A stretch of DNA of 64,000 nt from Bacteroidota bacterium (GTDB lineage: Bacteria > Bacteroidota > Bacteroidia > B-17B0 > Aurantibacillaceae). Below the pieces are notes generated by a model. That model worked only from the letters and a program-made list of their open reading frames with translations, did not search any database and was not told the DNA's origin. Position numbers and translations under genes: made by a program. Shown here piece after piece: positions 1-64,000 of the stretch; position 1 is the first letter of the stretch; every line of letters begins with the position of its first letter. The stretch is from NCBI GenBank assembly GCA_947450025.1, contig CANFTW010000002.1, positions 1 through 64,000 of the forward strand, written 5' to 3'.

Positions 1-3000
1 AACTTTAATTCGATCAATACCATTAGAACAGTCTTTTGGGTTATTAAAGAAAGAGCTAATGCCACTCCTAACTACAGACCTTTATTAGGGGATATGGCTG
101 CTTATGATTTTCACAGAGGCAGCGATTCAACTATGTGGTTAAATGGAGTTACAAGCATTAATATCAGAAATGGAATTACTAGACTTAATCAAAATCAAGT
201 AAACGGTTCGACTACTTATTTAAATTCTAAATTTTACATCATTAGTGTTACTACAACTGGAAATGTCACTGCAAGTAATTTTGCCAATGATAGAGGTAAT
301 TCAGGAAGAAGATGGGATGGAAATTTAGCAGAATTAATTATATATAATCAAGCATTGACTCCTATTCAAGTCACTCAAGTGGAAGATTATCTTAGAAATA
401 AATATGCGCCTCCTGTTAATATTGGCCCAAATAAAAACATCTGTTCTTTTCCTTATACCATCAAAGCTAAAAAAGATTGGTTTACAAACTATACTTGGCA
501 AAATGGTTCTACCGCAGACTCCTTAGTTGTAAGTACTCCTGGAACTTATAGCGTGACTGTTACAGATATATTTGGTAAAACAAGTTCTAGCTCCGTGACT
601 ATTTCTTTAGATAATTCAAACTACCAAGTTAACCTTGGAAATGATACCATCATGTGTCACGGACAAGCTTTAACGCTTAATGCTGGACCTAATCAATATC
701 AATACCTATGGAGTAATGCTAGCACACAACAAAGTCTTACCGTTAACTCATCTGTCACCTTAACTGTTTCTGTCACGAATTGTTTAGGAAATACATCCTC
801 TGATAATATCACAGTAACTTATCCTAATTATCATTTATTAGATAGTGTGTTTTGTTCTGGAGAATCAATTATTTGGAATACCAATCATCCTAAAAATCAA
901 TTTTCTTTCCTCTGGAGTGATAATTCAAGTGACTCTTTATTAACCATCAATACTCCTGGACAGTATTATGTGACTATCTTCAATAATCATGGATGTACTA
1001 TTAATTCAAACACCATTACTGTCAACGAAGACCATTTTCCTTCAACTGCCTCGCTAGGCCCTGATGTCTCTTTATGTTCTGGGAATTCAATTACTTTAGT
1101 AAATGGTGCAAACGCTACAAATAGCTATACTTGGAACACGGGTTCTCATAACGATTCATTACTAATTAGTAACACTGGTCAGTACTCTGTGATTGCTACT
1201 AATACCAATAACTGTATAGTTAAAGATACCATTAATGTAACTATACTCGGGCAAGCTCCTGTAGCTGATTTTACAACAAGTGCTGGGTGTTTAAATTCAA
1301 ACGTATCCTTCACTAATTTATCCACTCCTCCTGTAGGAAATACTATTTCATCCTATGATTGGGACTTTGGAGATATCGTATCGTCAGCCAATACCTCAAC
1401 TTTAAGCAATCCATTTCATACATTTTCAGATACTGGTAATTACACGATTCGTTTAAAAGTAATCACGAATGTAGGGTGCGAACAATCTATTTCAAAAACA
1501 TTACATATAGCGCCTTCACCAACCGTTAATTTTGCAAGTGGTATTTCTTGTCAAAATGATAGTACATCATTTTCTAATTTAAGTATTGGCTCTTCTGGTT
1601 ATCCAATTGCTTTATTAAACTGGAATTTTGGAGATCCTTCGAGTGGGTCGGCGAATACGTCACAATCTTCATCTCCTAAACATTTATTTAGTAACCAAGC
1701 AAACTACACAATAAAATTAGTAGCAACTAATAATGCCGGTTGCAAAGATTCCCTTCTTAATATTATAGCTGTTAAAGCACAAGTTAAAGCTGATTTTAAT
1801 TATACATCACCATGCTCTAACACAAGTACTCTTTTTCAAGATAATTCTATTGTTCCCACTCCTTCATCATCAAGTTCTCGACTTTGGAATTTTGGCACTA
1901 GCACCGCTACAGGTCTTTCCGTATCAAGAACGTATACCAGTTCAGGCGTATACTCCGTTTCATTAACTGTTAATGGCTCTAATGGTTGTATTTCTAAAAT
2001 CAATAAAATCATTAGTATTTATACACCTCCAATAGCAAACTTTACAGTGCCTGCATTTTGTTCAAAAGATACGGTTACTGCCGTTGATTTATCAGTTGCT
2101 CAAAGTGGCGTCATCAATTCATATAATTGGCAACTTAATAATTCAAATTTCGCTTCCATCCAAAACCCCACTTTAAGTATTAATAGTGCTGGGAATTATC
2201 CTATAAAATTAATTGTATCAAATTCATTTAGCTGTAAGGATTCTATAACCAAAACGGTTAACGTATTTGCATTACCATTGCCTAATTTTACAACAAATCC
2301 TGCAAATTATTATTTTATTAATACCCCTATTAATTTTGTTCCTACATCAACTACAGCCACTTCGTATTTATGGAATATCGAAACATTTCCTCCTACAAGT
2401 ATACAAAGTCCTACAGTCATTTTTGCTGCGGCAGGCTCCTACTCGGCTAGTTTAAATATCCAAGATCTAAATGGTTGCAAAAATTCTATCAGCAAAAATT
2501 TAATCGTTACAAAACAATTATTAGATGTTGCTATTTTAAATGTCAACACCATAAAAGACTTAGATGGATTTATGACTGTGCAAACAGACATTGCTAATTA
2601 TGGAACTGTTCCTGTTAATTCTTTATTGATGAGTTACCAAATTAGTGATGGAGGAACAATTAAAGAAACTTGGTTAGGAACTTTAAACCCCAGTTCACTC
2701 ATCTCCTATACATTTAATGCCAAAAGTGAGACTTCTTTTCAAAGTTCAAACAACATGACTTGTGTGAATATTCAAAAAGTAAACGGCGTTAACGACGAAA
2801 ACGATAGTAATAATCATTTATGCAATACCATCAACTCTGATGAGACTTCCGTAGCAAATCCAATCCCAAATCCAACAGCTAATGATATCACCTTACCTGT
2901 CATTTTAAATAAAGATATTGCTGTATCCATAGCCATCTATAACTCAATTGGTCAAAAGCAGCAGCAAGAGGTGAATTCGATGGGCATAAAAGGGTTGAAC

Positions 3001-3108
3001 TTAATTAGTTTACCAACCACTACTTTAGCCCAAGGTTGTTATATCATTAAAACAACGATTGATGATAAAGTATATATCAAAAAATTCATCAAACTGGGCA
3101 AAGAATAA
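1..3108 (+). CDS. PKD-repeat secreted protein with T9SS sorting domain, 5' end outside window
   Basis: The reading frame is open from base 1, so the gene starts upstream; 1035 codons are visible. An N-terminal remnant resembles the end of a LamG/concanavalin-like domain (LAELIIYNQALTPIQ, then EDYLRNKYAP). It is followed by Ig/PKD-like repeats with spaced Cys residues, including clear PKD signatures such as YDWDFGD and LNWNFGD, then a CARDB-like segment (LDVAILNVN...DIANYGTVPV). The last 80 or so residues are a T9SS type A sorting domain (NPIPNPTANDITLP, then GCYIIKTTIDDKVYIKKFIKLGKE split by the strand pattern). The product should cross the outer membrane by T9SS and be anchored or released at the surface, probably as an adhesin or matrix protein. 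The domain calls follow family knowledge; the ligand is unknown. It converges on the aminotransferase gene with a 2-base gap. Confidence 0.88.
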   Translation, partial: NFNSINTIRTVFWVIKERANATPNYRPLLGDMAAYDFHRGSDSTMWLNGVTSINIRNGITRLNQNQVNGSTTYLNSKFYIISVTTTGNVTASNFANDRGNSGRRWDGNLAELIIYNQALTPIQVTQVEDYLRNKYAPPVNIGPNKNICSFPYTIKAKKDWFTNYTWQNGSTADSLVVSTPGTYSVTVTDIFGKTSSSSVTISLDNSNYQVNLGNDTIMCHGQALTLNAGPNQYQYLWSNASTQQSLTVNSSVTLTVSVTNCLGNTSSDNITVTYPNYHLLDSVFCSGESIIWNTNHPKNQFSFLWSDNSSDSLLTINTPGQYYVTIFNNHGCTINSNTITVNEDHFPSTASLGPDVSLCSGNSITLVNGANATNSYTWNTGSHNDSLLISNTGQYSVIATNTNNCIVKDTINVTILGQAPVADFTTSAGCLNSNVSFTNLSTPPVGNTISSYDWDFGDIVSSANTSTLSNPFHTFSDTGNYTIRLKVITNVGCEQSISKTLHIAPSPTVNFASGISCQNDSTSFSNLSIGSSGYPIALLNWNFGDPSSGSANTSQSSSPKHLFSNQANYTIKLVATNNAGCKDSLLNIIAVKAQVKADFNYTSPCSNTSTLFQDNSIVPTPSSSSSRLWNFGTSTATGLSVSRTYTSSGVYSVSLTVNGSNGCISKINKIISIYTPPIANFTVPAFCSKDTVTAVDLSVAQSGVINSYNWQLNNSNFASIQNPTLSINSAGNYPIKLIVSNSFSCKDSITKTVNVFALPLPNFTTNPANYYFINTPINFVPTSTTATSYLWNIETFPPTSIQSPTVIFAAAGSYSASLNIQDLNGCKNSISKNLIVTKQLLDVAILNVNTIKDLDGFMTVQTDIANYGTVPVNSLLMSYQISDGGTIKETWLGTLNPSSLISYTFNAKSETSFQSSNNMTCVNIQKVNGVNDENDSNNHLCNTINSDETSVANPIPNPTANDITLPVILNKDIAVSIAIYNSIGQKQQQEVNSMGIKGLNLISLPTTTLAQGCYIIKTTIDDKVYIKKFIKLGKE

Positions 3109-3110
3109 TA

Positions 3111-4241
3111 TTAAGATTTATAAAATCTTTGAATAGAATTTATAATATATGTTTGTTGCTTGTTGGTTAAATCATAAAACAACGGCAGTCTTAATAACCG
3201 CTCTGAGTAGTTATCTGAATTAACTAATTCTACAAGATTATGATTAGCTGAATAAAATGGACTTTTATGCAGTGAGAGATAATGAAAAACAGCTAAGATT
3301 CCATCTATACTTAAATGCTCGATTAATTGACTTCTTTCTTCTTTTGATTTACATACCAAATAAAATATATGAGCATTATTAGAGGCATACTCAGGTATTT
3401 TAGGCAAATCAACTTTTTTAGTCACCACTAAATCGTTGAATGCTTGCTGATATTGACTCCAAAGTTTCATTCGTTTTTCTTGAACTTTTTCTAGTTGTTC
3501 TAATTGACCATACAAGAAAGCTGCAATCATATCTGATGGTAAAAATGAAGAGCCAATATCCACCCAATTGTATTGATTGATTTCTCCTCTAAAAAACTGG
3601 GAACGATTTGTTCCTTTCTCTCTTATAATCTCGGCACGTTTTATAAATTGTTCATCATTTATCACCAACATTCCACCTTCTCCTGAAATAATATTTTTAG
3701 TTTCATGAAAAGAAAAAGCGGCTAAATGTCCAATACTGCCTAAAGGTTTTCCTTTATAAAAACTATGAATTGCCTGAGCCGCATCTTCAACAACAAAAAG
3801 ACGATATTTTTTTGCCAGCTCCATGATTGGATCCATATCACAAGCGATACCGGCATAATGAACAGCAACAATTGCCTTTGTTTTTTCTGTAATTAAGGAC
3901 TCTAATCGTGATGCATCCATATTTGGATGATCAAGACAGCTATCTATAAAAACAATTTTCGCCCCTCTTAATACAAAGGCATTGGCGGAAGAAACAAAGG
4001 TAAATGAAGGAACAATAACCTCATCACCTTCTTGAATATCTAGTAATATCGCCGACATTTCTAGAGCATCGGTGCAAGAAGTGGTTAAAAAAACTTTTTT
4101 GAAACCATATTTTGATTCAAAAAAATCATGACATTTTTTAGTAAACATCCCATCACCAGATATTTTCCCAGACTTCACAGCCTGAGTGATGTATTCTGTT
4201 TCTTTACCTATAAAGCAGGGTTTATTAAAAGGAATATTCAT
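3111..4241 (-). CDS. wecE: DegT/DnrJ/EryC1/StrS aminotransferase, WecE/RffA type
   Basis: This is a 376-residue PLP-dependent sugar aminotransferase. Members of the WecE/RffA subgroup make dTDP-4-amino-4,6-dideoxygalactose from the 4-keto sugar for surface polysaccharide. The sequence matches along its whole length: N-terminal IPFNKP, the TTSCTDALEM phosphate-binding turn, VPSFTFVSSANAF, VVEDAAQAI (D153, Q156) and the Schiff-base lysine K182 in SFHETKNIISGEGG. No other nucleotide-sugar gene is adjacent, so the exact sugar is inferred from sequence type alone. The ATG at 4241 fits the family N-terminus. The gene ends 2 bases from the stop of the PKD protein that reads toward it, with no terminator hairpin visible between them. 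Confidence 0.9.
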   Translation of the reverse strand: MNIPFNKPCFIGKETEYITQAVKSGKISGDGMFTKKCHDFFESKYGFKKVFLTTSCTDALEMSAILLDIQEGDEVIVPSFTFVSSANAFVLRGAKIVFIDSCLDHPNMDASRLESLITEKTKAIVAVHYAGIACDMDPIMELAKKYRLFVVEDAAQAIHSFYKGKPLGSIGHLAAFSFHETKNIISGEGGMLVINDEQFIKRAEIIREKGTNRSQFFRGEINQYNWVDIGSSFLPSDMIAAFLYGQLEQLEKVQEKRMKLWSQYQQAFNDLVVTKKVDLPKIPEYASNNAHIFYLVCKSKEERSQLIEHLSIDGILAVFHYLSLHKSPFYSANHNLVELVNSDNYSERLLRLPLFYDLTNKQQTYIINSIQRFYKS

Positions 4242-4420
4242 TTGTTTTTATCTAAGTTAAATTTACTAATTATCTCTATCAATAAGATCAATGGTATAAT
4301 TTTTATTAATGACAATTTTCGTATTTTTATCTAACGATGATGATATTATCCTAATTTCAAAAACATAACTCACTATTCCCACCTAATAAGTAAAAAGTAT
4401 ACCAAAAAACATTTTAATAT

Positions 4421-4996
4421 ATGAAACTCATTTTTGCAACACACAATAACAATAAATTAAAAGAGGTAAAGAGCCTCATGCCTCATACTATTGAGCTGTT
4501 AAGCTTAGATGAAATAAATTTTAAAACCGAAATTGAGGAGACATCAGAAACCATTGAAGGAAATGCCTTATTAAAAGCAAGAACAATTTATGGAACAACT
4601 GGCATTAATTGTTTTGCAGATGATAGCGGATTATTAGTAGAGGCTTTAAATGGGGCACCTGGGGTATACTCTGCCAGATTTGCAGGTGAACAAAAAAATG
4701 ATCACGATAATATGAATAAGTTATTGCGCGAGCTATATGACAAAACAAATAGAAAGGCACATTTCAAAACAGTAATGGCTCTCATCATTGATGGGAAAGA
4801 ATATGTATTTGAAGGGAAAATTGAAGGGAAAATAATCACAGAAAAACTTGGAATAAATGGATTTGGTTATGATCCTATTTTTGTTCCGGACGGATATAAC
4901 AAAACCTTTGCTCAACTAGATTCTGAAACAAAAAACAAGATTTCTCATAGAGCAAGGGCTTTACAAAAAATGTTGGAATTTCTTAAAACAATCTAA
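4421..4996 (+). CDS. rdgB: XTP/dITP diphosphatase (RdgB/HAM1 family)
   Basis: The enzyme hydrolyses non-canonical purine triphosphates (dITP, XTP) to monophosphates and so keeps deaminated bases out of DNA. At 191 residues it is the usual length. It shows the family motifs: ATHNNNK at 6-12, FADDSGL at 65-71 with the catalytic Asp, GVYSARFAG at 81-89, GFGYDPIF at 147-154 and SHRARAL near the C-terminus. It is divergent from wecE across a 179-base spacer that has no other readable gene, and its last 4 bases overlap the stop of the convergent methyltransferase gene. Confidence 0.95.
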
Positions 4997-6186
4997 CTAT
5001 TTTCTTTTTCTCTATCTTGTTTAGAAGCCTTTTTAGAGCCACTATACATTTCGTATTTTAACAATTTACACTCTAAAGAGGCGTTAAATAAAGTCATTTT
5101 TTTGCTTGGATGGAGTCCTATAGATTTAATAGCTTCCATATTTGAAGAAATAATCCAACATGTCCAGCCACCAAAATCTTTTTTTAATTTATCACCTATT
5201 TGTTTATAAAAAGCATTAGTGTCTTCCATTTTAATTCGCTCATCATATGGAGGATTTAATAAAATGGTTCCGTGTGGTTTAGTTGGCATTAAGTCAAAAA
5301 ATGATATGTGTTGATATTGTATCACATCATCAACTTTAGCCACAGCGCCATTTCTCTTGGCCATTTCTAAAGGCACGATATCAATATCACTTGAAATAAT
5401 ATTTGGCATATCATCTTTTATCCGATTGATGGCACTCTCATAAATCTTATCCCACAATTCCTTATCAAAATCGTGCCATTTCATAAAACCAAATTCTTCT
5501 CTAAATACCCCCGGAGGAATATTATTAGCAAATAGTGCGGCTTCTATTCCTAAGGTACCACTTCCACACATTCCATCGATGAACGGCAAATGTGGTTGCC
5601 AGTTTGATAACAATACCATGCCAGCCGCGAGTACTTCTTTCATTGGAGCGGTATCAATATCCACGCGATAGCCACGTTTAAATAATGAATCGCCACTGCT
5701 ATCCAAACTAACATTTACCTGATTTCTAAATATGTGAACGTATATTCTTAAAGTCGGTCTATCCAAATCAACATTAGGCCTTATCTCATACTTCTCAACA
5801 AATCGATCACAAATAGCATCTTTTGTTTTTTGAGAAACATATAAAGAGTGATTAAACTCATCGGAATTCACTGTTGCATTGATTGCTAGAGTATCATCTG
5901 CACTTAATAATTCCTCCCATTCGTACTCTTTCATCTTAGTATACAACTCATGTTCGTTATCTGCACTAAAAGAATAAATTGGAACCAAAACTTTTAAAGC
6001 TGTTCGTAAACATAAATTAGCTTTATACATAAAGCCTTTATCTCCGGTAAACGAAACGCCACGCTTAAAAGGCACAATATCTCTTGCCCCTAATTTCATC
6101 AACTCATTCACTAATACGTCTTCTAATCCATGAAAAGTTGTTGCTTTCATTTCAAAATCGTGCTCAGTATTTTTTTTATCTTTCAA
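4993..6186 (-). CDS. THUMP-domain class I rRNA methyltransferase (RlmL-like)
   Basis: The protein has an N-terminal THUMP RNA-binding domain ([20 protein letters not shown] onward) and a C-terminal Rossmann methyltransferase with [17 protein letters not shown] as the SAM loop and [10 protein letters not shown] as the catalytic NPPY motif. This is the arrangement of RlmL-type enzymes that make N2-methylguanosine in 23S rRNA; it lacks the second RlmK methyltransferase of the E. coli fusion. The frame opens with a TTG at 6186 (397 residues). An ATG at 6150 would begin MKATTFHG (385 residues). Relatives usually keep a few residues before this motif (FEM-A-T), so the TTG is kept but is uncertain. 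It sits 61 bases downstream of mlaF and may share its transcript. Confidence 0.86.
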
Positions 6187-6247
6187 TGTAATATTTGTTT
6201 GATTTAACTCTGAAATAGGTCAAAGTTTTGTTTATAATATACCGTGT

Positions 6248-7009
6248 TTATTTTTTATTAACGGCATTAAATACTTCTTTCATAAATCCAGAAGCAAATA
6301 CAAAATCCACTAATTCTGGATTGGTTGTTTTTAAAATATCTTGACTATTTCCTGTCCACCAGGGTTTACCTTTATAGATGTATAATATTTTTTCCCCAAT
6401 CTCAACTACCGAATTCATGTCGTGAGTAATAACCACTGTAGTAATATTAAATTCTTTAGTAAGGCTTTGTATTAAGTTATCAATGACGATTGACGTCTTA
6501 GGATCTAATCCTGAATTTGGTTCATCGCAAAATAAATACTGAGGATTATTGGCAATAGCTCTAGCTAAAGCAGCACGTTTTTTCATCCCACCCGATAATT
6601 CACCAGGATATAAATTATTACGATTAGTTAATTGAACTTTATCTAAACAAAAATTTACACGATCCAACTTCTCTTCTTTCGTCATATCTGTAAACATATC
6701 TAGCGGAAATCGAACATTTTCTTCTAGAGTTTGTGAATCAAATAAAGCACCACCTTGAAATAACATGCCTATTTTTTTTCTAACTTCTTGTTTTTCCTTT
6801 ACTCCCAACGTTGGAAAATTTTGACCATCATATAAAATTTCGCCACAATCAATCTCATGTAATCCAACCATTAATTTCATAATAGTTGTTTTACCACTTC
6901 CACTCTCTCCAATTATCAAATTAGTTTTTCCTTGCTCAAAAGTAAATGACACATCATCGATGACTTTTCTGTCACCGAAACTTTTAGAGATATTTTTAAT
7001 TTCAATCAT
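6248..7009 (-). CDS. mlaF: MlaF-type phospholipid ABC transporter ATPase
   Basis: This 253-residue cytoplasmic ATPase belongs to the MCE/Mla-type lipid transporters that move phospholipids between inner and outer membranes. It has Walker A GESGSGKTT, Q-loop MLFQGGALF (the GALFDSQT stretch is typical of MlaF), signature LSGGMKKRAALARA, Walker B YLFCDEPNSGLDP and switch TTVVITHDM. Its ATG overlaps the stop of the mlaE permease by 4 bases (ATGA-type coupling), so the two are translated together. The matching MCE protein, mlaD, lies about 5 kb further along on the same strand rather than in this operon. Confidence 0.93.
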   Translation of the reverse strand: MIEIKNISKSFGDRKVIDDVSFTFEQGKTNLIIGESGSGKTTIMKLMVGLHEIDCGEILYDGQNFPTLGVKEKQEVRKKIGMLFQGGALFDSQTLEENVRFPLDMFTDMTKEEKLDRVNFCLDKVQLTNRNNLYPGELSGGMKKRAALARAIANNPQYLFCDEPNSGLDPKTSIVIDNLIQSLTKEFNITTVVITHDMNSVVEIGEKILYIYKGKPWWTGNSQDILKTTNPELVDFVFASGFMKEVFNAVNKK

Positions 7010-7746
7010 GTTAAGAATAATTGGGTTAACAAGAAATTAAAAATTAAAATTAAAATACTACTGTAAACAACAGCAGCCGTGCTACTTTTTCCAACTTCTA
7101 AAGCACCTCCTTGGGTATAATACCCGAAGTAGGAAGAAATGGATGTAATTAAAAATGCAAAAGTAATGACCTTAGTAAATGAATAATACAATTTCCATGG
7201 TTCAAAAAAAGCCTGAATTCCAAAAATATATTCATAAGAAGAACAAGCTCCAGTAGCTATTCCCATCACATATCCTCCAAAAATTCCTAAAAACATACTC
7301 AGAGCAATCAAAAATGGCATAATGAACACCCCTGCCAGTATTTTAGGTAATATTAGATAACCTGCAGAGTTAATACCCATAATTTCTAGGGCATCGATTT
7401 GCTCTGTTATTCTCATAGACCCAATTTCTGAGGCAATATTTGAACCTATTTTACCTGCCAAAATTAAACAAACAATGGTTGGAGAAAATTCCAATAACAT
7501 GGATTCTCGAGCGGTATATCCAACGGCATATAATGGAACTAATGGACTTGTAAAACCAAATGCTGATTGAATAGTAATAACACCTCCCATAAAAAAGGAA
7601 ATGATCGCTATAATTGGTAAAGAACTAATTCCAATGTTATCAATTTCATGAACTATTTGTCTAACATATACAGATAGTTTTTCAGGCTTACTAAACACTC
7701 GTTTAATAAGAATAAAATATCTGCCTAAATGAAAAAATAATTTCAT
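7006..7746 (-). CDS. mlaE: MlaE-type phospholipid ABC transporter permease
   Basis: This 246-residue MlaE/DUF140 permease is the inner-membrane partner of MlaF. Features seen are an N-terminal amphipathic stretch, about five membrane segments, and the conserved SEIGSMRITEQIDALEIMGI coupling region at about residues 125-144. Relatives pair as a dimer with two MlaF subunits and a ring of MlaD. It is the first gene of the mlaE-mlaF pair. About 100 bases upstream on the same strand is the terminator of the Usp gene, so the pair probably has its own promoter in 7747-7800, though I cannot identify one with confidence. Confidence 0.92.
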   Translation of the reverse strand: MKLFFHLGRYFILIKRVFSKPEKLSVYVRQIVHEIDNIGISSLPIIAIISFFMGGVITIQSAFGFTSPLVPLYAVGYTARESMLLEFSPTIVCLILAGKIGSNIASEIGSMRITEQIDALEIMGINSAGYLILPKILAGVFIMPFLIALSMFLGIFGGYVMGIATGACSSYEYIFGIQAFFEPWKLYYSFTKVITFAFLITSISSYFGYYTQGGALEVGKSSTAAVVYSSILILIFNFLLTQLFLT

Positions 7747-7800
7747 GATTTTTGAATCGCTAATATACGATTAAGTGTTTGATTTATAAGAAATGCTAAA

Positions 7801-7836
7801 TAAAAAAACGCTACCTGAAGGTTCAGATAGCGTTTA
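7801..7836 (-). terminator. Intrinsic terminator of the double-Usp gene
   Basis: On the minus strand the arms AAACGCTA and TAGCGTTT pair, with an inner TGAA/TTCA extension and one C.A mismatch. The 3' arm is followed by a T-run, 16 bases after the Usp stop codon. This ends the usp transcript before mlaE. Confidence 0.8.
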
Positions 7837-7851
7837 AAATTTCAATTTATA

Positions 7852-8679
7852 TTATAAACCAGTTCCGAAATGAGTCATACTTTCTTTTTTAGAAGGATTA
7901 ATCGTCATCACAGGCAAATTACTAATATCAACTACTCTTTGAGCTTCAGTTCCGCTGAAAAACTCTTTAATACTCAATGTCGGCTTGTTCATAATCACAA
8001 TTAAATCGGATTCGATTTTATTTGCATATTCAACAATAGTATCTGCAACATGATCGCTAGCTAATGATTTATTAGAACAAGAAATTCCTTTACCTTTAAT
8101 ATATTGTTTTACTTGGTGAGAGTAGGCTAATAATTGATTTTCGTATGCCGCATCAGACAAACTAAATACACCTAAAATACGGATGGATGCTCCAAAATAA
8201 TGTGCAAACTGTACCGCAACATCTACTTTTTCTCTTGATTCTCTCGATAAATCTAAAGGCAATAAAATATTCTCACAACCGTCTTTATGATCTTTACCTC
8301 TGATTGAAATAACTGGGCAAACACATTCTCTAATCATTTTAGAAGCACTAGCACCCACAATATTTTTAGCACTCATATGGCTTTCTAAGCCTACAATTGC
8401 CAATGTAGCATTAATTTCTTCGGCTACTTTTGGAACTTCCTCATAAATATTACCTTTCACATTCATGAACTCAGTTGGTACACCACTTTCTGATTCTGTT
8501 TGTTTCGTTAAAGCTTTTAATTCATCATACATTTCCTCTCCTACTTTCTCATAAGTATGAAGTAAAACTATTTTTGAATGTGTATATTTAGCGAGGTTAT
8601 AAGCTTGTTTAATCGCTAAAAGTGACTGTTCTGTAAAATCGATTGGAATTAATAAGGTACCTCGTTCTTGTAACTTCAT
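7852..8679 (-). CDS. Double universal stress protein (two UspA domains)
   Basis: This is a 275-residue cytoplasmic protein with two Usp folds in tandem. The first (about 1-130) starts with TLLIPIDFTEQSLLAIKQA and ends with the ASASKMIRECVCPVISI strand. The second (about 135-265) starts with NILLPLDLSRESREKVDVA and ends with AQRVVDISNLPVMTI. The glycine-rich ATP loop is only partly kept in either half, so nucleotide binding is uncertain. Tandem Usps in Bacteroidota are linked to stress and redox adaptation; no partner is evident here. The open frame runs up to a TTG at 8724, but the ATG at 8679 (MKLQERGTLLIP) gives the family N-terminus and is preferred. Confidence 0.85.
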   Translation of the reverse strand: MKLQERGTLLIPIDFTEQSLLAIKQAYNLAKYTHSKIVLLHTYEKVGEEMYDELKALTKQTESESGVPTEFMNVKGNIYEEVPKVAEEINATLAIVGLESHMSAKNIVGASASKMIRECVCPVISIRGKDHKDGCENILLPLDLSRESREKVDVAVQFAHYFGASIRILGVFSLSDAAYENQLLAYSHQVKQYIKGKGISCSNKSLASDHVADTIVEYANKIESDLIVIMNKPTLSIKEFFSGTEAQRVVDISNLPVMTINPSKKESMTHFGTGL

Positions 8680-8836
8680 ATATCTAGGTTTATAGTTTTG
8701 ACAATTTACGGTTTCAACTGACAAAAATAGTCAAATTAATGATATTTAAGTGATTATAAAATTTATTTTTTAAAAATGCCTGTTAATTAAATAAAATTAC
8801 CGATATTCGCAGCCTAAATTATTAAAAAACAACAAA

Positions 8837-9361
8837 ATGGCAGTAAAGATTAGACTACAAAGACACGGTAAAAAGGACGCAGCGTTCTTTCACGTTGTAG
8901 CAGCGGATGGTCGTGCACCAAGAGATGGAGCTTTCATTGAAAAATTAGGAACTTACAATCCTAATACGAACCCGGCAACAATTGATTTAAATTTCGAATC
9001 TACCTTAAAATGGTTACAAAACGGTGCTGTTCCTACAGATACTTGTAAAGCTATTTTATCTTATAAAGGTATTTTAATGAAAAAACACTTGTTAGATGGT
9101 GTTAAAAAAGGTGCATTAACAGAAGCGCAAGTTGAAGAGCGTTTTGCTGCATGGTTAGACCAAAAAGCAAGCAAAATTAACTCTAAAAAAGATGGTTTAT
9201 CATCAGCTGAGAAAAAAGCAGTAGCAGATAAATTAAAGGCAGAAACTGCAGCTAAAGCAGCTAAGGCAGCTAAAATTGCAGCTAAAACTGTAGTTGCTGA
9301 AGAAACCGCAGCTCCTGAAGCGGATGCTCCTGCAGCTGAAGCAGAAAATACAGAAGCATAA
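8837..9361 (+). CDS. rpsP: 30S ribosomal protein S16 with Ala/Lys-rich C-terminal extension
   Basis: Residues 1-80 are a standard S16 core ([29 protein letters not shown], split at its usual turn, then [10 protein letters not shown]). S16 stabilises the 5' domain of 16S rRNA in 30S assembly. E. coli S16 has 82 residues; this one has 174. The extra part is a Lys-rich segment followed by a low-complexity Ala/Glu tail ([13 protein letters not shown], then [20 protein letters not shown]). Such tails are known in Bacteroidota S16. The gene stands alone, without the rimM-trmD-rplS neighbours common elsewhere, and is closed by its own strong terminator. A leader motif GATATTCG at 8802-8809 resembles the -7 box. 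Confidence 0.96.
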
Positions 9362-9375
9362 TTTTTTTTAAATAC

Positions 9376-9416
9376 CATAAAAAAACCGATATAGAAATAT
9401 ATCGGTTTTTTTTATT
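9376..9416. terminator. Bidirectional intrinsic terminator between rpsP and the TPR gene
   Basis: CCGATATA (9386-9393), a GAAA loop and TATATCGG (9398-9405) form a perfect stem. It is flanked by an A-run on the left and a T-run on the right, so it works in both directions between two converging genes. Confidence 0.92.
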
Positions 9417-9434
9417 TATCGTACTTATTGAATT

Positions 9435-10457
9435 TTATTTACTTAATGAATTAATGCCATCAACAGCTGGCTCATAATTAGGGGTGATTTGTAAACTCAT
9501 TTTATAATCAGCCATCGCATTATTTTTATCATCTAATGCTTGATAACAAGCTCCTCTTGCAAAATAAGCTTCTGCATATTTAGGATTAAAATTGATTGCC
9601 TTTGAAAAAAACTCAACTGCTTTTTGAGGGTTACTGTTTATCCCAAATTCAATAGCTCCTAGATTATATAATGAAAACACATGGGCTGAGTCATGTTTTA
9701 AAATTTGATTATACAATACGACAGCATCTTTAATTTGATTCATATCTTGAAACAATTTTGCTTTTGCATATAAAGCTTCAGAATTTAATGGATTCAATCG
9801 AATGGCATTATCATAATATTCAAATGCTAGTGCATTTTTTTTAGCGGCATAAATTAAACCTAAATCTAAAAAAGTTCCATAGTTCTTATTATCCTGCTCA
9901 ATAGCCGTTTCTAAACTCGAAATAGCTTTTCCTGTATCTCCAATTTCCTTATAGATGTTTCCTTTTAAATAATATGCCTTGGCTAAATTCTCATTAACTT
10001 TTAAGGCTTGGTTTATTTTAGAAAATGCATTTTCATATTGTTTTACAAAATAATACAACTCTCCAAGTTTTAATAAACCATCTGTGTTTTCAGGGAATTT
10101 TTTTACTACTTTTTCCAAAACATCTTTTGCGTTTCTGGTTTCATTTGCAGCAAAAAACACATCCGCTTCTGTTAAATAATACGTTGCATTTGAAGAATCT
10201 AATCGTAATGAACGTTTTGAATCATTAATGGCTTCGTCAAATTGTTTATACTGTAAATAAATTCGCGCTCTTTCATTATACAAACTAGCATCGTCTGGAT
10301 GATCTAGTATTTTTTTATTTAGAGTCGCTAATTCTGGGGAATTGATCACTTTTAATAAGGAATCGGTACGGTGTGAATTTTCGACAATGCCTTCTTCTCC
10401 TGGTTTACATGAAAAAAAGATAATTGAAAAAACTGCAAAAACGATTAAATACTTCAT
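9435..10457 (-). CDS. TPR-repeat lipoprotein
   Basis: The start at 10457 gives MKYLIVFAVFSIIFFSCKPG, a lipoprotein signal with a lipobox ending in Cys at about residue 17. An upstream ATG at 10475 would add six residues ahead of the signal and overlap the preceding gene, so it is not used. The mature protein (340 residues in all) consists almost wholly of TPR units, about eight, for example ATYYLTEADVFFAANETRNA and AKAYYLKGNIYKEIGDTGKA. It is probably membrane-anchored and binds a protein partner; which one cannot be told. It is the last gene of the leftward mlaD/Fe-S operon, 7 bases after the CCG-domain gene. Confidence 0.82.
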   Translation of the reverse strand: MKYLIVFAVFSIIFFSCKPGEEGIVENSHRTDSLLKVINSPELATLNKKILDHPDDASLYNERARIYLQYKQFDEAINDSKRSLRLDSSNATYYLTEADVFFAANETRNAKDVLEKVVKKFPENTDGLLKLGELYYFVKQYENAFSKINQALKVNENLAKAYYLKGNIYKEIGDTGKAISSLETAIEQDNKNYGTFLDLGLIYAAKKNALAFEYYDNAIRLNPLNSEALYAKAKLFQDMNQIKDAVVLYNQILKHDSAHVFSLYNLGAIEFGINSNPQKAVEFFSKAINFNPKYAEAYFARGACYQALDDKNNAMADYKMSLQITPNYEPAVDGINSLSK

Positions 10458-10464
10458 AGGATAA

Positions 10465-11253
10465 TTATAAATCATTAGCAGTCGCTATTAACTCAGCAAC
10501 ATCTAATACTTTTGTTTTGTCTTCTTTATTAAAATGCTTTACGCCATCCGTCATCATCGTATTACAAAAAGGACACCCTACCGCAATAACATCTGGATTT
10601 TGAGCTAATGCTTCTTCCGCGCGTTCAACATGAACTTCTTTTGTTCCCTTTTCGGCTTCTTTAAACATTTGAGCACCACCAGCTCCACAGCATAATCCAG
10701 TGGCTTTGCTACGTTTCATTTCTACTAATTCGGCATCTAATTTTGAAATCACATCACGAGGTGCCTCATACACTCCATTTGCTCTTCCTAAATAACAAGG
10801 ATCATGAAATACAATTTTTTTTCCCTTAAATTCTCCACCTTGGACTTTTAATTTTCCCTCGTTAATCAACTGTTGAACTAATTCAGTGTGATGAATCACT
10901 TCATACTTACCTCCTAATTCAGGATACTCATTTTTTATAGTATTAAAACAATGTGGGCATCCGGTAACAATTTTCTTCACATCATATCCGTTTAGAATCG
11001 TTATGTTTTGCATCGCTTGCATTTGAAACAAAAATTCATTTCCTGAACGTTTTGCAGGATCACCAGTGCAAGACTCTTCCACGCCAAGCACCGCAAAGTT
11101 TGCACCAACGTGATTCAAAATACGAACAATGGCTTTCGTGATTTTTTTTGCTCTATCGTCAAAACTACCAGAACAACCAACCCAGAATAAAATATCTGGA
11201 GTTTCGCCATTGGCAATTTTCTCTTGCATAGTAGGTACTTTCAAAGTTTCCAT
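10465..11253 (-). CDS. HdrB-like CCG-domain (Fe-S) protein
   Basis: This is a soluble 262-residue protein with two CCG-type cysteine motifs. The first half has WVGCSGSFDDR, EESCTGDPAKR and TGCPHCFNT. The second has FHDPCYLGR, LCCGAGGAQ and VGCPFCNTM. CCG domains bind an unusual [4Fe-4S] cluster in HdrB, GlpC, LldE and succinate:quinone reductase SdhE. It probably forms an electron-transfer pair with the membrane Fe-S protein two genes upstream. The substrate is unknown. The ATG at 11253 (METLKVPT) is preferred over a TTG at 11262. Confidence 0.85.
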   Translation of the reverse strand: METLKVPTMQEKIANGETPDILFWVGCSGSFDDRAKKITKAIVRILNHVGANFAVLGVEESCTGDPAKRSGNEFLFQMQAMQNITILNGYDVKKIVTGCPHCFNTIKNEYPELGGKYEVIHHTELVQQLINEGKLKVQGGEFKGKKIVFHDPCYLGRANGVYEAPRDVISKLDAELVEMKRSKATGLCCGAGGAQMFKEAEKGTKEVHVERAEEALAQNPDVIAVGCPFCNTMMTDGVKHFNKEDKTKVLDVAELIATANDL

Positions 11254-11285
11254 ATTTTTCAAATTATATGTTTTTGTTTTTGAAT

Positions 11286-11711
11286 CTATTTTTCAAAAAC
11301 TTGAATGGTTACGTTTTTTTCTATTAAGTCTGTAAATCTTCCTTCGTATCGAGTGGCTCTTACCATATGATTATCTACCCAATGGTAATTACCTCCACGA
11401 GGTTTTCCCATTAACAAGCCATGGTACTTAAAACCGTGCTTATTTAACCATTGCTCAGTTACAACTCGGTGTTCTTCAGTACGAGATGTAAAAAAAGTAA
11501 TGATATGACCTTCATCAAACCATTTATTTAAAGTAACCAAAGCTTCAGGATATAGCGCTGCCGTTTCCATTCTTTCTGGTTGCTCATTAGGAATATCGTC
11601 ACAAATAGTTCCATCAATATCAATCAAATAATTTTTTACATGTTCAGGTAATACTGGACTGATTTTTTGTCCATTCTCTTCTTTCTCAACCAATTTAAAA
11701 TCTGTACTCAT
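11286..11711 (-). CDS. HAD-superfamily phosphatase-like protein
   Basis: This short 141-residue protein has the HAD catalytic motifs: DIDGT at 31-35 (nucleophile D31, acid D33), the motif II Ser in FFTSRTEE (S76), K103 in MGKPRG and D113 in WVDNHM. No cap domain fits in this length, so it should act on a large or exposed substrate. Relatives in Bacteroidota are often labelled phosphoheptose isomerase, which the motifs do not support. It is lodged between the two Fe-S genes, 9 bases downstream of the first, so it is probably co-transcribed. The function is unknown. Confidence 0.8.
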   Translation of the reverse strand: MSTDFKLVEKEENGQKISPVLPEHVKNYLIDIDGTICDDIPNEQPERMETAALYPEALVTLNKWFDEGHIITFFTSRTEEHRVVTEQWLNKHGFKYHGLLMGKPRGGNYHWVDNHMVRATRYEGRFTDLIEKNVTIQVFEK

Positions 11712-11720
11712 GCTCGTCTA

Positions 11721-13046
11721 TTAATTTTCATTTATCCAATTTGCTCTATCCGCAGGACTAAATTGCCATGGAGCTCCATTATTTTCTAAATTAGAAAACA
11801 TCCCGTTCAGTTCATTAGGCGCTGAACTTTGCTCTAATACTAGTTGCTGACGAAGGCCAACAATAATAGATAATGGATCAATGTTTACTGGACACTCTTG
11901 AACACAAGCATTACAAGTATTACAAGCCCAAATTTCTTCAGATGTAATATAATCCCCTAACAATGATTTTCCATCATCTACAAATGTCCCGCCATTCTTA
12001 TCAATGTTTTTTCCAACTTCTACTAATCGATCTCTCGTATCCATCATAATTTTTCGTGGAGATAATGCTTTACCAGTTATGTTTTGAGGACAAGACGAGG
12101 AACAACGCCCACATTCTGTACAAGAATATGCATCTAATAGATGTTTCCAAGTTAAGTCTGTCACATCTTTTACTCCAAATTTAATCACTGCATTTGGGTC
12201 AAGTACTGGTTGATAAGCCGGATCAAAATTAGGCTTCACAACATCGGTCACCTCAAATAAATTGTTGAATTGTCCTTTTACTTTTAAATTTGAAAAATAG
12301 GTATTAGGGAATGCTAATAAAATATGTAAATGTTTTGAAAATGGTAAATAGTTAAGGAAACCAAACACCATGATGATGTGTCCCCACCAACCTATTCTCT
12401 CAATAACATGAAGTCCTGCCGTTGGCATTCCACCATAAATTAATGGGCCTAAATAGCTACTGATAGAAAAACCAAAAGAACTATCACCAAGATTTTCAGC
12501 GTGTGATTGTCCTCTAGAATACAATACTTCGTCTGCGCCATTCATCATGAAAATAAAACAGATTAAAATAATTTCCATGATTAAAATAATATTTGCATCG
12601 AGCTTTGGCCAACCGTTTAATTCACTTTTCACTAAACGTGGAATTTTCAATAAATTTCTTCGTGATAAAAACGCTACAGTGCCAATAAAAGCAAGCACTG
12701 AGAGGATTTCAATGAAGCTTACCATAAAGGTGTAAAAACCTCCTAAAGACGATCTGAATGCGCGGTGGTGACCTGTAATCCCATCAAAGATTATTTCAAT
12801 TAATTCGATTTGAGTAATGACAAATGCGGCATATAAAAATAAATGCAAGATAGCAGGAATAGGCCGAGTAAACATTTTCTTTTGTCCAAGAGCCACCAGT
12901 ACCATGGTTTTAATTCGTTCACTTCTATTGTCAGTAATAGAAATATCTTTTCCTAACAAAATGTTACGGCGAATTTTTTTTGCATTAATAAAAAAATAGG
13001 TTGATCCTACTATGAAAAAGGCTACAAAAATGATTGATGAAATCAT
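11721..13046 (-). CDS. Membrane-anchored (Fe-S) oxidoreductase, HdrC/GlpC-like
   Basis: The 441-residue protein has an N-terminal membrane part of about five helices (residues 1-245) with several His residues facing helices (H68, H223, H239, H241), like heme-b nitrate reductase gamma/HdrE-type domains. A C-terminal ferredoxin-like part has two 4Fe-4S motifs, C309-x2-C-x2-C-x3-C319-P and C375-x2-C-x2-C-x3-C385-P. With the CCG protein downstream it makes a split Hdr-like electron-transfer module, likely linked to the quinone pool. It follows mlaD by 8 bases. Heme binding is an inference; the iron-sulfur motifs are seen directly. Confidence 0.87.
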   Translation of the reverse strand: MISSIIFVAFFIVGSTYFFINAKKIRRNILLGKDISITDNRSERIKTMVLVALGQKKMFTRPIPAILHLFLYAAFVITQIELIEIIFDGITGHHRAFRSSLGGFYTFMVSFIEILSVLAFIGTVAFLSRRNLLKIPRLVKSELNGWPKLDANIILIMEIILICFIFMMNGADEVLYSRGQSHAENLGDSSFGFSISSYLGPLIYGGMPTAGLHVIERIGWWGHIIMVFGFLNYLPFSKHLHILLAFPNTYFSNLKVKGQFNNLFEVTDVVKPNFDPAYQPVLDPNAVIKFGVKDVTDLTWKHLLDAYSCTECGRCSSSCPQNITGKALSPRKIMMDTRDRLVEVGKNIDKNGGTFVDDGKSLLGDYITSEEIWACNTCNACVQECPVNIDPLSIIVGLRQQLVLEQSSAPNELNGMFSNLENNGAPWQFSPADRANWINEN

Positions 13047-13054
13047 AAATAAAA

Positions 13055-14038
13055 TTATAGTTTAGGTTTATTTTTATCTTTTCTTCCAAATACAGAGAAA
13101 TGGATATAACGCTCAGGATTAATTCGTAAGTCTTTCATCAACTTATCTAAATCTTCGCTTGCTTTATTTAAGTTATTATATAAAGAATCGTTTTTAGCCA
13201 ATTTACCAAGCGAGCCTTGGCCTGCATTAATTTGCGCCACTAATTTATTAAGCTCTGATAAAGTTTTATCAGCTTCATTAATAGCACTTTTTAATTCTGA
13301 TTTTGCTAGACTATCGGATAGATTACTGAAATTACCAATAATATTATCAATCTTTCCTGTGTTTTGCTCAAGCATACCAGCAAGACTATTTAACTTAGTA
13401 AGAATTGAAGAAATTTTAGCTTTTTCTGAAGCCACTAAATCATCCAATTTATAAGCGGTTTGCTCTAAACTTTGAATTGCTTTCTTAATACTTTCAAATG
13501 ACTTACTTAAATTTTCTCGAGTTTTATCATTTAAAACAACTTGAACAACTGTCATCACCGAATCAACTGATGATAATAATCCTTCTATCTTTTTTTGCAG
13601 AGGCTGTAACTGTTTACTAACTGCTGTTTTTAAACCTTCTTCAGTTTCAGCAATTAAGGTATCTCCTGAATTTACAAATTCAGTTTCGTTACTATAAATA
13701 ATCTCAACAGCCTTAGATCCTAATAAATCTGAGCTAACAGCTTTAGCAATAGAATGCTTAGGAATTTGAACGTCTTCAGTTAATAAAAATTTCACCAACA
13801 CGCCATACTGACCCTTTTGATCTTTAATCAAAGAGATTTTATTGATTTGTCCAACCTTAAACCCATTAATGAGTAAAGGATTTGCCTCAATTAAACCATC
13901 TATCTTGGGATAAACAGCATATAATTCGTATTTGTGACTGAATAAATTGCTTCCCTTAAGGAAATTAAATCCCCAAATAAAAAAGCCTATAGCGGCAGTC
14001 ACAACAATACCTATTTTAAATTCTTTAGAAATCTTCAC
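13055..14038 (-). CDS. mlaD: MlaD family MCE-domain protein
   Basis: This is a 327-residue MCE protein. It has one N-terminal membrane helix (KIGIVVTAAIGFFIWGFNFL, about 8-27), an MCE domain at about 35-115 (YAVYPKIDGLIEANPLLING), then a long helical region rich in Leu/Ser/Lys (about 150-300) that should form the tunnel or coiled coil. MlaD hexamers carry phospholipid between the membranes for MlaE/MlaF, which are encoded 5-7 kb downstream on the same strand. The start codon is GTG at 14038; no ATG lies close by and the helix starts at once. It leads the operon mlaD, Fe-S protein, HAD, CCG protein, TPR lipoprotein. Confidence 0.9.
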   Translation of the reverse strand: MKISKEFKIGIVVTAAIGFFIWGFNFLKGSNLFSHKYELYAVYPKIDGLIEANPLLINGFKVGQINKISLIKDQKGQYGVLVKFLLTEDVQIPKHSIAKAVSSDLLGSKAVEIIYSNETEFVNSGDTLIAETEEGLKTAVSKQLQPLQKKIEGLLSSVDSVMTVVQVVLNDKTRENLSKSFESIKKAIQSLEQTAYKLDDLVASEKAKISSILTKLNSLAGMLEQNTGKIDNIIGNFSNLSDSLAKSELKSAINEADKTLSELNKLVAQINAGQGSLGKLAKNDSLYNNLNKASEDLDKLMKDLRINPERYIHFSVFGRKDKNKPKL

Positions 14039-14111
14039 AATGCTTTTTTTTGAAGCTCTAATATACAGATTTTATTTAATTGAAGTATTCGAAAAAGCAG
14101 ACTTTTAGTGG

Positions 14112-15095
14112 CTATTTCTTAACAAACCTTAATGAATTTATAATACCTTGAAATGAGGTAATATTTAAAGGGAATTCTAAAAAAACATGTAAAAAACTTA
14201 AAAAATACAGTGCTTTTAGACCGATATTATAATCAATCGCATATAATACAACAGAAAATACCCACAAAAGAAGTGTAAAAAACAATGTTTTTTTAGGCAC
14301 TTGATGCCATTTTATAATAGATGTTTTTGAAAACCAATTGAGGTAATGATACGTATAGGAAAATGCTATAAATCGCATCACAACAAACCCAGCATTTGAT
14401 TGAAAAACTGTGGCTCCTGTGTCTTGAGTATCCGTTTTTAATCCAAATAAATCAATTAAAAATGAATTTAATAAATGAAATAAATGATAACTCTTAGCGA
14501 CATAATCCGAAACCTGATATTGTAATTGAGGAGCTTTGATTAAGAAAAAAGAAATAGCGATGAATCCTAAAGATAATACTGACAAATAACCAGCCTTTGA
14601 TTTTTGCTTTAAAACCCCATAAAACATAAACGCCCAAGTAAATATAAAAACATGAATAATGGTTGGTAAAAAAACACCTATCCATATAAAATAAGTTTCT
14701 CCTGTTTTAAAAGTAGCAATGCCAATTAGCATCAAAATTGCCAGGCTAATGCGGTATAAATTATCTTTAATAAATACAAAAATAAAGGACAATAATAATC
14801 CATATAAAATAATGCTAGGAATTAACGAATCGGTTTTTGTAGGTTTTATAAACGAAAAATAAAACACCAACACACACAAAATACTTAAAAACAAAAAGTC
14901 ATACTTACCCTTTGTGTAATAATTTTTTTTGTGCAACCAGCCAATCTCTGTTAGGTAATGAAGAGGTCCTAATACGGCATAGGAAAATAAAAACAATTCG
15001 AATGGCAGAATAAATGCTAAAATAGCAGATACTAACATTAAACCAATATTAGCATAATGTATCTGATCGTTTGAAAGGGAACTTAATTTTAACAA
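14112..15095 (-). CDS. Polytopic membrane protein with conserved-looking His/Glu motifs, function unknown
   Basis: The 327 residues hold about eight or nine hydrophobic helices. His and Glu lie at helix ends: H46 and E50 in GPLHYLTEIGWLH55, H148, H204/H207, H250, H264, and H303/E307 in SFLHVFLEFP. This recalls membrane di-iron or Brp/Blh carotenoid-cleavage enzymes, but I cannot name a family. The start is TTG at 15095; an in-frame stop lies 22 bases upstream and no ATG precedes residue 20. It is separated from mlaD by 73 bases and from the DUF5522 gene upstream by 65 bases on the same strand. Confidence 0.7.
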   Translation of the reverse strand: MLKLSSLSNDQIHYANIGLMLVSAILAFILPFELFLFSYAVLGPLHYLTEIGWLHKKNYYTKGKYDFLFLSILCVLVFYFSFIKPTKTDSLIPSIILYGLLLSFIFVFIKDNLYRISLAILMLIGIATFKTGETYFIWIGVFLPTIIHVFIFTWAFMFYGVLKQKSKAGYLSVLSLGFIAISFFLIKAPQLQYQVSDYVAKSYHLFHLLNSFLIDLFGLKTDTQDTGATVFQSNAGFVVMRFIAFSYTYHYLNWFSKTSIIKWHQVPKKTLFFTLLLWVFSVVLYAIDYNIGLKALYFLSFLHVFLEFPLNITSFQGIINSLRFVKK

Positions 15096-15160
15096 AATAA
15101 TATACTTAATACTGTTTCAAATATCTAAAAATTTTTTGGATTGAAAACTAGATTTAGAAA

Positions 15161-15331
15161 TTACTTTTTAGGCGGTTCAAACTGTCCTGTTTTTTTATTA
15201 AATCCATACGGACAATGCTTACAGCCATTTTTACAGCAATAACCTCGTTTAAGATGATATTTCTCAGTGAATATAATATACCCTTCTGGGCTATAATAAA
15301 AATCTTCTGGATCTAACTCTTTTTTAAACAT
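15161..15331 (-). CDS. Small Cys-rich DUF5522-like protein, 56 residues
   Basis: The ATG at 15331 opens a 56-residue frame: MFKKELDPEDFYYSPEGY, then KRGYCCKNGCKHCPYGF and a Pro/Lys end. The CCKNGCKHCPYGF cluster, with four Cys and one His, is the signature of the DUF5522 family common in Bacteroidota and looks like a metal-binding knuckle. The acidic/aromatic start (DPEDFYYSPEGYIIFTEKYH) also fits. It is divergent from the porin gene. No function is known for the family. It is easily missed because of its length. Confidence 0.85.
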   Translation of the reverse strand: MFKKELDPEDFYYSPEGYIIFTEKYHLKRGYCCKNGCKHCPYGFNKKTGQFEPPKK

Positions 15332-15390
15332 GATACACAAAGATATTGTTTCTATATCATTTTTTAATTTTAAATTTGATTACTAAAATT

Positions 15391-16545
15391 ATGATTATTA
15401 GAGTTTTATACATAACCTTTTTTATTGCGTTAACGCATATTGGGTTTAGTCAAACAGATACTGTTAAAAACCACAAACCGAAAATAATTTTTGGAAGCGA
15501 TTCCAATATCGTATTTTCAGGGACTCGAATTATTTCAAAAACTGATACCACAAGCATACACAAAATTGAATTAAGTGGTTACTTAAGTACTTATTATGCA
15601 GATTATAGTGACGAGAAAACAATAAATGGCCTTGTTCAATTTCCAACAATGGCAGCAAGAAATAAGCAGTTTGGTTTAAATATTGCCCAAATTGGATTAG
15701 AATACCATAATCAAAATATCCGTTCTAATATTACCTTACATTATGGTGATATTCCAGAATCAAATTGGCCAAAACCCTTTACACTCATTCAAGAAGCTCA
15801 CGCTGGGATCAAATTAATTAAAAACTTATGGTTAGACGCCGGTTTTTTTAAATCTCATATTGGATTAGAGAGTATACAACCTAGAGAAAATGTGACATCA
15901 AGTATGTCTGTGATTGATTATTATGAACCTTATTTTTTTAGTGGCGCAAAACTTACCTACCAATTTAATTCTAAATTAAGCGTTCAACTTAATGCATTTA
16001 ATGGTTATAACACTTATGTGGAAACAAACAAAAATAAAGCTATTGGCGTTTCAGCCATTTACGATGTTAACGATGATATTTCTATTACATACAATATGCT
16101 TAGCTGCGATGAAACGAACGATAATATCAAAACAAATCATCAGCGTTTTTACCATAATTTATATGCAACATTTAAATTAAATAAATTAAGTATAGGCGTT
16201 GAAGCAAATTATGGTACTCAAAAAAACAGCTTGTTAACTGATACTACTAAAACTGCATCAATGAATAGCGCCCTTGTTGTTTTAAAATATCAAGCACTAA
16301 AAAAAATAGGTATATATTCTAGGGGTGAATATTTTTCTGATAAAAACATGATTTTAACTAATAATTTTAATATTGGGTCTTATATTTATGGAGTAACTGG
16401 CGGAATAGAATTTAAACCATCTAAAACGGTTGCTTTGAGCGCAGAATACCGATTGTTAGAAAGTGAAAATTTAATCTTTAAAACAAATGGCTATTTAACT
16501 AATCAAAGAAATGAATTTATTTTTTGTTTAGACGTTTGGTTCTAA
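15391..16545 (+). CDS. Outer-membrane beta-barrel porin (OmpL-like, BBP2 type)
   Basis: The start at 15391 gives a signal peptide, MIIRVLYITFFIALTHIGFSQ; a TTG at 15346 would bury it behind 15 residues. The 384-residue protein then shows alternating beta strands typical of the putative beta-barrel porin-2 family (LSGYLSTYYADYS, LNIAQIGLEYHNQNIRSNIT, RGEYFSDKN) and ends in Trp-Phe, the usual C-terminal aromatic of barrel proteins. It should form a channel in the outer membrane. The PLP enzyme gene begins 1 base after its stop, so the two are one transcript. Confidence 0.82.
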   Translation: MIIRVLYITFFIALTHIGFSQTDTVKNHKPKIIFGSDSNIVFSGTRIISKTDTTSIHKIELSGYLSTYYADYSDEKTINGLVQFPTMAARNKQFGLNIAQIGLEYHNQNIRSNITLHYGDIPESNWPKPFTLIQEAHAGIKLIKNLWLDAGFFKSHIGLESIQPRENVTSSMSVIDYYEPYFFSGAKLTYQFNSKLSVQLNAFNGYNTYVETNKNKAIGVSAIYDVNDDISITYNMLSCDETNDNIKTNHQRFYHNLYATFKLNKLSIGVEANYGTQKNSLLTDTTKTASMNSALVVLKYQALKKIGIYSRGEYFSDKNMILTNNFNIGSYIYGVTGGIEFKPSKTVALSAEYRLLESENLIFKTNGYLTNQRNEFIFCLDVWF

Positions 16546-16546
16546 A

Positions 16547-17425
16547 ATGATTAGCTATATTCCCAAAATAAATCACATTGAATATAACGGTTACCAAATT
16601 GGTATTTTACGTTTAGATTTGATTCATTCTGAAATTTCCGGAAACAAATGGTTTAAATTAAAATACAATTTAAATCAAGTCAAAAAAGAAAACAAACATT
16701 CGATTATCACCTTTGGTGGTGCATTCTCTAATCATATTGCAGCAACTGCTGCCGCTTGTCGTTTAGCCGGTATTAAAAGTATTGGCATTATTCGTGGAGA
16801 GGAATCATCTGCCAACAACACCACTTTATCTTTTGCACAACAAAACGGAATGGAATTACTATTTGTGAGTAGAAATGAATATTCTCAAAAACAAGATAGC
16901 GGTTATTTGCAACGATTAAGGTACATGTACCCCGATAGCTATATAATTCCAGAGGGAGGAGATAATGCTTTAGGTCAGAAAGGGTGTGAAGAAATTTTAA
17001 CCTCAGAGATGTTTATGTATCAACAAGTTTTTTGTGCTCTAGGCACTGGGACAACTTATAAAGGTATTTCAAAATCTTTATTGCCACATCAAAAATTAAA
17101 TGTAGTGAATGTTTTAAAATTTGAAGCGATGCCGAACGAGGAACAAACTTCCATTTTAAACAACTATCATTTTGGTGGCTACGCTAAACACACCAGCGAA
17201 CTTTTAATTTTTAAAAAATGGTTTGAAGAAACCTACTCAATACCATTAGATTATGTGTATACTAGCAAATTATTTTTCGCTGCTTTTGATTTAATGAAAC
17301 AAAACTGCTTTTACAAAAGGTTTCCCATTTTAATTATTCACTGCGGTGGATTGCAGGGCAATAAAGGGTATGAAGCTCGTTATAATCTGAATCCTAACCT
17401 CCAGGTAAATGACCCCCAAGGATAA
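16547..17425 (+). CDS. ACC deaminase/D-cysteine desulfhydrase family PLP enzyme
   Basis: The 292-residue PLP enzyme of fold type II has the binding lysine K34 in SGNKWFKLKYNL, FGGAFSNHIAATAAACRLAG (Asn-His contact to the cofactor), IPEGGDNALGQKGCEEI and the GTGTTYKGI phosphate loop. Family members deaminate 1-aminocyclopropane-1-carboxylate or desulfhydrate D-cysteine to pyruvate, ammonia and sulfide. In Bacteroidota the D-cysteine activity is the more likely. It is slightly shorter than ACC deaminases (about 330). Its last 46 bases overlap the 3' end of the opposing gene. Confidence 0.88.
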   Translation: MISYIPKINHIEYNGYQIGILRLDLIHSEISGNKWFKLKYNLNQVKKENKHSIITFGGAFSNHIAATAAACRLAGIKSIGIIRGEESSANNTTLSFAQQNGMELLFVSRNEYSQKQDSGYLQRLRYMYPDSYIIPEGGDNALGQKGCEEILTSEMFMYQQVFCALGTGTTYKGISKSLLPHQKLNVVNVLKFEAMPNEEQTSILNNYHFGGYAKHTSELLIFKKWFEETYSIPLDYVYTSKLFFAAFDLMKQNCFYKRFPILIIHCGGLQGNKGYEARYNLNPNLQVNDPQG

Positions 17426-18273
17426 ACCTGCTTGGTATCAAAGTTTCCTGAATTCGCATATTTTTGAGAAAGTTTAAAAAATCCAATTCCAAAGGCCAAA
17501 GAACTTGTCATTCTTTTTCCACTACTTTTAAAAATACCATTTTGTAATTGAAACGTTAATCCTTCAATTCCTCCAAGTGTCATATCTGTTCCATATCGAA
17601 TTCGTGGGCCAAAAAAATATTTTAATTCCGGTTTTAAATCATGATAATAATTTACATCAACTCCAGTAATAAAACCAGTACCGGTATTCCTTTTTACAAT
17701 ACCATTATTTGTGTTTCCAGAAGAAGAACCGTTGGTATTTGATGCAGAAGATGAGTTAGCCGATAGCTCTGATAATGCTCCTAAACCATCATAGGTTAAA
17801 CTAAAAGGCACTTTAAAACCAATGCTTTTATTTGCTAATAATCTTTCGTAGGAAATTGTTAATCGTCCTAAAATTAATTCAGGAATATAAAAGCCCAAAA
17901 TGTTATTTGGCAACAAGGCTTCTTTATCTTTCCATTCTTTCATTTTACGTGCTTTGCGCTGCTCTCTAGTTTCTATTAATGGAACTTGATCAGAAGTAAT
18001 AATCTTTCCTGAACTGACTGAAGTTTCTAAAACTTCTTTACTAAACATATAAATGCTTCCATTTTGATACTCCGTTAAAAGCACATCATTTTTAGAAAGA
18101 GTCACTATACTTGAATTAGCAACAGTATCCTTATAGCTAATGGTCTTTTCTGAAATTGCAACAATTTTACATGGAACAATTTTACCATTTCTCAAAACCA
18201 CTTTATCTTGTGCCATCAAGTTAAATGAAACAAAAAGCAACATCAAAATTGTAATATGTAAGTTATACTTCAT
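17380..18273 (-). CDS. Secreted/outer-membrane protein, paralogue of the next gene
   Basis: The protein has 297 residues with a signal peptide ending LMAQ at about 22. An N-terminal module follows (KVVLRNGKIVPCKIVAISEK, then ISYKD, ending VLLTEYQNGS). A Ser/Asn-rich linker sits near residue 180, then strands ending in the aromatic-rich WRLGFRL, as for a small outer-membrane barrel. The same N-terminal module occurs in the protein encoded 9 bases upstream. No function is known. The stop lies 46 bases inside the opposing PLP enzyme gene, so the last 14 or so codons are shared antisense. Confidence 0.75.
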   Translation of the reverse strand: MKYNLHITILMLLFVSFNLMAQDKVVLRNGKIVPCKIVAISEKTISYKDTVANSSIVTLSKNDVLLTEYQNGSIYMFSKEVLETSVSSGKIITSDQVPLIETREQRKARKMKEWKDKEALLPNNILGFYIPELILGRLTISYERLLANKSIGFKVPFSLTYDGLGALSELSANSSSASNTNGSSSGNTNNGIVKRNTGTGFITGVDVNYYHDLKPELKYFFGPRIRYGTDMTLGGIEGLTFQLQNGIFKSSGKRMTSSLAFGIGFFKLSQKYANSGNFDTKQVYPWGSFTWRLGFRL

Positions 18274-18282
18274 GTTGATGTT

Positions 18283-19131
18283 TTAAAAACGATAGCCAAA
18301 ACAATATCCTAAATACACTTTAGGCACTCCTCTGTATTCAGGTCTCAATTCAGTTGAATTAATGGGGGCTCCAAAGGCACCAAACACTTTAAAATTAAAA
18401 TTTGGGGATACTCTAAATATCCAACCATTTGAAATCATAATGGCAAGCTGATAGCCATTAGACCTTTGATAAATTTTTTGATTATTCGAAATACTAACTA
18501 CCTCATCATAGTCATATGACATATACTTTCCTAACAAGCCAACAAAATATTGAACACGCTTCGTGTTTCGAGGCATAAAATTAATTCCAAAACCAGCATC
18601 ATATTTTTTCTTGGCTTTATCTTTAGAATCCGCAATAAACATATTTAGTCCACCCATATGGGCATTAAAATTATAGCCTCCTAAAAAGGAAATGGACATT
18701 TTACTATTAAATAAATCTCGATCGTACATTAAGGTCACATCGCCATTAGCTAAGGCGAGGGCATTTATAGACAACATATTATTATTTAAATAATATAAGT
18801 TCAAAGGTTTTTTTTCAACTAAGTTTGCTTTCACTGGCAATTTTGAAGTTGATACTGAAGATTCGGCTGCCTTAGGAGCTAAAGTTGGCGGATTGTCATT
18901 AATGACCTCGGTGACGCCATTACTATATTTAATTAAAACAACATCTGTTTTAGAAATCACATAAGTTGGTCCTTCTATATTATTAAAATCCTTGTATTTA
19001 ATATCTTTAGAGTTAATTTCTAAAACTTTGGCTGAAATTAAATTAGCCCCAGTGGTGTATAACACATCTTGACTAAACATCGGAAGATTTACCAATATCA
19101 GTACAAAAAAAAGTATGGCTCTAAAATTCAT
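18283..19131 (-). CDS. Secreted/outer-membrane protein, first of a tandem paralogue pair
   Basis: The protein has 282 residues with a signal peptide (AILFFVLILVNLPMFSQ). The N-terminal module ISAKVLEINSKDIKYKDFNN...DVVLIKYSNGV matches the module in the following gene position by position (LNG/ISAK, ISYKD, VLLTEYQNG), which shows a tandem duplication. The C-terminal 150 residues look like barrel strands (MSISFLGGYNFNAHMGG, YLGYCFGYRF). It is co-transcribed with its paralogue. The role is unknown; an outer-membrane or surface role is inferred from the signal and strand pattern. Confidence 0.75.
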   Translation of the reverse strand: MNFRAILFFVLILVNLPMFSQDVLYTTGANLISAKVLEINSKDIKYKDFNNIEGPTYVISKTDVVLIKYSNGVTEVINDNPPTLAPKAAESSVSTSKLPVKANLVEKKPLNLYYLNNNMLSINALALANGDVTLMYDRDLFNSKMSISFLGGYNFNAHMGGLNMFIADSKDKAKKKYDAGFGINFMPRNTKRVQYFVGLLGKYMSYDYDEVVSISNNQKIYQRSNGYQLAIMISNGWIFRVSPNFNFKVFGAFGAPINSTELRPEYRGVPKVYLGYCFGYRF

Positions 19132-19263
19132 TTACAATTATTTAATCTGCATAAAAATAGGCAATAAATACAGATATAAAAACTCTTTTATTAGCCAACA
19201 TTGGTATATTATTTATAGAATATTTACATCAATTTCACTAATTTAGTGCTCTTAATACGGAAT

Positions 19264-20709
19264 ATGTTTAAACTTAAAAATTACATTAACGGTGAGTTAG
19301 TTGACCCTATCTCAAACCAGCACATTGATAACTATGACCCATCTCGTGGCGTGGTCTATTCTTTAATACCTGATAGCGATGAACGAGATGCTGAAAAAGC
19401 AATTTCGGCTGCTAAAGAAGCGTTTAAAACTTGGAGTATTACACCCAAAGAAACGCGTTCAAAATATCTTTTAAAAATTGCTTCATTAATTGAAGAACAA
19501 TTAGATGAGTTAGCAAAAGCAGAAAGTTTAGATAATGGTAAACCCTTACACTTAGCTAAAACAGTTGATATTCCGAGGGCTGCATCTAATTTCCATTTTT
19601 ACGGAACTGGTATTTTACACTATGCCGCTCATGCTCACAGTATGGAAGATACAGCTATTAACTACACTTTACGCCAACCTGTTGGTGTTGCTGGATGTAT
19701 TTCGCCGTGGAATTTACCGTTGTATTTATTCAGTTGGAAAATTGCTCCGGCTTTGGCTGCTGGTTGTACAGTGGTTGCTAAACCATCAGAGATTACTCCA
19801 ATGACCGCTTACTTGCTTTCTGAAATATGTATTAAAGCAGGTTTACCAAAAGGGGTGTTAAATATTGTTCATGGCATTGGACATAAAGTAGGTAATGCCA
19901 TTGTAAGTAGTACCGATGTGCCTTTAATTTCCTTTACTGGTGGCACTAAAACGGGTGCTAACATTGCAAGCATTGCTGCGCCAATGTTCAAAAAATTGTC
20001 TTTAGAATTAGGTGGTAAAAATCCAAATATCATTTTTGCTGATTGCGATTATGATAAAATGCTAACGACTACCATGTTGTCGTCTTTTGCTAATCAAGGT
20101 CAAATTTGCTTATGTGGTTCTAGAATATTTGTAGAACGTTCTATCTACGAAAAATTTAAAACCGACTTTGTAGCCAAAACACAAAAATTAGTTGTAGGGG
20201 CTCCAATGGATGATAAAACAAAAATTGGCGCCGTTGTTTCGAAACCTCATATGGAGAAAATTTTATCTTATGTGGAGTTAGCCAAACAAGAAGGCGGAAA
20301 AGTTTTATGTGGTGGCAAACAAGCAACCATGAGTGGAGAATTTGAAAATGGTTATTATTTAGAACCAACCATCATTGAAAACTTATCTTATGATTGCCGC
20401 ACTAACCAAGAAGAAATTTTTGGACCAGTAGTTACCATCATGCCTTTTGATACGGAAGAAGAAGTGATGATGTTTGCCAATTCAACACAATATGGTTTAG
20501 CTTCAACAGTATGGACGCAAGACATCACCAAAGCAAATCGTGTAGCCATGAATTTACATACCGGTATTGTTTGGATTAACTGTTGGTTATTACGTGATTT
20601 ACGCACGCCTTTTGGCGGTGTTAAATCATCAGGTGTTGGAAGAGAAGGTGGTTTTGAAGCGTTAGACTTCTTTACAGAACCAAAGAATGTTTGTGTAAAA
20701 TTAAAATAA
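19264..20709 (+). CDS. Aldehyde dehydrogenase, ALDH8/2-aminomuconic semialdehyde dehydrogenase type
   Basis: This is a 481-residue NAD-dependent aldehyde dehydrogenase. Motifs are SPWNLPLYLFSWKIAPALAA, SFTGGTKTG, LELGGKNPNI (general base Glu), NQGQICLCGSRIFV (nucleophilic Cys) and EEIFGPVVTIMPF. Over its length it resembles AmnC and ALDH8A1, which oxidise 2-aminomuconic 6-semialdehyde or 2-hydroxymuconic semialdehyde. The presence of an AmnD-like deaminase two genes later supports the 2-aminomuconate assignment in kynurenine-type tryptophan catabolism. The ATG at 19264 (MFKLKNYINGEL) fits the family; a GTG at 19246 is upstream in frame. thiL follows after 4 bases. Confidence 0.86.
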   Translation: MFKLKNYINGELVDPISNQHIDNYDPSRGVVYSLIPDSDERDAEKAISAAKEAFKTWSITPKETRSKYLLKIASLIEEQLDELAKAESLDNGKPLHLAKTVDIPRAASNFHFYGTGILHYAAHAHSMEDTAINYTLRQPVGVAGCISPWNLPLYLFSWKIAPALAAGCTVVAKPSEITPMTAYLLSEICIKAGLPKGVLNIVHGIGHKVGNAIVSSTDVPLISFTGGTKTGANIASIAAPMFKKLSLELGGKNPNIIFADCDYDKMLTTTMLSSFANQGQICLCGSRIFVERSIYEKFKTDFVAKTQKLVVGAPMDDKTKIGAVVSKPHMEKILSYVELAKQEGGKVLCGGKQATMSGEFENGYYLEPTIIENLSYDCRTNQEEIFGPVVTIMPFDTEEEVMMFANSTQYGLASTVWTQDITKANRVAMNLHTGIVWINCWLLRDLRTPFGGVKSSGVGREGGFEALDFFTEPKNVCVKLK

Positions 20710-20713
20710 AAAC

Positions 20714-21760
20714 ATGTTAGAAAATAGCGGAAGAACAGAGTTAACAACATTAGGTGAATTTGGATTAATTAAACACTTAACCGAACATGTTGAATTACAT
20801 AATAGCTCATCGATCAAAGGAGTTGGCGATGATGCAGCTGTCATAAAATACGAAGGAGAAAAACACACTTTAGTATCTACTGATATGTTAGTAGAAGGTG
20901 TGCATTTTGATTTAACCTATGTGCCTTTAAAACATTTAGGATATAAATCAATCATTGTTAATTTATCAGACATCTGTGCGATGAATGGTATACCTAAACA
21001 AGTAACAGTTAGCATCGCTGCATCCAATCGTTTTTCGGTAGAAGCATTAGAGGAATTATATGCAGGGATGATTTTTGCTTGTAACAAATACAATGTAGAT
21101 TTAGTTGGCGGCGACACGACTTCAACTACTAGCGGTTTAGTAATTAGCATAACGGTTATTGGTGAAGCCAACAAAGAAGACATTGTTTATAGGAATGGTG
21201 CTAAAGAAAAAGATTTGCTATGTGTTAGTGGCGACTTAGGCGGTGCTTACATGGGCTTACAGGTTTTAGAAAGAGAAAAATTTGTATTTAAAGACAACCC
21301 TACCATACAACCAGATTTAGTAGGCAACGATTATATTTTAGAACGTCAATTAAAACCAGAAGCTCGTGTAGACATTGTTGAATTATTAAAAGGCTTAAAT
21401 GTCAAACCAACGAGCATGATTGATGTAAGCGATGGTTTAGCATCAGAGTTAATGCACCTTTGTACACAATCTGATTTAGGTTGCGAGTTATATGAAGAAA
21501 AAATTCCTTTAGATCCTCAGACATTTGATAGAGCTCGTGAATTTAATTTAGACCCAACGGTTTGTGCCTTAAGTGGTGGCGAAGATTACGAACTATTATT
21601 TACCGTGCCAATGAGTGATTATGATAAAATAAAACACTTGCCTGATTTTACGATCATTGGACATATGACACCAAAAGCAAGTGGCATTAATTTAATTGCT
21701 AAAGCAGGTACCTCTCATCCAATATCAGCACAAGGTTGGAATGCCTTTAAACAAGATTAA
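20714..21760 (+). CDS. thiL: Thiamine-monophosphate kinase
   Basis: ThiL phosphorylates thiamine monophosphate to the diphosphate coenzyme using ATP. The 348-residue sequence shows the AIR-synthase-like fold motifs: GVGDDAAVI, STDMLVEGVHFDLTY with Mg-binding Asp, NLSDICAMNG, VGGDTTSTTSGLVISITVIG, DVSDGLASELMHL and LSGGEDYELLFTV. It is longer than E. coli ThiL (325) by a modest N-terminal piece. It lies between two genes of aminomuconate catabolism with tight spacing. I infer shared transcription, not a shared pathway. Confidence 0.93.
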   Translation: MLENSGRTELTTLGEFGLIKHLTEHVELHNSSSIKGVGDDAAVIKYEGEKHTLVSTDMLVEGVHFDLTYVPLKHLGYKSIIVNLSDICAMNGIPKQVTVSIAASNRFSVEALEELYAGMIFACNKYNVDLVGGDTTSTTSGLVISITVIGEANKEDIVYRNGAKEKDLLCVSGDLGGAYMGLQVLEREKFVFKDNPTIQPDLVGNDYILERQLKPEARVDIVELLKGLNVKPTSMIDVSDGLASELMHLCTQSDLGCELYEEKIPLDPQTFDRAREFNLDPTVCALSGGEDYELLFTVPMSDYDKIKHLPDFTIIGHMTPKASGINLIAKAGTSHPISAQGWNAFKQD

Positions 21761-21796
21761 TTTTTAAAACATATTAAACTTTCTAAACTTAAGAAC

Positions 21797-22219
21797 ATGA
21801 GCACAGAAAAATCAATTGAATCATCAAAAGCACCAGAGCCCGTAGGATTATATCCACACGCACGCCGTGTTGGTAATTTATTATTTTTAAGCGGTGTTGG
21901 TCCACGTGAACGTGGTACTAAAAAAATACCTGGTGTAGAATTAGATGAAAATGGAAACATTTCTTCTTATGATATTGCGGCACAATGCCACAGCGTATTC
22001 CGTAACATTAAATATATTTTAGAGGACTCTGGTAGTAGCTGGGATAAAATTGTAGACGTGCAAGTATTTTTAACGAACATGAAAGACGACTTTAAAATTT
22101 ATAATGCCTTATGGGCTGAGTATTTTTCAGAAAACCCTCCTTGCCGCACAACGATTGAAATTAATTGCTTACCAACGCCAATTGCAATTGAGTTAAAGGT
22201 GATTGCGACGATTGATTAA
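21797..22219 (+). CDS. RidA-family 2-aminomuconate deaminase-like protein
   Basis: The 140-residue YjgF/RidA fold protein has the GLYPHARRVGNLLFLSGVGP strand, the insert RERGTKKIPGV and the C-terminal CRTTIEINCLPTPIAIELKV with the substrate-binding Arg. The insert and length are features of the AmnD subgroup, which hydrolyses 2-aminomuconate to 4-oxalocrotonate and ammonia, rather than general RidA (about 128 residues). With the ALDH8-type dehydrogenase upstream it makes two consecutive steps of the kynurenine/2-aminomuconate route. The other pathway genes (KynU, HaaO, ACMSD) are not in this window. Confidence 0.85.
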   Translation: MSTEKSIESSKAPEPVGLYPHARRVGNLLFLSGVGPRERGTKKIPGVELDENGNISSYDIAAQCHSVFRNIKYILEDSGSSWDKIVDVQVFLTNMKDDFKIYNALWAEYFSENPPCRTTIEINCLPTPIAIELKVIATID

Positions 22220-22256
22220 TTTTGATATTTATTAATGACTGTATAAAAAATCAAGA

Positions 22257-23138
22257 ATGAAAAAAAATGAATTACCAAAATTTCATGAAACATTTAATCC
22301 AATATTAGATGTTTTAAATGATGGAAAAATTATACATGTCAGAGAATTACAAAATAAGGTATTAGAAAAATACTATTCCCATCTTTCACCTGAGCTATTA
22401 GATCAAAAGACAAAGTCTGGAGATATACTTATTTATAATAGAATAGCTTGGGGTAAATCTTATCTCAAAAAAGGTGGTTATATTATGTTTCCTGAAAGGG
22501 GAATGGTTCAAATTACTGAAAAAGGCAAATCTCAAAAAAAAGAATTGAAATTAAGTGAGATAGAAGGTAATTCTAATTTTTTAGAATTCTATACTGAAGA
22601 AAAAGGAATTTCAAAAAACACTGAAATCAAAAACTCAACACCTCAAGACTTAATAGATACTGGATTTACTGAAATTGAAACTCAGGTAAAAAATGACTTG
22701 TTAGACAAATTAAAAACGATCGATCCATATTATTTCGAGAAAGTCATTTTAATATTATTAAAAAAAATGGGCTATGGAGATTTTATTGAAACTTCAAAAT
22801 CTGGCGACGGAGGTATTGATGGTATAATAAATGAAGATAAATTAGGATTAGATAAAATCTATATTCAAGCCAAGAGATATGGGGAAAATAAAGTCCGCGA
22901 AAAAGAAATAAGAAATTTTATTGGAGCAATGAGTGGCGATACAAGTAAAGGTGTATTTGTTACAACTTCTACTTTTGATGCAGGAGCTGTAAAAAAAGCT
23001 CATGATGCTCATCATACAATAATCTTGTTAGATGGTAGTAAACTTGTTGACTTAATGCACCAATACAATGTTGGCATTCAAATAAAAGCAACATACGAGG
23101 TTAAAGAATTAGATGAAGATTTTTTCGAGGGTCAATAA
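22257..23138 (+). CDS. Mrr-like type IV restriction endonuclease
   Basis: This 293-residue protein has an N-terminal Mrr_N winged-helix part (about 5-95; the WGKSYLKKGGYIMFPERG stretch is typical) and a C-terminal PD-(D/E)xK nuclease, Mrr_cat. The catalytic residues are readable: E161, D188 in SGDGGIDGI, and Q204-A-K206 in IYIQAKRY. Mrr enzymes cut DNA carrying foreign methylation. No methyltransferase or other defence gene is adjacent. It follows the AmnD-like gene by 37 bases; TAATTTTG at 22217-22224 matches a -7 box, but no TTG lies at the right distance. Confidence 0.9.
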   Translation: MKKNELPKFHETFNPILDVLNDGKIIHVRELQNKVLEKYYSHLSPELLDQKTKSGDILIYNRIAWGKSYLKKGGYIMFPERGMVQITEKGKSQKKELKLSEIEGNSNFLEFYTEEKGISKNTEIKNSTPQDLIDTGFTEIETQVKNDLLDKLKTIDPYYFEKVILILLKKMGYGDFIETSKSGDGGIDGIINEDKLGLDKIYIQAKRYGENKVREKEIRNFIGAMSGDTSKGVFVTTSTFDAGAVKKAHDAHHTIILLDGSKLVDLMHQYNVGIQIKATYEVKELDEDFFEGQ

Positions 23139-23141
23139 TTC

Positions 23142-23552
23142 ATGCACCAATCCCTTGCCCACATAGCCCTAGTAGTAAACGATTACGATGAAGCTATCAA
23201 CTTTTACACTCAAAGCTTACATTTTACCTTATTAGAAGATAAAGTCATGAGTGCTACTAAACGCTGGGTGATGATTGCGCCACCAGGTAGCACAGGTACT
23301 ACAATTTTATTAGCCAAAGCTGCTAACGAAGAACAACAAAGCAGAGTTGGTAATCAAACTGGAGGGCGAGTCTTTTTATTTTTATATACGGATGATATTG
23401 ACAGAGATTATAAAAATCTCCTTGATAAAAAAGTAACCATTGTTCGTGCTTTAGAAGACCAGCCACATGGCAAGGTATTGGTATTTGCTGATTTATATGG
23501 CAACTTGTGGGATTTGATAGAGCCAAATCTAGATTCTACTTTCTTAACATAG
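23142..23552 (+). CDS. Glyoxalase/VOC-family protein
   Basis: The 136-residue protein consists of two beta-alpha-beta-beta-beta units of the vicinal oxygen chelate fold: LAHIALVVNDYDEAINFYTQ at the start and FLFLYTDDIDRDYKN in the second half, closing with FADLYGNLWDLIEPN. Metal ligand candidates are H6 and the Glu near the C-terminus. The substrate is unknown; members include glyoxalases, dioxygenases and resistance proteins. It begins 3 bases after the mrr stop, so it is probably on the same transcript. Confidence 0.85.
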   Translation: MHQSLAHIALVVNDYDEAINFYTQSLHFTLLEDKVMSATKRWVMIAPPGSTGTTILLAKAANEEQQSRVGNQTGGRVFLFLYTDDIDRDYKNLLDKKVTIVRALEDQPHGKVLVFADLYGNLWDLIEPNLDSTFLT

Positions 23553-23605
23553 ATTAAGTAAATATCACAGAAATTTAACGAACTTTATTCTAGTATATAA
23601 AATGC

Positions 23606-24490
23606 ATGGAACGTAAAGAGTTTATTAAATCAATATTAGGAATAGCTGCTATGACAACATTAGGAGATTTAAAATCGTTTGCCAATAAATTGCCCGAACA
23701 AGATGAAGAAATGCCAGTCTTATTTATAGGACATGGCTCACCTATGAATGCGATAGAAGACAATGAGTTTTCGAGAGGATGGAAAGCCATTGCTAAAACA
23801 TTACCAAAACCAAAAGCGATTTTATGTATCTCAGCACATTGGGAAACGAAAGGTACTTTTGTAACAGCGATGGATAAACCACAAACCATTCACGATTTTG
23901 GCGGTTTCCCTCAAGCTTTATTTGATGTGCAATATCCAGCACCTGGTAGCAAATGGTTAGCCGATGAAACTAAAAAAATAATTACTTCAACACCCGTTGG
24001 ATTAGATGAAACTTGGGGCTTAGATCATGGGACTTGGAGCGTTGTAAGACCCATGTTTCCAGATGCAAGTATTCCGGTAATACAATTAAGTTTAGATTAC
24101 ACAAAAGACACTCAATACCATTATGATTTAGCTAAGCAATTAGCGGGCTTACGCAAAAAAGGTGTCTTGATTATTGGTAGTGGTAATATGGTTCACAATT
24201 TTCAATATGCTAGATTTAGTGGTAATTTCAACGAACACTTTGGGCATGATTGGGCATTAGAGGCAAACGACAGCTTTAAAAAATTAATTTCTGACAATGA
24301 TGTAAAATCATTAGTCAATTATAAAACGTATAGTAAAGCCTTACAATTATCTTCCCCTACTCCCGATCATTATTTACCAATGATTTATAGTATTGCGTTA
24401 CGTGGTAAAAATGAAAAAGTAAGCTACTTTAATGACGCTGTAGTTGCGGGTTCTTTTTCAATGACATCGGTAGTAATTAATAAAGCTTAA
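23606..24490 (+). CDS. ygiD: 4,5-DOPA dioxygenase extradiol-like (YgiD/LigB family)
   Basis: This is a 294-residue class III extradiol dioxygenase-like protein. Metal-ligand motifs are FIGHGSPMNAIEDN, CISAHWETKG, LDHGTWSVVRPMFP and DHYLPMIYS. The family ranges from plant DOPA dioxygenase to bacterial YgiD, whose native substrate is unsettled. An N-terminal stretch (KEFIKSILGIAAMTTLG) precedes the catalytic domain and looks like an export signal without a twin-Arg motif; this differs from E. coli YgiD, which lacks it. The ATG at 23606 is the only start that stays in frame. Confidence 0.88.
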   Translation: MERKEFIKSILGIAAMTTLGDLKSFANKLPEQDEEMPVLFIGHGSPMNAIEDNEFSRGWKAIAKTLPKPKAILCISAHWETKGTFVTAMDKPQTIHDFGGFPQALFDVQYPAPGSKWLADETKKIITSTPVGLDETWGLDHGTWSVVRPMFPDASIPVIQLSLDYTKDTQYHYDLAKQLAGLRKKGVLIIGSGNMVHNFQYARFSGNFNEHFGHDWALEANDSFKKLISDNDVKSLVNYKTYSKALQLSSPTPDHYLPMIYSIALRGKNEKVSYFNDAVVAGSFSMTSVVINKA

Positions 24491-24538
24491 TATTATAAAA
24501 CACAGATGACACTGATGAGGATGATTAAAAATGATTTT

Positions 24539-25261
24539 ATGATGATAAAACTACATATAGTAACGGTATTGTTTTTTAGTATAAATTTCAATAGCGTTGC
24601 TCAAAACAACTTAAAAACAAGTGCTCCAAGCTTGTATTACCTATTTAAAGAACCAAAAATAAAATCAGCTAAACCACCAGTCATTATCTTAATGCATGGT
24701 TTTGGAAGCAACGAAAAAGATCTATTTTCATTTGCAAACCAATTCCCAGATAGTTTCTTGGTGATTTCATTACGTGCACCAATTGAATTAGGAAAAGATA
24801 GTTACGCATGGTATCATCTAAGGTTTGAAGATGGTAAACCTATTAGTAACCCCATTGAAGCCGAAGCAAGCAGATTGATGATTATTGAGTTTATCAATAC
24901 ACTCAATAATAAACACGCTTTTAACAACAAACGCGTTTACTTATGTGGCTTTAGTCAAGGCTCTATAATGGCATACAGTGTGGGTTTAACAGTTCCTGAA
25001 AAAATAAAAGGCATCGCGGTTATGAGCGGAAGATTATTAGAAGAGGTCAAGCCTATCATTGCTAGCAAAGAAAAATTAAAAAATCTGAGCGTGTTCATTT
25101 CTCACGGAACCAATGATGATGTTCTTCAAATTAATAATGCGCATGAAGCAAATACTTATTTAAAAAAATTAGGCATTACTGCTACCTACAAAGAGTATCC
25201 AGAAGCGCATACCATTAGCAACACTATGTTAGATGATATGTTAGTTTGGCTGAGGAAATAA
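24539..25261 (+). CDS. Secreted phospholipase/carboxylesterase-type alpha/beta hydrolase
   Basis: This is an alpha/beta hydrolase with oxyanion HGFGSNEKD, nucleophile Ser in CGFSQGSIM, catalytic Asp in HGTNDDVLQ and His in PEAHTIS. The architecture matches the carboxylesterase/phospholipase family (YpfH and AB hydrolase_2). Choosing the ATG at 24539 gives MMIKLHIVTVLFFSINFNSVAQ, a signal peptide, for a 240-residue precursor; an ATG at 24506 would add 11 residues ahead of it. The enzyme is therefore predicted to be periplasmic or outer-membrane located. The substrate is unknown. Confidence 0.83.
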   Translation: MMIKLHIVTVLFFSINFNSVAQNNLKTSAPSLYYLFKEPKIKSAKPPVIILMHGFGSNEKDLFSFANQFPDSFLVISLRAPIELGKDSYAWYHLRFEDGKPISNPIEAEASRLMIIEFINTLNNKHAFNNKRVYLCGFSQGSIMAYSVGLTVPEKIKGIAVMSGRLLEEVKPIIASKEKLKNLSVFISHGTNDDVLQINNAHEANTYLKKLGITATYKEYPEAHTISNTMLDDMLVWLRK

Positions 25262-25324
25262 ATATTATGTTAGATTATTAATTTAATTATAAAATATTAA
25301 TTTCATTATACTATAATCAATATT

Positions 25325-25804
25325 ATGAGCACAACACAAAAAATGACCATCTGTTTATGGTTTGATAAACAAGGTGAAGATGCTGCTAAGTTTTATACCT
25401 CTATTTTTAAAAACTCTTCTATTGGCAGTATTAGTAGATATGGCAAAGAAGGTTTTGAATTTCATGGAATGCCAGAAGGAACTGCTTTAGTAGTAAGTTT
25501 CAAATTAAACGACATGAATTTTAGCGCCTTAAATGGTGGTCCACACTATAAGTTCAACGAGTCCATGTCGATTGTAGTGAGCTGTGACACACAAGAAGAA
25601 ATTGATCATTATTGGAATCACTTAACGGCCGATGGCGGAAAAGAAGGGCAATGTGGTTGGTTAAAAGATAAATACGGAATTTCTTGGCAAATTATTCCGA
25701 GTGTTTTAGGAAGTTTAATGAGCGATACAACAAAAGCATCTAAAGTAACCATGGCATTTATGCAAATGAAAAAAATGGATATTGAAACATTAAAAAACGC
25801 TTAA
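25325..25804 (+). CDS. PhnB-like VOC-family protein
   Basis: The 159-residue protein is of the 3-demethylubiquinone-methyltransferase/PhnB-like VOC group: KMTICLWFDKQGEDAAKFYTS at the start, then SIGSISRYG and VSFKLNDMNFSALNGG, with the DGGKEGQCGWLKDKYGISWQ block near residue 110. Proteins of this group are small, cytoplasmic and mostly without assigned substrate. It leads a run of three small genes (VOC, SRPBCC, DUF1801) with gaps of 11 and 2 bases, a combination often seen together in Bacteroidota and Firmicutes. Confidence 0.88.
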   Translation: MSTTQKMTICLWFDKQGEDAAKFYTSIFKNSSIGSISRYGKEGFEFHGMPEGTALVVSFKLNDMNFSALNGGPHYKFNESMSIVVSCDTQEEIDHYWNHLTADGGKEGQCGWLKDKYGISWQIIPSVLGSLMSDTTKASKVTMAFMQMKKMDIETLKNA

Positions 25805-25815
25805 TAAATAAAAAC

Positions 25816-26232
25816 ATGAGTAAACCAGTAATTACAATAGAAACCATCGTAAATAAACCCATTGATACAATTTGGGACTGTTGGACAAAACCAGAACACA
25901 TTACCAAATGGTGTTTCGCATCAGACGATTGGCATGCACCAAGCTCAACTTCTGAATTTAAAATTGGCGGTAAATTATCCACCAGAATGGAAGCCAAAGA
26001 TGGCAGTTTTGGATTTGATTTCTGGGGCATATACAACGATATAAAACTAAACGAAAAAGTAAGTATAACATTAGGTGATGACAGAAAATGGGATACTTAT
26101 TTTTCTAGAGTTGATGGCGGCGTAAAAGTTATAGAGGAATTTGAAGCGGAAAGCGAAAACCCAGTTGAGATGCAACAAACTGGATGGCAAATGATTTTAA
26201 ATAATTTTAAAAAGTATACAGAGAGTTTATAG
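25816..26232 (+). CDS. SRPBCC/AHSA1-domain protein
   Basis: The 138-residue protein of the START/Bet v1-like SRPBCC fold is of the AHSA1 type: ITIETIVNKPIDTIWDCWTK, EHITKWCFASDDWHAP, then WGIYNDIKLNEKVSITL and the C-terminal helix VEMQQTGWQMILNNFKKY. Such proteins bind a hydrophobic ligand in a deep pocket; no enzyme activity is established for this subgroup. It is translationally close to the DUF1801 gene (2-base gap). Confidence 0.88.
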   Translation: MSKPVITIETIVNKPIDTIWDCWTKPEHITKWCFASDDWHAPSSTSEFKIGGKLSTRMEAKDGSFGFDFWGIYNDIKLNEKVSITLGDDRKWDTYFSRVDGGVKVIEEFEAESENPVEMQQTGWQMILNNFKKYTESL

Positions 26233-26234
26233 GC

Positions 26235-26660
26235 ATGCAGGCTAAATTCAAAGATGTCGATTCATATATCGCTACATTTCCCAAAGATGTACAAGCAACT
26301 TTAGAACAAGTTAGAAATGTCATTAAATCATCCGTTCCAAAAGCCGAAGAGGTAATCAGTTATAATATGCCTGCATACAAATACTTAGGCCTGTTAGTTT
26401 ATTTTGCAGGCTATAAACAGCATATTGGTTTTTATCCTACAGCATCAGGAATTACTGTATTTAAAAATGAACTATCAAACTATAAAAATGCCAAAGGCTC
26501 TGTACAATTCCCTTTAGATAAACCGATGCCGCTAGCACTCATTAAGAAAATGGTGAAACATAGGGTGAAAGAAAATCAAGAAAAAGAAAAAAGAAAAACG
26601 AAAAAACAATTAAAAAATGTAATCCAAAAAAAGATTAATGTAAATAAAAAGTCTATTTAA
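26235..26660 (+). CDS. DUF1801 (YdhG-like) protein
   Basis: The 141-residue protein has the DUF1801 core: DVDSYIATFPKDVQATLEQV, EEVISYNMPAYKY, LLVYFAGYKQHIGFYPTASG and FPLDKPMPLALIKKMVKHR. B. subtilis relatives of this fold (YdhG, FrxA-type) have been described as iron chaperones. The C-terminus is a strongly basic tail (KENQEKEKRKTKKQLKN), longer than usual, that could bind nucleic acid. Its last 8 bases overlap the 3' end of the opposing RMD1-like gene. Confidence 0.85.
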   Translation: MQAKFKDVDSYIATFPKDVQATLEQVRNVIKSSVPKAEEVISYNMPAYKYLGLLVYFAGYKQHIGFYPTASGITVFKNELSNYKNAKGSVQFPLDKPMPLALIKKMVKHRVKENQEKEKRKTKKQLKNVIQKKINVNKKSI

Positions 26661-27453
26661 TAATTTTATCGATTACTAAATTCACAACTTCAATTAAAAT
26701 TAATAAGATCACAATCCACTCCAATAAATTACTTTTTTTGTATTGCATTAAATCTTTAAAGAGCTCTAAGTTCTCTTTGATGATTTGTAAATCTTCCTGA
26801 ATATTTCTGTAACGGATTTGCAAATCAAAGGTCTTTTTTAAACCAATATCAATCTTATTCAAATTTTCATCTTCCCAAGTTTCTGGGGGTGAATCGAAGA
26901 TGTATAAATTTTGAGAAATTTTGTTTTTTAAATTCAAGGTTTTACCAATGTACTTCCGCAAATTATTTCCTGAAATGTTAAGCTTACCAAAATTTTCAAG
27001 ATATTGTATTTGATGATTGGTGCCTTCTAACAATTCATCACTTTGATCTGAATAAAAATCAAGTGCTACACTATGTGACACATTTAACATGATTAAACGA
27101 AGTGTATCAATATCAGAAGAAACAATTCCTATTTTATTATATCCAAATGAATTTTCTTTACAGTTTGTTTCAATTAAAAACTCCTCATTCAATCTATTGA
27201 GTAATGGGTTTTTAGCATATTTGGAGATAATATCGAAAAAATCAGAAATTTTTAAATCATCAAAATTTAAAAAACAGACTACTCCATATTTAAAAACGTA
27301 AACATAATACGTGCTATCTAATTCATAAAAAAGTTCATCAGAACTAGCATATTTTAAATTACCATTGAACCCAATTTTAAAGTTTTTTAGGTCAATGATT
27401 TCAGAATATTGATATGCGCGAACTTTTAACATATAGTAATTGGCATGCATCAT
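26653..27453 (-). CDS. RMD1/YagE (DUF155) family protein with C-terminal membrane helix
   Basis: The 266-residue protein matches the DUF155/RMD1 family, known from yeast mitochondrial Rmd1/Rmd8 and widespread in bacteria. The N-terminal half has FKYGVVCFLNFDD, EDENLNKIDIGLKKTFDLQI and the HSVALDFYS segment. The C-terminus is a helical hairpin ending in a membrane anchor (LLEWIVILLILIEVVNLVI). Its biochemical role is unknown. The start is uncertain: ATGs at 27453, 27450 and 27432 are all in frame; the last begins MLKVRAYQYSE. It converges with the DUF1801 gene, overlapping by 8 bases. Confidence 0.8.
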   Translation of the reverse strand: MMHANYYMLKVRAYQYSEIIDLKNFKIGFNGNLKYASSDELFYELDSTYYVYVFKYGVVCFLNFDDLKISDFFDIISKYAKNPLLNRLNEEFLIETNCKENSFGYNKIGIVSSDIDTLRLIMLNVSHSVALDFYSDQSDELLEGTNHQIQYLENFGKLNISGNNLRKYIGKTLNLKNKISQNLYIFDSPPETWEDENLNKIDIGLKKTFDLQIRYRNIQEDLQIIKENLELFKDLMQYKKSNLLEWIVILLILIEVVNLVIDKIIK

Positions 27454-27728
27454 GCCCTATTTATCAGGAATTAACAATACGGTAAAGATACTGCTTTAAA
27501 CTACCATTAAAGTGTATTGATGTAAATAAAAGATTAAATTATAATAAGTTATGAATTAGCTAATTACATCAGAAAAATTCCATATAAAACCTTTGTTTTT
27601 AGAATAAATTCTGCTAGTAAATCATATATCCTCATTTTTACACAATTTATCTAATTTCTTACTATAAAACTGATATTATGGCTATATTTAACGTTCAAAA
27701 AATAAAAAAATAATCAGAATAAACACAT

Positions 27729-29252
27729 ATGGAAAAAGTATTAAAAGCGTTAGGTGTTAAAGAATTAAACATTGGTTGCGCTACAGGTAAAAATTATTTT
27801 GCTAATGGTGATATTATTGAATCATATAGTCCAGTAGATGGGAAATTAATTGCAAAAGTTCAAACGGCTAATGCTGCTGATTACGAAAAAGTTGTGCAAG
27901 TAGCATCAGAAGCATTTAAAGTTTGGCGTAACGTTCCAGCTCCTAAGCGTGGTGAAATCGTTCGTCAGTATGGAGAAAAATTACGCGCTAAAAAAGCTGA
28001 TTTAGGTAAACTTGTTTCTTATGAAATGGGAAAATCTTACCAAGAAGGTTTAGGTGAAGTTCAAGAGATGATTGATATTTGTGATTTTGCGGTTGGTGTA
28101 TCTCGTCAGCTATACGGTTTAACAATGCACTCTGAACGTGAAAGTCATCGCATGTATGAACAATGGCATCCAATGGGAATTGTTGGGATTATCTCTGCAT
28201 TTAATTTTCCAGTAGCAGTTTGGAATTGGAATACAGCTTTAGCTTGGATTTGTGGAGATGTGTGTATTTGGAAACCATCTAGTAAAGTGCCTTTATGCGC
28301 TGTGGCTTGTCACAATATTTGGAACGAAGTAGCTGCTGAAAACAATTTACCTGAAGGGATTTCTTGTTTATTAGTAAGCCCTGGTGCAATTGGAGAAAAA
28401 ATGTGTGAAGATGGCCGCGTACCGTTAGTATCTGCAACTGGTTCAACAAGAGTTGGCCGAATTGTTGGTACAAAAGTAGCGCAACGTTTTGGCCGTTCTA
28501 TTTTAGAATTAGGTGGTAACAATGCGATTATTCTTTCTCAGCATGCTGATTTACAAGTTTGCTTACCAGGTATCGTCTTTGGTGCTGTAGGAACTGCAGG
28601 ACAGCGTTGTACATCGACTCGTCGTTTAATTATTCACGAAGATATTTATGATGATGTCAAACAAAAATTAATTAATGCTTATAAACAATTACGCATTGGT
28701 GATCCTTTAGATGAAAACAATCACGTTGGACCATTAATTGACAAAGGTGCTGTAAAAGATTACATGGTATCTATTGAACGTGTGATTGCTGAAGGAGGAA
28801 AAATATTAGTACCAGGTGGTGTATTAGAAGGAAAAGGATACGAAAGTGGATGCTACGTAAAACCTTGTATTGCAGAAGCAAAAAATGATTTCGAAATTGT
28901 TCAACACGAAACATTTGCTCCAATTTTATACATCATGAAATATAAAACTATGGAAGAAGCCATTGCATTACAAAATGGTGTGCCGCAGGGTTTATCTTCT
29001 TCGATCTATACTTTAAATATGCGTGAAATGGAGCAATTCCTTTCTGCATCAGGAAGTGATTGCGGTATAGCAAATGTAAATATTGGGACAAGTGGGGCTG
29101 AAATTGGTGGAGCATTTGGTGGTGAGAAAGAAACAGGTGGTGGACGTGAGTCTGGCTCTGATAGCTGGAAAGCATACATGCGCCGTCAAACCAATACCAT
29201 TAACTACGGCACAAAATTAACACTAGCTCAAGGAATTAAATTTGATTTTTAG
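27729..29252 (+). CDS. amaB: ALDH7-family dehydrogenase (L-piperideine-6-carboxylate/alpha-aminoadipic semialdehyde)
   Basis: This is a 507-residue ALDH7-type enzyme. It oxidises alpha-aminoadipic semialdehyde, in equilibrium with piperideine-6-carboxylate, in lysine breakdown. Subfamily features are seen throughout: YSPVDGKLIAKVQ, MIDICDFAVGVSRQLYG, FNFPVAVWNWNTALAWICGD, SILELGGNNAIIL (general base Glu) and GTAGQRCTSTRRL (nucleophile Cys), then FGGEKETGGGRESGSDSWK. It is a single gene preceded by a 275-base AT-rich spacer (27454-27728) in which I recognise no other gene; TATATTTA at 27682-27689 is a weak -7 candidate. No other lysine-catabolic gene is near. Confidence 0.92.
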   Translation: MEKVLKALGVKELNIGCATGKNYFANGDIIESYSPVDGKLIAKVQTANAADYEKVVQVASEAFKVWRNVPAPKRGEIVRQYGEKLRAKKADLGKLVSYEMGKSYQEGLGEVQEMIDICDFAVGVSRQLYGLTMHSERESHRMYEQWHPMGIVGIISAFNFPVAVWNWNTALAWICGDVCIWKPSSKVPLCAVACHNIWNEVAAENNLPEGISCLLVSPGAIGEKMCEDGRVPLVSATGSTRVGRIVGTKVAQRFGRSILELGGNNAIILSQHADLQVCLPGIVFGAVGTAGQRCTSTRRLIIHEDIYDDVKQKLINAYKQLRIGDPLDENNHVGPLIDKGAVKDYMVSIERVIAEGGKILVPGGVLEGKGYESGCYVKPCIAEAKNDFEIVQHETFAPILYIMKYKTMEEAIALQNGVPQGLSSSIYTLNMREMEQFLSASGSDCGIANVNIGTSGAEIGGAFGGEKETGGGRESGSDSWKAYMRRQTNTINYGTKLTLAQGIKFDF

Positions 29253-29292
29253 TCAGATTAAAAAATATTAAACAATAAAAAAACAAACATCA

Positions 29293-29805
29293 ATGACCAT
29301 TAACCAAAACAAAGTGGTATCGGTAAATTATCATTTATCATCTCACGTAGACAATGAAGCTCCACAATTAGTAGAGCAGACAACAACTGAACATCCTTTC
29401 ACATTTATATTTGGCGTTGGTCAATTATTACCTGATTTTGAAAAAAATTTATTAGACAAAAAAGTAGGTGATAAATTTGATTTTAAAGTAACTCCAGTAA
29501 ATGGATACGGAGTTTCTGATAAAGAAATGATTGCTCGAATTCCTAAAGAAGCTTTCCATGTGGATGGCGAATTTGATTCGGAACGAGTTAAAGAAGGGGA
29601 AGAATTAATGATGAATGATGCTGATGGGAATCAATTAATGGGCTTTGTTCAGGAAATTGGTAATGATTATGTGATTATGGATTTTAATCATCCTTTAGCA
29701 GATCATAACTTACATTTTGTAGGTGAAGTACTATCAATTAGAGAGGCTTCAGCCGAGGAGTTAGATCATGGTCATGTTCACGGACCAGGAGGACATCACC
29801 ACTAA
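29293..29805 (+). CDS. FKBP-type peptidyl-prolyl isomerase, SlyD-like
   Basis: The 170-residue isomerase has the SlyD arrangement: FKBP strands (NKVVSVNYHLSS, FTFIFGVGQLLPDFEKNLLD), an inserted chaperone flap (about 75-130, with NGYGVSDKEMIARIPKEAF), and return to the FKBP fold (DFNHPLADHNLHFVGEVLSI). The C-terminus is a short His-rich tail (DHGHVHGPGGHHH) that could bind nickel or zinc as in E. coli SlyD. It should act as a cytoplasmic folding factor and metal chaperone. It ends at a strong terminator. Confidence 0.92.
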   Translation: MTINQNKVVSVNYHLSSHVDNEAPQLVEQTTTEHPFTFIFGVGQLLPDFEKNLLDKKVGDKFDFKVTPVNGYGVSDKEMIARIPKEAFHVDGEFDSERVKEGEELMMNDADGNQLMGFVQEIGNDYVIMDFNHPLADHNLHFVGEVLSIREASAEELDHGHVHGPGGHHH

Positions 29806-29810
29806 AATAT

Positions 29811-29839
29811 AAAGCCACTCAATAGAGTGGCTTTTTTTT
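29811..29839 (+). terminator. Intrinsic terminator after the SlyD-like gene
   Basis: AAAGCCACTC (29811-29820), an AATA loop and GAGTGGCTTT (29825-29834) pair fully and run into eight T. It starts 5 bases after the stop codon. Confidence 0.93.
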
Positions 29840-30113
29840 ATTGACAGTGATATAAGAAATATCCTGAAACGACATTCAATACCATTAATAGAGGAATTCC
29901 CCACTTAAATTTTGTCTTTGATGCTTTATGATAAATAGGAGCTTGCATTCCTAAATAAATCCCACATGCTCCAAATAATAAAGCCACCAGAAATAAAGTG
30001 TTTTCAGAAATACGCGAACCTTTTTTCTTTGATTGATACTTATCGAATAACATAAACAAATAAGCTGCGGTATTTATAAAAAAAATATAAATAATGAAAA
30101 TATTTAGAACCAT
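29838..30113 (-). CDS. DUF1294 family membrane protein
   Basis: This is a 91-residue inner-membrane protein with three hydrophobic segments (NIFIIYIFFINTAAYLFMLF, LFLVALLFGACGIYLGM, IPLLMVLNVVSGYFLY). Its DUF1294 signature is FDKYQSKKKGSRISE, then GIYLGMQAPIYHKASKTKFKWGIPLL in two pieces. No function is known for the family. Its stop codon lies at the end of the SlyD terminator's T-run, so that hairpin may also stop this transcript in the reverse direction. Confidence 0.85.
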   Translation of the reverse strand: MVLNIFIIYIFFINTAAYLFMLFDKYQSKKKGSRISENTLFLVALLFGACGIYLGMQAPIYHKASKTKFKWGIPLLMVLNVVSGYFLYHCQ

Positions 30114-30132
30114 TTTATATTCATTAAAAGTT

Positions 30133-30160
30133 AAAAGCCCTTCTGATTAGAAGGGCTTAA
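30133..30160 (-). terminator. Intrinsic terminator of the OmpA gene
   Basis: On the minus strand AAGCCCTTCT, loop AATC and AGAAGGGCTT form a perfect 10-base stem followed by a T-rich stretch, about 18 bases past the OmpA stop codon. Confidence 0.88.
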
Positions 30161-30177
30161 AATAATCATATAAATAA

Positions 30178-31179
30178 TTAATTATTCTCTAAAACCTTGA
30201 GTAACTCATCTAACTTAGGAGTTAAAATAATTTCTGTTCTTCTGTTTTTCTTTCTTGCCTCCACTGTTTTGGCTATATCTATAGGAAAAAATTCTCCACG
30301 TCCTGCCGATGTAATACGTTTAGGATCTGTTTTAGAGTTTTGTAAAATAATCTTTGTTACAGATGTTGCTCTCATCACACTTAAATCCCAATTATCTTTA
30401 ATTTCACCTTTTCCAGCCATTGGCACATCATCCGTATGACCTTCTACTAAAATATTGATATCTGGATTTTGTTCGAGTACTTTAGCAACATTTTTTAATG
30501 CCTCTATCCCTTTTGGCTGCACGGCTGTTTTCCCGCTTTCAAACAACAATGACTCATCCATACTGACATACACTTTTCCATTTTTTTGGGTAATGGTTAA
30601 TCCTTTGCCTTCAAATCCCATTAAGGCATCTTGTAACTTCTTTTTCAAGTCAGCCGTTGCTTGATCTTTACTTTTAAGAATAGCCTCTAATTCATTTACG
30701 CGAGCCTCACGTTTTTTCAATTCAGCGGCTAACAAGTCTAATTCTAATTGTTGTTTATTTAATCTGATTTCTAAGGCTTTCAATTCATCTTCTTTTTTTA
30801 ATAATTGCTCTTGAGTTAACTGTAATTGTCCGCTTAACTTAGCATTATCTTTTTCTGAACCAATTAACATTCGATTATATTTATCCAATAATTGATCATT
30901 GATAGAATTCAATTTATCATATTTGTTTTGCAGTAAACGTAAATTAGTACTTATAATCGAAGTATCTCTTTTTAAGCCGGCTAACTCTTTTTCTTCCTTT
31001 GTCATCTTTTCAGTCATCTCAGCTATTTTAGCTTCATTTTCTTGATTAGATTTTTTTAATGCTGCTGATTCCGTTTCGCAAGTTGTTAATTTACCTTTAG
31101 TTTCCTCCATTAAACGCTGAGGGACGCAAGATGCTAATAGTACTAAAAAGGCAATAAATGAAAGATATACTGTTTTCAT
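30178..31179 (-). CDS. OmpA/MotB-family lipoprotein with long coiled coil
   Basis: The 333-residue protein has a lipoprotein signal (YLSFIAFLVLLASC with Cys at about 18), a coiled coil over residues 25-185 (repeated heptads of Glu, Lys and Leu) and a C-terminal OmpA peptidoglycan-binding domain (VEGHTDDVPM, NWDLSVMRATSV, ITSAGRGEFFPI, RKKNRRTEIIL). It should be anchored in the outer membrane and clamp it to the cell wall. Coiled-coil OmpA lipoproteins of this kind are frequent in Bacteroidota. A -7 box (TATTTTTG) is present 18 bases upstream. Confidence 0.9.
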   Translation of the reverse strand: MKTVYLSFIAFLVLLASCVPQRLMEETKGKLTTCETESAALKKSNQENEAKIAEMTEKMTKEEKELAGLKRDTSIISTNLRLLQNKYDKLNSINDQLLDKYNRMLIGSEKDNAKLSGQLQLTQEQLLKKEDELKALEIRLNKQQLELDLLAAELKKREARVNELEAILKSKDQATADLKKKLQDALMGFEGKGLTITQKNGKVYVSMDESLLFESGKTAVQPKGIEALKNVAKVLEQNPDINILVEGHTDDVPMAGKGEIKDNWDLSVMRATSVTKIILQNSKTDPKRITSAGRGEFFPIDIAKTVEARKKNRRTEIILTPKLDELLKVLENN

Positions 31180-31196
31180 GTTGTATAATTTTACAA

Positions 31197-31204
31197 CAAA
31201 AATA
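31197..31204 (-). promoter_or_regulatory. Candidate -7 box of the OmpA gene
   Basis: TATTTTTG on the minus strand fits the Bacteroidota consensus TAnnTTTG, 17 bases before the ATG. No TTG is seen at the expected -33 distance, so this is a half-match only. Confidence 0.4.
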
Positions 31205-31270
31205 ATTGTATTAACTCCTTTTATAGGGCTATAAAATTGTATTTATTAACAAAAGAAATTTGTTAATTTT

Positions 31271-32068
31271 TTATTTCTTGACTTGAAGGGCTTTTTCAAT
31301 GCGGCCAACAACAATATCCGCTAACTGCGCGAAATAGGTATTAATAATTTTTGTTGGATTATTAACATTAGATGGCAGATTGACTTCTGCAATTCCTGAG
31401 TTAATTTCTTTAGCATCAAGTGTGTAAACAGTATAATGTAAAATGATTTTACGAGTCGAGGTGCTATTAATATCACCAGGTGTTCCATTTAAAGTTTTAA
31501 TATCCAATTCATTTATAAATAAAAACAAATCCGTTTTATACTTCCCTCCTAAATACGGAACTAAGGTGGCATTTTTGAGTTTAGCATTCATAAATCTTGC
31601 ATCACTATTACTTTCTACAACTAACTGCCCATTATTAATGGTTTTTTCTTCTTTGTCTTTAACGGGTGGTTTATAATTCTCTTGATTAGGAACTTTAACA
31701 TATTGATAAGACAAATATTGATAGATATTTTCTAGATCCTTTTTAGTTTTAACAGTATCATCTAATAAATCAACTACTGGCATTTTAGGCTTTAGTTTTT
31801 TATAAAACTGCTCATTTAAGCCATCGCGCATGGTTGCTTTTATTTGTTTAGCATTAAGTTTTGTTTCTTTATTAATCATAAAGTCAATTTCACTTAAATA
31901 CATTCTATTCTCAAAAGGTATAAGCATTATTTTATGTTTAGAAACCACATCCTTTTCAGCAGGTTTATTACCTGAACCAATCGTCTTATCTTGGGCGTGT
32001 ATAGTTGAAACGCCAAGGACAAAACATAATAGGATTAAAAGTTTGTATTTAAAATATGCTTTTGTCAT
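31271..32068 (-). CDS. Secreted protein of unknown function
   Basis: This 265-residue protein has a signal peptide (LLILLCFVLGVSTIHAQ). The mature part opens with a strand-like segment, HKIMLIPFENRMYLSEIDFM, and later has LFLFINELDIKTLNG and KIILHYTVYTLDAKEINSGIAEVNL. The overall pattern (one 'IPFENR...' start, then a mixed alpha/beta body) recalls periplasmic assembly factors of the CsgG/LptE-like sort, but no family can be named. It lies 30 bases upstream of nothing and downstream of rseP on the same strand, so it is possibly co-transcribed with dxr-rseP. Confidence 0.65.
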   Translation of the reverse strand: MTKAYFKYKLLILLCFVLGVSTIHAQDKTIGSGNKPAEKDVVSKHKIMLIPFENRMYLSEIDFMINKETKLNAKQIKATMRDGLNEQFYKKLKPKMPVVDLLDDTVKTKKDLENIYQYLSYQYVKVPNQENYKPPVKDKEEKTINNGQLVVESNSDARFMNAKLKNATLVPYLGGKYKTDLFLFINELDIKTLNGTPGDINSTSTRKIILHYTVYTLDAKEINSGIAEVNLPSNVNNPTKIINTYFAQLADIVVGRIEKALQVKK

Positions 32069-32098
32069 GAGTTTGTATAACTTAATATCCTTTAAAAG

Positions 32099-33463
32099 TT
32101 ACTTAAAAAAATGAAAAACATCATTTAAGTTTGCATAGAGCATTAAGAATAATAAAAATGCCATTCCAATATATTGCGCATAGGTTAGTACCTTTAAGCT
32201 TGGCGTCCTTCTGGTAATCATTTCATATAAAGTAAATACCACATGACCGCCATCTAAAGCTGGAATTGGTAATAAATTCATGAAGGCTAATACAACTGAT
32301 AAAAATGCGGTACGAGTCCAGAAATCTTCCCACACCCATTCGTCACCAAACATTTTTCTCATCCCATCAAAACCGCTCAAATGTTTGTAAGCTCCAGTGC
32401 TTGGAGTAAAAATCATTTTAAATTGACGTACATAAAAGTTTAATCGATCAAACGTTAAAGCAACTCCAGCAGGGAAAGACTCCAAAAATCCAAACTTTTT
32501 TCTTTCATAAGTAAATCCTCCAAAAGCTTCAATATCATCATATTTGTTAGCGAAAAACATTTCCAATTTTCCTTTTTCAGAAACTTTAATTGGAATGTTA
32601 ACTGCTTGTTCTTTTCTAATGATATTTAAAATCACATTTTCGCCTTTATGGTTTTTAACCTCAGTTAATAGCTCATCATGATATTTAAATTTAATTGTGT
32701 CATTAAACCCTACCACTCGATCACCAGCTAATAAAGACACTCCTTTGTTAATTGAGGAGTCAGGGAAGCCCATAAAGTAAGCTGGCATGCGGCTAGAAAT
32801 AAAACCGAAATTATCCGTCTTCGCTAATTGATCTAAAAAATCTTGAGGTAATGCAATTTCAATATTTTGTCCTTGTCTGTCAATTTGCACTTTATGTCCC
32901 AATAAAATTTCAATTCTTAAATCATCAAAATACTCAATTGGTTTTCCATCTACAGATATAATTTTATCTCCTGTTTTAAATCCAACACTAGTTCCCAAAG
33001 AATCCATACAAGAAATACCATCCTTTAACTGAGTCATTGGAATTTTTTTCTCTCCCCATGTAAATAATACCATGGCATAAATGATAAATGCCAATAGTAT
33101 ATTTACAATAATACCACCTAACATCACAATTAAACGTTGCCAAGCTGGATGTGCTCTAAATTCCCATGGTTCAGCAGGCTTATTCATTTGCTCGGTATCC
33201 AAACTTTCATCAATCATTCCAGCTATTTGAACATAACCTCCCATTGGAAACCAGCCAATACCATACTCTGTATCGCCTACTTTCTTTTTAAATAAAGCAA
33301 AATTTAAAACACCAGGTAGTGGAAATAAAAAATCAAAAAACATGTAAAATTTATCCACTCGTATTTTAAACATACGCGCCGTAATAAAATGTCCAAATTC
33401 ATGAAGTAATATTAATAATCCTAAACTGACAATAAATTGTGATATCTGAATAAATAAACCCAT
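32099..33463 (-). CDS. rseP: Site-2 intramembrane protease RseP
   Basis: This is a 454-residue zinc metalloprotease of the S2P family with H21-E22-F-G-H25 in the first helix (LLHEFGHFITARMF), a central PDZ region (VGFKTGDKIISVDGKPIEYF) and the second metal site LPIPALDGGH near residue 405. It cleaves membrane-bound anti-sigma factors or leftover signal peptides within the bilayer. Between helix 1 and the PDZ domain there is a long loop with FALFKKKVGDTEYGIGWFPMGG, the usual GFxPxGG region. It starts 2 bases after the dxr stop, the classical dxr-rseP pairing. Confidence 0.95.
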   Translation of the reverse strand: MGLFIQISQFIVSLGLLILLHEFGHFITARMFKIRVDKFYMFFDFLFPLPGVLNFALFKKKVGDTEYGIGWFPMGGYVQIAGMIDESLDTEQMNKPAEPWEFRAHPAWQRLIVMLGGIIVNILLAFIIYAMVLFTWGEKKIPMTQLKDGISCMDSLGTSVGFKTGDKIISVDGKPIEYFDDLRIEILLGHKVQIDRQGQNIEIALPQDFLDQLAKTDNFGFISSRMPAYFMGFPDSSINKGVSLLAGDRVVGFNDTIKFKYHDELLTEVKNHKGENVILNIIRKEQAVNIPIKVSEKGKLEMFFANKYDDIEAFGGFTYERKKFGFLESFPAGVALTFDRLNFYVRQFKMIFTPSTGAYKHLSGFDGMRKMFGDEWVWEDFWTRTAFLSVVLAFMNLLPIPALDGGHVVFTLYEMITRRTPSLKVLTYAQYIGMAFLLFLMLYANLNDVFHFFK

Positions 33464-33465
33464 TT

Positions 33466-34647
33466 TTATTTTTTAATTAATTCTGTTGTTAGTATTCTTG
33501 TTTCTTTATCGCATTGAATATAATCTTCAATACTTGGTGTTTTAATGAATGGCATTTTATCTAAGGCATTTGCAATCACGTCACTCATTTGTAAAAATCC
33601 AATTTTATCTTCTAAAAAAGCTTGTACAACGATTTCGTTTGCCGCATTTAAAACACATGGCATATTCCCTCCTTTTTCCATCGCTTTAAAAGCCAATGCT
33701 AAATTACTAAAGGTTTCTGTATCTGGCTTCTCAAATGTTAACTGAGGATAGTTAAAAAAATCAAAACGGGGGAAATTTGTTTTAATACGCTCAGGATATG
33801 TAAACGCATATTGTATTGGCAATTTCATATCAGGTAAACCCATTTGAGCCTTCATGCTCCCGTCTGTAAACTGAACAATGCTATGCACAATGCTTTGAGG
33901 ATGAACAATCACATCAATTTGTTCAGCTTTTAAATTAAATAACCATTTTGCTTCAATTACCTCTAAGCCTTTGTTCATTAAACTAGCCGAATCAATCGTG
34001 ATTTTAGCACCCATAACCCAATTAGGATGTTTTAAAGCTTGTGCCTTAGTCACATTTGCTAAAAATGCTCTGTCTTTTCCTCTAAAAGGGCCGCCCGAAG
34101 CAGTTAAATATATTTTTTCAATTTTATTATCAAACTCACCAACTAAACACTGAAAAATTGCAGAATGCTCAGAATCTACAGGATATAAATTAACCGCGTT
34201 TTCAAAAGCTAACTTAGTCACAATATCACCAGCTACCACTAATGTTTCTTTATTAGCTAATGCTATCGCTTTTTTATATTTAATGGCATTGATTGTAGAA
34301 GCTAAGCCAGCATAACCCACAATAGAGGCTAAAACCATATCAATGGTTTCCATTTCCACAATTTGTTCTATGGATTTTGCACCAGAAAATACTTTTACAT
34401 CATGATCAAACAAAGCATCTTTTACCTGTTTATACTTGGCTTCATCACCTATTACGACAGCATTTGGTTTAAACTCTATAGCTTGTTTAATGAGTAAATC
34501 GGCATTTGAATGAGCTACTAAAACCTCAGCCTCAAAATGTTCAGGATTATCTCTTATAACATCTAAAGCTTGTGAACCAATACTACCAGTGCTGCCCATG
34601 ATGGCCACTCGCTTTGGTGCTTTTTCTTGATTTGGATTTGAATTCAT
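33466..34647 (-). CDS. dxr: 1-deoxy-D-xylulose-5-phosphate reductoisomerase
   Basis: Dxr converts DXP to methylerythritol phosphate with NADPH, the committing step of the non-mevalonate isoprenoid route. The 393-residue protein has NADPH-binding MGSTGSIGSQALDVI, ALANKETLVVAG, PVDSEHSAIFQCL with metal ligands Asp and Glu, TASGGPFRG, MGAKITIDSASLMNKGLEVIEA and the NAANEIVVQAFL end. All match the family. The 10-residue N-terminal addition (NSNPNQEKAPKR) is longer than usual. It leads a dxr-rseP operon and feeds the polyprenyl synthase encoded at 46 kb. Confidence 0.96.
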   Translation of the reverse strand: MNSNPNQEKAPKRVAIMGSTGSIGSQALDVIRDNPEHFEAEVLVAHSNADLLIKQAIEFKPNAVVIGDEAKYKQVKDALFDHDVKVFSGAKSIEQIVEMETIDMVLASIVGYAGLASTINAIKYKKAIALANKETLVVAGDIVTKLAFENAVNLYPVDSEHSAIFQCLVGEFDNKIEKIYLTASGGPFRGKDRAFLANVTKAQALKHPNWVMGAKITIDSASLMNKGLEVIEAKWLFNLKAEQIDVIVHPQSIVHSIVQFTDGSMKAQMGLPDMKLPIQYAFTYPERIKTNFPRFDFFNYPQLTFEKPDTETFSNLALAFKAMEKGGNMPCVLNAANEIVVQAFLEDKIGFLQMSDVIANALDKMPFIKTPSIEDYIQCDKETRILTTELIKK

Positions 34648-34789
34648 TATAGCTTGTAAAAATGGCGAAAATTTTAGGATTTAAGAAATAAATAATCATT
34701 CGGAGTAAGGAAGCGGATCGGTTTATATGTATTTTTAAACTATTCTTAAAAAAAAATGTTTAAAAAACATAAAATCTCAGTGGACTCTG

Positions 34790-34797
34790 TATCTTCG
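34790..34797 (+). promoter_or_regulatory. Candidate -7 promoter box of hemH
   Basis: TATCTTCG differs by one base from TAnnTTTG and sits 27 bases before the hemH ATG at 34825, with no clear TTG at -33. Its position inside the longer open frame argues that translation starts at 34825. Confidence 0.45.
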
Positions 34798-34824
34798 CAG
34801 CACTCTGAAGAAAACACCAATTTC

Positions 34825-35838
34825 ATGAAACATAAAACAGCTATTTTACTTTTACAATTAGGAACACCAGACAGTCCAAAAACATCTGATGTCAGAAAAT
34901 ATTTAACTCAATTTTTAAATGACCCTCGTGTTATTGATATTCCTTGGCTAGCAAGAACTCTTTTAGTAAATGGAATTATCGTTCCTTTTCGTTCGGGTAA
35001 TTCTTCTAAACTATATAAAGCTATATGGGATAAGAAAACAGGATCGCCTCTACTAAAACATACGCTTGATTTACAAAAAAAATTACAAGAAGCTGTAGGA
35101 AAAGATATTAAAGTTGAAATGGCCATGCGTTACCAAAGTCCTAGTATGGAAAGTGTTTTGGAACAAATGAAAAAAGAAGGTTATCATAAAATTATTATAT
35201 TTCCTCTTTTTCCTCAATATGCATCAAGTAGTACAGGAAGTGCTTTACAACGATTTATGGAAATTGTTAGTAAATGGTGGGTGATTCCTGAGATCAAAAT
35301 AATTAGTCAATATTTTGATAATGAGGATTATATTAATTGTATTGTTAATAGAGGTAAACAACATGATTTTTCAAAATACGACCATATTATTTTTAGCTAC
35401 CATGGCCTTCCTGAAAGGCAAGTTGATAAAGTATACCAAGATGGATACTTATGTAAAGATCATCATTGTGAAGATGAATTAACTGAAACTAATTATTATT
35501 GTTATAAAGCTGGATGTTATCAAACCACAAAATCAGTTGTCGATAAATTAAATATTCCAGAAGGTAAATACACTGTAAGCTTTCAGAGCCGATTAGATAA
35601 TAAATGGCTAACTCCCTTTAGCGATAAAATAGTAGAAGAGTTAGCTAAAAAAGGAGCTAAGAAAGTTCTAGTATTTTCGCCTGCGTTTACAGCTGATTGC
35701 TTAGAAACTATTTATGAAATTGGAACAGAATACCAAGAAATTTTTCACAAACACGGTGGAGAAAAAATACAACTAGTTGATAGTTTAAACAGCGGAGATG
35801 ATTGGGTTGAAACTATCAAAAAAATTAGCCTACAATAA
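34825..35838 (+). CDS. hemH: Ferrochelatase
   Basis: This 337-residue ferrochelatase inserts ferrous iron into protoporphyrin (or coproporphyrin) in the last steps of heme synthesis. Motifs seen are LLLQLGTPDSPKTSDVRKYL, RYQSPSMESVLEQM, IIFPLFPQYASSSTGSALQRF, FSYHGLPERQV with the catalytic His, SFQSRLDNKWLTPF and VFSPAFTADCLETIYE with the second Glu. It contains an extra Cys-rich stretch (GYLCKDHHCEDELTET, CYKAGCYQT), as in many bacterial family members. The open frame extends to an ATG at 34756, but the first 23 residues match no ferrochelatase. Confidence 0.95.
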   Translation: MKHKTAILLLQLGTPDSPKTSDVRKYLTQFLNDPRVIDIPWLARTLLVNGIIVPFRSGNSSKLYKAIWDKKTGSPLLKHTLDLQKKLQEAVGKDIKVEMAMRYQSPSMESVLEQMKKEGYHKIIIFPLFPQYASSSTGSALQRFMEIVSKWWVIPEIKIISQYFDNEDYINCIVNRGKQHDFSKYDHIIFSYHGLPERQVDKVYQDGYLCKDHHCEDELTETNYYCYKAGCYQTTKSVVDKLNIPEGKYTVSFQSRLDNKWLTPFSDKIVEELAKKGAKKVLVFSPAFTADCLETIYEIGTEYQEIFHKHGGEKIQLVDSLNSGDDWVETIKKISLQ

Positions 35839-35877
35839 AAAAGGGCGACATAATTGTCGCCGTCGCCCTTTTTTATT
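35837..35877. terminator. Bidirectional terminator with alternative hairpins after hemH
   Basis: AAGGGCGAC (35841-35849) pairs with GTCGCCCTT (35862-35870) around a 12-base loop, flanked by A and T runs. The sub-hairpin GCGACA-TAAT-TGTCGC (35845-35860) competes for the same bases. Confidence 0.85.
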
Positions 35878-35888
35878 GTCAGGATCTA

Positions 35889-38090
35889 CTATTCCTTTAT
35901 TAAATTTTTATGAATGATTTTATCATTAATATCAATTTTTAGAAGGTAAATCCCACTTGGAAAATTTAATAAATCGACAGTTGATTTTGATTTTATTCCA
36001 TTTTTTTGAAATACCTCTTCTCCAATATAATTAAATACAGATATATCATAAGTTTTCTCTGAATAATTACCCTCAGGAATAATTTCATAAATGCCATTAC
36101 TAGGATTAGGGTAAACGTCAATTGATTTCAAATCATTAGATTCCACAGAAATTAAACTAGCATATTTTTCAACATTTGAACCAATATCAAATTGCTTTAA
36201 TCGATAATATACAATATCATTCATATTAACTTCACGGTCTATAAATGAATAAGACAAATAGGAAGTGCTATTTCCTGCTCCAGGAATATTAGCAATTTGA
36301 ATAAAATGTTCTGCATCATAACTTCTTTCAAGAACAAAATGTGATGAATTTGTTTCAGAGGCAGTTTCCCAAAACAAGTGAACGTTATTAGAATTAACAG
36401 TAGCATTAAACGCTAATAATTCAACTGGTAAAACACATAACGGAGACACGTTAAATGTGGAAATTCTTGTTGTTCCGCAAGCATCTGTAACTTGACAAGT
36501 AAAGACTTGAGTGCCTAAGAAAAATGTTGAAATGGTTTTTGTACTTGTTGTTTGACCTCCTGGAGTCCATGAATATGTATAAGGCCCAACCCCATTTCCT
36601 GGACTAGGATTTAAAACTTGAGTGGTATTACAAGCAGGGCTTAAACTCTGACTTCCATTACCAGTTGCATTGTTAGCTAATGTTTCTAATGTTTTTCCAT
36701 AAATAGTCATTACCCAATTTCCTTGGGAAGTAATACAACTTGAAGAACAACCTACGGAACCTGCACAAGTACGGTAAAATTTTAAAGTAAATACCATGTT
36801 GTATGAAGCACATGCAGGAGCAGGAACACAAGAACTCATATCAGACCATAAACCTACAGTTCCAGAGCATGTACCACCTGAGTTAGAATTACAAAACCAG
36901 TAAAATCCAGCTGCGCTGGGGCTTGTACATCCCAAATACGAATATTTTATTCCGCCATAATTCATCCGACAGCCTCCGCCTGTCATATAAGGCGCCGAAG
37001 ATGTAATATCTGTTATGGTTACGTTTGCAGGAGATGATACTGTTAAGTTATAGTCACATGAATTAGTAAAATTACAAGAAGCATTGTACATAGAACCTGT
37101 CCATGATGCCTGTGCTAATGATGCATTTGTGCTAATTGTAGGATCAACTACAACAGGATATACAATGTTTGGATTATTTAGCCAATTAAAATCAACTAAC
37201 ATTTCAAAATCAGAAGACATTTTTCTATAAAAAAGTCCTAACTGATTACTATTATTAACATCATAACAAATTCCTGAATAGATGGTAAAACTTCCTCCAT
37301 TCTGGTTATAAACTTGTAAATCTCCAATAAATTTATTTTCATTATCTAAAGAAGAAGAAGGAATGTACTGAGTATTAATATCAGAGTCTATTTGATCAGA
37401 AATAATAAGATAACCCTTAGTATATAAAGATGTTATATTAGATTTTAACTTAAAATTAGTCTTAATACCTGTCTCATTAATGACAGCGTAGTAATCAATA
37501 TTCGGAAAAAAATCAGTAATGTAAAAACCATCTGCGCCAACTTTAAAGTTTACCCAATTAGGATTGGCAATAACAGTTTTAACACCGTTGCTATCTTGAG
37601 ATAATAGCTTTAGATGCTTTGAAAATGATAATAATTTACCGTTAAATGAAATAGATATTTCTTTCAAATTAGTATCGATAGTTAAAATATTTGGCTGCAA
37701 ACTCGTTTTAAAAACACCTTGATTTAATGTAGGATATAGTTCAAAATCTTTTTCAATTAAATTACCGTTTGCATCTGTAAAATGCATCGGACCATAACCT
37801 TTTTGAATGGCAAAATTATTAGGATGCTTGATGTCGATAAAAGTTCTTGTAGAATCAGTTCTTTTATGAATCAACTCCATAAAATTACCTGCGGGTTTAG
37901 ATTTAGGTTGTATACCAAAATCTGGATGATGACGAAATTCAACAGGGATTAAAGATAAAAGCTCAGGAGTAACTACTTTTTCTCTTTTATGAAACGAAGT
38001 AAAATTAAATTCACTAGAAACCAAATCTGGAGTTTGAGCAACGGATATTATACTGTATATAATACAGACAATTAATAATAAAAATTTCAT
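35889..38090 (-). CDS. Large secreted protein with T9SS sorting domain
   Basis: The ATG at 38090 gives MKFLLLIVCIIYSIISVAQ, a signal peptide; the open frame's TTG at 38138 is the -33 element of its promoter and is not a start. The 733-residue protein has an N-terminal unknown domain (about 20-330), a Cys-rich middle (about 340-480, with many CxSxC spacings: CRMNYGG, CTSPSAAGFYW, CSGTVGLWSDM), a SprB/Ig-like strand region (GPYTYSWTPGG) and a C-terminal T9SS domain (VYPNPSNGIYEIIPEGNYS, GIYLLKIDINDKIIHKNLIKE in two pieces). It is predicted to be surface-exposed or released. The role is unknown. Confidence 0.85.
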   Translation of the reverse strand: MKFLLLIVCIIYSIISVAQTPDLVSSEFNFTSFHKREKVVTPELLSLIPVEFRHHPDFGIQPKSKPAGNFMELIHKRTDSTRTFIDIKHPNNFAIQKGYGPMHFTDANGNLIEKDFELYPTLNQGVFKTSLQPNILTIDTNLKEISISFNGKLLSFSKHLKLLSQDSNGVKTVIANPNWVNFKVGADGFYITDFFPNIDYYAVINETGIKTNFKLKSNITSLYTKGYLIISDQIDSDINTQYIPSSSLDNENKFIGDLQVYNQNGGSFTIYSGICYDVNNSNQLGLFYRKMSSDFEMLVDFNWLNNPNIVYPVVVDPTISTNASLAQASWTGSMYNASCNFTNSCDYNLTVSSPANVTITDITSSAPYMTGGGCRMNYGGIKYSYLGCTSPSAAGFYWFCNSNSGGTCSGTVGLWSDMSSCVPAPACASYNMVFTLKFYRTCAGSVGCSSSCITSQGNWVMTIYGKTLETLANNATGNGSQSLSPACNTTQVLNPSPGNGVGPYTYSWTPGGQTTSTKTISTFFLGTQVFTCQVTDACGTTRISTFNVSPLCVLPVELLAFNATVNSNNVHLFWETASETNSSHFVLERSYDAEHFIQIANIPGAGNSTSYLSYSFIDREVNMNDIVYYRLKQFDIGSNVEKYASLISVESNDLKSIDVYPNPSNGIYEIIPEGNYSEKTYDISVFNYIGEEVFQKNGIKSKSTVDLLNFPSGIYLLKIDINDKIIHKNLIKE

Positions 38091-38109
38091 GTTATATGGT
38101 TTAACATAG

Positions 38110-38138
38110 CTAAGATACAATAATTTTACGAGAATCAA
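38110..38138 (-). promoter_or_regulatory. Bacteroidota promoter of the T9SS protein gene
   Basis: TTG (38136-38138), 18 bases, then TATCTTAG (38110-38117) on the minus strand; the -7 box differs from TAnnTTTG by one base. The ATG follows after 19 bases, a normal short leader. Confidence 0.6.
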
Positions 38139-38241
38139 ATTATTTTAACAATTAAGTTATTGATATACATTTAGTTAAGAAGCTGTTTTAGGCACCATAA
38201 TCATTTATCAAATACTTAAAAAAAGTGTTTTCAATAGATTT

Positions 38242-39393
38242 ATGTATTTTCGACTTCAAATTACAGTTATCCAATCTTTACAGACATATTTAAACTCCTA
38301 TAAGTATTTGGGCTTGTTTAAGTCAAATTCAAATCAATTTGGGTTTGAGAATATACTTTTACTTTCAAATTCTTTTAAACAAAATAATGCAAATCATAAC
38401 AACCTACAGTTATGTTTTTTGAATTATGATTTTAAAAATCACATTGAAACATTTCCTGACAAAAAAAACAATCCGCTTAACTTTCCTGATCAGTTATATA
38501 TTGACGTTGAAAAATGTATTTTGTTAAATGATCTAATTATTGAAAATAGTCAACTTGAAAAACATCCAATTAACTTTAAAGCGACAATTTCTAAAGAAGA
38601 CTATCTCGAAAAAGTGAATGCCTTAAAAAAGCATATACAACAAGGAGATATATATGAGATAAACTTTTGTATGACTTTTGAAGCTCATTCTGTGAAGATA
38701 GATCCTTTAACTATTTATAAAAAATTAAATGATATCAGTCACGCATCCTATTCCGCATTAGCCAAATTTGATCATCAATATATTATTTCATCGAGCCCTG
38801 AATTATTTATAAAGAAACAGGGAGATACCCTTATTACAAAACCAATTAAAGGAACTTCAAAACGCGGATCTTCTATCGAAGAAGATGACATTTTGAAACA
38901 AAAGCTCCATCAAAATATAAAAGAACGGAATGAAAATGTTATGATTGTTGATGTCGCTAGAAATGATTTATCTCGGATTGCTCAAAAAGGATCTGTAAAG
39001 GTTAATCAATTGTATCATATCGAAACTTATCAGCAAGTTCATCAAATGGTAAGTACAATAAGTTGTCAAATTAAAAAAAGCACCTCGTTTAACGACATTA
39101 TACAAGCAACATTTCCGATGGCTAGTATGACAGGGGCTCCGAAAATTAGAGCTATGCAATTAATTGATGAATACGAATTATATAATAGAGGGCCATATTC
39201 TGGAGCACTAGGTTACATAAAAGATAATGGTGACTTTGACTTAAATGTATTAATAAGAAGTATTTTTTACGATGAAAAAAAACAATACCTAAGTTTCACT
39301 GTAGGGAGCGCGATTACAGCCATGTGTCATGCAGAAGATGAATATGAGGAATGTCTGCTTAAAGCAAAAGCAATGATGACTGCACTATCTTAG
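38242..39393 (+). CDS. pabB: Aminodeoxychorismate synthase component I
   Basis: The 383-residue chorismate-binding enzyme makes 4-amino-4-deoxychorismate for folate. Visible motifs are QQGDIYEINFCMTFEA, FIISSSPELFIKK-type strand, ITKPIKGTSKRG with the active-site Lys, ERNENVMIVDVARNDLSRI, ETYQQVHQMVSTI, TFPMASMTGAPKIRAMQLI and RGPYSGALGYI. The PIKGT lysine is the residue that distinguishes PabB-type enzymes from isochorismate and anthranilate synthases. The N-terminal 90 residues are shorter and more divergent than E. coli PabB. The glutaminase partner (PabA) is not in the window. Confidence 0.9.
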   Translation: MYFRLQITVIQSLQTYLNSYKYLGLFKSNSNQFGFENILLLSNSFKQNNANHNNLQLCFLNYDFKNHIETFPDKKNNPLNFPDQLYIDVEKCILLNDLIIENSQLEKHPINFKATISKEDYLEKVNALKKHIQQGDIYEINFCMTFEAHSVKIDPLTIYKKLNDISHASYSALAKFDHQYIISSSPELFIKKQGDTLITKPIKGTSKRGSSIEEDDILKQKLHQNIKERNENVMIVDVARNDLSRIAQKGSVKVNQLYHIETYQQVHQMVSTISCQIKKSTSFNDIIQATFPMASMTGAPKIRAMQLIDEYELYNRGPYSGALGYIKDNGDFDLNVLIRSIFYDEKKQYLSFTVGSAITAMCHAEDEYEECLLKAKAMMTALS

Positions 39394-39398
39394 TCATT

Positions 39399-41822
39399 CT
39401 ATTCAATAACAAATGACTTACTAATTAACGATTTATTTTTATCCATCAGATTAACCAAATAATTCCCTTTAGCTAAATCAGAAATAGATAAACTATTTTC
39501 AGAGTTTATATTATTCAAATGCTTAACCAACTTTCCTTGCATATCAAAAATATCGATATACAAAGTTGAAGTCATTTTATAGAAATCAATATGAATATTT
39601 AAGACGGTTGTACTCGGGTTAGGAAATAAATTCATTGTTATGTCGTTTACAGATTTTAATTCGCTAATATTAGCTAAAACACTGCTTTTTCCATTTGCAA
39701 AAACATATTCTCCTAATTTTAAGGTATCCACTGTAAAAAGACCAGTTTTAGAAGTGATTTTAAACTTAGTATAGCTTTGTACTTCTTGCCAATCATCAGC
39801 AGCATTTTTTCTGTACAATAAAATAATACTATCTCCATTAAGAGTTGTTAAACAAGTATCTAAATAACTATTACCAGATTTCACTTTCGTCCCATCATAA
39901 TTAAATTTTATTTTACTCACAAAGCCATTGCTAAGAATCCCATCTACTTTCCAATAATGTTGAGAATTTAACCGAAAATGATGGGTGTTATTTTTAAAAG
40001 CATCTGGATTTACAAAATTATGCTCAATTCTTAGATAAGATGAATCCTGTCCTGCATTACTAACAATAATCGTTGCTCTTCCTAAAGTATAGGTAATCGT
40101 AGAATTAGTTTTAATGGTTTTATACTCTGAAGAAATCGCATCGCTAATTTTAGAATCAACATTAATACCGATATAAGAAGGATTGATTACTGTTTGCATT
40201 GTAAATGATTGAGCGGCTCCTGACATTTGAATATTTTTTATTTCCTTATTCCATAAACTATTCATAAACGTGAGTTCTAACGGAACATTCGAATATAGAT
40301 TAGGTGCCCCAAATAATTTTTGCTTAATATATACAACAGATGTATAAGGTGCAGATGTTCCTGTTGTTTTAATAGAATCAATTGAAAAATGCGGCCAACC
40401 TTTACTAAAAACCCAGTTATCAAAAAAAGGTACTAAATTTTGACCTGAAGAAATTTGCAGCAGGTCTCTAAACTCAGCACTATTCATGTTTTTATATGCT
40501 TTCTGTTGTAACACATATTTTAATCCCGCAAAAAATGCAGCATCTCCCATGTATGTTCGTAATGTATGCGCCACATCAGATCCTTTTTTGTAAACATGGT
40601 CGCCATAAGTATATTCAAAAGGTATTCCAGAAATAGCTCTAAAACCACCTTCTCTTAAATGAATATATTTGACAATATCATCATGCACATTTTTCACTTC
40701 AGATAAATATTTCGAATAATTATAAGTCCATTCTAAAAATAAACGTTCGCTATAACTTGCCATTCCCTCATTTAACCACATATCTTCTTGTGTTTCACAA
40801 GTCATTAAATCGCCCCACCAATGATGTGAAAGCTCATGGGCCATTAATTCAGATTCATAAGCAATAGCTGTTGCGGCTTGTGGATATGAAATATTTGTTG
40901 CATGCTCCATTGCCCCACTATTAAAAGGCACTAAGCAATAACCTACCCTATTCCAAACATAAGGACCATAATAGTTTTCAAATCCTAAGACCGCATTTGG
41001 TAAATGAACAAATCCATTTTTTAGTGCAATTGTGTCACTTGGTCGAGCTGCTAAAACAACTGGCAAATTTCCGTTAGCGGCATTAATATTCCAATTAACT
41101 TGAGTATAATCAGCCACTGCCACAGATGCTAAATAAGAAGGAATCTCTTTGTTTAATATCCACTTACGAGTTCGATTTGTTCCAGAAATTACATCAGATA
41201 TGAGTGCCCCATTACAATAAGACGTCTTTGAAATGTCAGTAATTATGTTAAATTCATAAACTGATTTCTCGACAAAATTATCAAAACAAGGAAACCAAAC
41301 TCGACCATAATTGTGTGGTTTGGCACCAAAACCAACTCCTAAATTATAGGCGTAATTCCCACTGAATGAGAAACCGCCCCAACCAGCTGGATCGCCCTGA
41401 GGAGCACCATGATAATAAATTTTAATATTGGAAGTGTCGGAAGTGTTTAATGTATTTGATAAATTTACTCTTAGCAAGGTATCATTATAACCATAAGTGA
41501 GTAATTGATTATTTTGAGAAATACTATCTATTGTCATTTTTAACAAATCAAGACTAATTTTAGTTTGATTACTTATTTTAGGGGTAAATTGAATAATCGT
41601 ATGCCCTTTAATAGTATGATTTGTGAAATCTGTAATATCTAAATTAATAGTATATTTAATGACATCAAAAGTATCGCTTCTTAAATTCTCAGATGAATAA
41701 TAAATTGAAGAAGTTACCCCAAGCGATTTATGTGATTGGCAATTGTGATTTTGTGATACAATAACATTATTGCCAATCAGGAATACAATAAAAAAGAAAG
41801 AATAAACTGATTTCATTAACAT
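39399..41822 (-). CDS. Secreted M1 aminopeptidase with T9SS sorting domain
   Basis: This is an 807-residue gluzincin aminopeptidase with a signal peptide (SFFFIVFLIGNNVIVSQ), GAMEHATN in place of the usual GAMEN, and the zinc site H329-E-L-S-H333-HWWGDLMTC with E352 in MWLNEGMASY. The M1 core runs over residues 50-500. A T9SS sorting domain (NLFPNPSTTVLNIHID, LAKGNYLVNLMDKNKSLISKSFVIE in two pieces) replaces the ERAP-like domain. It should act on peptides outside the cell for nutrition. The start may be the ATG at 41822 or 41816. It converges with pabB, 5 bases apart. Confidence 0.93.
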   Translation of the reverse strand: MLMKSVYSFFFIVFLIGNNVIVSQNHNCQSHKSLGVTSSIYYSSENLRSDTFDVIKYTINLDITDFTNHTIKGHTIIQFTPKISNQTKISLDLLKMTIDSISQNNQLLTYGYNDTLLRVNLSNTLNTSDTSNIKIYYHGAPQGDPAGWGGFSFSGNYAYNLGVGFGAKPHNYGRVWFPCFDNFVEKSVYEFNIITDISKTSYCNGALISDVISGTNRTRKWILNKEIPSYLASVAVADYTQVNWNINAANGNLPVVLAARPSDTIALKNGFVHLPNAVLGFENYYGPYVWNRVGYCLVPFNSGAMEHATNISYPQAATAIAYESELMAHELSHHWWGDLMTCETQEDMWLNEGMASYSERLFLEWTYNYSKYLSEVKNVHDDIVKYIHLREGGFRAISGIPFEYTYGDHVYKKGSDVAHTLRTYMGDAAFFAGLKYVLQQKAYKNMNSAEFRDLLQISSGQNLVPFFDNWVFSKGWPHFSIDSIKTTGTSAPYTSVVYIKQKLFGAPNLYSNVPLELTFMNSLWNKEIKNIQMSGAAQSFTMQTVINPSYIGINVDSKISDAISSEYKTIKTNSTITYTLGRATIIVSNAGQDSSYLRIEHNFVNPDAFKNNTHHFRLNSQHYWKVDGILSNGFVSKIKFNYDGTKVKSGNSYLDTCLTTLNGDSIILLYRKNAADDWQEVQSYTKFKITSKTGLFTVDTLKLGEYVFANGKSSVLANISELKSVNDITMNLFPNPSTTVLNIHIDFYKMTSTLYIDIFDMQGKLVKHLNNINSENSLSISDLAKGNYLVNLMDKNKSLISKSFVIE

Positions 41823-41911
41823 GTTTTTTTAATAAAGTTAATTAAATTTGGTTAATTAAAGTGTTCGAATAGGAGTTCTATTATGGATTAATTAAAATTG
41901 TACTGCTAAAC

Positions 41912-43465
41912 ATGAATTTAATTTCAAATAGAGATTTATATGACCTTGTTAAATCATTGTCTAAATCAGAGAAACGATTTTTAAAACTTACTGCAGCTGC
42001 CAGTGAATTAAATCCAAATTTAATTTCTTTATTTAATACAATAGAGCTTTCATCAGAGTATAAAGAAGATTTTTTTACTAAAATATCTAAAACCGAAACA
42101 TCTCAAATAAAAAGTCAATCTTCTGAAAGTTTATATAATTTTATTTTAAAATGCTTACGTTCATTTCATGCAGAAAGCAGCTCTTCCATAATCATCAAAG
42201 ACGAAATAACTAATATTTTAAATTTATTTGATAAAGCTCAATACAAACAATGCCGCAAAATATTAAATAAACAAAAACAGGAAGCGTACCGTTTCGAAAG
42301 ATTTCATTTTATCTTAGAATTAATAGGTTTAGAAAAATTATTAATATCAATTGAAACACAATTCAACATAAAAAATAATACTATTGAGGATTTAGTAAAA
42401 GAAGAGCAAGATGTTATTGAAAAAGCAAAAAATTTAGGTACTTATACACTTTTATACTCAAAAATCAATTTAAATACTCGTCAAAAAAACAAAGCTAAGA
42501 CTGAACAAGATTTAAAAAACATTAATTCTTTTTTAAATTCTCCATTATTAAAAAATGATAAATTAGTGAAATCAACTAAAGCTCTCATTATTTACCACCA
42601 CTGCCGTTCTATTTTATTTTGTAGATGTCAAGACAATCAAAGTCGTGAAGAAGAGTGTCAATTGTTATTAAATATCATGGATTCTCACAAAGAATTAATT
42701 GAAGAAATGCCAAATCGATATTTAACTACTCTAAATAATTTAATTAATATTGCTTACGAAGAAAGAAAATATAAAACTTGCGAATTACGAATCAAACAGC
42801 TTGAAGACAAAATAAACCTAAAAGCTTTTGCAACGACTGATTTACAATTAAAAATAATAACATCTATATTAAACGCTAAATTGACGATTAACACCAATAG
42901 TGGTAAGCTAAAAGAATCTTTAGAAAATGTTTCCGATATTGAAAAAGCTTTGGTTGAATACAAAGGAAAAATAAATAAGGAAGAAGAGCTTGTGTTTTAT
43001 TACAATATAGCTGTCATGAATACCTATTTTGGTAACTATCAAAAAGCACATGACTATATTACTTTAATTTTAAATGAAGGAAATAATCTATTAAGAGAAG
43101 ATTTACAATCTTTTGCAAGAATCATCAATATAGGTTTACATTACGAATTAAATAATTTTAAGCAATTAGGATATATTATTTCGACGATTAAAAATTATTA
43201 TAAAAATCAAATTTCATATTTCAAAACTGAAAAACTAATTCTTTCGTACTTCGAAAAATTATCGGAACTAAAAATAAAGAATAAACAAAATGAGAAAGAA
43301 ATATTTGTAAGTTTTAAAAAAGATTTACAAGAAGTGATGAAAGATGTGCATGAAAAAAACGTGAGTTTTTATTTTGACATAGAAGAGTATATAGACTCTA
43401 AAATTACCAATACTCCTGTGGATAAATTAATGCAAAAGAAATACGCAAAAGCTTGGTTAAACTAA
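41912..43465 (+). CDS. Helical-repeat protein of unknown function, first of a tandem pair
   Basis: This 517-residue protein is almost all alpha-helical, with no signal peptide and no membrane segment. The N-terminal 110 residues (NRDLYDLVKSLSKSEKRFLKL, SLYNFILKCLRSFHAESS) form a conserved module shared with the next gene; the rest looks like degenerate TPR-type helical pairs (VFYYNIAVMNTYFGNYQKAHDYI is the clearest). I cannot name a family. The following gene starts 6 bases after it and is a homologue. It is divergent from the secreted M1 peptidase gene. Confidence 0.78.
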   Translation: MNLISNRDLYDLVKSLSKSEKRFLKLTAAASELNPNLISLFNTIELSSEYKEDFFTKISKTETSQIKSQSSESLYNFILKCLRSFHAESSSSIIIKDEITNILNLFDKAQYKQCRKILNKQKQEAYRFERFHFILELIGLEKLLISIETQFNIKNNTIEDLVKEEQDVIEKAKNLGTYTLLYSKINLNTRQKNKAKTEQDLKNINSFLNSPLLKNDKLVKSTKALIIYHHCRSILFCRCQDNQSREEECQLLLNIMDSHKELIEEMPNRYLTTLNNLINIAYEERKYKTCELRIKQLEDKINLKAFATTDLQLKIITSILNAKLTINTNSGKLKESLENVSDIEKALVEYKGKINKEEELVFYYNIAVMNTYFGNYQKAHDYITLILNEGNNLLREDLQSFARIINIGLHYELNNFKQLGYIISTIKNYYKNQISYFKTEKLILSYFEKLSELKIKNKQNEKEIFVSFKKDLQEVMKDVHEKNVSFYFDIEEYIDSKITNTPVDKLMQKKYAKAWLN

Positions 43466-43471
43466 TAAAGT

Positions 43472-45013
43472 ATGAAACCTACTAATCAACTATTCGATAT
43501 AATCAAATCCCTTACAAACGAAGAAGATAAAAAGTTTAAATTACTTTCATCGCTTCAACAAGGTGACAAAAACTATATTAAACTATTTAATTACATTCAA
43601 AAACAAGATAGTTATGATGAAATTGAAGTAAAAAATCACTTTAAAAACGAAGTATTTGTTCAACATTTTGCCTCTGAGAAAAATCAGTTACTTCATCATA
43701 TTTTAAAAAGTTTACGGTCTCACCGCCAAGAAACGAGTGCAAGCGCCAGAATTGATGAAGAAATAAAAAATATTCAACTTTTATTCAATAAATCATTATA
43801 CAAACAATCCAGAAAACAATTAAGTATTCTAAAAAAGCAAGCTCAAGATTATGAATTGTTTTATAGTTTATTAGAAATAGTTGAACTGGAAAAAGTGCTC
43901 ATTGATATGGAAGCACATTTTGGCGACATTAATTACCGAACACTAGACGAATTAATTGAAGAAGAAAATAATCTATTTAATAAAATAGAAAACTATGCGG
44001 CATACGAACTCCAATTAGCAAAACTAAATGCTCTTTCATCACGTTTAATGATTGCTCGAAGCAAAGAAGATGTTAAAGAAATTAATGATATATTAAAAGA
44101 AACCAAACGCTTTGCTAGTAAAGATGGTTTTTTATCTAACAAATCAAAAATCATTTTCTTGTTTATTACAGGCGTTGCAAAAATGCTACTAAATGAATTA
44201 GATGAAGTAAATAAATCCTTTTCAGACCTAATCATAGAATTAGAAAACAAACCGGAAATTATTTCAGAAATGCCATACTACTATATCGTATCCCATGGCT
44301 ATTTAGTGAGATATTGCGCTATTAAAAAGCAATACAACGATGGTTTTAAAATGATTGATAAATTAAAATCGTTATCTCTAAACGAAATGTTTAAGGCAAC
44401 TGATATTCAAATCACCATTTTTACACAATCATATATTACTGAAATGATTTTGTATTCCTATATTGGTCAGCATGACAAAGCGACAAGTATCATCCCTCAG
44501 GTTATTAAAGGGTTAGATAAATATGAAGCTAAAATCAATAATGAAGAATTGGTAAGGATATATCATACCATTGGAATGGTTTACTTTGGTGTAGGTGAGT
44601 ATAACAAAGCCTTACATTGGTTAAATAAAATTATCAATACAAATTATGAAGATTTAAGGCAAGATGTTATTCGGATTTCAAAACTCATCAACTTAATTAT
44701 TCATTTTGAACTTGGCAATGATGATTTATTAAGCTATATCTATAAATCGAGTGTTCGTTTTTTTAATCAACAGGAAAAACAATACAAGTTTGAAATTGTA
44801 TTCTTAGATTACTTTAAAAAAATAGCCTTATCTAAAAGAGACAGTAAGCAAAAAGATACCTACGTCAAATTTAAAGAAGAACTGCAAAAAATATTTAGTG
44901 ATAAATACGAGAAAAATGCCTTAGAATACTTTAATTTTTATGCTTGGTTAGATTCCAAAATACATAACATTACTTTCGCAGAAGCAATAAAAATTAGAAG
45001 GCAAAACTTTTAA
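43472..45013 (+). CDS. Helical-repeat protein of unknown function, second of a tandem pair
   Basis: The protein has 513 residues and is homologous end to end with the preceding one: NQLFDIIKSLTNEEDKKFKL matches its N-terminus, LLHHILKSLRSHRQETSAS the second helix pair, ELVRIYHTIGMVYFGVGEYNKALHWL the TPR-like pair, and a basic tail (IKIRRQNF) the end. No catalytic motif is visible. Both may be scaffolds or bind a partner in the cytoplasm. The pair must be an old duplication, since the identity is modest by eye. Confidence 0.78.
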   Translation: MKPTNQLFDIIKSLTNEEDKKFKLLSSLQQGDKNYIKLFNYIQKQDSYDEIEVKNHFKNEVFVQHFASEKNQLLHHILKSLRSHRQETSASARIDEEIKNIQLLFNKSLYKQSRKQLSILKKQAQDYELFYSLLEIVELEKVLIDMEAHFGDINYRTLDELIEEENNLFNKIENYAAYELQLAKLNALSSRLMIARSKEDVKEINDILKETKRFASKDGFLSNKSKIIFLFITGVAKMLLNELDEVNKSFSDLIIELENKPEIISEMPYYYIVSHGYLVRYCAIKKQYNDGFKMIDKLKSLSLNEMFKATDIQITIFTQSYITEMILYSYIGQHDKATSIIPQVIKGLDKYEAKINNEELVRIYHTIGMVYFGVGEYNKALHWLNKIINTNYEDLRQDVIRISKLINLIIHFELGNDDLLSYIYKSSVRFFNQQEKQYKFEIVFLDYFKKIALSKRDSKQKDTYVKFKEELQKIFSDKYEKNALEYFNFYAWLDSKIHNITFAEAIKIRRQNF

Positions 45014-45015
45014 GC

Positions 45016-45513
45016 TTAGTAAACTAATCCTGTTTCAACATCATCTCTGAAAGCATGACGATCAATTTCTTTTCCTAGCGTATCGTAAAACAACCATAAG
45101 CTGTCTCTTAAATCATTTTTATACCAACCTGAATAGTATAATTTTCCATTTGGATGATAAACCATAGTAGACCCATGTTTTTTTCCTTTATCATAAAAAC
45201 AATCACTCCATTTTAATCCGTTTTCATAAAATGCCATCCATTCTCCATGACGTTTTCCAAATCTAAAAAAACCTGTAAATTTTATTACACCATTAGGATA
45301 TTTATCAATATAATCACCAGTGTAATCTGTGTCTGGTGGTTGAATTAAATATTTATTTAATTCATTAGCGATTTGTTGAGAATCTCGTTTTGAAATTGCA
45401 TTTAAAGAATCCTTTTTTTGTTGCTCATCATTTGTCAAATTTCCTTTACAGTTTGAAAGCAATACACTAAGGCTAATGAAAACAATGGTTGATATGGTAA
45501 CTAATTTCATCAT
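45016..45513 (-). CDS. MORN/YwqK-repeat lipoprotein
   Basis: The 165-residue lipoprotein has a signal ending LSVLLSNC (Cys at about 22). The mature part contains four MORN-like YwqK repeats: YPNGVIKFTGFFRFGKRHGEW, FYENGLKWSDCFYDKGKKHG, YHPNGKLYYSGWYKNDLRDS and a degenerate last one. Annotation as 'antitoxin YwqK' is common for such proteins but is not supported by function here. Its gene starts 3 bases after the stop of the polyprenyl synthase on the same strand, and it converges with the tandem pair. Confidence 0.85.
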   Translation of the reverse strand: MMKLVTISTIVFISLSVLLSNCKGNLTNDEQQKKDSLNAISKRDSQQIANELNKYLIQPPDTDYTGDYIDKYPNGVIKFTGFFRFGKRHGEWMAFYENGLKWSDCFYDKGKKHGSTMVYHPNGKLYYSGWYKNDLRDSLWLFYDTLGKEIDRHAFRDDVETGLVY

Positions 45514-45516
45514 GAT

Positions 45517-46494
45517 TTATTTTTTTCTTTCGATAGAATAATTAACTAATTGCATCAAACTTTTTTTAGAAGGACTATCAGGAACAGAAGCTAACTGAGC
45601 CAAGGCCTTATCTTTATATTGATGCATCACTTTTTCTGCATACTGAATTCCACCTTTTTCAATTACAAAAGCAATAACTTCAGATACTTTTTTAGGATCA
45701 TCGTTGTGATTTTTGATAATATTAATCACGCGTCTTTTCTCCATCCAAGAACTATTGCTTAAAGCGTATATTAAAGGCAAGGTCATTTTCTTTTCTTTAA
45801 TATCAATGCCCGTTGGTTTACCAATAGAAGTATCATCTCCAAAATCAAATAAATCATCTTTTATTTGAAAAGCAATACCTGTATTGATTCCAAATTCTTT
45901 AAATTGATTAATAACATTCTCATCATTTGTGACAGATGCCACACCAGCGGCACAGCAAGCGGCAATTAATGCAGCCGTTTTTTTAGTAATGATTTCAAAA
46001 TAAATATCTTCAGAAATATCTAATTTTCTGGCTTTTTCAATTTGAAGCAATTCTCCTTCGCTCATTTCTCGAACGGCAGTGCTTACTATTTTCAACAAAT
46101 GAAAATCATTATTATCTAATGACAATAACAAACCACTTGACAATAAGAAATCACCTATAAGTACCGCAATTTTATTTTTCCATAAAGCATTGACACTAAA
46201 AAACCCTCTGCGCTCATTACTATCATCAACCACGTCATCATGAACTAAAGTGGCAGTATGCAATAATTCAATTAAAGAAGCTGCTCTATAAGAGCTTTCA
46301 TTAATGACACCTGCACTTTGTGCACTTAAAAACACAAACATAGGGCGAATTTGCTTTCCTTTTCGCTTAACAATGTAATTAGTGATTTTATCTAACAAAG
46401 GCACGCTACTTTTCATGGATTGTTTGAATTTTACTTCAAACTCATCCATGTGAGAGTTAATTGGTGCTTTTATTTGATCGACGATATTGCTCAC
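45517..46494 (-). CDS. ispB: Trans-polyprenyl diphosphate synthase
   Basis: The 325-residue enzyme condenses isopentenyl diphosphate into a long trans chain, probably the menaquinone side chain. First Asp-rich motif DDVVDDSNERRG, second DDLFDFGDDTSIGKP, substrate-binding Lys in KGKQIRPMFVFL. Residues before the first motif (LIELLHTATLVH) carry the small or large side chains that set chain length, which I do not try to predict beyond long-chain. The start is GTG at 46494, giving MSNIVDQIKAPINSHMDEFE, which agrees with relatives. It uses building blocks from the Dxr pathway. Confidence 0.92.
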   Translation of the reverse strand: MSNIVDQIKAPINSHMDEFEVKFKQSMKSSVPLLDKITNYIVKRKGKQIRPMFVFLSAQSAGVINESSYRAASLIELLHTATLVHDDVVDDSNERRGFFSVNALWKNKIAVLIGDFLLSSGLLLSLDNNDFHLLKIVSTAVREMSEGELLQIEKARKLDISEDIYFEIITKKTAALIAACCAAGVASVTNDENVINQFKEFGINTGIAFQIKDDLFDFGDDTSIGKPTGIDIKEKKMTLPLIYALSNSSWMEKRRVINIIKNHNDDPKKVSEVIAFVIEKGGIQYAEKVMHQYKDKALAQLASVPDSPSKKSLMQLVNYSIERKK

Positions 46495-46606
46495 TATTGA
46501 AAAAGTAGCGTAAATATATGCTTTATAAGATTGATTTAATAATACTTAATAGGTTATTTAATCCTAAAACTTTATACATTCATCAACTTTTGAATTTAAG
46601 AAGAAT

Positions 46607-46635
46607 AAAAAAACCCCTCATTACTGAGGGGTTTT
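46607..46635 (-). terminator. Intrinsic terminator of the 46690-47127 gene
   Basis: On the minus strand AAAACCCCTCA, loop GTAA and TGAGGGGTTTT pair fully, followed by a T-run. It stops the transcript of the gene ending at 46690. Confidence 0.9.
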
Positions 46636-46689
46636 GAAGCAATTTTAAAAGTTTAACCCTTAATTATACCCTAGTCAATTGCCTTTATC

Positions 46690-47127
46690 TTAATTTAAAT
46701 TAATTGCAGGAATTTTTCCTTCCTTAATTAAATTTATTGTCTTTTGTTTATGATCTTCAAAACTACCAAACGCTAAAGCATCTAACATTTCTATACGAGA
46801 CATATTTGGATTTCCAAATTGTTTCTTAATATCTTCAGAGCAACGATCTACATATTTTTCAAATTTACTCGGAGCCCATAAATAATCTTTTTTAACTGCT
46901 TCTTTTTCAATTTTAAATTCTTCTGGTAAACCACCTTCAATTTTTGATTTAATATCTAAACCTTCGTACGTTTTTGGTAATTGACGATTGTCAAATAAAA
47001 ACGGCTTAGAAATCATAATAACATGCTTCTTACGCTTTGGATCTATCATTGATAATCCCTCAATTCTTAATCCCTTTTTTTTAAGAGAACCAAATTTACT
47101 TTCAAAGCTTTTTAAAATCTCAAACAT
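46690..47127 (-). CDS. Conserved-looking protein of unknown function
   Basis: The 145-residue soluble, Lys-rich protein has no signal and no membrane segment. Visible pieces are EGLSMIDPKRKKHVIMISKP, EGGLPEEFKIEKEAVKKDYL and the end MLDALAFGSFEDHKQKTINLIKEGK in parts. No family is recognised. It stands alone, with its own perfect -7 box 24 bases upstream and a strong terminator 55 bases downstream, so it is a real single-gene unit. The upstream spacer (47128-47345) contains only this promoter. Confidence 0.7.
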   Translation of the reverse strand: MFEILKSFESKFGSLKKKGLRIEGLSMIDPKRKKHVIMISKPFLFDNRQLPKTYEGLDIKSKIEGGLPEEFKIEKEAVKKDYLWAPSKFEKYVDRCSEDIKKQFGNPNMSRIEMLDALAFGSFEDHKQKTINLIKEGKIPAINLN

Positions 47128-47150
47128 GGTAGTATAGTTACAGTTATTAA

Positions 47151-47158
47151 CAAAGGTA
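47151..47158 (-). promoter_or_regulatory. -7 box of the 46690-47127 gene
   Basis: TACCTTTG on the minus strand is an exact match to TAnnTTTG, 23 bases before the ATG. The -33 region has TTTA rather than TTG. Confidence 0.55.
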
Positions 47159-47345
47159 ATCGCTAAATTGTTAATAAACTAACTTATTAGACGAATAAGG
47201 TGAATTTACCCTACCAAAAATTGTTTAGAATATGTTTCTAACATGTTAATTCCACGTTAAATACTAGTGAATAATTGAATTAATACTCTGTAAATCAATC
47301 ATTTAAATAAAATAGTTAACTTGTTTATAAGCTAAGCCGTAACAT

Positions 47346-50072
47346 CTAATAATTTATTGATTTTTTTGCTCCAAAGTCTAAAATTCGATCAATAAAACTA
47401 TAAGGTTTATAGCCATTAATGGCCGCTTGATGATAAATACAAGTTGCAGGCGTCATTCCAGGTAAAGAGTTGACTTCTATGAAGATAACTTCCACATGAT
47501 TGACATCAAATATCCTAACAAAAGCGTCAATTCGGCAATAGCCTACAATATTTAACACCTTAGCAGCTGCTCCTAAAGTCTCTTTTACTTTATTTGAAAT
47601 TAGCTGTCTTTCTTTTTCATCTCGCGAATAACGTGCAGGAGTAATATTTTGTCCTTGACCCGCCAAGAATTTCTCTTCTAAACTTAATATTTCGCCACTA
47701 GCTAATGCTTCTGATGCTTCAAACACCTCATACTCCACTTCGCCTTTTGAGTTCAACTTAGTTAACATACCGCCAGTAATTTCTAAGAAATGTTTAGCTC
47801 CATTTTTACTAATCAATTCCTCTACTAATAATACTTGCTTTTGAGGAAATTCCTCTTTGTCTTTGATGTGAAGTAATTCCGCCGCCTTTACATCAAACGC
47901 TTCTGAACTTCTAAATATCAGCGTCGCAAAGGCTTCAAACTCTTCAAAATTCTTAATCATTTTTACAGCACTACTACAGCCATCATCTACCGGTTTTGCA
48001 ATTAATGGATAAACATAATCCATTTGTAATGTTTGTTTGATTTTATCTTTATTATTCTTCCAATCATCGTTTGTAATTAAACAATGTTTAGCTGCCAAGA
48101 AACCATGTTTCATTAAAATTTCATTGGTTCTAAATTTATCAATAGTAATCGAAGAACTTTCTTTTCCTGAACCATTGTAGGTTAAACCAACTGCTTCTAA
48201 TTTTTCTTGAATAGCTCCATCTTCTCCTGGGCGACCATGTAAAGCGATGAACACTTGTTTTACTTCTTTGGCTAAATCTGCATAGCTTAATTGTTTTGGT
48301 GCAATTAAATTATTTGGAGAACCATATTTATCAGTAATGATATGGCACTCTTCAATAATTTGTTTAACTACTGGATGTATTTTCCAGTTATTAATTTTAT
48401 CTTTAATATCATCCGCATTATCTTTTAATAAAGCATTGATAGGAATTTGATACATTAAATGATTGGCATTATCGCCTGTTAAGAAGACAGGTATTGGCGC
48501 ATATTTTTCAGAAGACGCTAATTTTTCAAAAATATTTCTTCCGCTTTCAACAGAGATATGACGCTCTGAAGAATAACCGCCTAAAATAACCGCTACTGGG
48601 ATTTTATTATTAACGGCATTTTTTTCATTATGTAAAAAAACATCTAGTTTATCTAATAATGGTTCGTAAACTGAAGCGCCTTTACTATTTTTAATCCGTT
48701 TACTTAATGAAGTGCGAATAATATAGGTTAAGAATTGGGAAGGTGTTAACCCAATTTCTGCTGCTTGATGAAAGAAGAATGAAGAAGGCATCATACCAGA
48801 AGTGGTATTTGGGTCATTTAAAAACACTTTTCCGTCTGTACTTAAAAATCCATCGATACGAGCATACACATCGAAACATAATTCAGAAAATAAACGTTCA
48901 CATTCTTTTCTAATCGCATTAATTTGTTCATCTGTTGCTTCAATAGGTGTAATCTTACGAGATAAACCTGGTAAATATTTACTTCGATAATCAAATAATT
49001 CTTTTCCTTTTCTAATCTCTGTTGGAGGAAGAGCAATAGCTTTATTATTATAATCAGTATCTTCTAATACTATACAAGAAAATTCTTTACCTTCAATAAA
49101 CCCTTCAATCATGACGGTACTTTCACCATCCAATGCTTCTAAAACAAAGCCTTCTGTTCTATCACAATGATTATTTAAGAAAGAGATTAATTCATATTGA
49201 TTGTAAAACGTTAACACTTCGTTATTTTCAATTTCGTTCGAACTAACAAGACCTAAATCTATTTTTATAGGCATGCCAATACCTTCGCGGATATCAGACA
49301 ATGATCGCACATAATCAATTTGTTCTTTCTCAGATAATTTTTTCCATTCAGAAGAATCCAACCATTTAGTAAAAAATGCTTTTTCAACTGCGGCCATAAA
49401 ATGGGAATTACTATCTTCATTAAAAATAGAAATACCTATAGACGATCCTTGATTTGCAGGTTTAATAACCATTGGAAAACCAATCTCTGATTTTGCTTTT
49501 TCCCAAACACCTTTTACATTCCCATTAATCCAATCTGTTCTATCAATGGTAAAAAAATTAGGACTATTAAATCCTGCGTTTATCATTAATTTTTTTTGCA
49601 CACTTTTATCAATACCAATGGCACTTGGTAAAATTCCACTACCCGAATACGGAATATGCAAATACTCTAGTAAACCTTGTATACGACCGTCTTCGCCATA
49701 TGGACCATGTAATGCCAAAAAAGCAAAATCAATTAAAGAAGTTAACTCATGTGCTTGAATTTTTTTTCCAATTTTTGAAATCAGTTCATCTTGTTGATGA
49801 ACCGTTATGGCTCCTAAGTTCTCGGCGTAATATTGAAAATCAGTATTGTTAGAAGGAATAAATTCAACAGGAGGATAAAAATCTCGTATAGTACCTTTGT
49901 AAACAAAGTTCCAATCTAACAAAATAAAATTGCCAAATGAATCTACAAATAAAGGAATTGCTTCAAAAATAGATTTATTTAAATTATCATAAACGGTTCT
50001 TCCGCCTGCAAAAGAAATTTCGCGTTCTTTTGAACGCCCACCAAACAAAATTCCAACTTTAATTTTAGACAT
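47346..50072 (-). CDS. ddl: Two-module D-alanine-D-alanine ligase fusion
   Basis: At 908 residues this is about three times a normal Ddl (about 310-360). Module 1 (1-460) has FGGRSKEREISFAGGR, LHGPYGEDGRIQ (121-132), IKPANQGSSIGI (K204), ARIDGF (D407) and D420-P-N422. Module 2 (488-908) repeats LGGYSSERHISVESGR, LHGRPGEDGAIQ (611-622), IAKPVDDGCSSAV (K693), CRIDAFVR (D849) and E866-V-N868-SLPGMTP. Each carries an ATP-grasp fold that ligates two D-Ala for peptidoglycan. Module 1 has D-P-N where the metal-binding E-x-N of Ddl is expected and a 70-residue insert at about 235-310; module 2 looks orthodox. Single-module Ddl is not seen in the window. Confidence 0.9.
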   Translation of the reverse strand: MSKIKVGILFGGRSKEREISFAGGRTVYDNLNKSIFEAIPLFVDSFGNFILLDWNFVYKGTIRDFYPPVEFIPSNNTDFQYYAENLGAITVHQQDELISKIGKKIQAHELTSLIDFAFLALHGPYGEDGRIQGLLEYLHIPYSGSGILPSAIGIDKSVQKKLMINAGFNSPNFFTIDRTDWINGNVKGVWEKAKSEIGFPMVIKPANQGSSIGISIFNEDSNSHFMAAVEKAFFTKWLDSSEWKKLSEKEQIDYVRSLSDIREGIGMPIKIDLGLVSSNEIENNEVLTFYNQYELISFLNNHCDRTEGFVLEALDGESTVMIEGFIEGKEFSCIVLEDTDYNNKAIALPPTEIRKGKELFDYRSKYLPGLSRKITPIEATDEQINAIRKECERLFSELCFDVYARIDGFLSTDGKVFLNDPNTTSGMMPSSFFFHQAAEIGLTPSQFLTYIIRTSLSKRIKNSKGASVYEPLLDKLDVFLHNEKNAVNNKIPVAVILGGYSSERHISVESGRNIFEKLASSEKYAPIPVFLTGDNANHLMYQIPINALLKDNADDIKDKINNWKIHPVVKQIIEECHIITDKYGSPNNLIAPKQLSYADLAKEVKQVFIALHGRPGEDGAIQEKLEAVGLTYNGSGKESSSITIDKFRTNEILMKHGFLAAKHCLITNDDWKNNKDKIKQTLQMDYVYPLIAKPVDDGCSSAVKMIKNFEEFEAFATLIFRSSEAFDVKAAELLHIKDKEEFPQKQVLLVEELISKNGAKHFLEITGGMLTKLNSKGEVEYEVFEASEALASGEILSLEEKFLAGQGQNITPARYSRDEKERQLISNKVKETLGAAAKVLNIVGYCRIDAFVRIFDVNHVEVIFIEVNSLPGMTPATCIYHQAAINGYKPYSFIDRILDFGAKKSINY

Positions 50073-50175
50073 GATTATCCTGACTTAATTTGTAAAGTTT
50101 AAAGTTAATGTGCTAGAGGAAAAATTAAGCATTGTAACTTAGAATCTATGAACTAAAGAATGTTAAATAAATGGT

Positions 50176-51258
50176 TTAAAAACATTCGCCAATGGTAAAG
50201 TAGAAACCTTGATTATATTTATCGGAATAGCCATAATCAATTCTTAAATTTAATTTTTCCTTCTCCAAAATAGTTAACCGAATCCCTCCTCCAAAACTAG
50301 TTTTTATGCTTGAGGCATTAATTGTGTTTAGCTGATGATAGACATCACCCAAGCCGCCAAAAACACAGGCACTAATTTTCCAATAAATAGGTGCTCTGTA
50401 CTCAATAATCGCCGAATACATAGAATTGTCTCTATATCGGCCTTGATAAAAACCTCTTAAATTACCAGCGCCACCTAAAGTAGCCATTGATCGATAAGGC
50501 GTGTCGCCAAAAGAAGAATAATTATAGAACTGTGCGGCGACAACATGATTCTTAAATACTTTTTTAAAAAAACGTATTTCTGTTATCCATTTATTAAAAG
50601 AATAAGTTGAAGCTAAACTTGAATTATAGGTAGTATATTGTGATTGAATAAATATACCTTTAGTTGGCCAAAAGGTTGAATTTCTAGTATCATAACTAGC
50701 TGACAAACCAATACCTGTTACGTTGTAATTTGACTTACCAAAAAAGGGTATTGAATCCATTAATCCGCCTTTGAGATATTGAATTTTGAATACATTTTGA
50801 TAATCTGCTAAAATTCCAAAAAACATATGTTTTAAAAACTTACGTTTGATATGGGGATTAACAATCACGTTTTCAAAAACGTAACGTTCTTTATCTGTAT
50901 TTTTTGAATACTGCCCTATTCCCCAAAAATTATCTGGAAAATAGCTATGTGATGAATTAAAATATAACACATACTTTTCTTTAGGAAAATAAATGGTTGC
51001 ATCTATCCCTTGAATATTTTGTTGTCTCTCAGAAAAAATTCCTAAAGCCGTAATGACAGATGTTCTTGTCGCAGAATCGTTTTTATGTGTTGTTTTAAAA
51101 TTAATAGATGCAGACAAACCGTATGCCCAACCTGTCTCTGGTGTTTTAAATAAAATTGGAATAGCTAGATAATTTACTTTTCGAGCCGTATCCATCTTTA
51201 ATTGAGCGTTTAATGCAAGTGATGAACAAAAAATGAATATAATGGTCTTGAAATACAC
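50176..51258 (-). CDS. Omp85/BamA-TamA family barrel without POTRA domains
   Basis: The 360-residue protein has a signal peptide (FKTIIFIFCSSLALNAQ) and goes straight into a 16-strand-type barrel, ending in IGECF. The RGF motif of strand L6 in Omp85 proteins is present (LGGAGNLRGFYQGRYRDN). No periplasmic POTRA repeat can be seen, so it is a short family member rather than the essential BamA. Export or lipid roles are open. The start is GTG at 51258, since no ATG precedes the signal. It sits alone between ddl and the DUF2779 gene. Confidence 0.83.
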   Translation of the reverse strand: MYFKTIIFIFCSSLALNAQLKMDTARKVNYLAIPILFKTPETGWAYGLSASINFKTTHKNDSATRTSVITALGIFSERQQNIQGIDATIYFPKEKYVLYFNSSHSYFPDNFWGIGQYSKNTDKERYVFENVIVNPHIKRKFLKHMFFGILADYQNVFKIQYLKGGLMDSIPFFGKSNYNVTGIGLSASYDTRNSTFWPTKGIFIQSQYTTYNSSLASTYSFNKWITEIRFFKKVFKNHVVAAQFYNYSSFGDTPYRSMATLGGAGNLRGFYQGRYRDNSMYSAIIEYRAPIYWKISACVFGGLGDVYHQLNTINASSIKTSFGGGIRLTILEKEKLNLRIDYGYSDKYNQGFYFTIGECF

Positions 51259-51302
51259 GATATCTGAAAAGGTAAATTTTAAATTTCCGAAATAAAAATC
51301 AA

Positions 51303-52775
51303 CTAATGTACTCTATTCTCAAAAAAATTAAGTAATTGATAGGTAATCAAGGCATCCATTTCACAATACTCTATTAGTTGTGCTTTTATACGCTCTGCCT
51401 CTATGGCATTTTGCTCTAACATACTTTCATAAATATACATAGCACTTATACCTGACTGAATTTCTAATTTATTAAAACCAGCTTCCTGATTAACCAAAGG
51501 GGCAATACTTTTTAAAGTAAAGTTACCTTTCATATCAGGATGATAATAATTGCCTTTACGAATTGGCTCAGCTAAATCAACTATTTTATTTTTTAAGTCT
51601 GCTATCTCATTTCTGTATTCTGGATATAAATCAACTAATTGATTTAACACGGTTTCCTCTAATGATTTATCAAACATTAAAATAGAATTGAACTTTTTTG
51701 TCTCTACTAAAATTCGTTCTAAAAAATCCTTTCTCAAATCCTCTTCTATGGGTTTAAAATAACTGTAGTTTTTTAATTCTCCATTATCTTCAGAAATCAT
51801 CGAAAATAAAAAAGGAATTTGTTGAAAAGGTTTAGTGCCATGATAATAAGGAATCGCCGGCATCCAAACTTCAATATCTAAACTACAGATAGGATGTTTT
51901 ACGTTTGATATAAATGCGTTTACTTCCTCATTAAAAACTTGTTCTTTTTGTTCGATTGCTGCTTTAACTTGAATTTTTATTTCTTTATGTTTAATAGTAT
52001 TAATATCTATTTCATCAATTCGTTTGATATTTTGATCATATAACTCAAACATAGCTTGCTTTGTTAATTTACCTAACGTTAACACAGAATTTGGTTCATT
52101 AATATTTTTCCAACATGTTCCTAAAAAATCACATTCATATGGCTGAAAACAATGAGCGCCAATTTTAATATCTGGTATTTTGTTTTGTTCTAAAGTTTGT
52201 TTCGCAATCTTTGTTTTATGAGAAAAGTAATCTAAATTCTTAACTGCATCTTTCATAACAGAAGTTGATTTAAATAACTTCTTAATGTCCAATTCACTAT
52301 CTAACACATATTTAGGATTCATCGTTAGTAAATTAAAATCCACTAAATCTGGCAAACTATTTTTTATAACATAATATTGAAAACAAGCATCTTTGACATA
52401 AGTTTCAGTAATTTTTAGAGAACTCTTTACCTCATAAGCAATCCATTTGTCCTCATGTTTATGAAGGATATCTACCATTACTAGTAAATCATCATAAATA
52501 AAGGTCGCTTCATAAATAGTTTTAGTTCCATTTGCAATGAGATGTTTTGTTTTTTCTGCAAATAGTTGCTGATCTCTTTTTTCACCAGCCGTCACATCAA
52601 TACCGCCTGGGAATAACTGCTGTGCAAAAATCCCGACGTCTGTCCCTCGTTTAAAGATTAACTGTTTTTCTTTTGATAAAACATCTCGTAGGTAATAATG
52701 ATTCTTATATAAATAAAAATGTTTCAAACATTGTTCAGCTTTTATAAAAGCAGATTTACTAATAGGTGAACTCAT
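51303..52775 (-). CDS. DUF2779 protein: Cas4-like Fe-S nuclease fused to DEDD exonuclease-like domain
   Basis: The 490 residues fall into two parts. The N-terminal part (1-225) is a Cas4/RecB-type nuclease: D102, E115-V-K117 in AYEVKSS, and four Cys (C16, C209, C215, C221 in CFQPYECDFLGTCW) that would hold a [4Fe-4S] cluster. The C-terminal part (290-485) is the DUF2779 module of RNase H/DnaQ type: D300-I-E302, the MFDKSLEETVL strand, EPIRKGNYYHPDMKG and YCEMD474. The combination suggests a two-headed nuclease in DNA repair or defence. No helicase or Cas gene is adjacent. Its ATG overlaps the stop of the glycosyltransferase gene by 4 bases. Confidence 0.85.
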   Translation of the reverse strand: MSSPISKSAFIKAEQCLKHFYLYKNHYYLRDVLSKEKQLIFKRGTDVGIFAQQLFPGGIDVTAGEKRDQQLFAEKTKHLIANGTKTIYEATFIYDDLLVMVDILHKHEDKWIAYEVKSSLKITETYVKDACFQYYVIKNSLPDLVDFNLLTMNPKYVLDSELDIKKLFKSTSVMKDAVKNLDYFSHKTKIAKQTLEQNKIPDIKIGAHCFQPYECDFLGTCWKNINEPNSVLTLGKLTKQAMFELYDQNIKRIDEIDINTIKHKEIKIQVKAAIEQKEQVFNEEVNAFISNVKHPICSLDIEVWMPAIPYYHGTKPFQQIPFLFSMISEDNGELKNYSYFKPIEEDLRKDFLERILVETKKFNSILMFDKSLEETVLNQLVDLYPEYRNEIADLKNKIVDLAEPIRKGNYYHPDMKGNFTLKSIAPLVNQEAGFNKLEIQSGISAMYIYESMLEQNAIEAERIKAQLIEYCEMDALITYQLLNFFENRVH

Positions 52776-53893
52776 AGGCTTTTAATAATACTACTCCAAA
52801 GTAGTTCTGCTGATTTATCCCATGAGAAAACATCTTTTCGTATTTTACCATGTTCAATTAATTGATTTCGTAAACTTGAATTATGATACAATTCAATCAT
52901 GCCATCACTAATACTATTTACCTCATAAGGATTCACTAATAATCCAGCATTACCAATTATTTCAGGCATACTTGTAGTTCTACTACAAATTACAGGAACC
53001 TCACATTGTAAGGCTTCAATAATAGGAATGCCAAATCCTTCAAAATAAGGCACAAAGGTTAATGCAAATGCACTCGCCATAATTTTTTCTAATTCTTCTT
53101 GTGGCTGTCGTCCAGTAAAAATAACATCATCTTTGTATTTAGATTTATCAATGACTCTCTTTACATCATTTTCGTTTGAATATACTGCGCCTACTAACAC
53201 TAATTTATAATCAGAATGAGTTTGTTCTTTAAAAACATCAAATGCTGCAATTAAACGATTTAAATTTTTACGTGGACTTTGAGAGCCTACAAATAAAAAA
53301 TAAGGTTTTCCGTGTGAATACTTTTCTCTAATGATTTGTTGCGATGGATCTGACAATGGAGCGAACCCTTCATTAATTCCATTATAAACGACATCTATAT
53401 TATTAGAATCAATAAGATAGTTTTCGGAAATATCAGCTTTACTATATTCTGAAACAGTAGCTATACGAGTTGCCAATTGAGCGTATTTAGGAAAAAAATA
53501 ATTATAATATTTACTAGTTAAAGGTTTTAGATCTTGGGGATTATGTAGAAAATTAATATCATGAATCACTGGTAATTGTTTGCATTTAGCTCCGGGAGAC
53601 AAAAAGCCGTCAGGAGATAAAAACAAATCAGGATTCATTCGATTTAATAAATTTTTTACCGACCAATGAAACCATGTATAATACAAAAACGGGTGGCGGG
53701 CTTGCGGGCCAAGAACTAAAGGTGTAATATTATCTGAGAATATAAATTCATCGTCACATTCACGATCAAACAAAAAAACAAAATGAACATCAGAATGTTT
53801 CTGAGTTATACGCTTAAGCGTTTGATAACTGAACCATCCAATGCCATCTAACTTGTTTTGAATTAAAAGACGAGTATTAACTACTATTTGCAA
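52772..53893 (-). CDS. GT4-family glycosyltransferase
   Basis: The 373-residue GT-B enzyme has VVNTRLLIQNKLDGIGWFSY at the N-terminus, LPVIHDINFLHNPQ, ATVSEYSKADISENY, YFLFVGSQSPRKNLNRLIAAF, IFTGRQPQEELEKIMASAF and the donor-binding EGFGIPIIEALQCEVPVICS with the E-x7-E pattern. It probably builds surface polysaccharide. The start is TTG at 53893; family members begin at this position with MKIVVNTR. It shares a 4-base overlap with the DUF2779 gene downstream; no other polysaccharide gene is close. Confidence 0.9.
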   Translation of the reverse strand: MQIVVNTRLLIQNKLDGIGWFSYQTLKRITQKHSDVHFVFLFDRECDDEFIFSDNITPLVLGPQARHPFLYYTWFHWSVKNLLNRMNPDLFLSPDGFLSPGAKCKQLPVIHDINFLHNPQDLKPLTSKYYNYFFPKYAQLATRIATVSEYSKADISENYLIDSNNIDVVYNGINEGFAPLSDPSQQIIREKYSHGKPYFLFVGSQSPRKNLNRLIAAFDVFKEQTHSDYKLVLVGAVYSNENDVKRVIDKSKYKDDVIFTGRQPQEELEKIMASAFALTFVPYFEGFGIPIIEALQCEVPVICSRTTSMPEIIGNAGLLVNPYEVNSISDGMIELYHNSSLRNQLIEHGKIRKDVFSWDKSAELLWSSIIKSL

Positions 53894-54013
53894 TTATAAA
53901 TTTTATTGCAAAATAAGGGAAAAATTAAACTAAAAAAATTGATTTGTCGACTTTTATACCAAACTTTTTAGAAAAAAAAATAGTATCATCTTCACGACAG
54001 ACTTTTATCCTTT

Positions 54014-54781
54014 TTAATTCACGGTTTTAAATCTGAAAGAAAATCCAATGGATATAAAATTAGCGTAGCTTGCTTGCATTAAACCAAACCCGGAAGATAC
54101 ATCAACCATAAAATCATCTGAAATTAAATACGTTAATCCTCCATCAAATCTATTATCAACGGTAGATTGATTTTGAAAGTGTCCATAAAATTCAACATAA
54201 CCTCCAAGTTTTTCGGTTAGCTTAAAACCTGTTGTTAGAGTATAAATAAATATTTGTTCCGCCTCATCACCATCCCATTCACAACCCAAATTATACCCTA
54301 ATGAGATATTTTTTGACAAAGTGTGTTGCATTGTAAATCGAAATGATGGTGCAAAATATTTCGTATGAAAGGCAGGATGCCCAAATTTTGAGGTCGTTCA
54401 ATGTCCAATAAAAGAAGTTAAGGGAATCATTCCTTTTTCCTTACAGATGCTAGTTTTAAAACCAAACGCTATTGGTGTTACGCCTGTCACCATTGTGTTA
54501 TTTTCTTTTATAGACAAAATATCAGAGACAAGTCTAATTTCAAACTTATCATTTAATCCATATTTCAAAAGACTTGAAGGATAAGTGAATGCATTAGTTT
54601 TAGAATTAATTTTCTCTAAAGAAAATCCGTTCTCCATTTGAATATATCGATGGGGCACTATATTTGGGCATTCTGTTTTGTCTGGTCTATCAGTTTGAAT
54701 AGGATCCATTTTTTGAGCATTTAATTCATGATCATTAAATACCAGAATAAATAATAGTAAATATTGAATTACTCGAAACAC
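54014..54781 (-). pseudogene. Outer-membrane beta-barrel transporter gene split by an in-frame TGA
   Basis: Two reading frames in the same phase, 54398-54781 (127 residues from a GTG) and 54014-54331, join through 23 sense-like codons after a single TGA at 54398-54400. Read through the stop the product is continuous: ...GMIPLTSFIGH-stop-TTSKFGHPAFHTKYFAPSFR, then FTMQHTLSKNISLGYNLG. The whole is a 255-codon barrel of the 'transporter/MetA-pathway' family, with a signal peptide (VIQYLLLFILVFNDHELNAQ) and family strands (MDPIQTDRPDKTECP, VEFYGHFQNQS, FDGGLTYLISDDFMVDVSSGFG). A one-base change from TTA (Leu) would restore it. No frameshift is needed. Confidence 0.85.
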
Positions 54782-54809
54782 AAATAATCTTTAAAAAACA
54801 AATTATAAA

Positions 54810-56675
54810 CTAAACTAACACTAAAGGAATATCTATTCTATGCCTTACACTTTCTACAGTCGTACCAAATAAAATATCTTTAAAGGTGGTGTGACCATGA
54901 GTGCCCATTACCAATAAATCACATTGATCAACCAATTTTGGAATTACTGATTTAGGGCTTCCAAAACCTAACTTAAATTCACAGTTATAGCCTTGCTCTA
55001 ATAATTGATTTTTGTAAGCTAATAAATTAGCACTATCCTCTATCCTTTCGTGATCGTTCGTTTGTTCGCCATACATCACTGCATTGGTGCTCTCCAAAAT
55101 ATGTATTAAAATGTAGTGAGCTTGCCTACCACCTAATTGAAGGGCTTTATTGATAGCTTTATTATCACTAGTGCTAAAATCAACGGTAATTGCAATAGAT
55201 GAATATGGCTTTGGTGAATCAAAACTAATTCTAGCAACGTCACCATGAAATTGAGAAGAGACATATTGTCTAGGTTTTTTAAATAAAGGTTCGAAAGTAA
55301 TATATAATAGAATCCCTAAACATACCAACATAAAAGGAATAACAAGAATCTCTATCAATAAAGCATATTCAGAATCTTGAATCCATTCATTTACTTTATT
55401 AAACAACATCTGACAATTTAAAAATACAATCACAGAAACTGCAATCCACGATGCTATTTTTTGCCAAACAGGAATAACAAATTCTCCCATCCGTTTTTTA
55501 TTACTCACAAAATGAATTAAAGGAATAATAGCAAAGCCTAATTGTAAACTAAGTATTACTTGACTGAGAACTAATAAATCACCCGTTTTATCTTCTCCTA
55601 AAAAGTAAATGGTTAAAAATGCTGGAACGATAGCTATTAAACGCGTTAACAATCTTCTTATCCATGGTTGTAATCGAAGATTTAAATAACCTTCCATAAT
55701 TACCTGCCCTGCTAATGTCCCTGTAATGGTAGAACTTTGTCCTGCGGCAATTAATGCCACCGCAAATAATAAAGGTGCTAAAGTGCTTCCTAACATCGGC
55801 GCCATGATTTTATGAGCATCTTGAATTTCAGTAACCTCAATACCAGTATTAAAAAATGTAGTAGCAGCAATGATTAAAATAGCTGCATTAACAAATAAGG
55901 CTAAATTTAAAGCTACTGCACTATCAATAATATTAAAACGAATCGCTTTTTTTATTTCTTTAGGGGTTCGCTCAAATTGACGAGTTTGAACCAAGGAAGA
56001 ATGTAAATATAAATTATGAGGCATCACAGTTGCTCCAATGATACCAATTGCAATATACAAAGCGTTTGCATTAGTAAACCCGGGGATTAAACCTTTTGAT
56101 ATCTCAATCATATCTGGTTTGGCAATCCATAATTGAATAAAAAAAGATACTCCTATAATAGCTACTAATGAAATGATAAAAGCTTCGAGTTTTTTTATCC
56201 CAGAATTTAATAAAAACAATAGCACAAAACTATCTAACACGGTAATACAGACTCCACCTAAAATAGAGATAGAAGGAAATAATAAATGTATACCAATAGC
56301 CATTCCAACCACCTCCGCTAAATCACAAGCGGCTATCGCGATTTCAGCTAAAACATATAAAAAATAGTTTATGAATTTAGAATAGTGATCCTTTGAAGCT
56401 TGAGCTAAATCTCTTCCTGACACCACACCCAATCTCACACAATGACTCTGCAATAAAAGGGCTATTAAATTACTCATTACTAACACCCAAATTAAGCTAT
56501 AACCATACTTACTGCCCCCTTCGATGTCAGTTGCCCAATTACCTGGATCCATATAACCCACACTAATCATATAAGCAGGTCCAATAAAAGCTAACAATTT
56601 TTTAAAACCGCCTTTACTAGAAGTGTTTACTGAAGCATGAACTTCATCTAATGATTTATGATTATTACTTGACAT
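54810..56675 (-). CDS. mntH: Nramp divalent-metal transporter fused to a UspA domain
   Basis: The protein has 621 residues. Residues 25-460 are an Nramp transporter: GYMDPGNWATDIEGGSKYGY (metal ligands Asp and Asn), CDLAEVVGMAIGI, GATVMPHNLYLHSSLVQTR (metal ligand Met) and about 11 helices. It should import manganese or iron with protons. Residues 485-621 are a universal stress domain: YSSIAITVDFSTSDNKAINK, then GTHGHTTFKDILFGTTVESV with the ATP-binding loop G-x-H-G-H. The domain faces the cytoplasm and may sense nucleotide. Its start overlaps mntR by 11 bases, so the two are one operon. Confidence 0.93.
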   Translation of the reverse strand: MSSNNHKSLDEVHASVNTSSKGGFKKLLAFIGPAYMISVGYMDPGNWATDIEGGSKYGYSLIWVLVMSNLIALLLQSHCVRLGVVSGRDLAQASKDHYSKFINYFLYVLAEIAIAACDLAEVVGMAIGIHLLFPSISILGGVCITVLDSFVLLFLLNSGIKKLEAFIISLVAIIGVSFFIQLWIAKPDMIEISKGLIPGFTNANALYIAIGIIGATVMPHNLYLHSSLVQTRQFERTPKEIKKAIRFNIIDSAVALNLALFVNAAILIIAATTFFNTGIEVTEIQDAHKIMAPMLGSTLAPLLFAVALIAAGQSSTITGTLAGQVIMEGYLNLRLQPWIRRLLTRLIAIVPAFLTIYFLGEDKTGDLLVLSQVILSLQLGFAIIPLIHFVSNKKRMGEFVIPVWQKIASWIAVSVIVFLNCQMLFNKVNEWIQDSEYALLIEILVIPFMLVCLGILLYITFEPLFKKPRQYVSSQFHGDVARISFDSPKPYSSIAITVDFSTSDNKAINKALQLGGRQAHYILIHILESTNAVMYGEQTNDHERIEDSANLLAYKNQLLEQGYNCEFKLGFGSPKSVIPKLVDQCDLLVMGTHGHTTFKDILFGTTVESVRHRIDIPLVLV

Positions 56676-57339
56676 GGTGAGGATGTACTAAAATATGAGA
56701 GGCGACTTGTTCGCTCAAAAATTCGTGATGTTTATGATTAATTTTTATTTTCAAAGATCCATCATAATCATTAATCGATTCTATATCGATCGTATTTCCT
56801 AAACTTAAATTTAAAGTGGTTAAGTATTTTAAAAATTTGGTTTCGTGATTACTAACCCCCGAAAAAATATATGTTTGCTTTTTATTTGCTGTACTTAATG
56901 AGATTGAATTCACTACGCGCATTTTACCATCTTTATCTGGAATCGCATCTCCATGGGGATCAAATTTTGGATTATCTAAAAAATCATCCAATTTTAAAAT
57001 TAACTCCTTACTATCAATATGCTCTAATTGCTCTGCAATATCATGCACCTCGTCCCATTTAAATTTTAATTTTTTCACTAAAAAAACTTCCCATAAACGG
57101 TGCTTTCTAATAATATCTAAAGCAATGGCTTTACCTTTTGCTGTTAAAGAAACTCCGTAATATTTTTTATAGCTAATGAGCTTTTTATCTGATAAACGCT
57201 TAATCATGTCCGTTACCGTAGCAGGCTGCATCGACAAATGAATCGCTATATCATTTGTTGAAACGGCTTTCTCCTTAAGCTTTTCTTCTAATTTATAGAT
57301 GGCTTTTATATAGTTTTCTTCCGTAAACGAAGTTTTCAT
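56665..57339 (-). CDS. mntR: MntR/DtxR-family metal-dependent repressor
   Basis: This 224-residue regulator has a winged helix-turn-helix (VSTNDIAIHLSMQPATVTDMIKRL), a metal-binding dimer domain (IIRKHRLWEVFLV, EVHDIAEQLEHI, DPHGDAIP) and a C-terminal SH3/FeoA-like region (about 150-224). It represses the manganese/iron importer when metal is plentiful. It is the first gene of the mntR-mntH operon. The upstream region holds a promoter 4 bases before the ATG and a perfect palindrome next to the -33 box, which fits self-regulation. Confidence 0.92.
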   Translation of the reverse strand: MKTSFTEENYIKAIYKLEEKLKEKAVSTNDIAIHLSMQPATVTDMIKRLSDKKLISYKKYYGVSLTAKGKAIALDIIRKHRLWEVFLVKKLKFKWDEVHDIAEQLEHIDSKELILKLDDFLDNPKFDPHGDAIPDKDGKMRVVNSISLSTANKKQTYIFSGVSNHETKFLKYLTTLNLSLGNTIDIESINDYDGSLKIKINHKHHEFLSEQVASHILVHPHHVK

Positions 57340-57343
57340 GGCA

Positions 57344-57373
57344 CAAATATAATAATTAAACCATGCTAAACAA
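57344..57373 (-). promoter_or_regulatory. mntR-mntH promoter
   Basis: On the minus strand TTG (57371-57373), 19 bases, then TATATTTG (57344-57351), an exact match to the Bacteroidota consensus. Only four bases separate the -7 box from the ATG, so the transcript should start at or near the start codon (leaderless). Confidence 0.75.
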
Positions 57374-57375
57374 AT

Positions 57376-57393
57376 TTTTAGACTAATCTAAAA
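57376..57393. promoter_or_regulatory. Candidate MntR operator palindrome
   Basis: TTTTAGA-CTAA-TCTAAAA is a perfect inverted repeat with 7-base arms, 2 bases upstream of the -33 TTG of mntR. Its TTAG-n-CTAA core is close to DtxR-family sites (TTAGGTTAGGCTAACCTAA type). Binding by MntR is inferred. Confidence 0.6.
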
Positions 57394-57433
57394 TTATAGC
57401 CACATTTTAACAATGATATGACATTGAGACATC

Positions 57434-58159
57434 TTATTTTCTTAATTCAAAATTATTTCCTAAATAAACACGCCTTACCATTTCGTCGTTTGCTAAATCT
57501 TCGGCAGAACCTGATTTAATAACCTCTCCTGCATAAAGCAAGTAAGTTCTGTCAGTAATATTTAATGTTTCATGAACATTATGGTCGGTAATAAGAATAC
57601 CAATATTTTTATCTTTTAATTTTCTGACAACGCTCTGAATGTCTTCTACAGCAATAGGATCAACCCCAGCAAAGGGCTCATCTAATAAAATAAACTTTGG
57701 ATCCGTTGCTAAAGCTCTAGCAATTTCAGTTCTTCGTCTTTCTCCGCCTGATAATTGATCGCCTAAGTTTTTGCGAACATGATGCAAGGCAAATTCATCC
57801 AACAAACTTTCTACTTTATATTCTTGCTCAGCTGCTGTTAATTTTGTCATTTGTAAAACAGCCCGAAGATTATCTTCGATACTTAATTTTCTAAACACTG
57901 AAGCTTCTTGGGGTAAATAGCCAACACCTAATTGTGCTCGTTTATACATTGGTTCAGCCGTAATATCTCTATCATCCAAAAATATTTTTCCAGAATTAGG
58001 TTTTACCATTCCTACTATCATGTAAAATGAGGTTGTTTTTCCAGCACCGTTTGGGCCTAATAAACCAACAATTTCCCCTTGATTAACCTGAACGCTAACA
58101 TTATTAGCAACCGTTCTGTTTTTATATTTTTTTACTAAATTTTCTGAACGAAGTATCAT
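57434..58159 (-). CDS. lptB: LPS export ABC transporter ATPase LptB
   Basis: The 241-residue ATPase drives lipopolysaccharide extraction by LptFG. It has the LptB sequence type: [20 protein letters not shown] (Walker A), [30 protein letters not shown], signature [15 protein letters not shown], Walker [17 protein letters not shown] and [13 protein letters not shown]. The GYLPQE-S-FRKL and [11 protein letters not shown] stretches separate it from LivF-type ATPases. It lies alone here, 78 bases downstream of the DUF5686 gene on the same strand; lptC and lptFG are elsewhere. Confidence 0.95.
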
Positions 58160-58237
58160 CTGCCTAAACTAATATCTATCAAATATAATCAAAGATATGC
58201 AAAATGAAATTACAAAAAATGTGAATGTTTTTGGTTA

Positions 58238-60706
58238 TTAGAACATTAACTGAAATCCAAATTTAACGCCAAAATTATCAATGGCTCTTGGCCTTAAGTA
58301 TGTAGACCGCCACAAGGCATCAATTCTAAATACTTTAAAGATGTTTTCAATACCAGCGCTAATTTCCACATATGGCTCATTACCTAAGGCATTCAATGTT
58401 TTCGGAAAGATTAATGTATGACGGTTTTTTTCATTAACACTTCCCCAAAGCGCTTTGCAGGTTACAACTTCTCTCCATTTTAATTTTTTGACTAAGGGGA
58501 TTTTATTAAACAATAGCCCTTCAAAATGATGGAACACACCTACAGAAGCATATTGATCACTCGCAAACTCATAATACTTCATCATATTAAAGGACATATA
58601 ATCATAAACATAAGTCTCGTTACCGCCATGCAGTTCCATTAAAGGATATGGAACAATTCCATATATTTTTCCAACTTCAGCTATATAATCAGTATAACCT
58701 AGTAACGAGATTAATCGCACGCGATCACTCACATTTAAAACTACCTTTTGGTAATCATACTCGCCTCGGAAAGCATTTTGCAATGACTTCGCATAATTAA
58801 CTTGAAAAACTGGCCATTTAGTTCCTAAACTTATACGAGTAAAATCTCCGCTAATAAATTTCTCTTTGTAGGCAAACCGAACATTCAATCGAACCTCTGT
58901 GTTTTTGATATTCTCTTTAGTTCCTATACTTCCATCATTTTTATAATATCTATAAGCATTCGCTAACAAGGGAGTAATGGTTCTTCCTGCTAAAGTCACT
59001 TTAGATGTCAATCCATCTACCCACTCTCTTTCATACCAAGCGTAGGTTTGATCAACTCTTGTTAAGTTGGTTAATGGACTTGTTCTGAATAAAGAAGCGA
59101 AAATATTATCCTGAGAAAATCCATTTTGACTTTGTCCTAAAATCTCGTAATCACTTTTATAAGTCATCCCTATAAGTTGTCGATGAGGCTTTTTTGAAAT
59201 AAAACTTTTAAAACCTAAACTATATTTAAATTTTTCATCTTTAAAACCATAAGCTACATAGCCTTGTAGTTCATACCATCTGCTAAATTTGCTACTCGTT
59301 CGGCCACCAAAACGAACACGAGTGCCTTCAATTCTATTATAACTTACTAAATTAAAATAAGGGCCAATTTCAAAATTGTTGACCACACGATAACCAGAGA
59401 CGAAAATGGTAAAAATATCAACCCATGTTTTATAAACTGGTAATGTTTTGATGGTATCTATCATATGATAGATTTTCTTTTCTCTGAATGACAAACTATC
59501 GTGTCGATTAGCATCCCAAAAATCATCTGTTTTCTTCAAAGCATCATCTTCCACAACAATTTTATCTCCAAACTCATAAAACTTAGTCTCTTTGGGCTGA
59601 TCAATAATAAAATTTTTATAGGATGTTGTTTTACGCCCATAAATTCCAACTTGATACTTATTCATGGCAAAATCAATGATTAATCTGTCTTTGCTTAACA
59701 TCCAAACACTATCTACTTGGGTAAACTCTTGTACAATATTAGCAGCATTAATAAAATTAATATTTGCATCTTTTGGAATTGACATTTCTAAACGTTTTAC
59801 GGCCCAAGTTGTGTCAGATATCCACATATTACCTGAGAAACATAATTCTTGAGGACGCTTAGATTTAAAACGTATTTGATAACAACGCGTACTGCCAATA
59901 AATAAACTATCTTCTAAATAAAATTTGTAATAAAAAAAAGCGTTATCCGAGATAGGACTCACGAAATCTTTTCCAAATACTAAAATATGATCATCATAAA
60001 TATTAATATTTTGATACATATCCCCCATCACAGAGGTTATACTTGTGTTTTCAATACCTGTAATTTTATTAGCTCTAATGACTTCCTTTTTTAAGGATGG
60101 ATCACTTCGATAATACACATCTGAAATGGCTTCTGTAATAAAAATAGGGAGCGATGGTTTTTCGCCAGAATTAAGACTATCTACATTATCAAATACAAAT
60201 TGGATGGGTTTAAAAAGTTTTCTTTCTCGCATCTCTTTTGGAATACGATTCAAATCAAACTCAACTTTATTGTAGGTTTCATATTGATAAGCTTCTAACT
60301 CTCGTTTATTGTTAATTGGCTTATTCGCAATAACATTTCGAACAATCCGATGGGCAGGGTTTTCACCAGCTTTAACAACTACTTCCAATAAATTAACCCC
60401 CTCTAAAACCATGGGCATATTCACAATTTGATTTTCACCACGTTTTAAAGCCCTCGCTAATTTTTTATAGCCAACATAGGTTGATACTAAAGAATCTCCA
60501 ATTTTAGTGGTAGTTATTGAAAAATTTCCATCGAAATCAGTTGTTGCACCAACTGTTGTTCCTTTTATTAAAACTGGCACAAAAGGCAAGGGTTCTTTAG
60601 ACTCTGCATCAAACACCTTACCACTAATGGTATAAGTTTGGCCAACTAACGCAAAGTTTAAGACTATGCAGGCTAAAAAAAAAGAGAATCGAATTATCTT
60701 GAGCAT
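58238..60706 (-). CDS. DUF5686/CarboxypepD_reg-like outer-membrane protein
   Basis: The 822-residue protein has a signal peptide (FSFFLACIVLNFALVGQ), an N-terminal carboxypeptidase-regulatory-like (CarboxypepD_reg) domain (ISGKVFDAESKEPLPFVPVL, FDGNFSITTTK) and a DUF5686 body that ends in barrel-type strands (RAIDNFGVKFGFQLMF). It resembles a TonB-dependent receptor without a plug or TonB box. The family is large in Bacteroidota and its function is unknown. It is divergent from the RetSat-like gene and 78 bases upstream of lptB, so it may share a transcript with it. Confidence 0.88.
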   Translation of the reverse strand: MLKIIRFSFFLACIVLNFALVGQTYTISGKVFDAESKEPLPFVPVLIKGTTVGATTDFDGNFSITTTKIGDSLVSTYVGYKKLARALKRGENQIVNMPMVLEGVNLLEVVVKAGENPAHRIVRNVIANKPINNKRELEAYQYETYNKVEFDLNRIPKEMRERKLFKPIQFVFDNVDSLNSGEKPSLPIFITEAISDVYYRSDPSLKKEVIRANKITGIENTSITSVMGDMYQNINIYDDHILVFGKDFVSPISDNAFFYYKFYLEDSLFIGSTRCYQIRFKSKRPQELCFSGNMWISDTTWAVKRLEMSIPKDANINFINAANIVQEFTQVDSVWMLSKDRLIIDFAMNKYQVGIYGRKTTSYKNFIIDQPKETKFYEFGDKIVVEDDALKKTDDFWDANRHDSLSFREKKIYHMIDTIKTLPVYKTWVDIFTIFVSGYRVVNNFEIGPYFNLVSYNRIEGTRVRFGGRTSSKFSRWYELQGYVAYGFKDEKFKYSLGFKSFISKKPHRQLIGMTYKSDYEILGQSQNGFSQDNIFASLFRTSPLTNLTRVDQTYAWYEREWVDGLTSKVTLAGRTITPLLANAYRYYKNDGSIGTKENIKNTEVRLNVRFAYKEKFISGDFTRISLGTKWPVFQVNYAKSLQNAFRGEYDYQKVVLNVSDRVRLISLLGYTDYIAEVGKIYGIVPYPLMELHGGNETYVYDYMSFNMMKYYEFASDQYASVGVFHHFEGLLFNKIPLVKKLKWREVVTCKALWGSVNEKNRHTLIFPKTLNALGNEPYVEISAGIENIFKVFRIDALWRSTYLRPRAIDNFGVKFGFQLMF

Positions 60707-60794
60707 TAATTTTTAATAAACTTAAAAGTAACACTTATTCATAAAAACTTCAACTTTATTTTAGAAAAATTGTTATACTTGAACTGGCTTTGAT

Positions 60795-62312
60795 ATGGGA
60801 AAATACGACGTTGTAATAATAGGAAGTGGCTTAGGTGGTTTATGCACAGCATACATTTTAGCTAAACACGGAATGAAAGTTTGTGTGCTTGAAAAAAACA
60901 GACAAATTGGTGGGTCTTTGCAAATTTATAGTAGAGATAAAACCATATTTGAAACTGGGGTGCACTATATTGGAGGTTTAGACGAAGGTCAAAATCTGAA
61001 TCGCTATTTTAAATATTTCAATATTATGAAAGATTTAAAATTGCAGAAGCTAAATGAAAATGCATTTGATGTTATTTCTTTTGAAGCTGACGAAAAATTA
61101 TATCCTCATGCACAAGGTTATGATAATTTCATTGAACAATTAGCTGCTATTTTTCCGCATGAAAGAGAAGCGCTAAAAATTTATATTCAAAAAATCAGAG
61201 AAGCTTGTGCTGATTTTCCAATGTATAATTTATCGAATGATAAAAAAGATTTTACCAATGCCTGGCACTTACAAGTAGATTCTCAAACCTATATTAATTC
61301 GCTTTTTAAAGACGAAAAATTACAAAAAGTTATTGGCGGTAATAATATGTTATACGCTGGTGTTGCCGGAAAATCGCCATTTTATGTGCATGCCTTAGTA
61401 GTTAATTCCTATATCGAAAGTTCTTACCGATGTATTGATGGCAGTTCGCAAATTGCTAAAATAATGAGCCTCAATATTAAAGAAATGGGTGGTGAAATTT
61501 TAAATTACCATGAAGCCAAACGTTTTATTTTTAATGGCGACTCCATTGAATCTGTTGAATTAGAAAATGGAGAACGTATTGAAGGAAAAACTTTTGTATC
61601 GGCTATTGACTTGAGTAAAACTATTGATATGGTTGAAGGGCCTCAGTTACGTTCGGCATATAAAAACCGTTTAAAAGGCTTAGAAAATACAGTGTCTGCC
61701 TTTTTATTAAATGTGGTATTAAAACCAGAAACGTTTCCTCATTTAGATCATAACATTTACCATTTAATAAATCCTGATGTTTGGGCAGGACCATTTTACG
61801 ATGAAAAAAAATGGCCTGAATCGGTAGCTATTTTTGGAAACACAAATTCTAAACACCCTGATTTTACCGAAAACTTTACAGCGATGGGATATATGCGTCA
61901 TGAAGAATGTGCAAAATGGTGGGACACTAAAAGTATTATTCCAAATCACGTAAACTACAGAGGCGATGATTATGAAGCCTTTAAACAAGAGAAGTCTGAA
62001 AAATTAATCGATGCTATTGAAAAAAGAATTCCAGGTATAAAATCAAAAATAAAATCCTATACAAGTGCCACACCTTTAACTTACCGAGATTATATTGGAA
62101 GTAGAGATGGCTCGTTATATGGCGCTATTAAAGATTATAAAGAACCTTTAAAAACATTTATTACTCCTCGAACAAAAATCAATAATTTATTTTTAACGGG
62201 GCAAAACTTAAATTTACATGGTGTCCTTGGTGTTACAGTGAGTTCAGTTGTAACTTGTACCGAAATTTTAGGTGATCCCGACTTAATTACAAAAATCAAA
62301 AACGCTTCATAA
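60795..62312 (+). CDS. RetSat/CrtI-like FAD-dependent oxidoreductase
   Basis: The 505-residue NAD(P)/FAD oxidoreductase has the dinucleotide motif VVIIGSGLGGLCTAYILAKHG, then VCVLEKNRQIGGSLQIYSR and FETGVHYIGG, and the C-terminal FAD motif NLFLTGQNLNLHGVLGVTVSS. This is the pattern of all-trans-retinol 13,14-reductase and carotenoid desaturase-isomerase relatives. Its substrate in bacteria without retinol is uncertain; isoprenoid or fatty compounds are likely. No carotenoid gene is adjacent. The flavin reductase gene follows after 16 bases, so they are co-transcribed. Confidence 0.86.
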   Translation: MGKYDVVIIGSGLGGLCTAYILAKHGMKVCVLEKNRQIGGSLQIYSRDKTIFETGVHYIGGLDEGQNLNRYFKYFNIMKDLKLQKLNENAFDVISFEADEKLYPHAQGYDNFIEQLAAIFPHEREALKIYIQKIREACADFPMYNLSNDKKDFTNAWHLQVDSQTYINSLFKDEKLQKVIGGNNMLYAGVAGKSPFYVHALVVNSYIESSYRCIDGSSQIAKIMSLNIKEMGGEILNYHEAKRFIFNGDSIESVELENGERIEGKTFVSAIDLSKTIDMVEGPQLRSAYKNRLKGLENTVSAFLLNVVLKPETFPHLDHNIYHLINPDVWAGPFYDEKKWPESVAIFGNTNSKHPDFTENFTAMGYMRHEECAKWWDTKSIIPNHVNYRGDDYEAFKQEKSEKLIDAIEKRIPGIKSKIKSYTSATPLTYRDYIGSRDGSLYGAIKDYKEPLKTFITPRTKINNLFLTGQNLNLHGVLGVTVSSVVTCTEILGDPDLITKIKNAS

Positions 62313-62328
62313 TTTTTAACTCATTTAT

Positions 62329-63177
62329 ATGTTAACACTCACTCCATCCGAACTTAATGTCCCACAACTTCATCAATATTTATTGGGAGCTATTGGTCCA
62401 CGTCCAATTTGTTTTGCTAGCACGGTTGATGCGCAAGGCAATCATAACGTCGCACCCTTTAGTTTTTTTAATGTATTTTCTGCAAAACCACCCATCGCAA
62501 TATTTTCACCTAATTTAAGTGGAAGAACAGGGCAAGCAAAAGACACTCACCTAAATATTAAAGAAGTACCGGAGTGCGTGATTAATATTGTGAACTATAA
62601 TATGGTACAGCAAATGAGCTTGGCAAGTAGTCCTTTCCCGAAAGGTGTGAGCGAATTTGAAAAAGCAGGCTTTACGCCCATTGCCTCGGATTTGGTAAAA
62701 CCAATGCGTGTAAAAGAAAGTCCAGTACAATTAGAGTGCAAAGTTTTTGAACTAAAAAAAATTGGCAATTGTAATTTAGTGATGTGTGAGATTATAAAAA
62801 TTCACATTGATGAATCTGTTTTAAATGAACAGAATATGATTGACCAACAAAAAATTGATTTAGTAGCACGTATGGGTGGAAACTGGTATTGCCGAGCACA
62901 TGGCGATGCTTTATTTGAAATTGAAAAACCAATTACCACCATCGGCATTGGGTTTGATCATATTCCAAACTCTATTAAATCTAGTACAGTTTTAACCGGG
63001 AATAACTTAGGGCAATTAGGTAATATAGAAGTTTTACCAACCGAAGAAGACATCGTCAACTATCACAAAACGCTAACAACATCCTTTGCAAGTGACATCG
63101 AAAAGCATTTATTTGCAAAAACATTATTAGATGCTAATAAAGTAAAAGATGCTTGGTGTGTGCTACTTCATTCATAA
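62329..63177 (+). CDS. Flavin reductase-like FMN-binding protein (DIM6/NTAB family)
   Basis: The 282-residue protein is of the flavin reductase split-barrel fold. The FMN-binding stretch is GPRPICFASTVDAQGNHNVAPFSFFN, followed by ECVINIVN and SPFPKGVSEFEKAGFTPI. The C-terminal part (IGIGFDHIPNSIKSSTVLTG) is longer than in simple flavin reductases. It may supply reduced flavin or act on a small substrate; the FAD oxidoreductase upstream suggests a redox pair, which is inference from co-transcription. Confidence 0.87.
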   Translation: MLTLTPSELNVPQLHQYLLGAIGPRPICFASTVDAQGNHNVAPFSFFNVFSAKPPIAIFSPNLSGRTGQAKDTHLNIKEVPECVINIVNYNMVQQMSLASSPFPKGVSEFEKAGFTPIASDLVKPMRVKESPVQLECKVFELKKIGNCNLVMCEIIKIHIDESVLNEQNMIDQQKIDLVARMGGNWYCRAHGDALFEIEKPITTIGIGFDHIPNSIKSSTVLTGNNLGQLGNIEVLPTEEDIVNYHKTLTTSFASDIEKHLFAKTLLDANKVKDAWCVLLHS

Positions 63178-63267
63178 AAAATGATATTTGTCAGATGCTA
63201 AACTGATATTTGTCTTTTTCTGTATCGGGCGTTTCGTGTAAATTTGAACAACTAAAAACAACAGACC

Positions 63268-63498
63268 ATGCAAAAACACGATTTATTACACGAATTCCCT
63301 GAATTGAAAGATAAAATCCATGATTTAAAAACATCTAACTCTCATTTCAGAAAATTATTTGACGAATACCACGAAGTTGATCATCAAGTTCATAGTTATG
63401 AAAGTGGGGCTACAGCTACTACCGACGAACATTTACATGAATTAAGAGCAAAACGTGTTCACTTAAAAGACACCCTTTACTCGATGTTAACGAACTAA
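63268..63498 (+). CDS. DUF465/YdcH-like small protein
   Basis: This 76-residue helical protein matches the YdcH family: HDLLHEFPELKDKIHDLKTS, then FRKLFDEYHEVDHQVH and the C-terminal LRAKRVHLKDTLYSML. The family forms a short antiparallel coiled coil; its function is unknown. It is a separate unit with 90 bases upstream and ends in a large perfect palindromic terminator. Confidence 0.9.
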   Translation: MQKHDLLHEFPELKDKIHDLKTSNSHFRKLFDEYHEVDHQVHSYESGATATTDEHLHELRAKRVHLKDTLYSMLTN

Positions 63499-63511
63499 AA
63501 AACGTTTAAGT

Positions 63512-63561
63512 TTTATATAAAAAAAGTCATTCGAAATTTCGAATGACTTTTTTTATATAAA
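63512..63561. terminator. Perfect 50-base palindromic terminator
   Basis: Arms of 25 bases pair without a mismatch about the centre 63536/63537; the GC-containing core is GTCATTCGAAA/TTTCGAATGAC. A- and T-runs lie on either side, so it acts in both directions. Confidence 0.9.
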
Positions 63562-63585
63562 GGATTTATAGTAAATTTATTGTTA

Positions 63586-64000
63586 ATGCGTGCCATTTCA
63601 TTTGTAAGTCATATTGATAAATTAAGTTATCTGAAAACCTTTTATATTGAGGTGCCAGCAAACATTGTCAAAAAAATTGGCGGTATTGGTAAAATACGGT
63701 TACTCTGCAAAGTAAATCAACAAATAACCTTTCAGTGTGGCTTAATGTCGTTGCCAGAAGGTAAAGCCTATATTTCGATTAATAGTAAACGAATGAAAGA
63801 AATAAGCGTAACACATGGAGATGAAGTAAACGTTGTTTTAACCGAAGACACAAGTGAATATGGCGTTGATGTTCCTGAAGAATTAACCGAGTTATTTAAA
63901 CAAGACTCTGAAGCTAAAAGTCGTTTTAATTTATTAAAACCAGGCATGCAACGTTATATATTAAATTATGTAAATACTGTAAAATCTCCTCAACTCAGAG
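63586..64000 (+). CDS. YdeI/OmdA-like protein with DUF1905 domain, 3' end outside window
   Basis: The ATG at 63586 opens a frame of 138 codons that runs off the window. It starts MRAISFVSHIDKLSY, then a DUF1905 domain (FYIEVPANIVKKIGGIGKIR, LPEGKAYISINSKRMKEI, HGDEVNVVLTEDTSEYG) and enters the YdeI/OmdA region (VPEELTELFKQDSEAKSRFN, then KPGMQRYILNYVNTVKS). This family includes proteins tied to OmpD association and bacteriocin protection. The rest lies beyond base 64000. The frame is preceded by a spacer of 24 bases from the palindromic terminator. Confidence 0.85.
   Translation, partial: MRAISFVSHIDKLSYLKTFYIEVPANIVKKIGGIGKIRLLCKVNQQITFQCGLMSLPEGKAYISINSKRMKEISVTHGDEVNVVLTEDTSEYGVDVPEELTELFKQDSEAKSRFNLLKPGMQRYILNYVNTVKSPQLR

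Follow-up and report, generated by a model that had tools for sequence, protein, structure and literature searches.

The outer-membrane beta-barrel gene that follows mntH in the window (the whole analysed stretch of 64,000 nucleotides) is most probably a dispensable gene, the last in a DtxR-regulated metal operon, that was recently inactivated when codon 128 changed to the nonsense codon TGA. The initial annotation had offered three options for this stop, namely a fresh nonsense mutation, a sequencing error and a stop that is sometimes read through; the list is sound, and the nonsense mutation is the best supported of the three. The stop has been seen in a single genome and is an ordinary single-gene lesion. 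The features concerned are collected in Table 1.

One barrel frame with one internal stop

On the minus strand, positions 54781-54014 form a single frame of 255 codons that opens with GTG and closes with a TAA, and the sole internal stop of this frame is the TGA at 54400-54398, so that the two halves share one frame and are separated by this codon alone, as had been proposed. The homologue search in GTDB r220, with one genome per species, gave 70 loci. Seventy stop-free homologues, mostly of 36-55% identity, align with the joined translation over both halves and across the junction, and the sequence is therefore one gene with one stop. The first possible restart past the TGA is the ATG at 54331, and the codons between them number 22 rather than the 23 counted at first; their residues (TTSKFGHPAFHTKYFAPSFRFT) align with the barrel family, in keeping with their earlier description as natural barrel sequence. 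The stop column holds I in 33, L in 24, V in 6, M, A and Y in 2 each and F in 1 of the 70 stop-free relatives, and the leucine suggested for this position would fit, because 63 of them have I, L or V there. No second copy of the barrel was found in the same genome. Other candidates for a same-frame interruption in the window turned out to be pairs of different genes or were uninformative.

Table 1. Positions of the barrel halves, the stop and the associated elements (window coordinates unless a contig is given)
Feature	Position	Strand	Evidence or remark
Internal TGA (codon 128 of the barrel frame) in the context TGA-A	54398..54400	-	family column I/L/V in 63/70; inside predicted strand 121-130
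Barrel gene, N-terminal half, with GTG start, signal peptide and first strands	54401..54781	-	aligned to 70 relatives
C-terminal half of the barrel gene, terminal TAA	54014..54397	-	PF13557 match, E=5e-15
mntH, coding for an Nramp-Usp fusion transporter	54810..56675	-	PF01566 E=1e-126, PF00582 E=4e-16
Gene of a metal-dependent DtxR/MntR-type repressor that carries an FeoA-like domain; overlaps the mntH start	56665..57339	-	PF01325, PF02742, PF04023
Probable operator (TTTTAGACTAATCTAAAA, palindromic) of the dtxR-mntH-barrel operon	57376..57393	.	just before dtxR; only exact match in the window to the 18-base pattern
Far edge of the empty site: the 58 bases preceding the glycosyltransferase gene	53900..53957	-	blastn 85-91% to L083, L085, L086, L087, L089, L090
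tRNA-Trp(CCA)	G000:C10:112006-112076 (L130 1500-1571)		only one found in the window's genome
Loci with the exact palindrome			L006, L034, L036-L038, L040, L041, L043-L045, L047, L049, L052, L054, L056-L061, L063, L065-L070, L073

By profile matches and a predicted model, the two halves are parts of one outer-membrane barrel of 12-13 strands and of the PF13557/COG4313 kind. The C half alone scores 56.7 bits against PF13557 (gathering score, used as the cut-off, 22), and intact relatives cover the whole profile with 88-99 bits. The AlphaFold2 model of the read-through product, built on 47 aligned sequences, is an outer-membrane barrel with a signal helix and 12-13 strands (mean pLDDT 88.7), and residue 128 sits within its strand 121-130. 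According to the proposed course of events, a once intact outer-membrane channel gene would have ended the DtxR-regulated operon dtxR, mntH-usp, barrel, until a nonsense change to TGA inactivated it. Translation would then stop inside strand 121-130, and since the stop falls within a strand, the product ending there could not close the barrel: its 127 residues would form roughly five strands and a piece of the following one, lacking half the strands together with the C-terminal one. The C-terminal strand of outer-membrane barrels is the one recognised by the BAM machinery. The truncated product should be degraded in the periplasm, and the stop would thereby disable the barrel.

The lack of further decay had been taken as a sign that the mutation is recent, and this holds loosely. 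The frame contains no second stop or frameshift, but the window keeps 50 of the 54 columns with 90% conservation or more and has the other four replaced (Q35K, I85V, T86S, H210N), which is more than in most core relatives, where nearly all are kept; the profile score of the window's barrel is a mid-range one for the family. With neutral drift, about 4.3% of changes create stops, and the chance of meeting no further stop falls from 0.07 at 0.08 changes per site to 0.04 at 0.10. The lack of a further stop in the frame does no more than bound the neutral drift since the loss, probably to less than about 0.09 changes per site; on the whole the barrel would have been lost fairly recently. The high conservation of the barrel would be compatible, too, with a protein that is still in use.

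The metal operon and the range of the barrel gene

The barrel gene starts 28 bases after the end of mntH. Among the 82 located barrel homologues (one contig being entered twice, as L046 and L102), 33 have mntH and/or dtxR in the fetched flanks, 31 of them divergent and 2 co-directional, and the arrangement in the window is of the co-directional type. The exact TTTAG-N6-CTAAA is found at most 250 bp upstream of the barrel in 28 of the 33 linked loci, where about one occurrence would be expected even with one mismatch allowed, compared with 2 of the 48 unlinked loci; at divergent loci it lies in the spacer that separates the barrel gene from mntH or dtxR. Within the genus the palindrome precedes dtxR at all 7 checked loci that keep this gene, and the exact form is present at none of the 8 checked loci that do not. 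About half of the genus lacks the DtxR-type repressor that lies between lptB and mntH; at the dtxR-less loci (L083, L086, L089-L092, L094, L099) mntH comes directly after lptB, with no exact palindrome.

An operator-like palindrome and the linkage to dtxR/mntH, by which an MntR regulon is recognised, are kept across lineages. TTTAG-N6-CTAAA is the probable DtxR/MntR operator, and it probably marks the barrel as a member of the metal regulon in Bacteroidota. Because of the mntH/dtxR linkage and the palindrome, the barrel is probably an outer-membrane channel for the metal of MntH, Mn or Fe, that in its intact form would pass Mn2+ or Fe2+ across the outer membrane for this transporter. No description of an mntH-linked barrel family was found in the titles and abstracts that literature searches listed. 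In the tree, the window's copy stands (support 97/93) next to 25 copies, most of which have no link to mntH; its branch of 0.65 is similar to those of several neighbours, and the genes beside the closest, mntH-unlinked relatives have no common theme.

The barrel is dispensable in the genus, being absent from all 19 other genomes, several of which have an empty site; homologues of mntH are present in all 19. In G003, G004, G006, G010, G016 and G019 about 70-85 bases separate mntH from the glycosyltransferase gene behind it, and the 58 bases that precede the latter come close after mntH in related species. Barrel remnants behind mntH were found in no other genus member by tblastn or blastn, the site being empty or occupied by unrelated DNA, and inspection of the edges of the barrel site showed nothing obvious that pointed to mobile-element insertion. 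Some barrel homologue, most often a distant one, occurs in 11 of 67 further genomes of the wider family. The sole barrel of the genus was gained by transfer or lost in all other members, either being compatible with the data; the GC content of the gene (31.6%) and of its neighbours (32.0%) may be called equal. An in-frame stop at other positions was also seen in three other Bacteroidota relatives (TGA at L019:4040, TAA at L039:4208 and TAA at L069:4059), of which that in L019 may be an alignment artefact from wrongly aligned upstream sequence near the start. Such single stops suggest repeated loss of the barrel.

Alternatives to a nonsense change

The next candidate, although an unlikely one, is an assembly or sequencing error that leaves the organism's own gene intact. 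The lesion is a single base in one 28-contig assembly, with no second lesion and with both barrel halves conserved, as such an error would leave it. However, substitution errors in an assembly consensus are uncommon, several conserved residues are changed as well, and the gene, being absent from all other genus members, is under weak constraint.

As to the decoding of the stop, UGA is a normal working stop in the window's genome, since RF2 scores over the cut-off (with one internal TGA, usual for prfB), none of the 28 tRNAs found has a UCA anticodon, and selB is below the cut-off; on the same grounds selenocysteine and a UGA-as-Trp code were rejected. The features of the tRNA-Trp favour some read-through, in which the sole detected tRNA-Trp(CCA) would read a part of the UGA codons as Trp and give low amounts of the full-length barrel with Trp at 128. 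In this tRNA, which carries A24, A27 and A59 (in the analysis's own numbering), the top position of the anticodon stem, A27 x C43, is unpaired, leaving a 4-bp stem that is also present in all 15 other genus genomes whose tRNA-Trp was read. The unpaired position itself differs across the 16 genomes (L146-L165), being A x C, T x C or C x T. Elsewhere in the family the stem has 5 bp in G020, G021 and G024 and 4 bp in G023, G060, G061 and G089, and outside the family it has 5 bp in all of nine-plus genomes. The 4-bp-stem tRNA-Trp, when overexpressed in E. coli, raised UGA read-through about 2.5-fold (PMC13092985), and a triple mutant tRNA-Trp (24A, 27A, 59A) active in vitro is cited in the same work. 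The A that follows the TGA makes a leaky context, and the E. coli tRNA-Trp misreads UGA most when A follows (PMC5289835). Moreover, UGA ends 13 of 292 ORFs of at least 200 codons in 464 kb of the same genome (the window and L176-L195), that is 4.5%, against 16.8% for UAG and against a share of 26.7% that composition gives to TGA among stop triplets, and selection often acts on the in-frame stops of bacterial genes (PMC7918605).

However, the 4-bp form makes up 8.9% of bacterial tRNA-Trp genes, and standard-code genomes with this form alone still use UGA as a stop (PMC13092985). Three 4-bp-stem members of the family use UGA at 12-17% and a higher-GC member of the genus at 25%; taken together, the samples from other genus and family members span 5-25% and show no clean dependence on stem length, and a link of the 4-bp tRNA-Trp to UGA avoidance inside the family was rejected for the same lack of a clean pattern. 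No other TGA-interrupted gene was seen in the 464 kb. A codon-score scan of this sample found no TGA interruption clear of overlapping ORFs, and because it missed the barrel itself, the 19 TGA-ended ORFs of at least 100 codons were judged by eye: the barrel is the only one that stays open 50 codons past the stop, and the other 18 meet another stop within 50 codons and look like natural ends. Trp occurs in none of the 70 stop-free relatives at the stop column, and a stop at column 128 occurs in none of the relatives examined, the gene being absent in the 19 other genus genomes; a stop conserved between species with selection downstream, the mark of programmed read-through, was not found. The evidence of the tRNA and context, set against the uninterrupted other TGA-ended ORFs, leaves read-through improbable. 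The broader proposal, that UGA is natively leaky in the genus owing to the 4-bp-stem tRNA-Trp (with A24 and A59) and that the stop is an expression damper rather than a knock-out, deserves still less credence.

That the ATG 22 codons past the stop re-initiates a C half working beside a short N-terminal protein is scarcely credible, as 22 conserved codons would be left untranslated, the C half would have neither a signal peptide nor a closed barrel, and a split at this position is seen in no close relative. Relatives made naturally as two proteins would have refuted the initial annotation, but each close relative is one protein, and a natural split gene was rejected.

Comparison with known systems

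The barrel interrupted by a nonsense change resembles the nonsense-interrupted or candidate read-through genes of PMC7918605 in having one in-frame stop in an otherwise conserved frame; however, that work requires a stop common to two or more species, and the barrel stop occurs in one genome. The tRNA-Trp corresponds to the 4-bp anticodon-stem type (PMC13092985) by its unpaired 27/43, its 7-nt loop and CCA anticodon, in all genus genomes read, but its A24 places it outside the strict "Blastocrithidia-like" set, and UGA is not reassigned. The genus also provides natural genomes in which the 4-bp tRNA-Trp alone was found, native UGA leakiness being a question that PMC13092985 leaves open, and this genus-wide tRNA-Trp variant is worth following together with the operon link of the barrel family.

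Among solved structures, the best Foldseek match of the model is the amyloid secretion channel FapF (PDB 5o65/5o68, PMC5557850; E=3e-9, TM 0.65-0.72), although the identity is about 10% and nothing amyloid-related was seen beside the barrel gene. The COG4313 channel 4rl8 stands lower in the list (E=2e-6, TM about 0.65). The COG4313/PF13557 channels (PDB 4rl8, PMC4493636) share with the barrel a Pfam match over the gathering score and a similar barrel size; however, the gene is interrupted here, and the known members are implicated in the uptake of hydrophobic molecules, whereas the barrel subfamily adjoins an Nramp transporter and a metal-type repressor. The Bradyrhizobium MnoP, an outer-membrane Mn2+ channel (described in PMC9334652), has the job proposed here, that of Mn entry for an inner-membrane importer, a functional analogy with no sequence or fold comparison behind it. 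By its linkage to mntH, a DtxR-type repressor and the palindrome, the barrel is a candidate outer-membrane manganese (or iron) channel of Bacteroidota.
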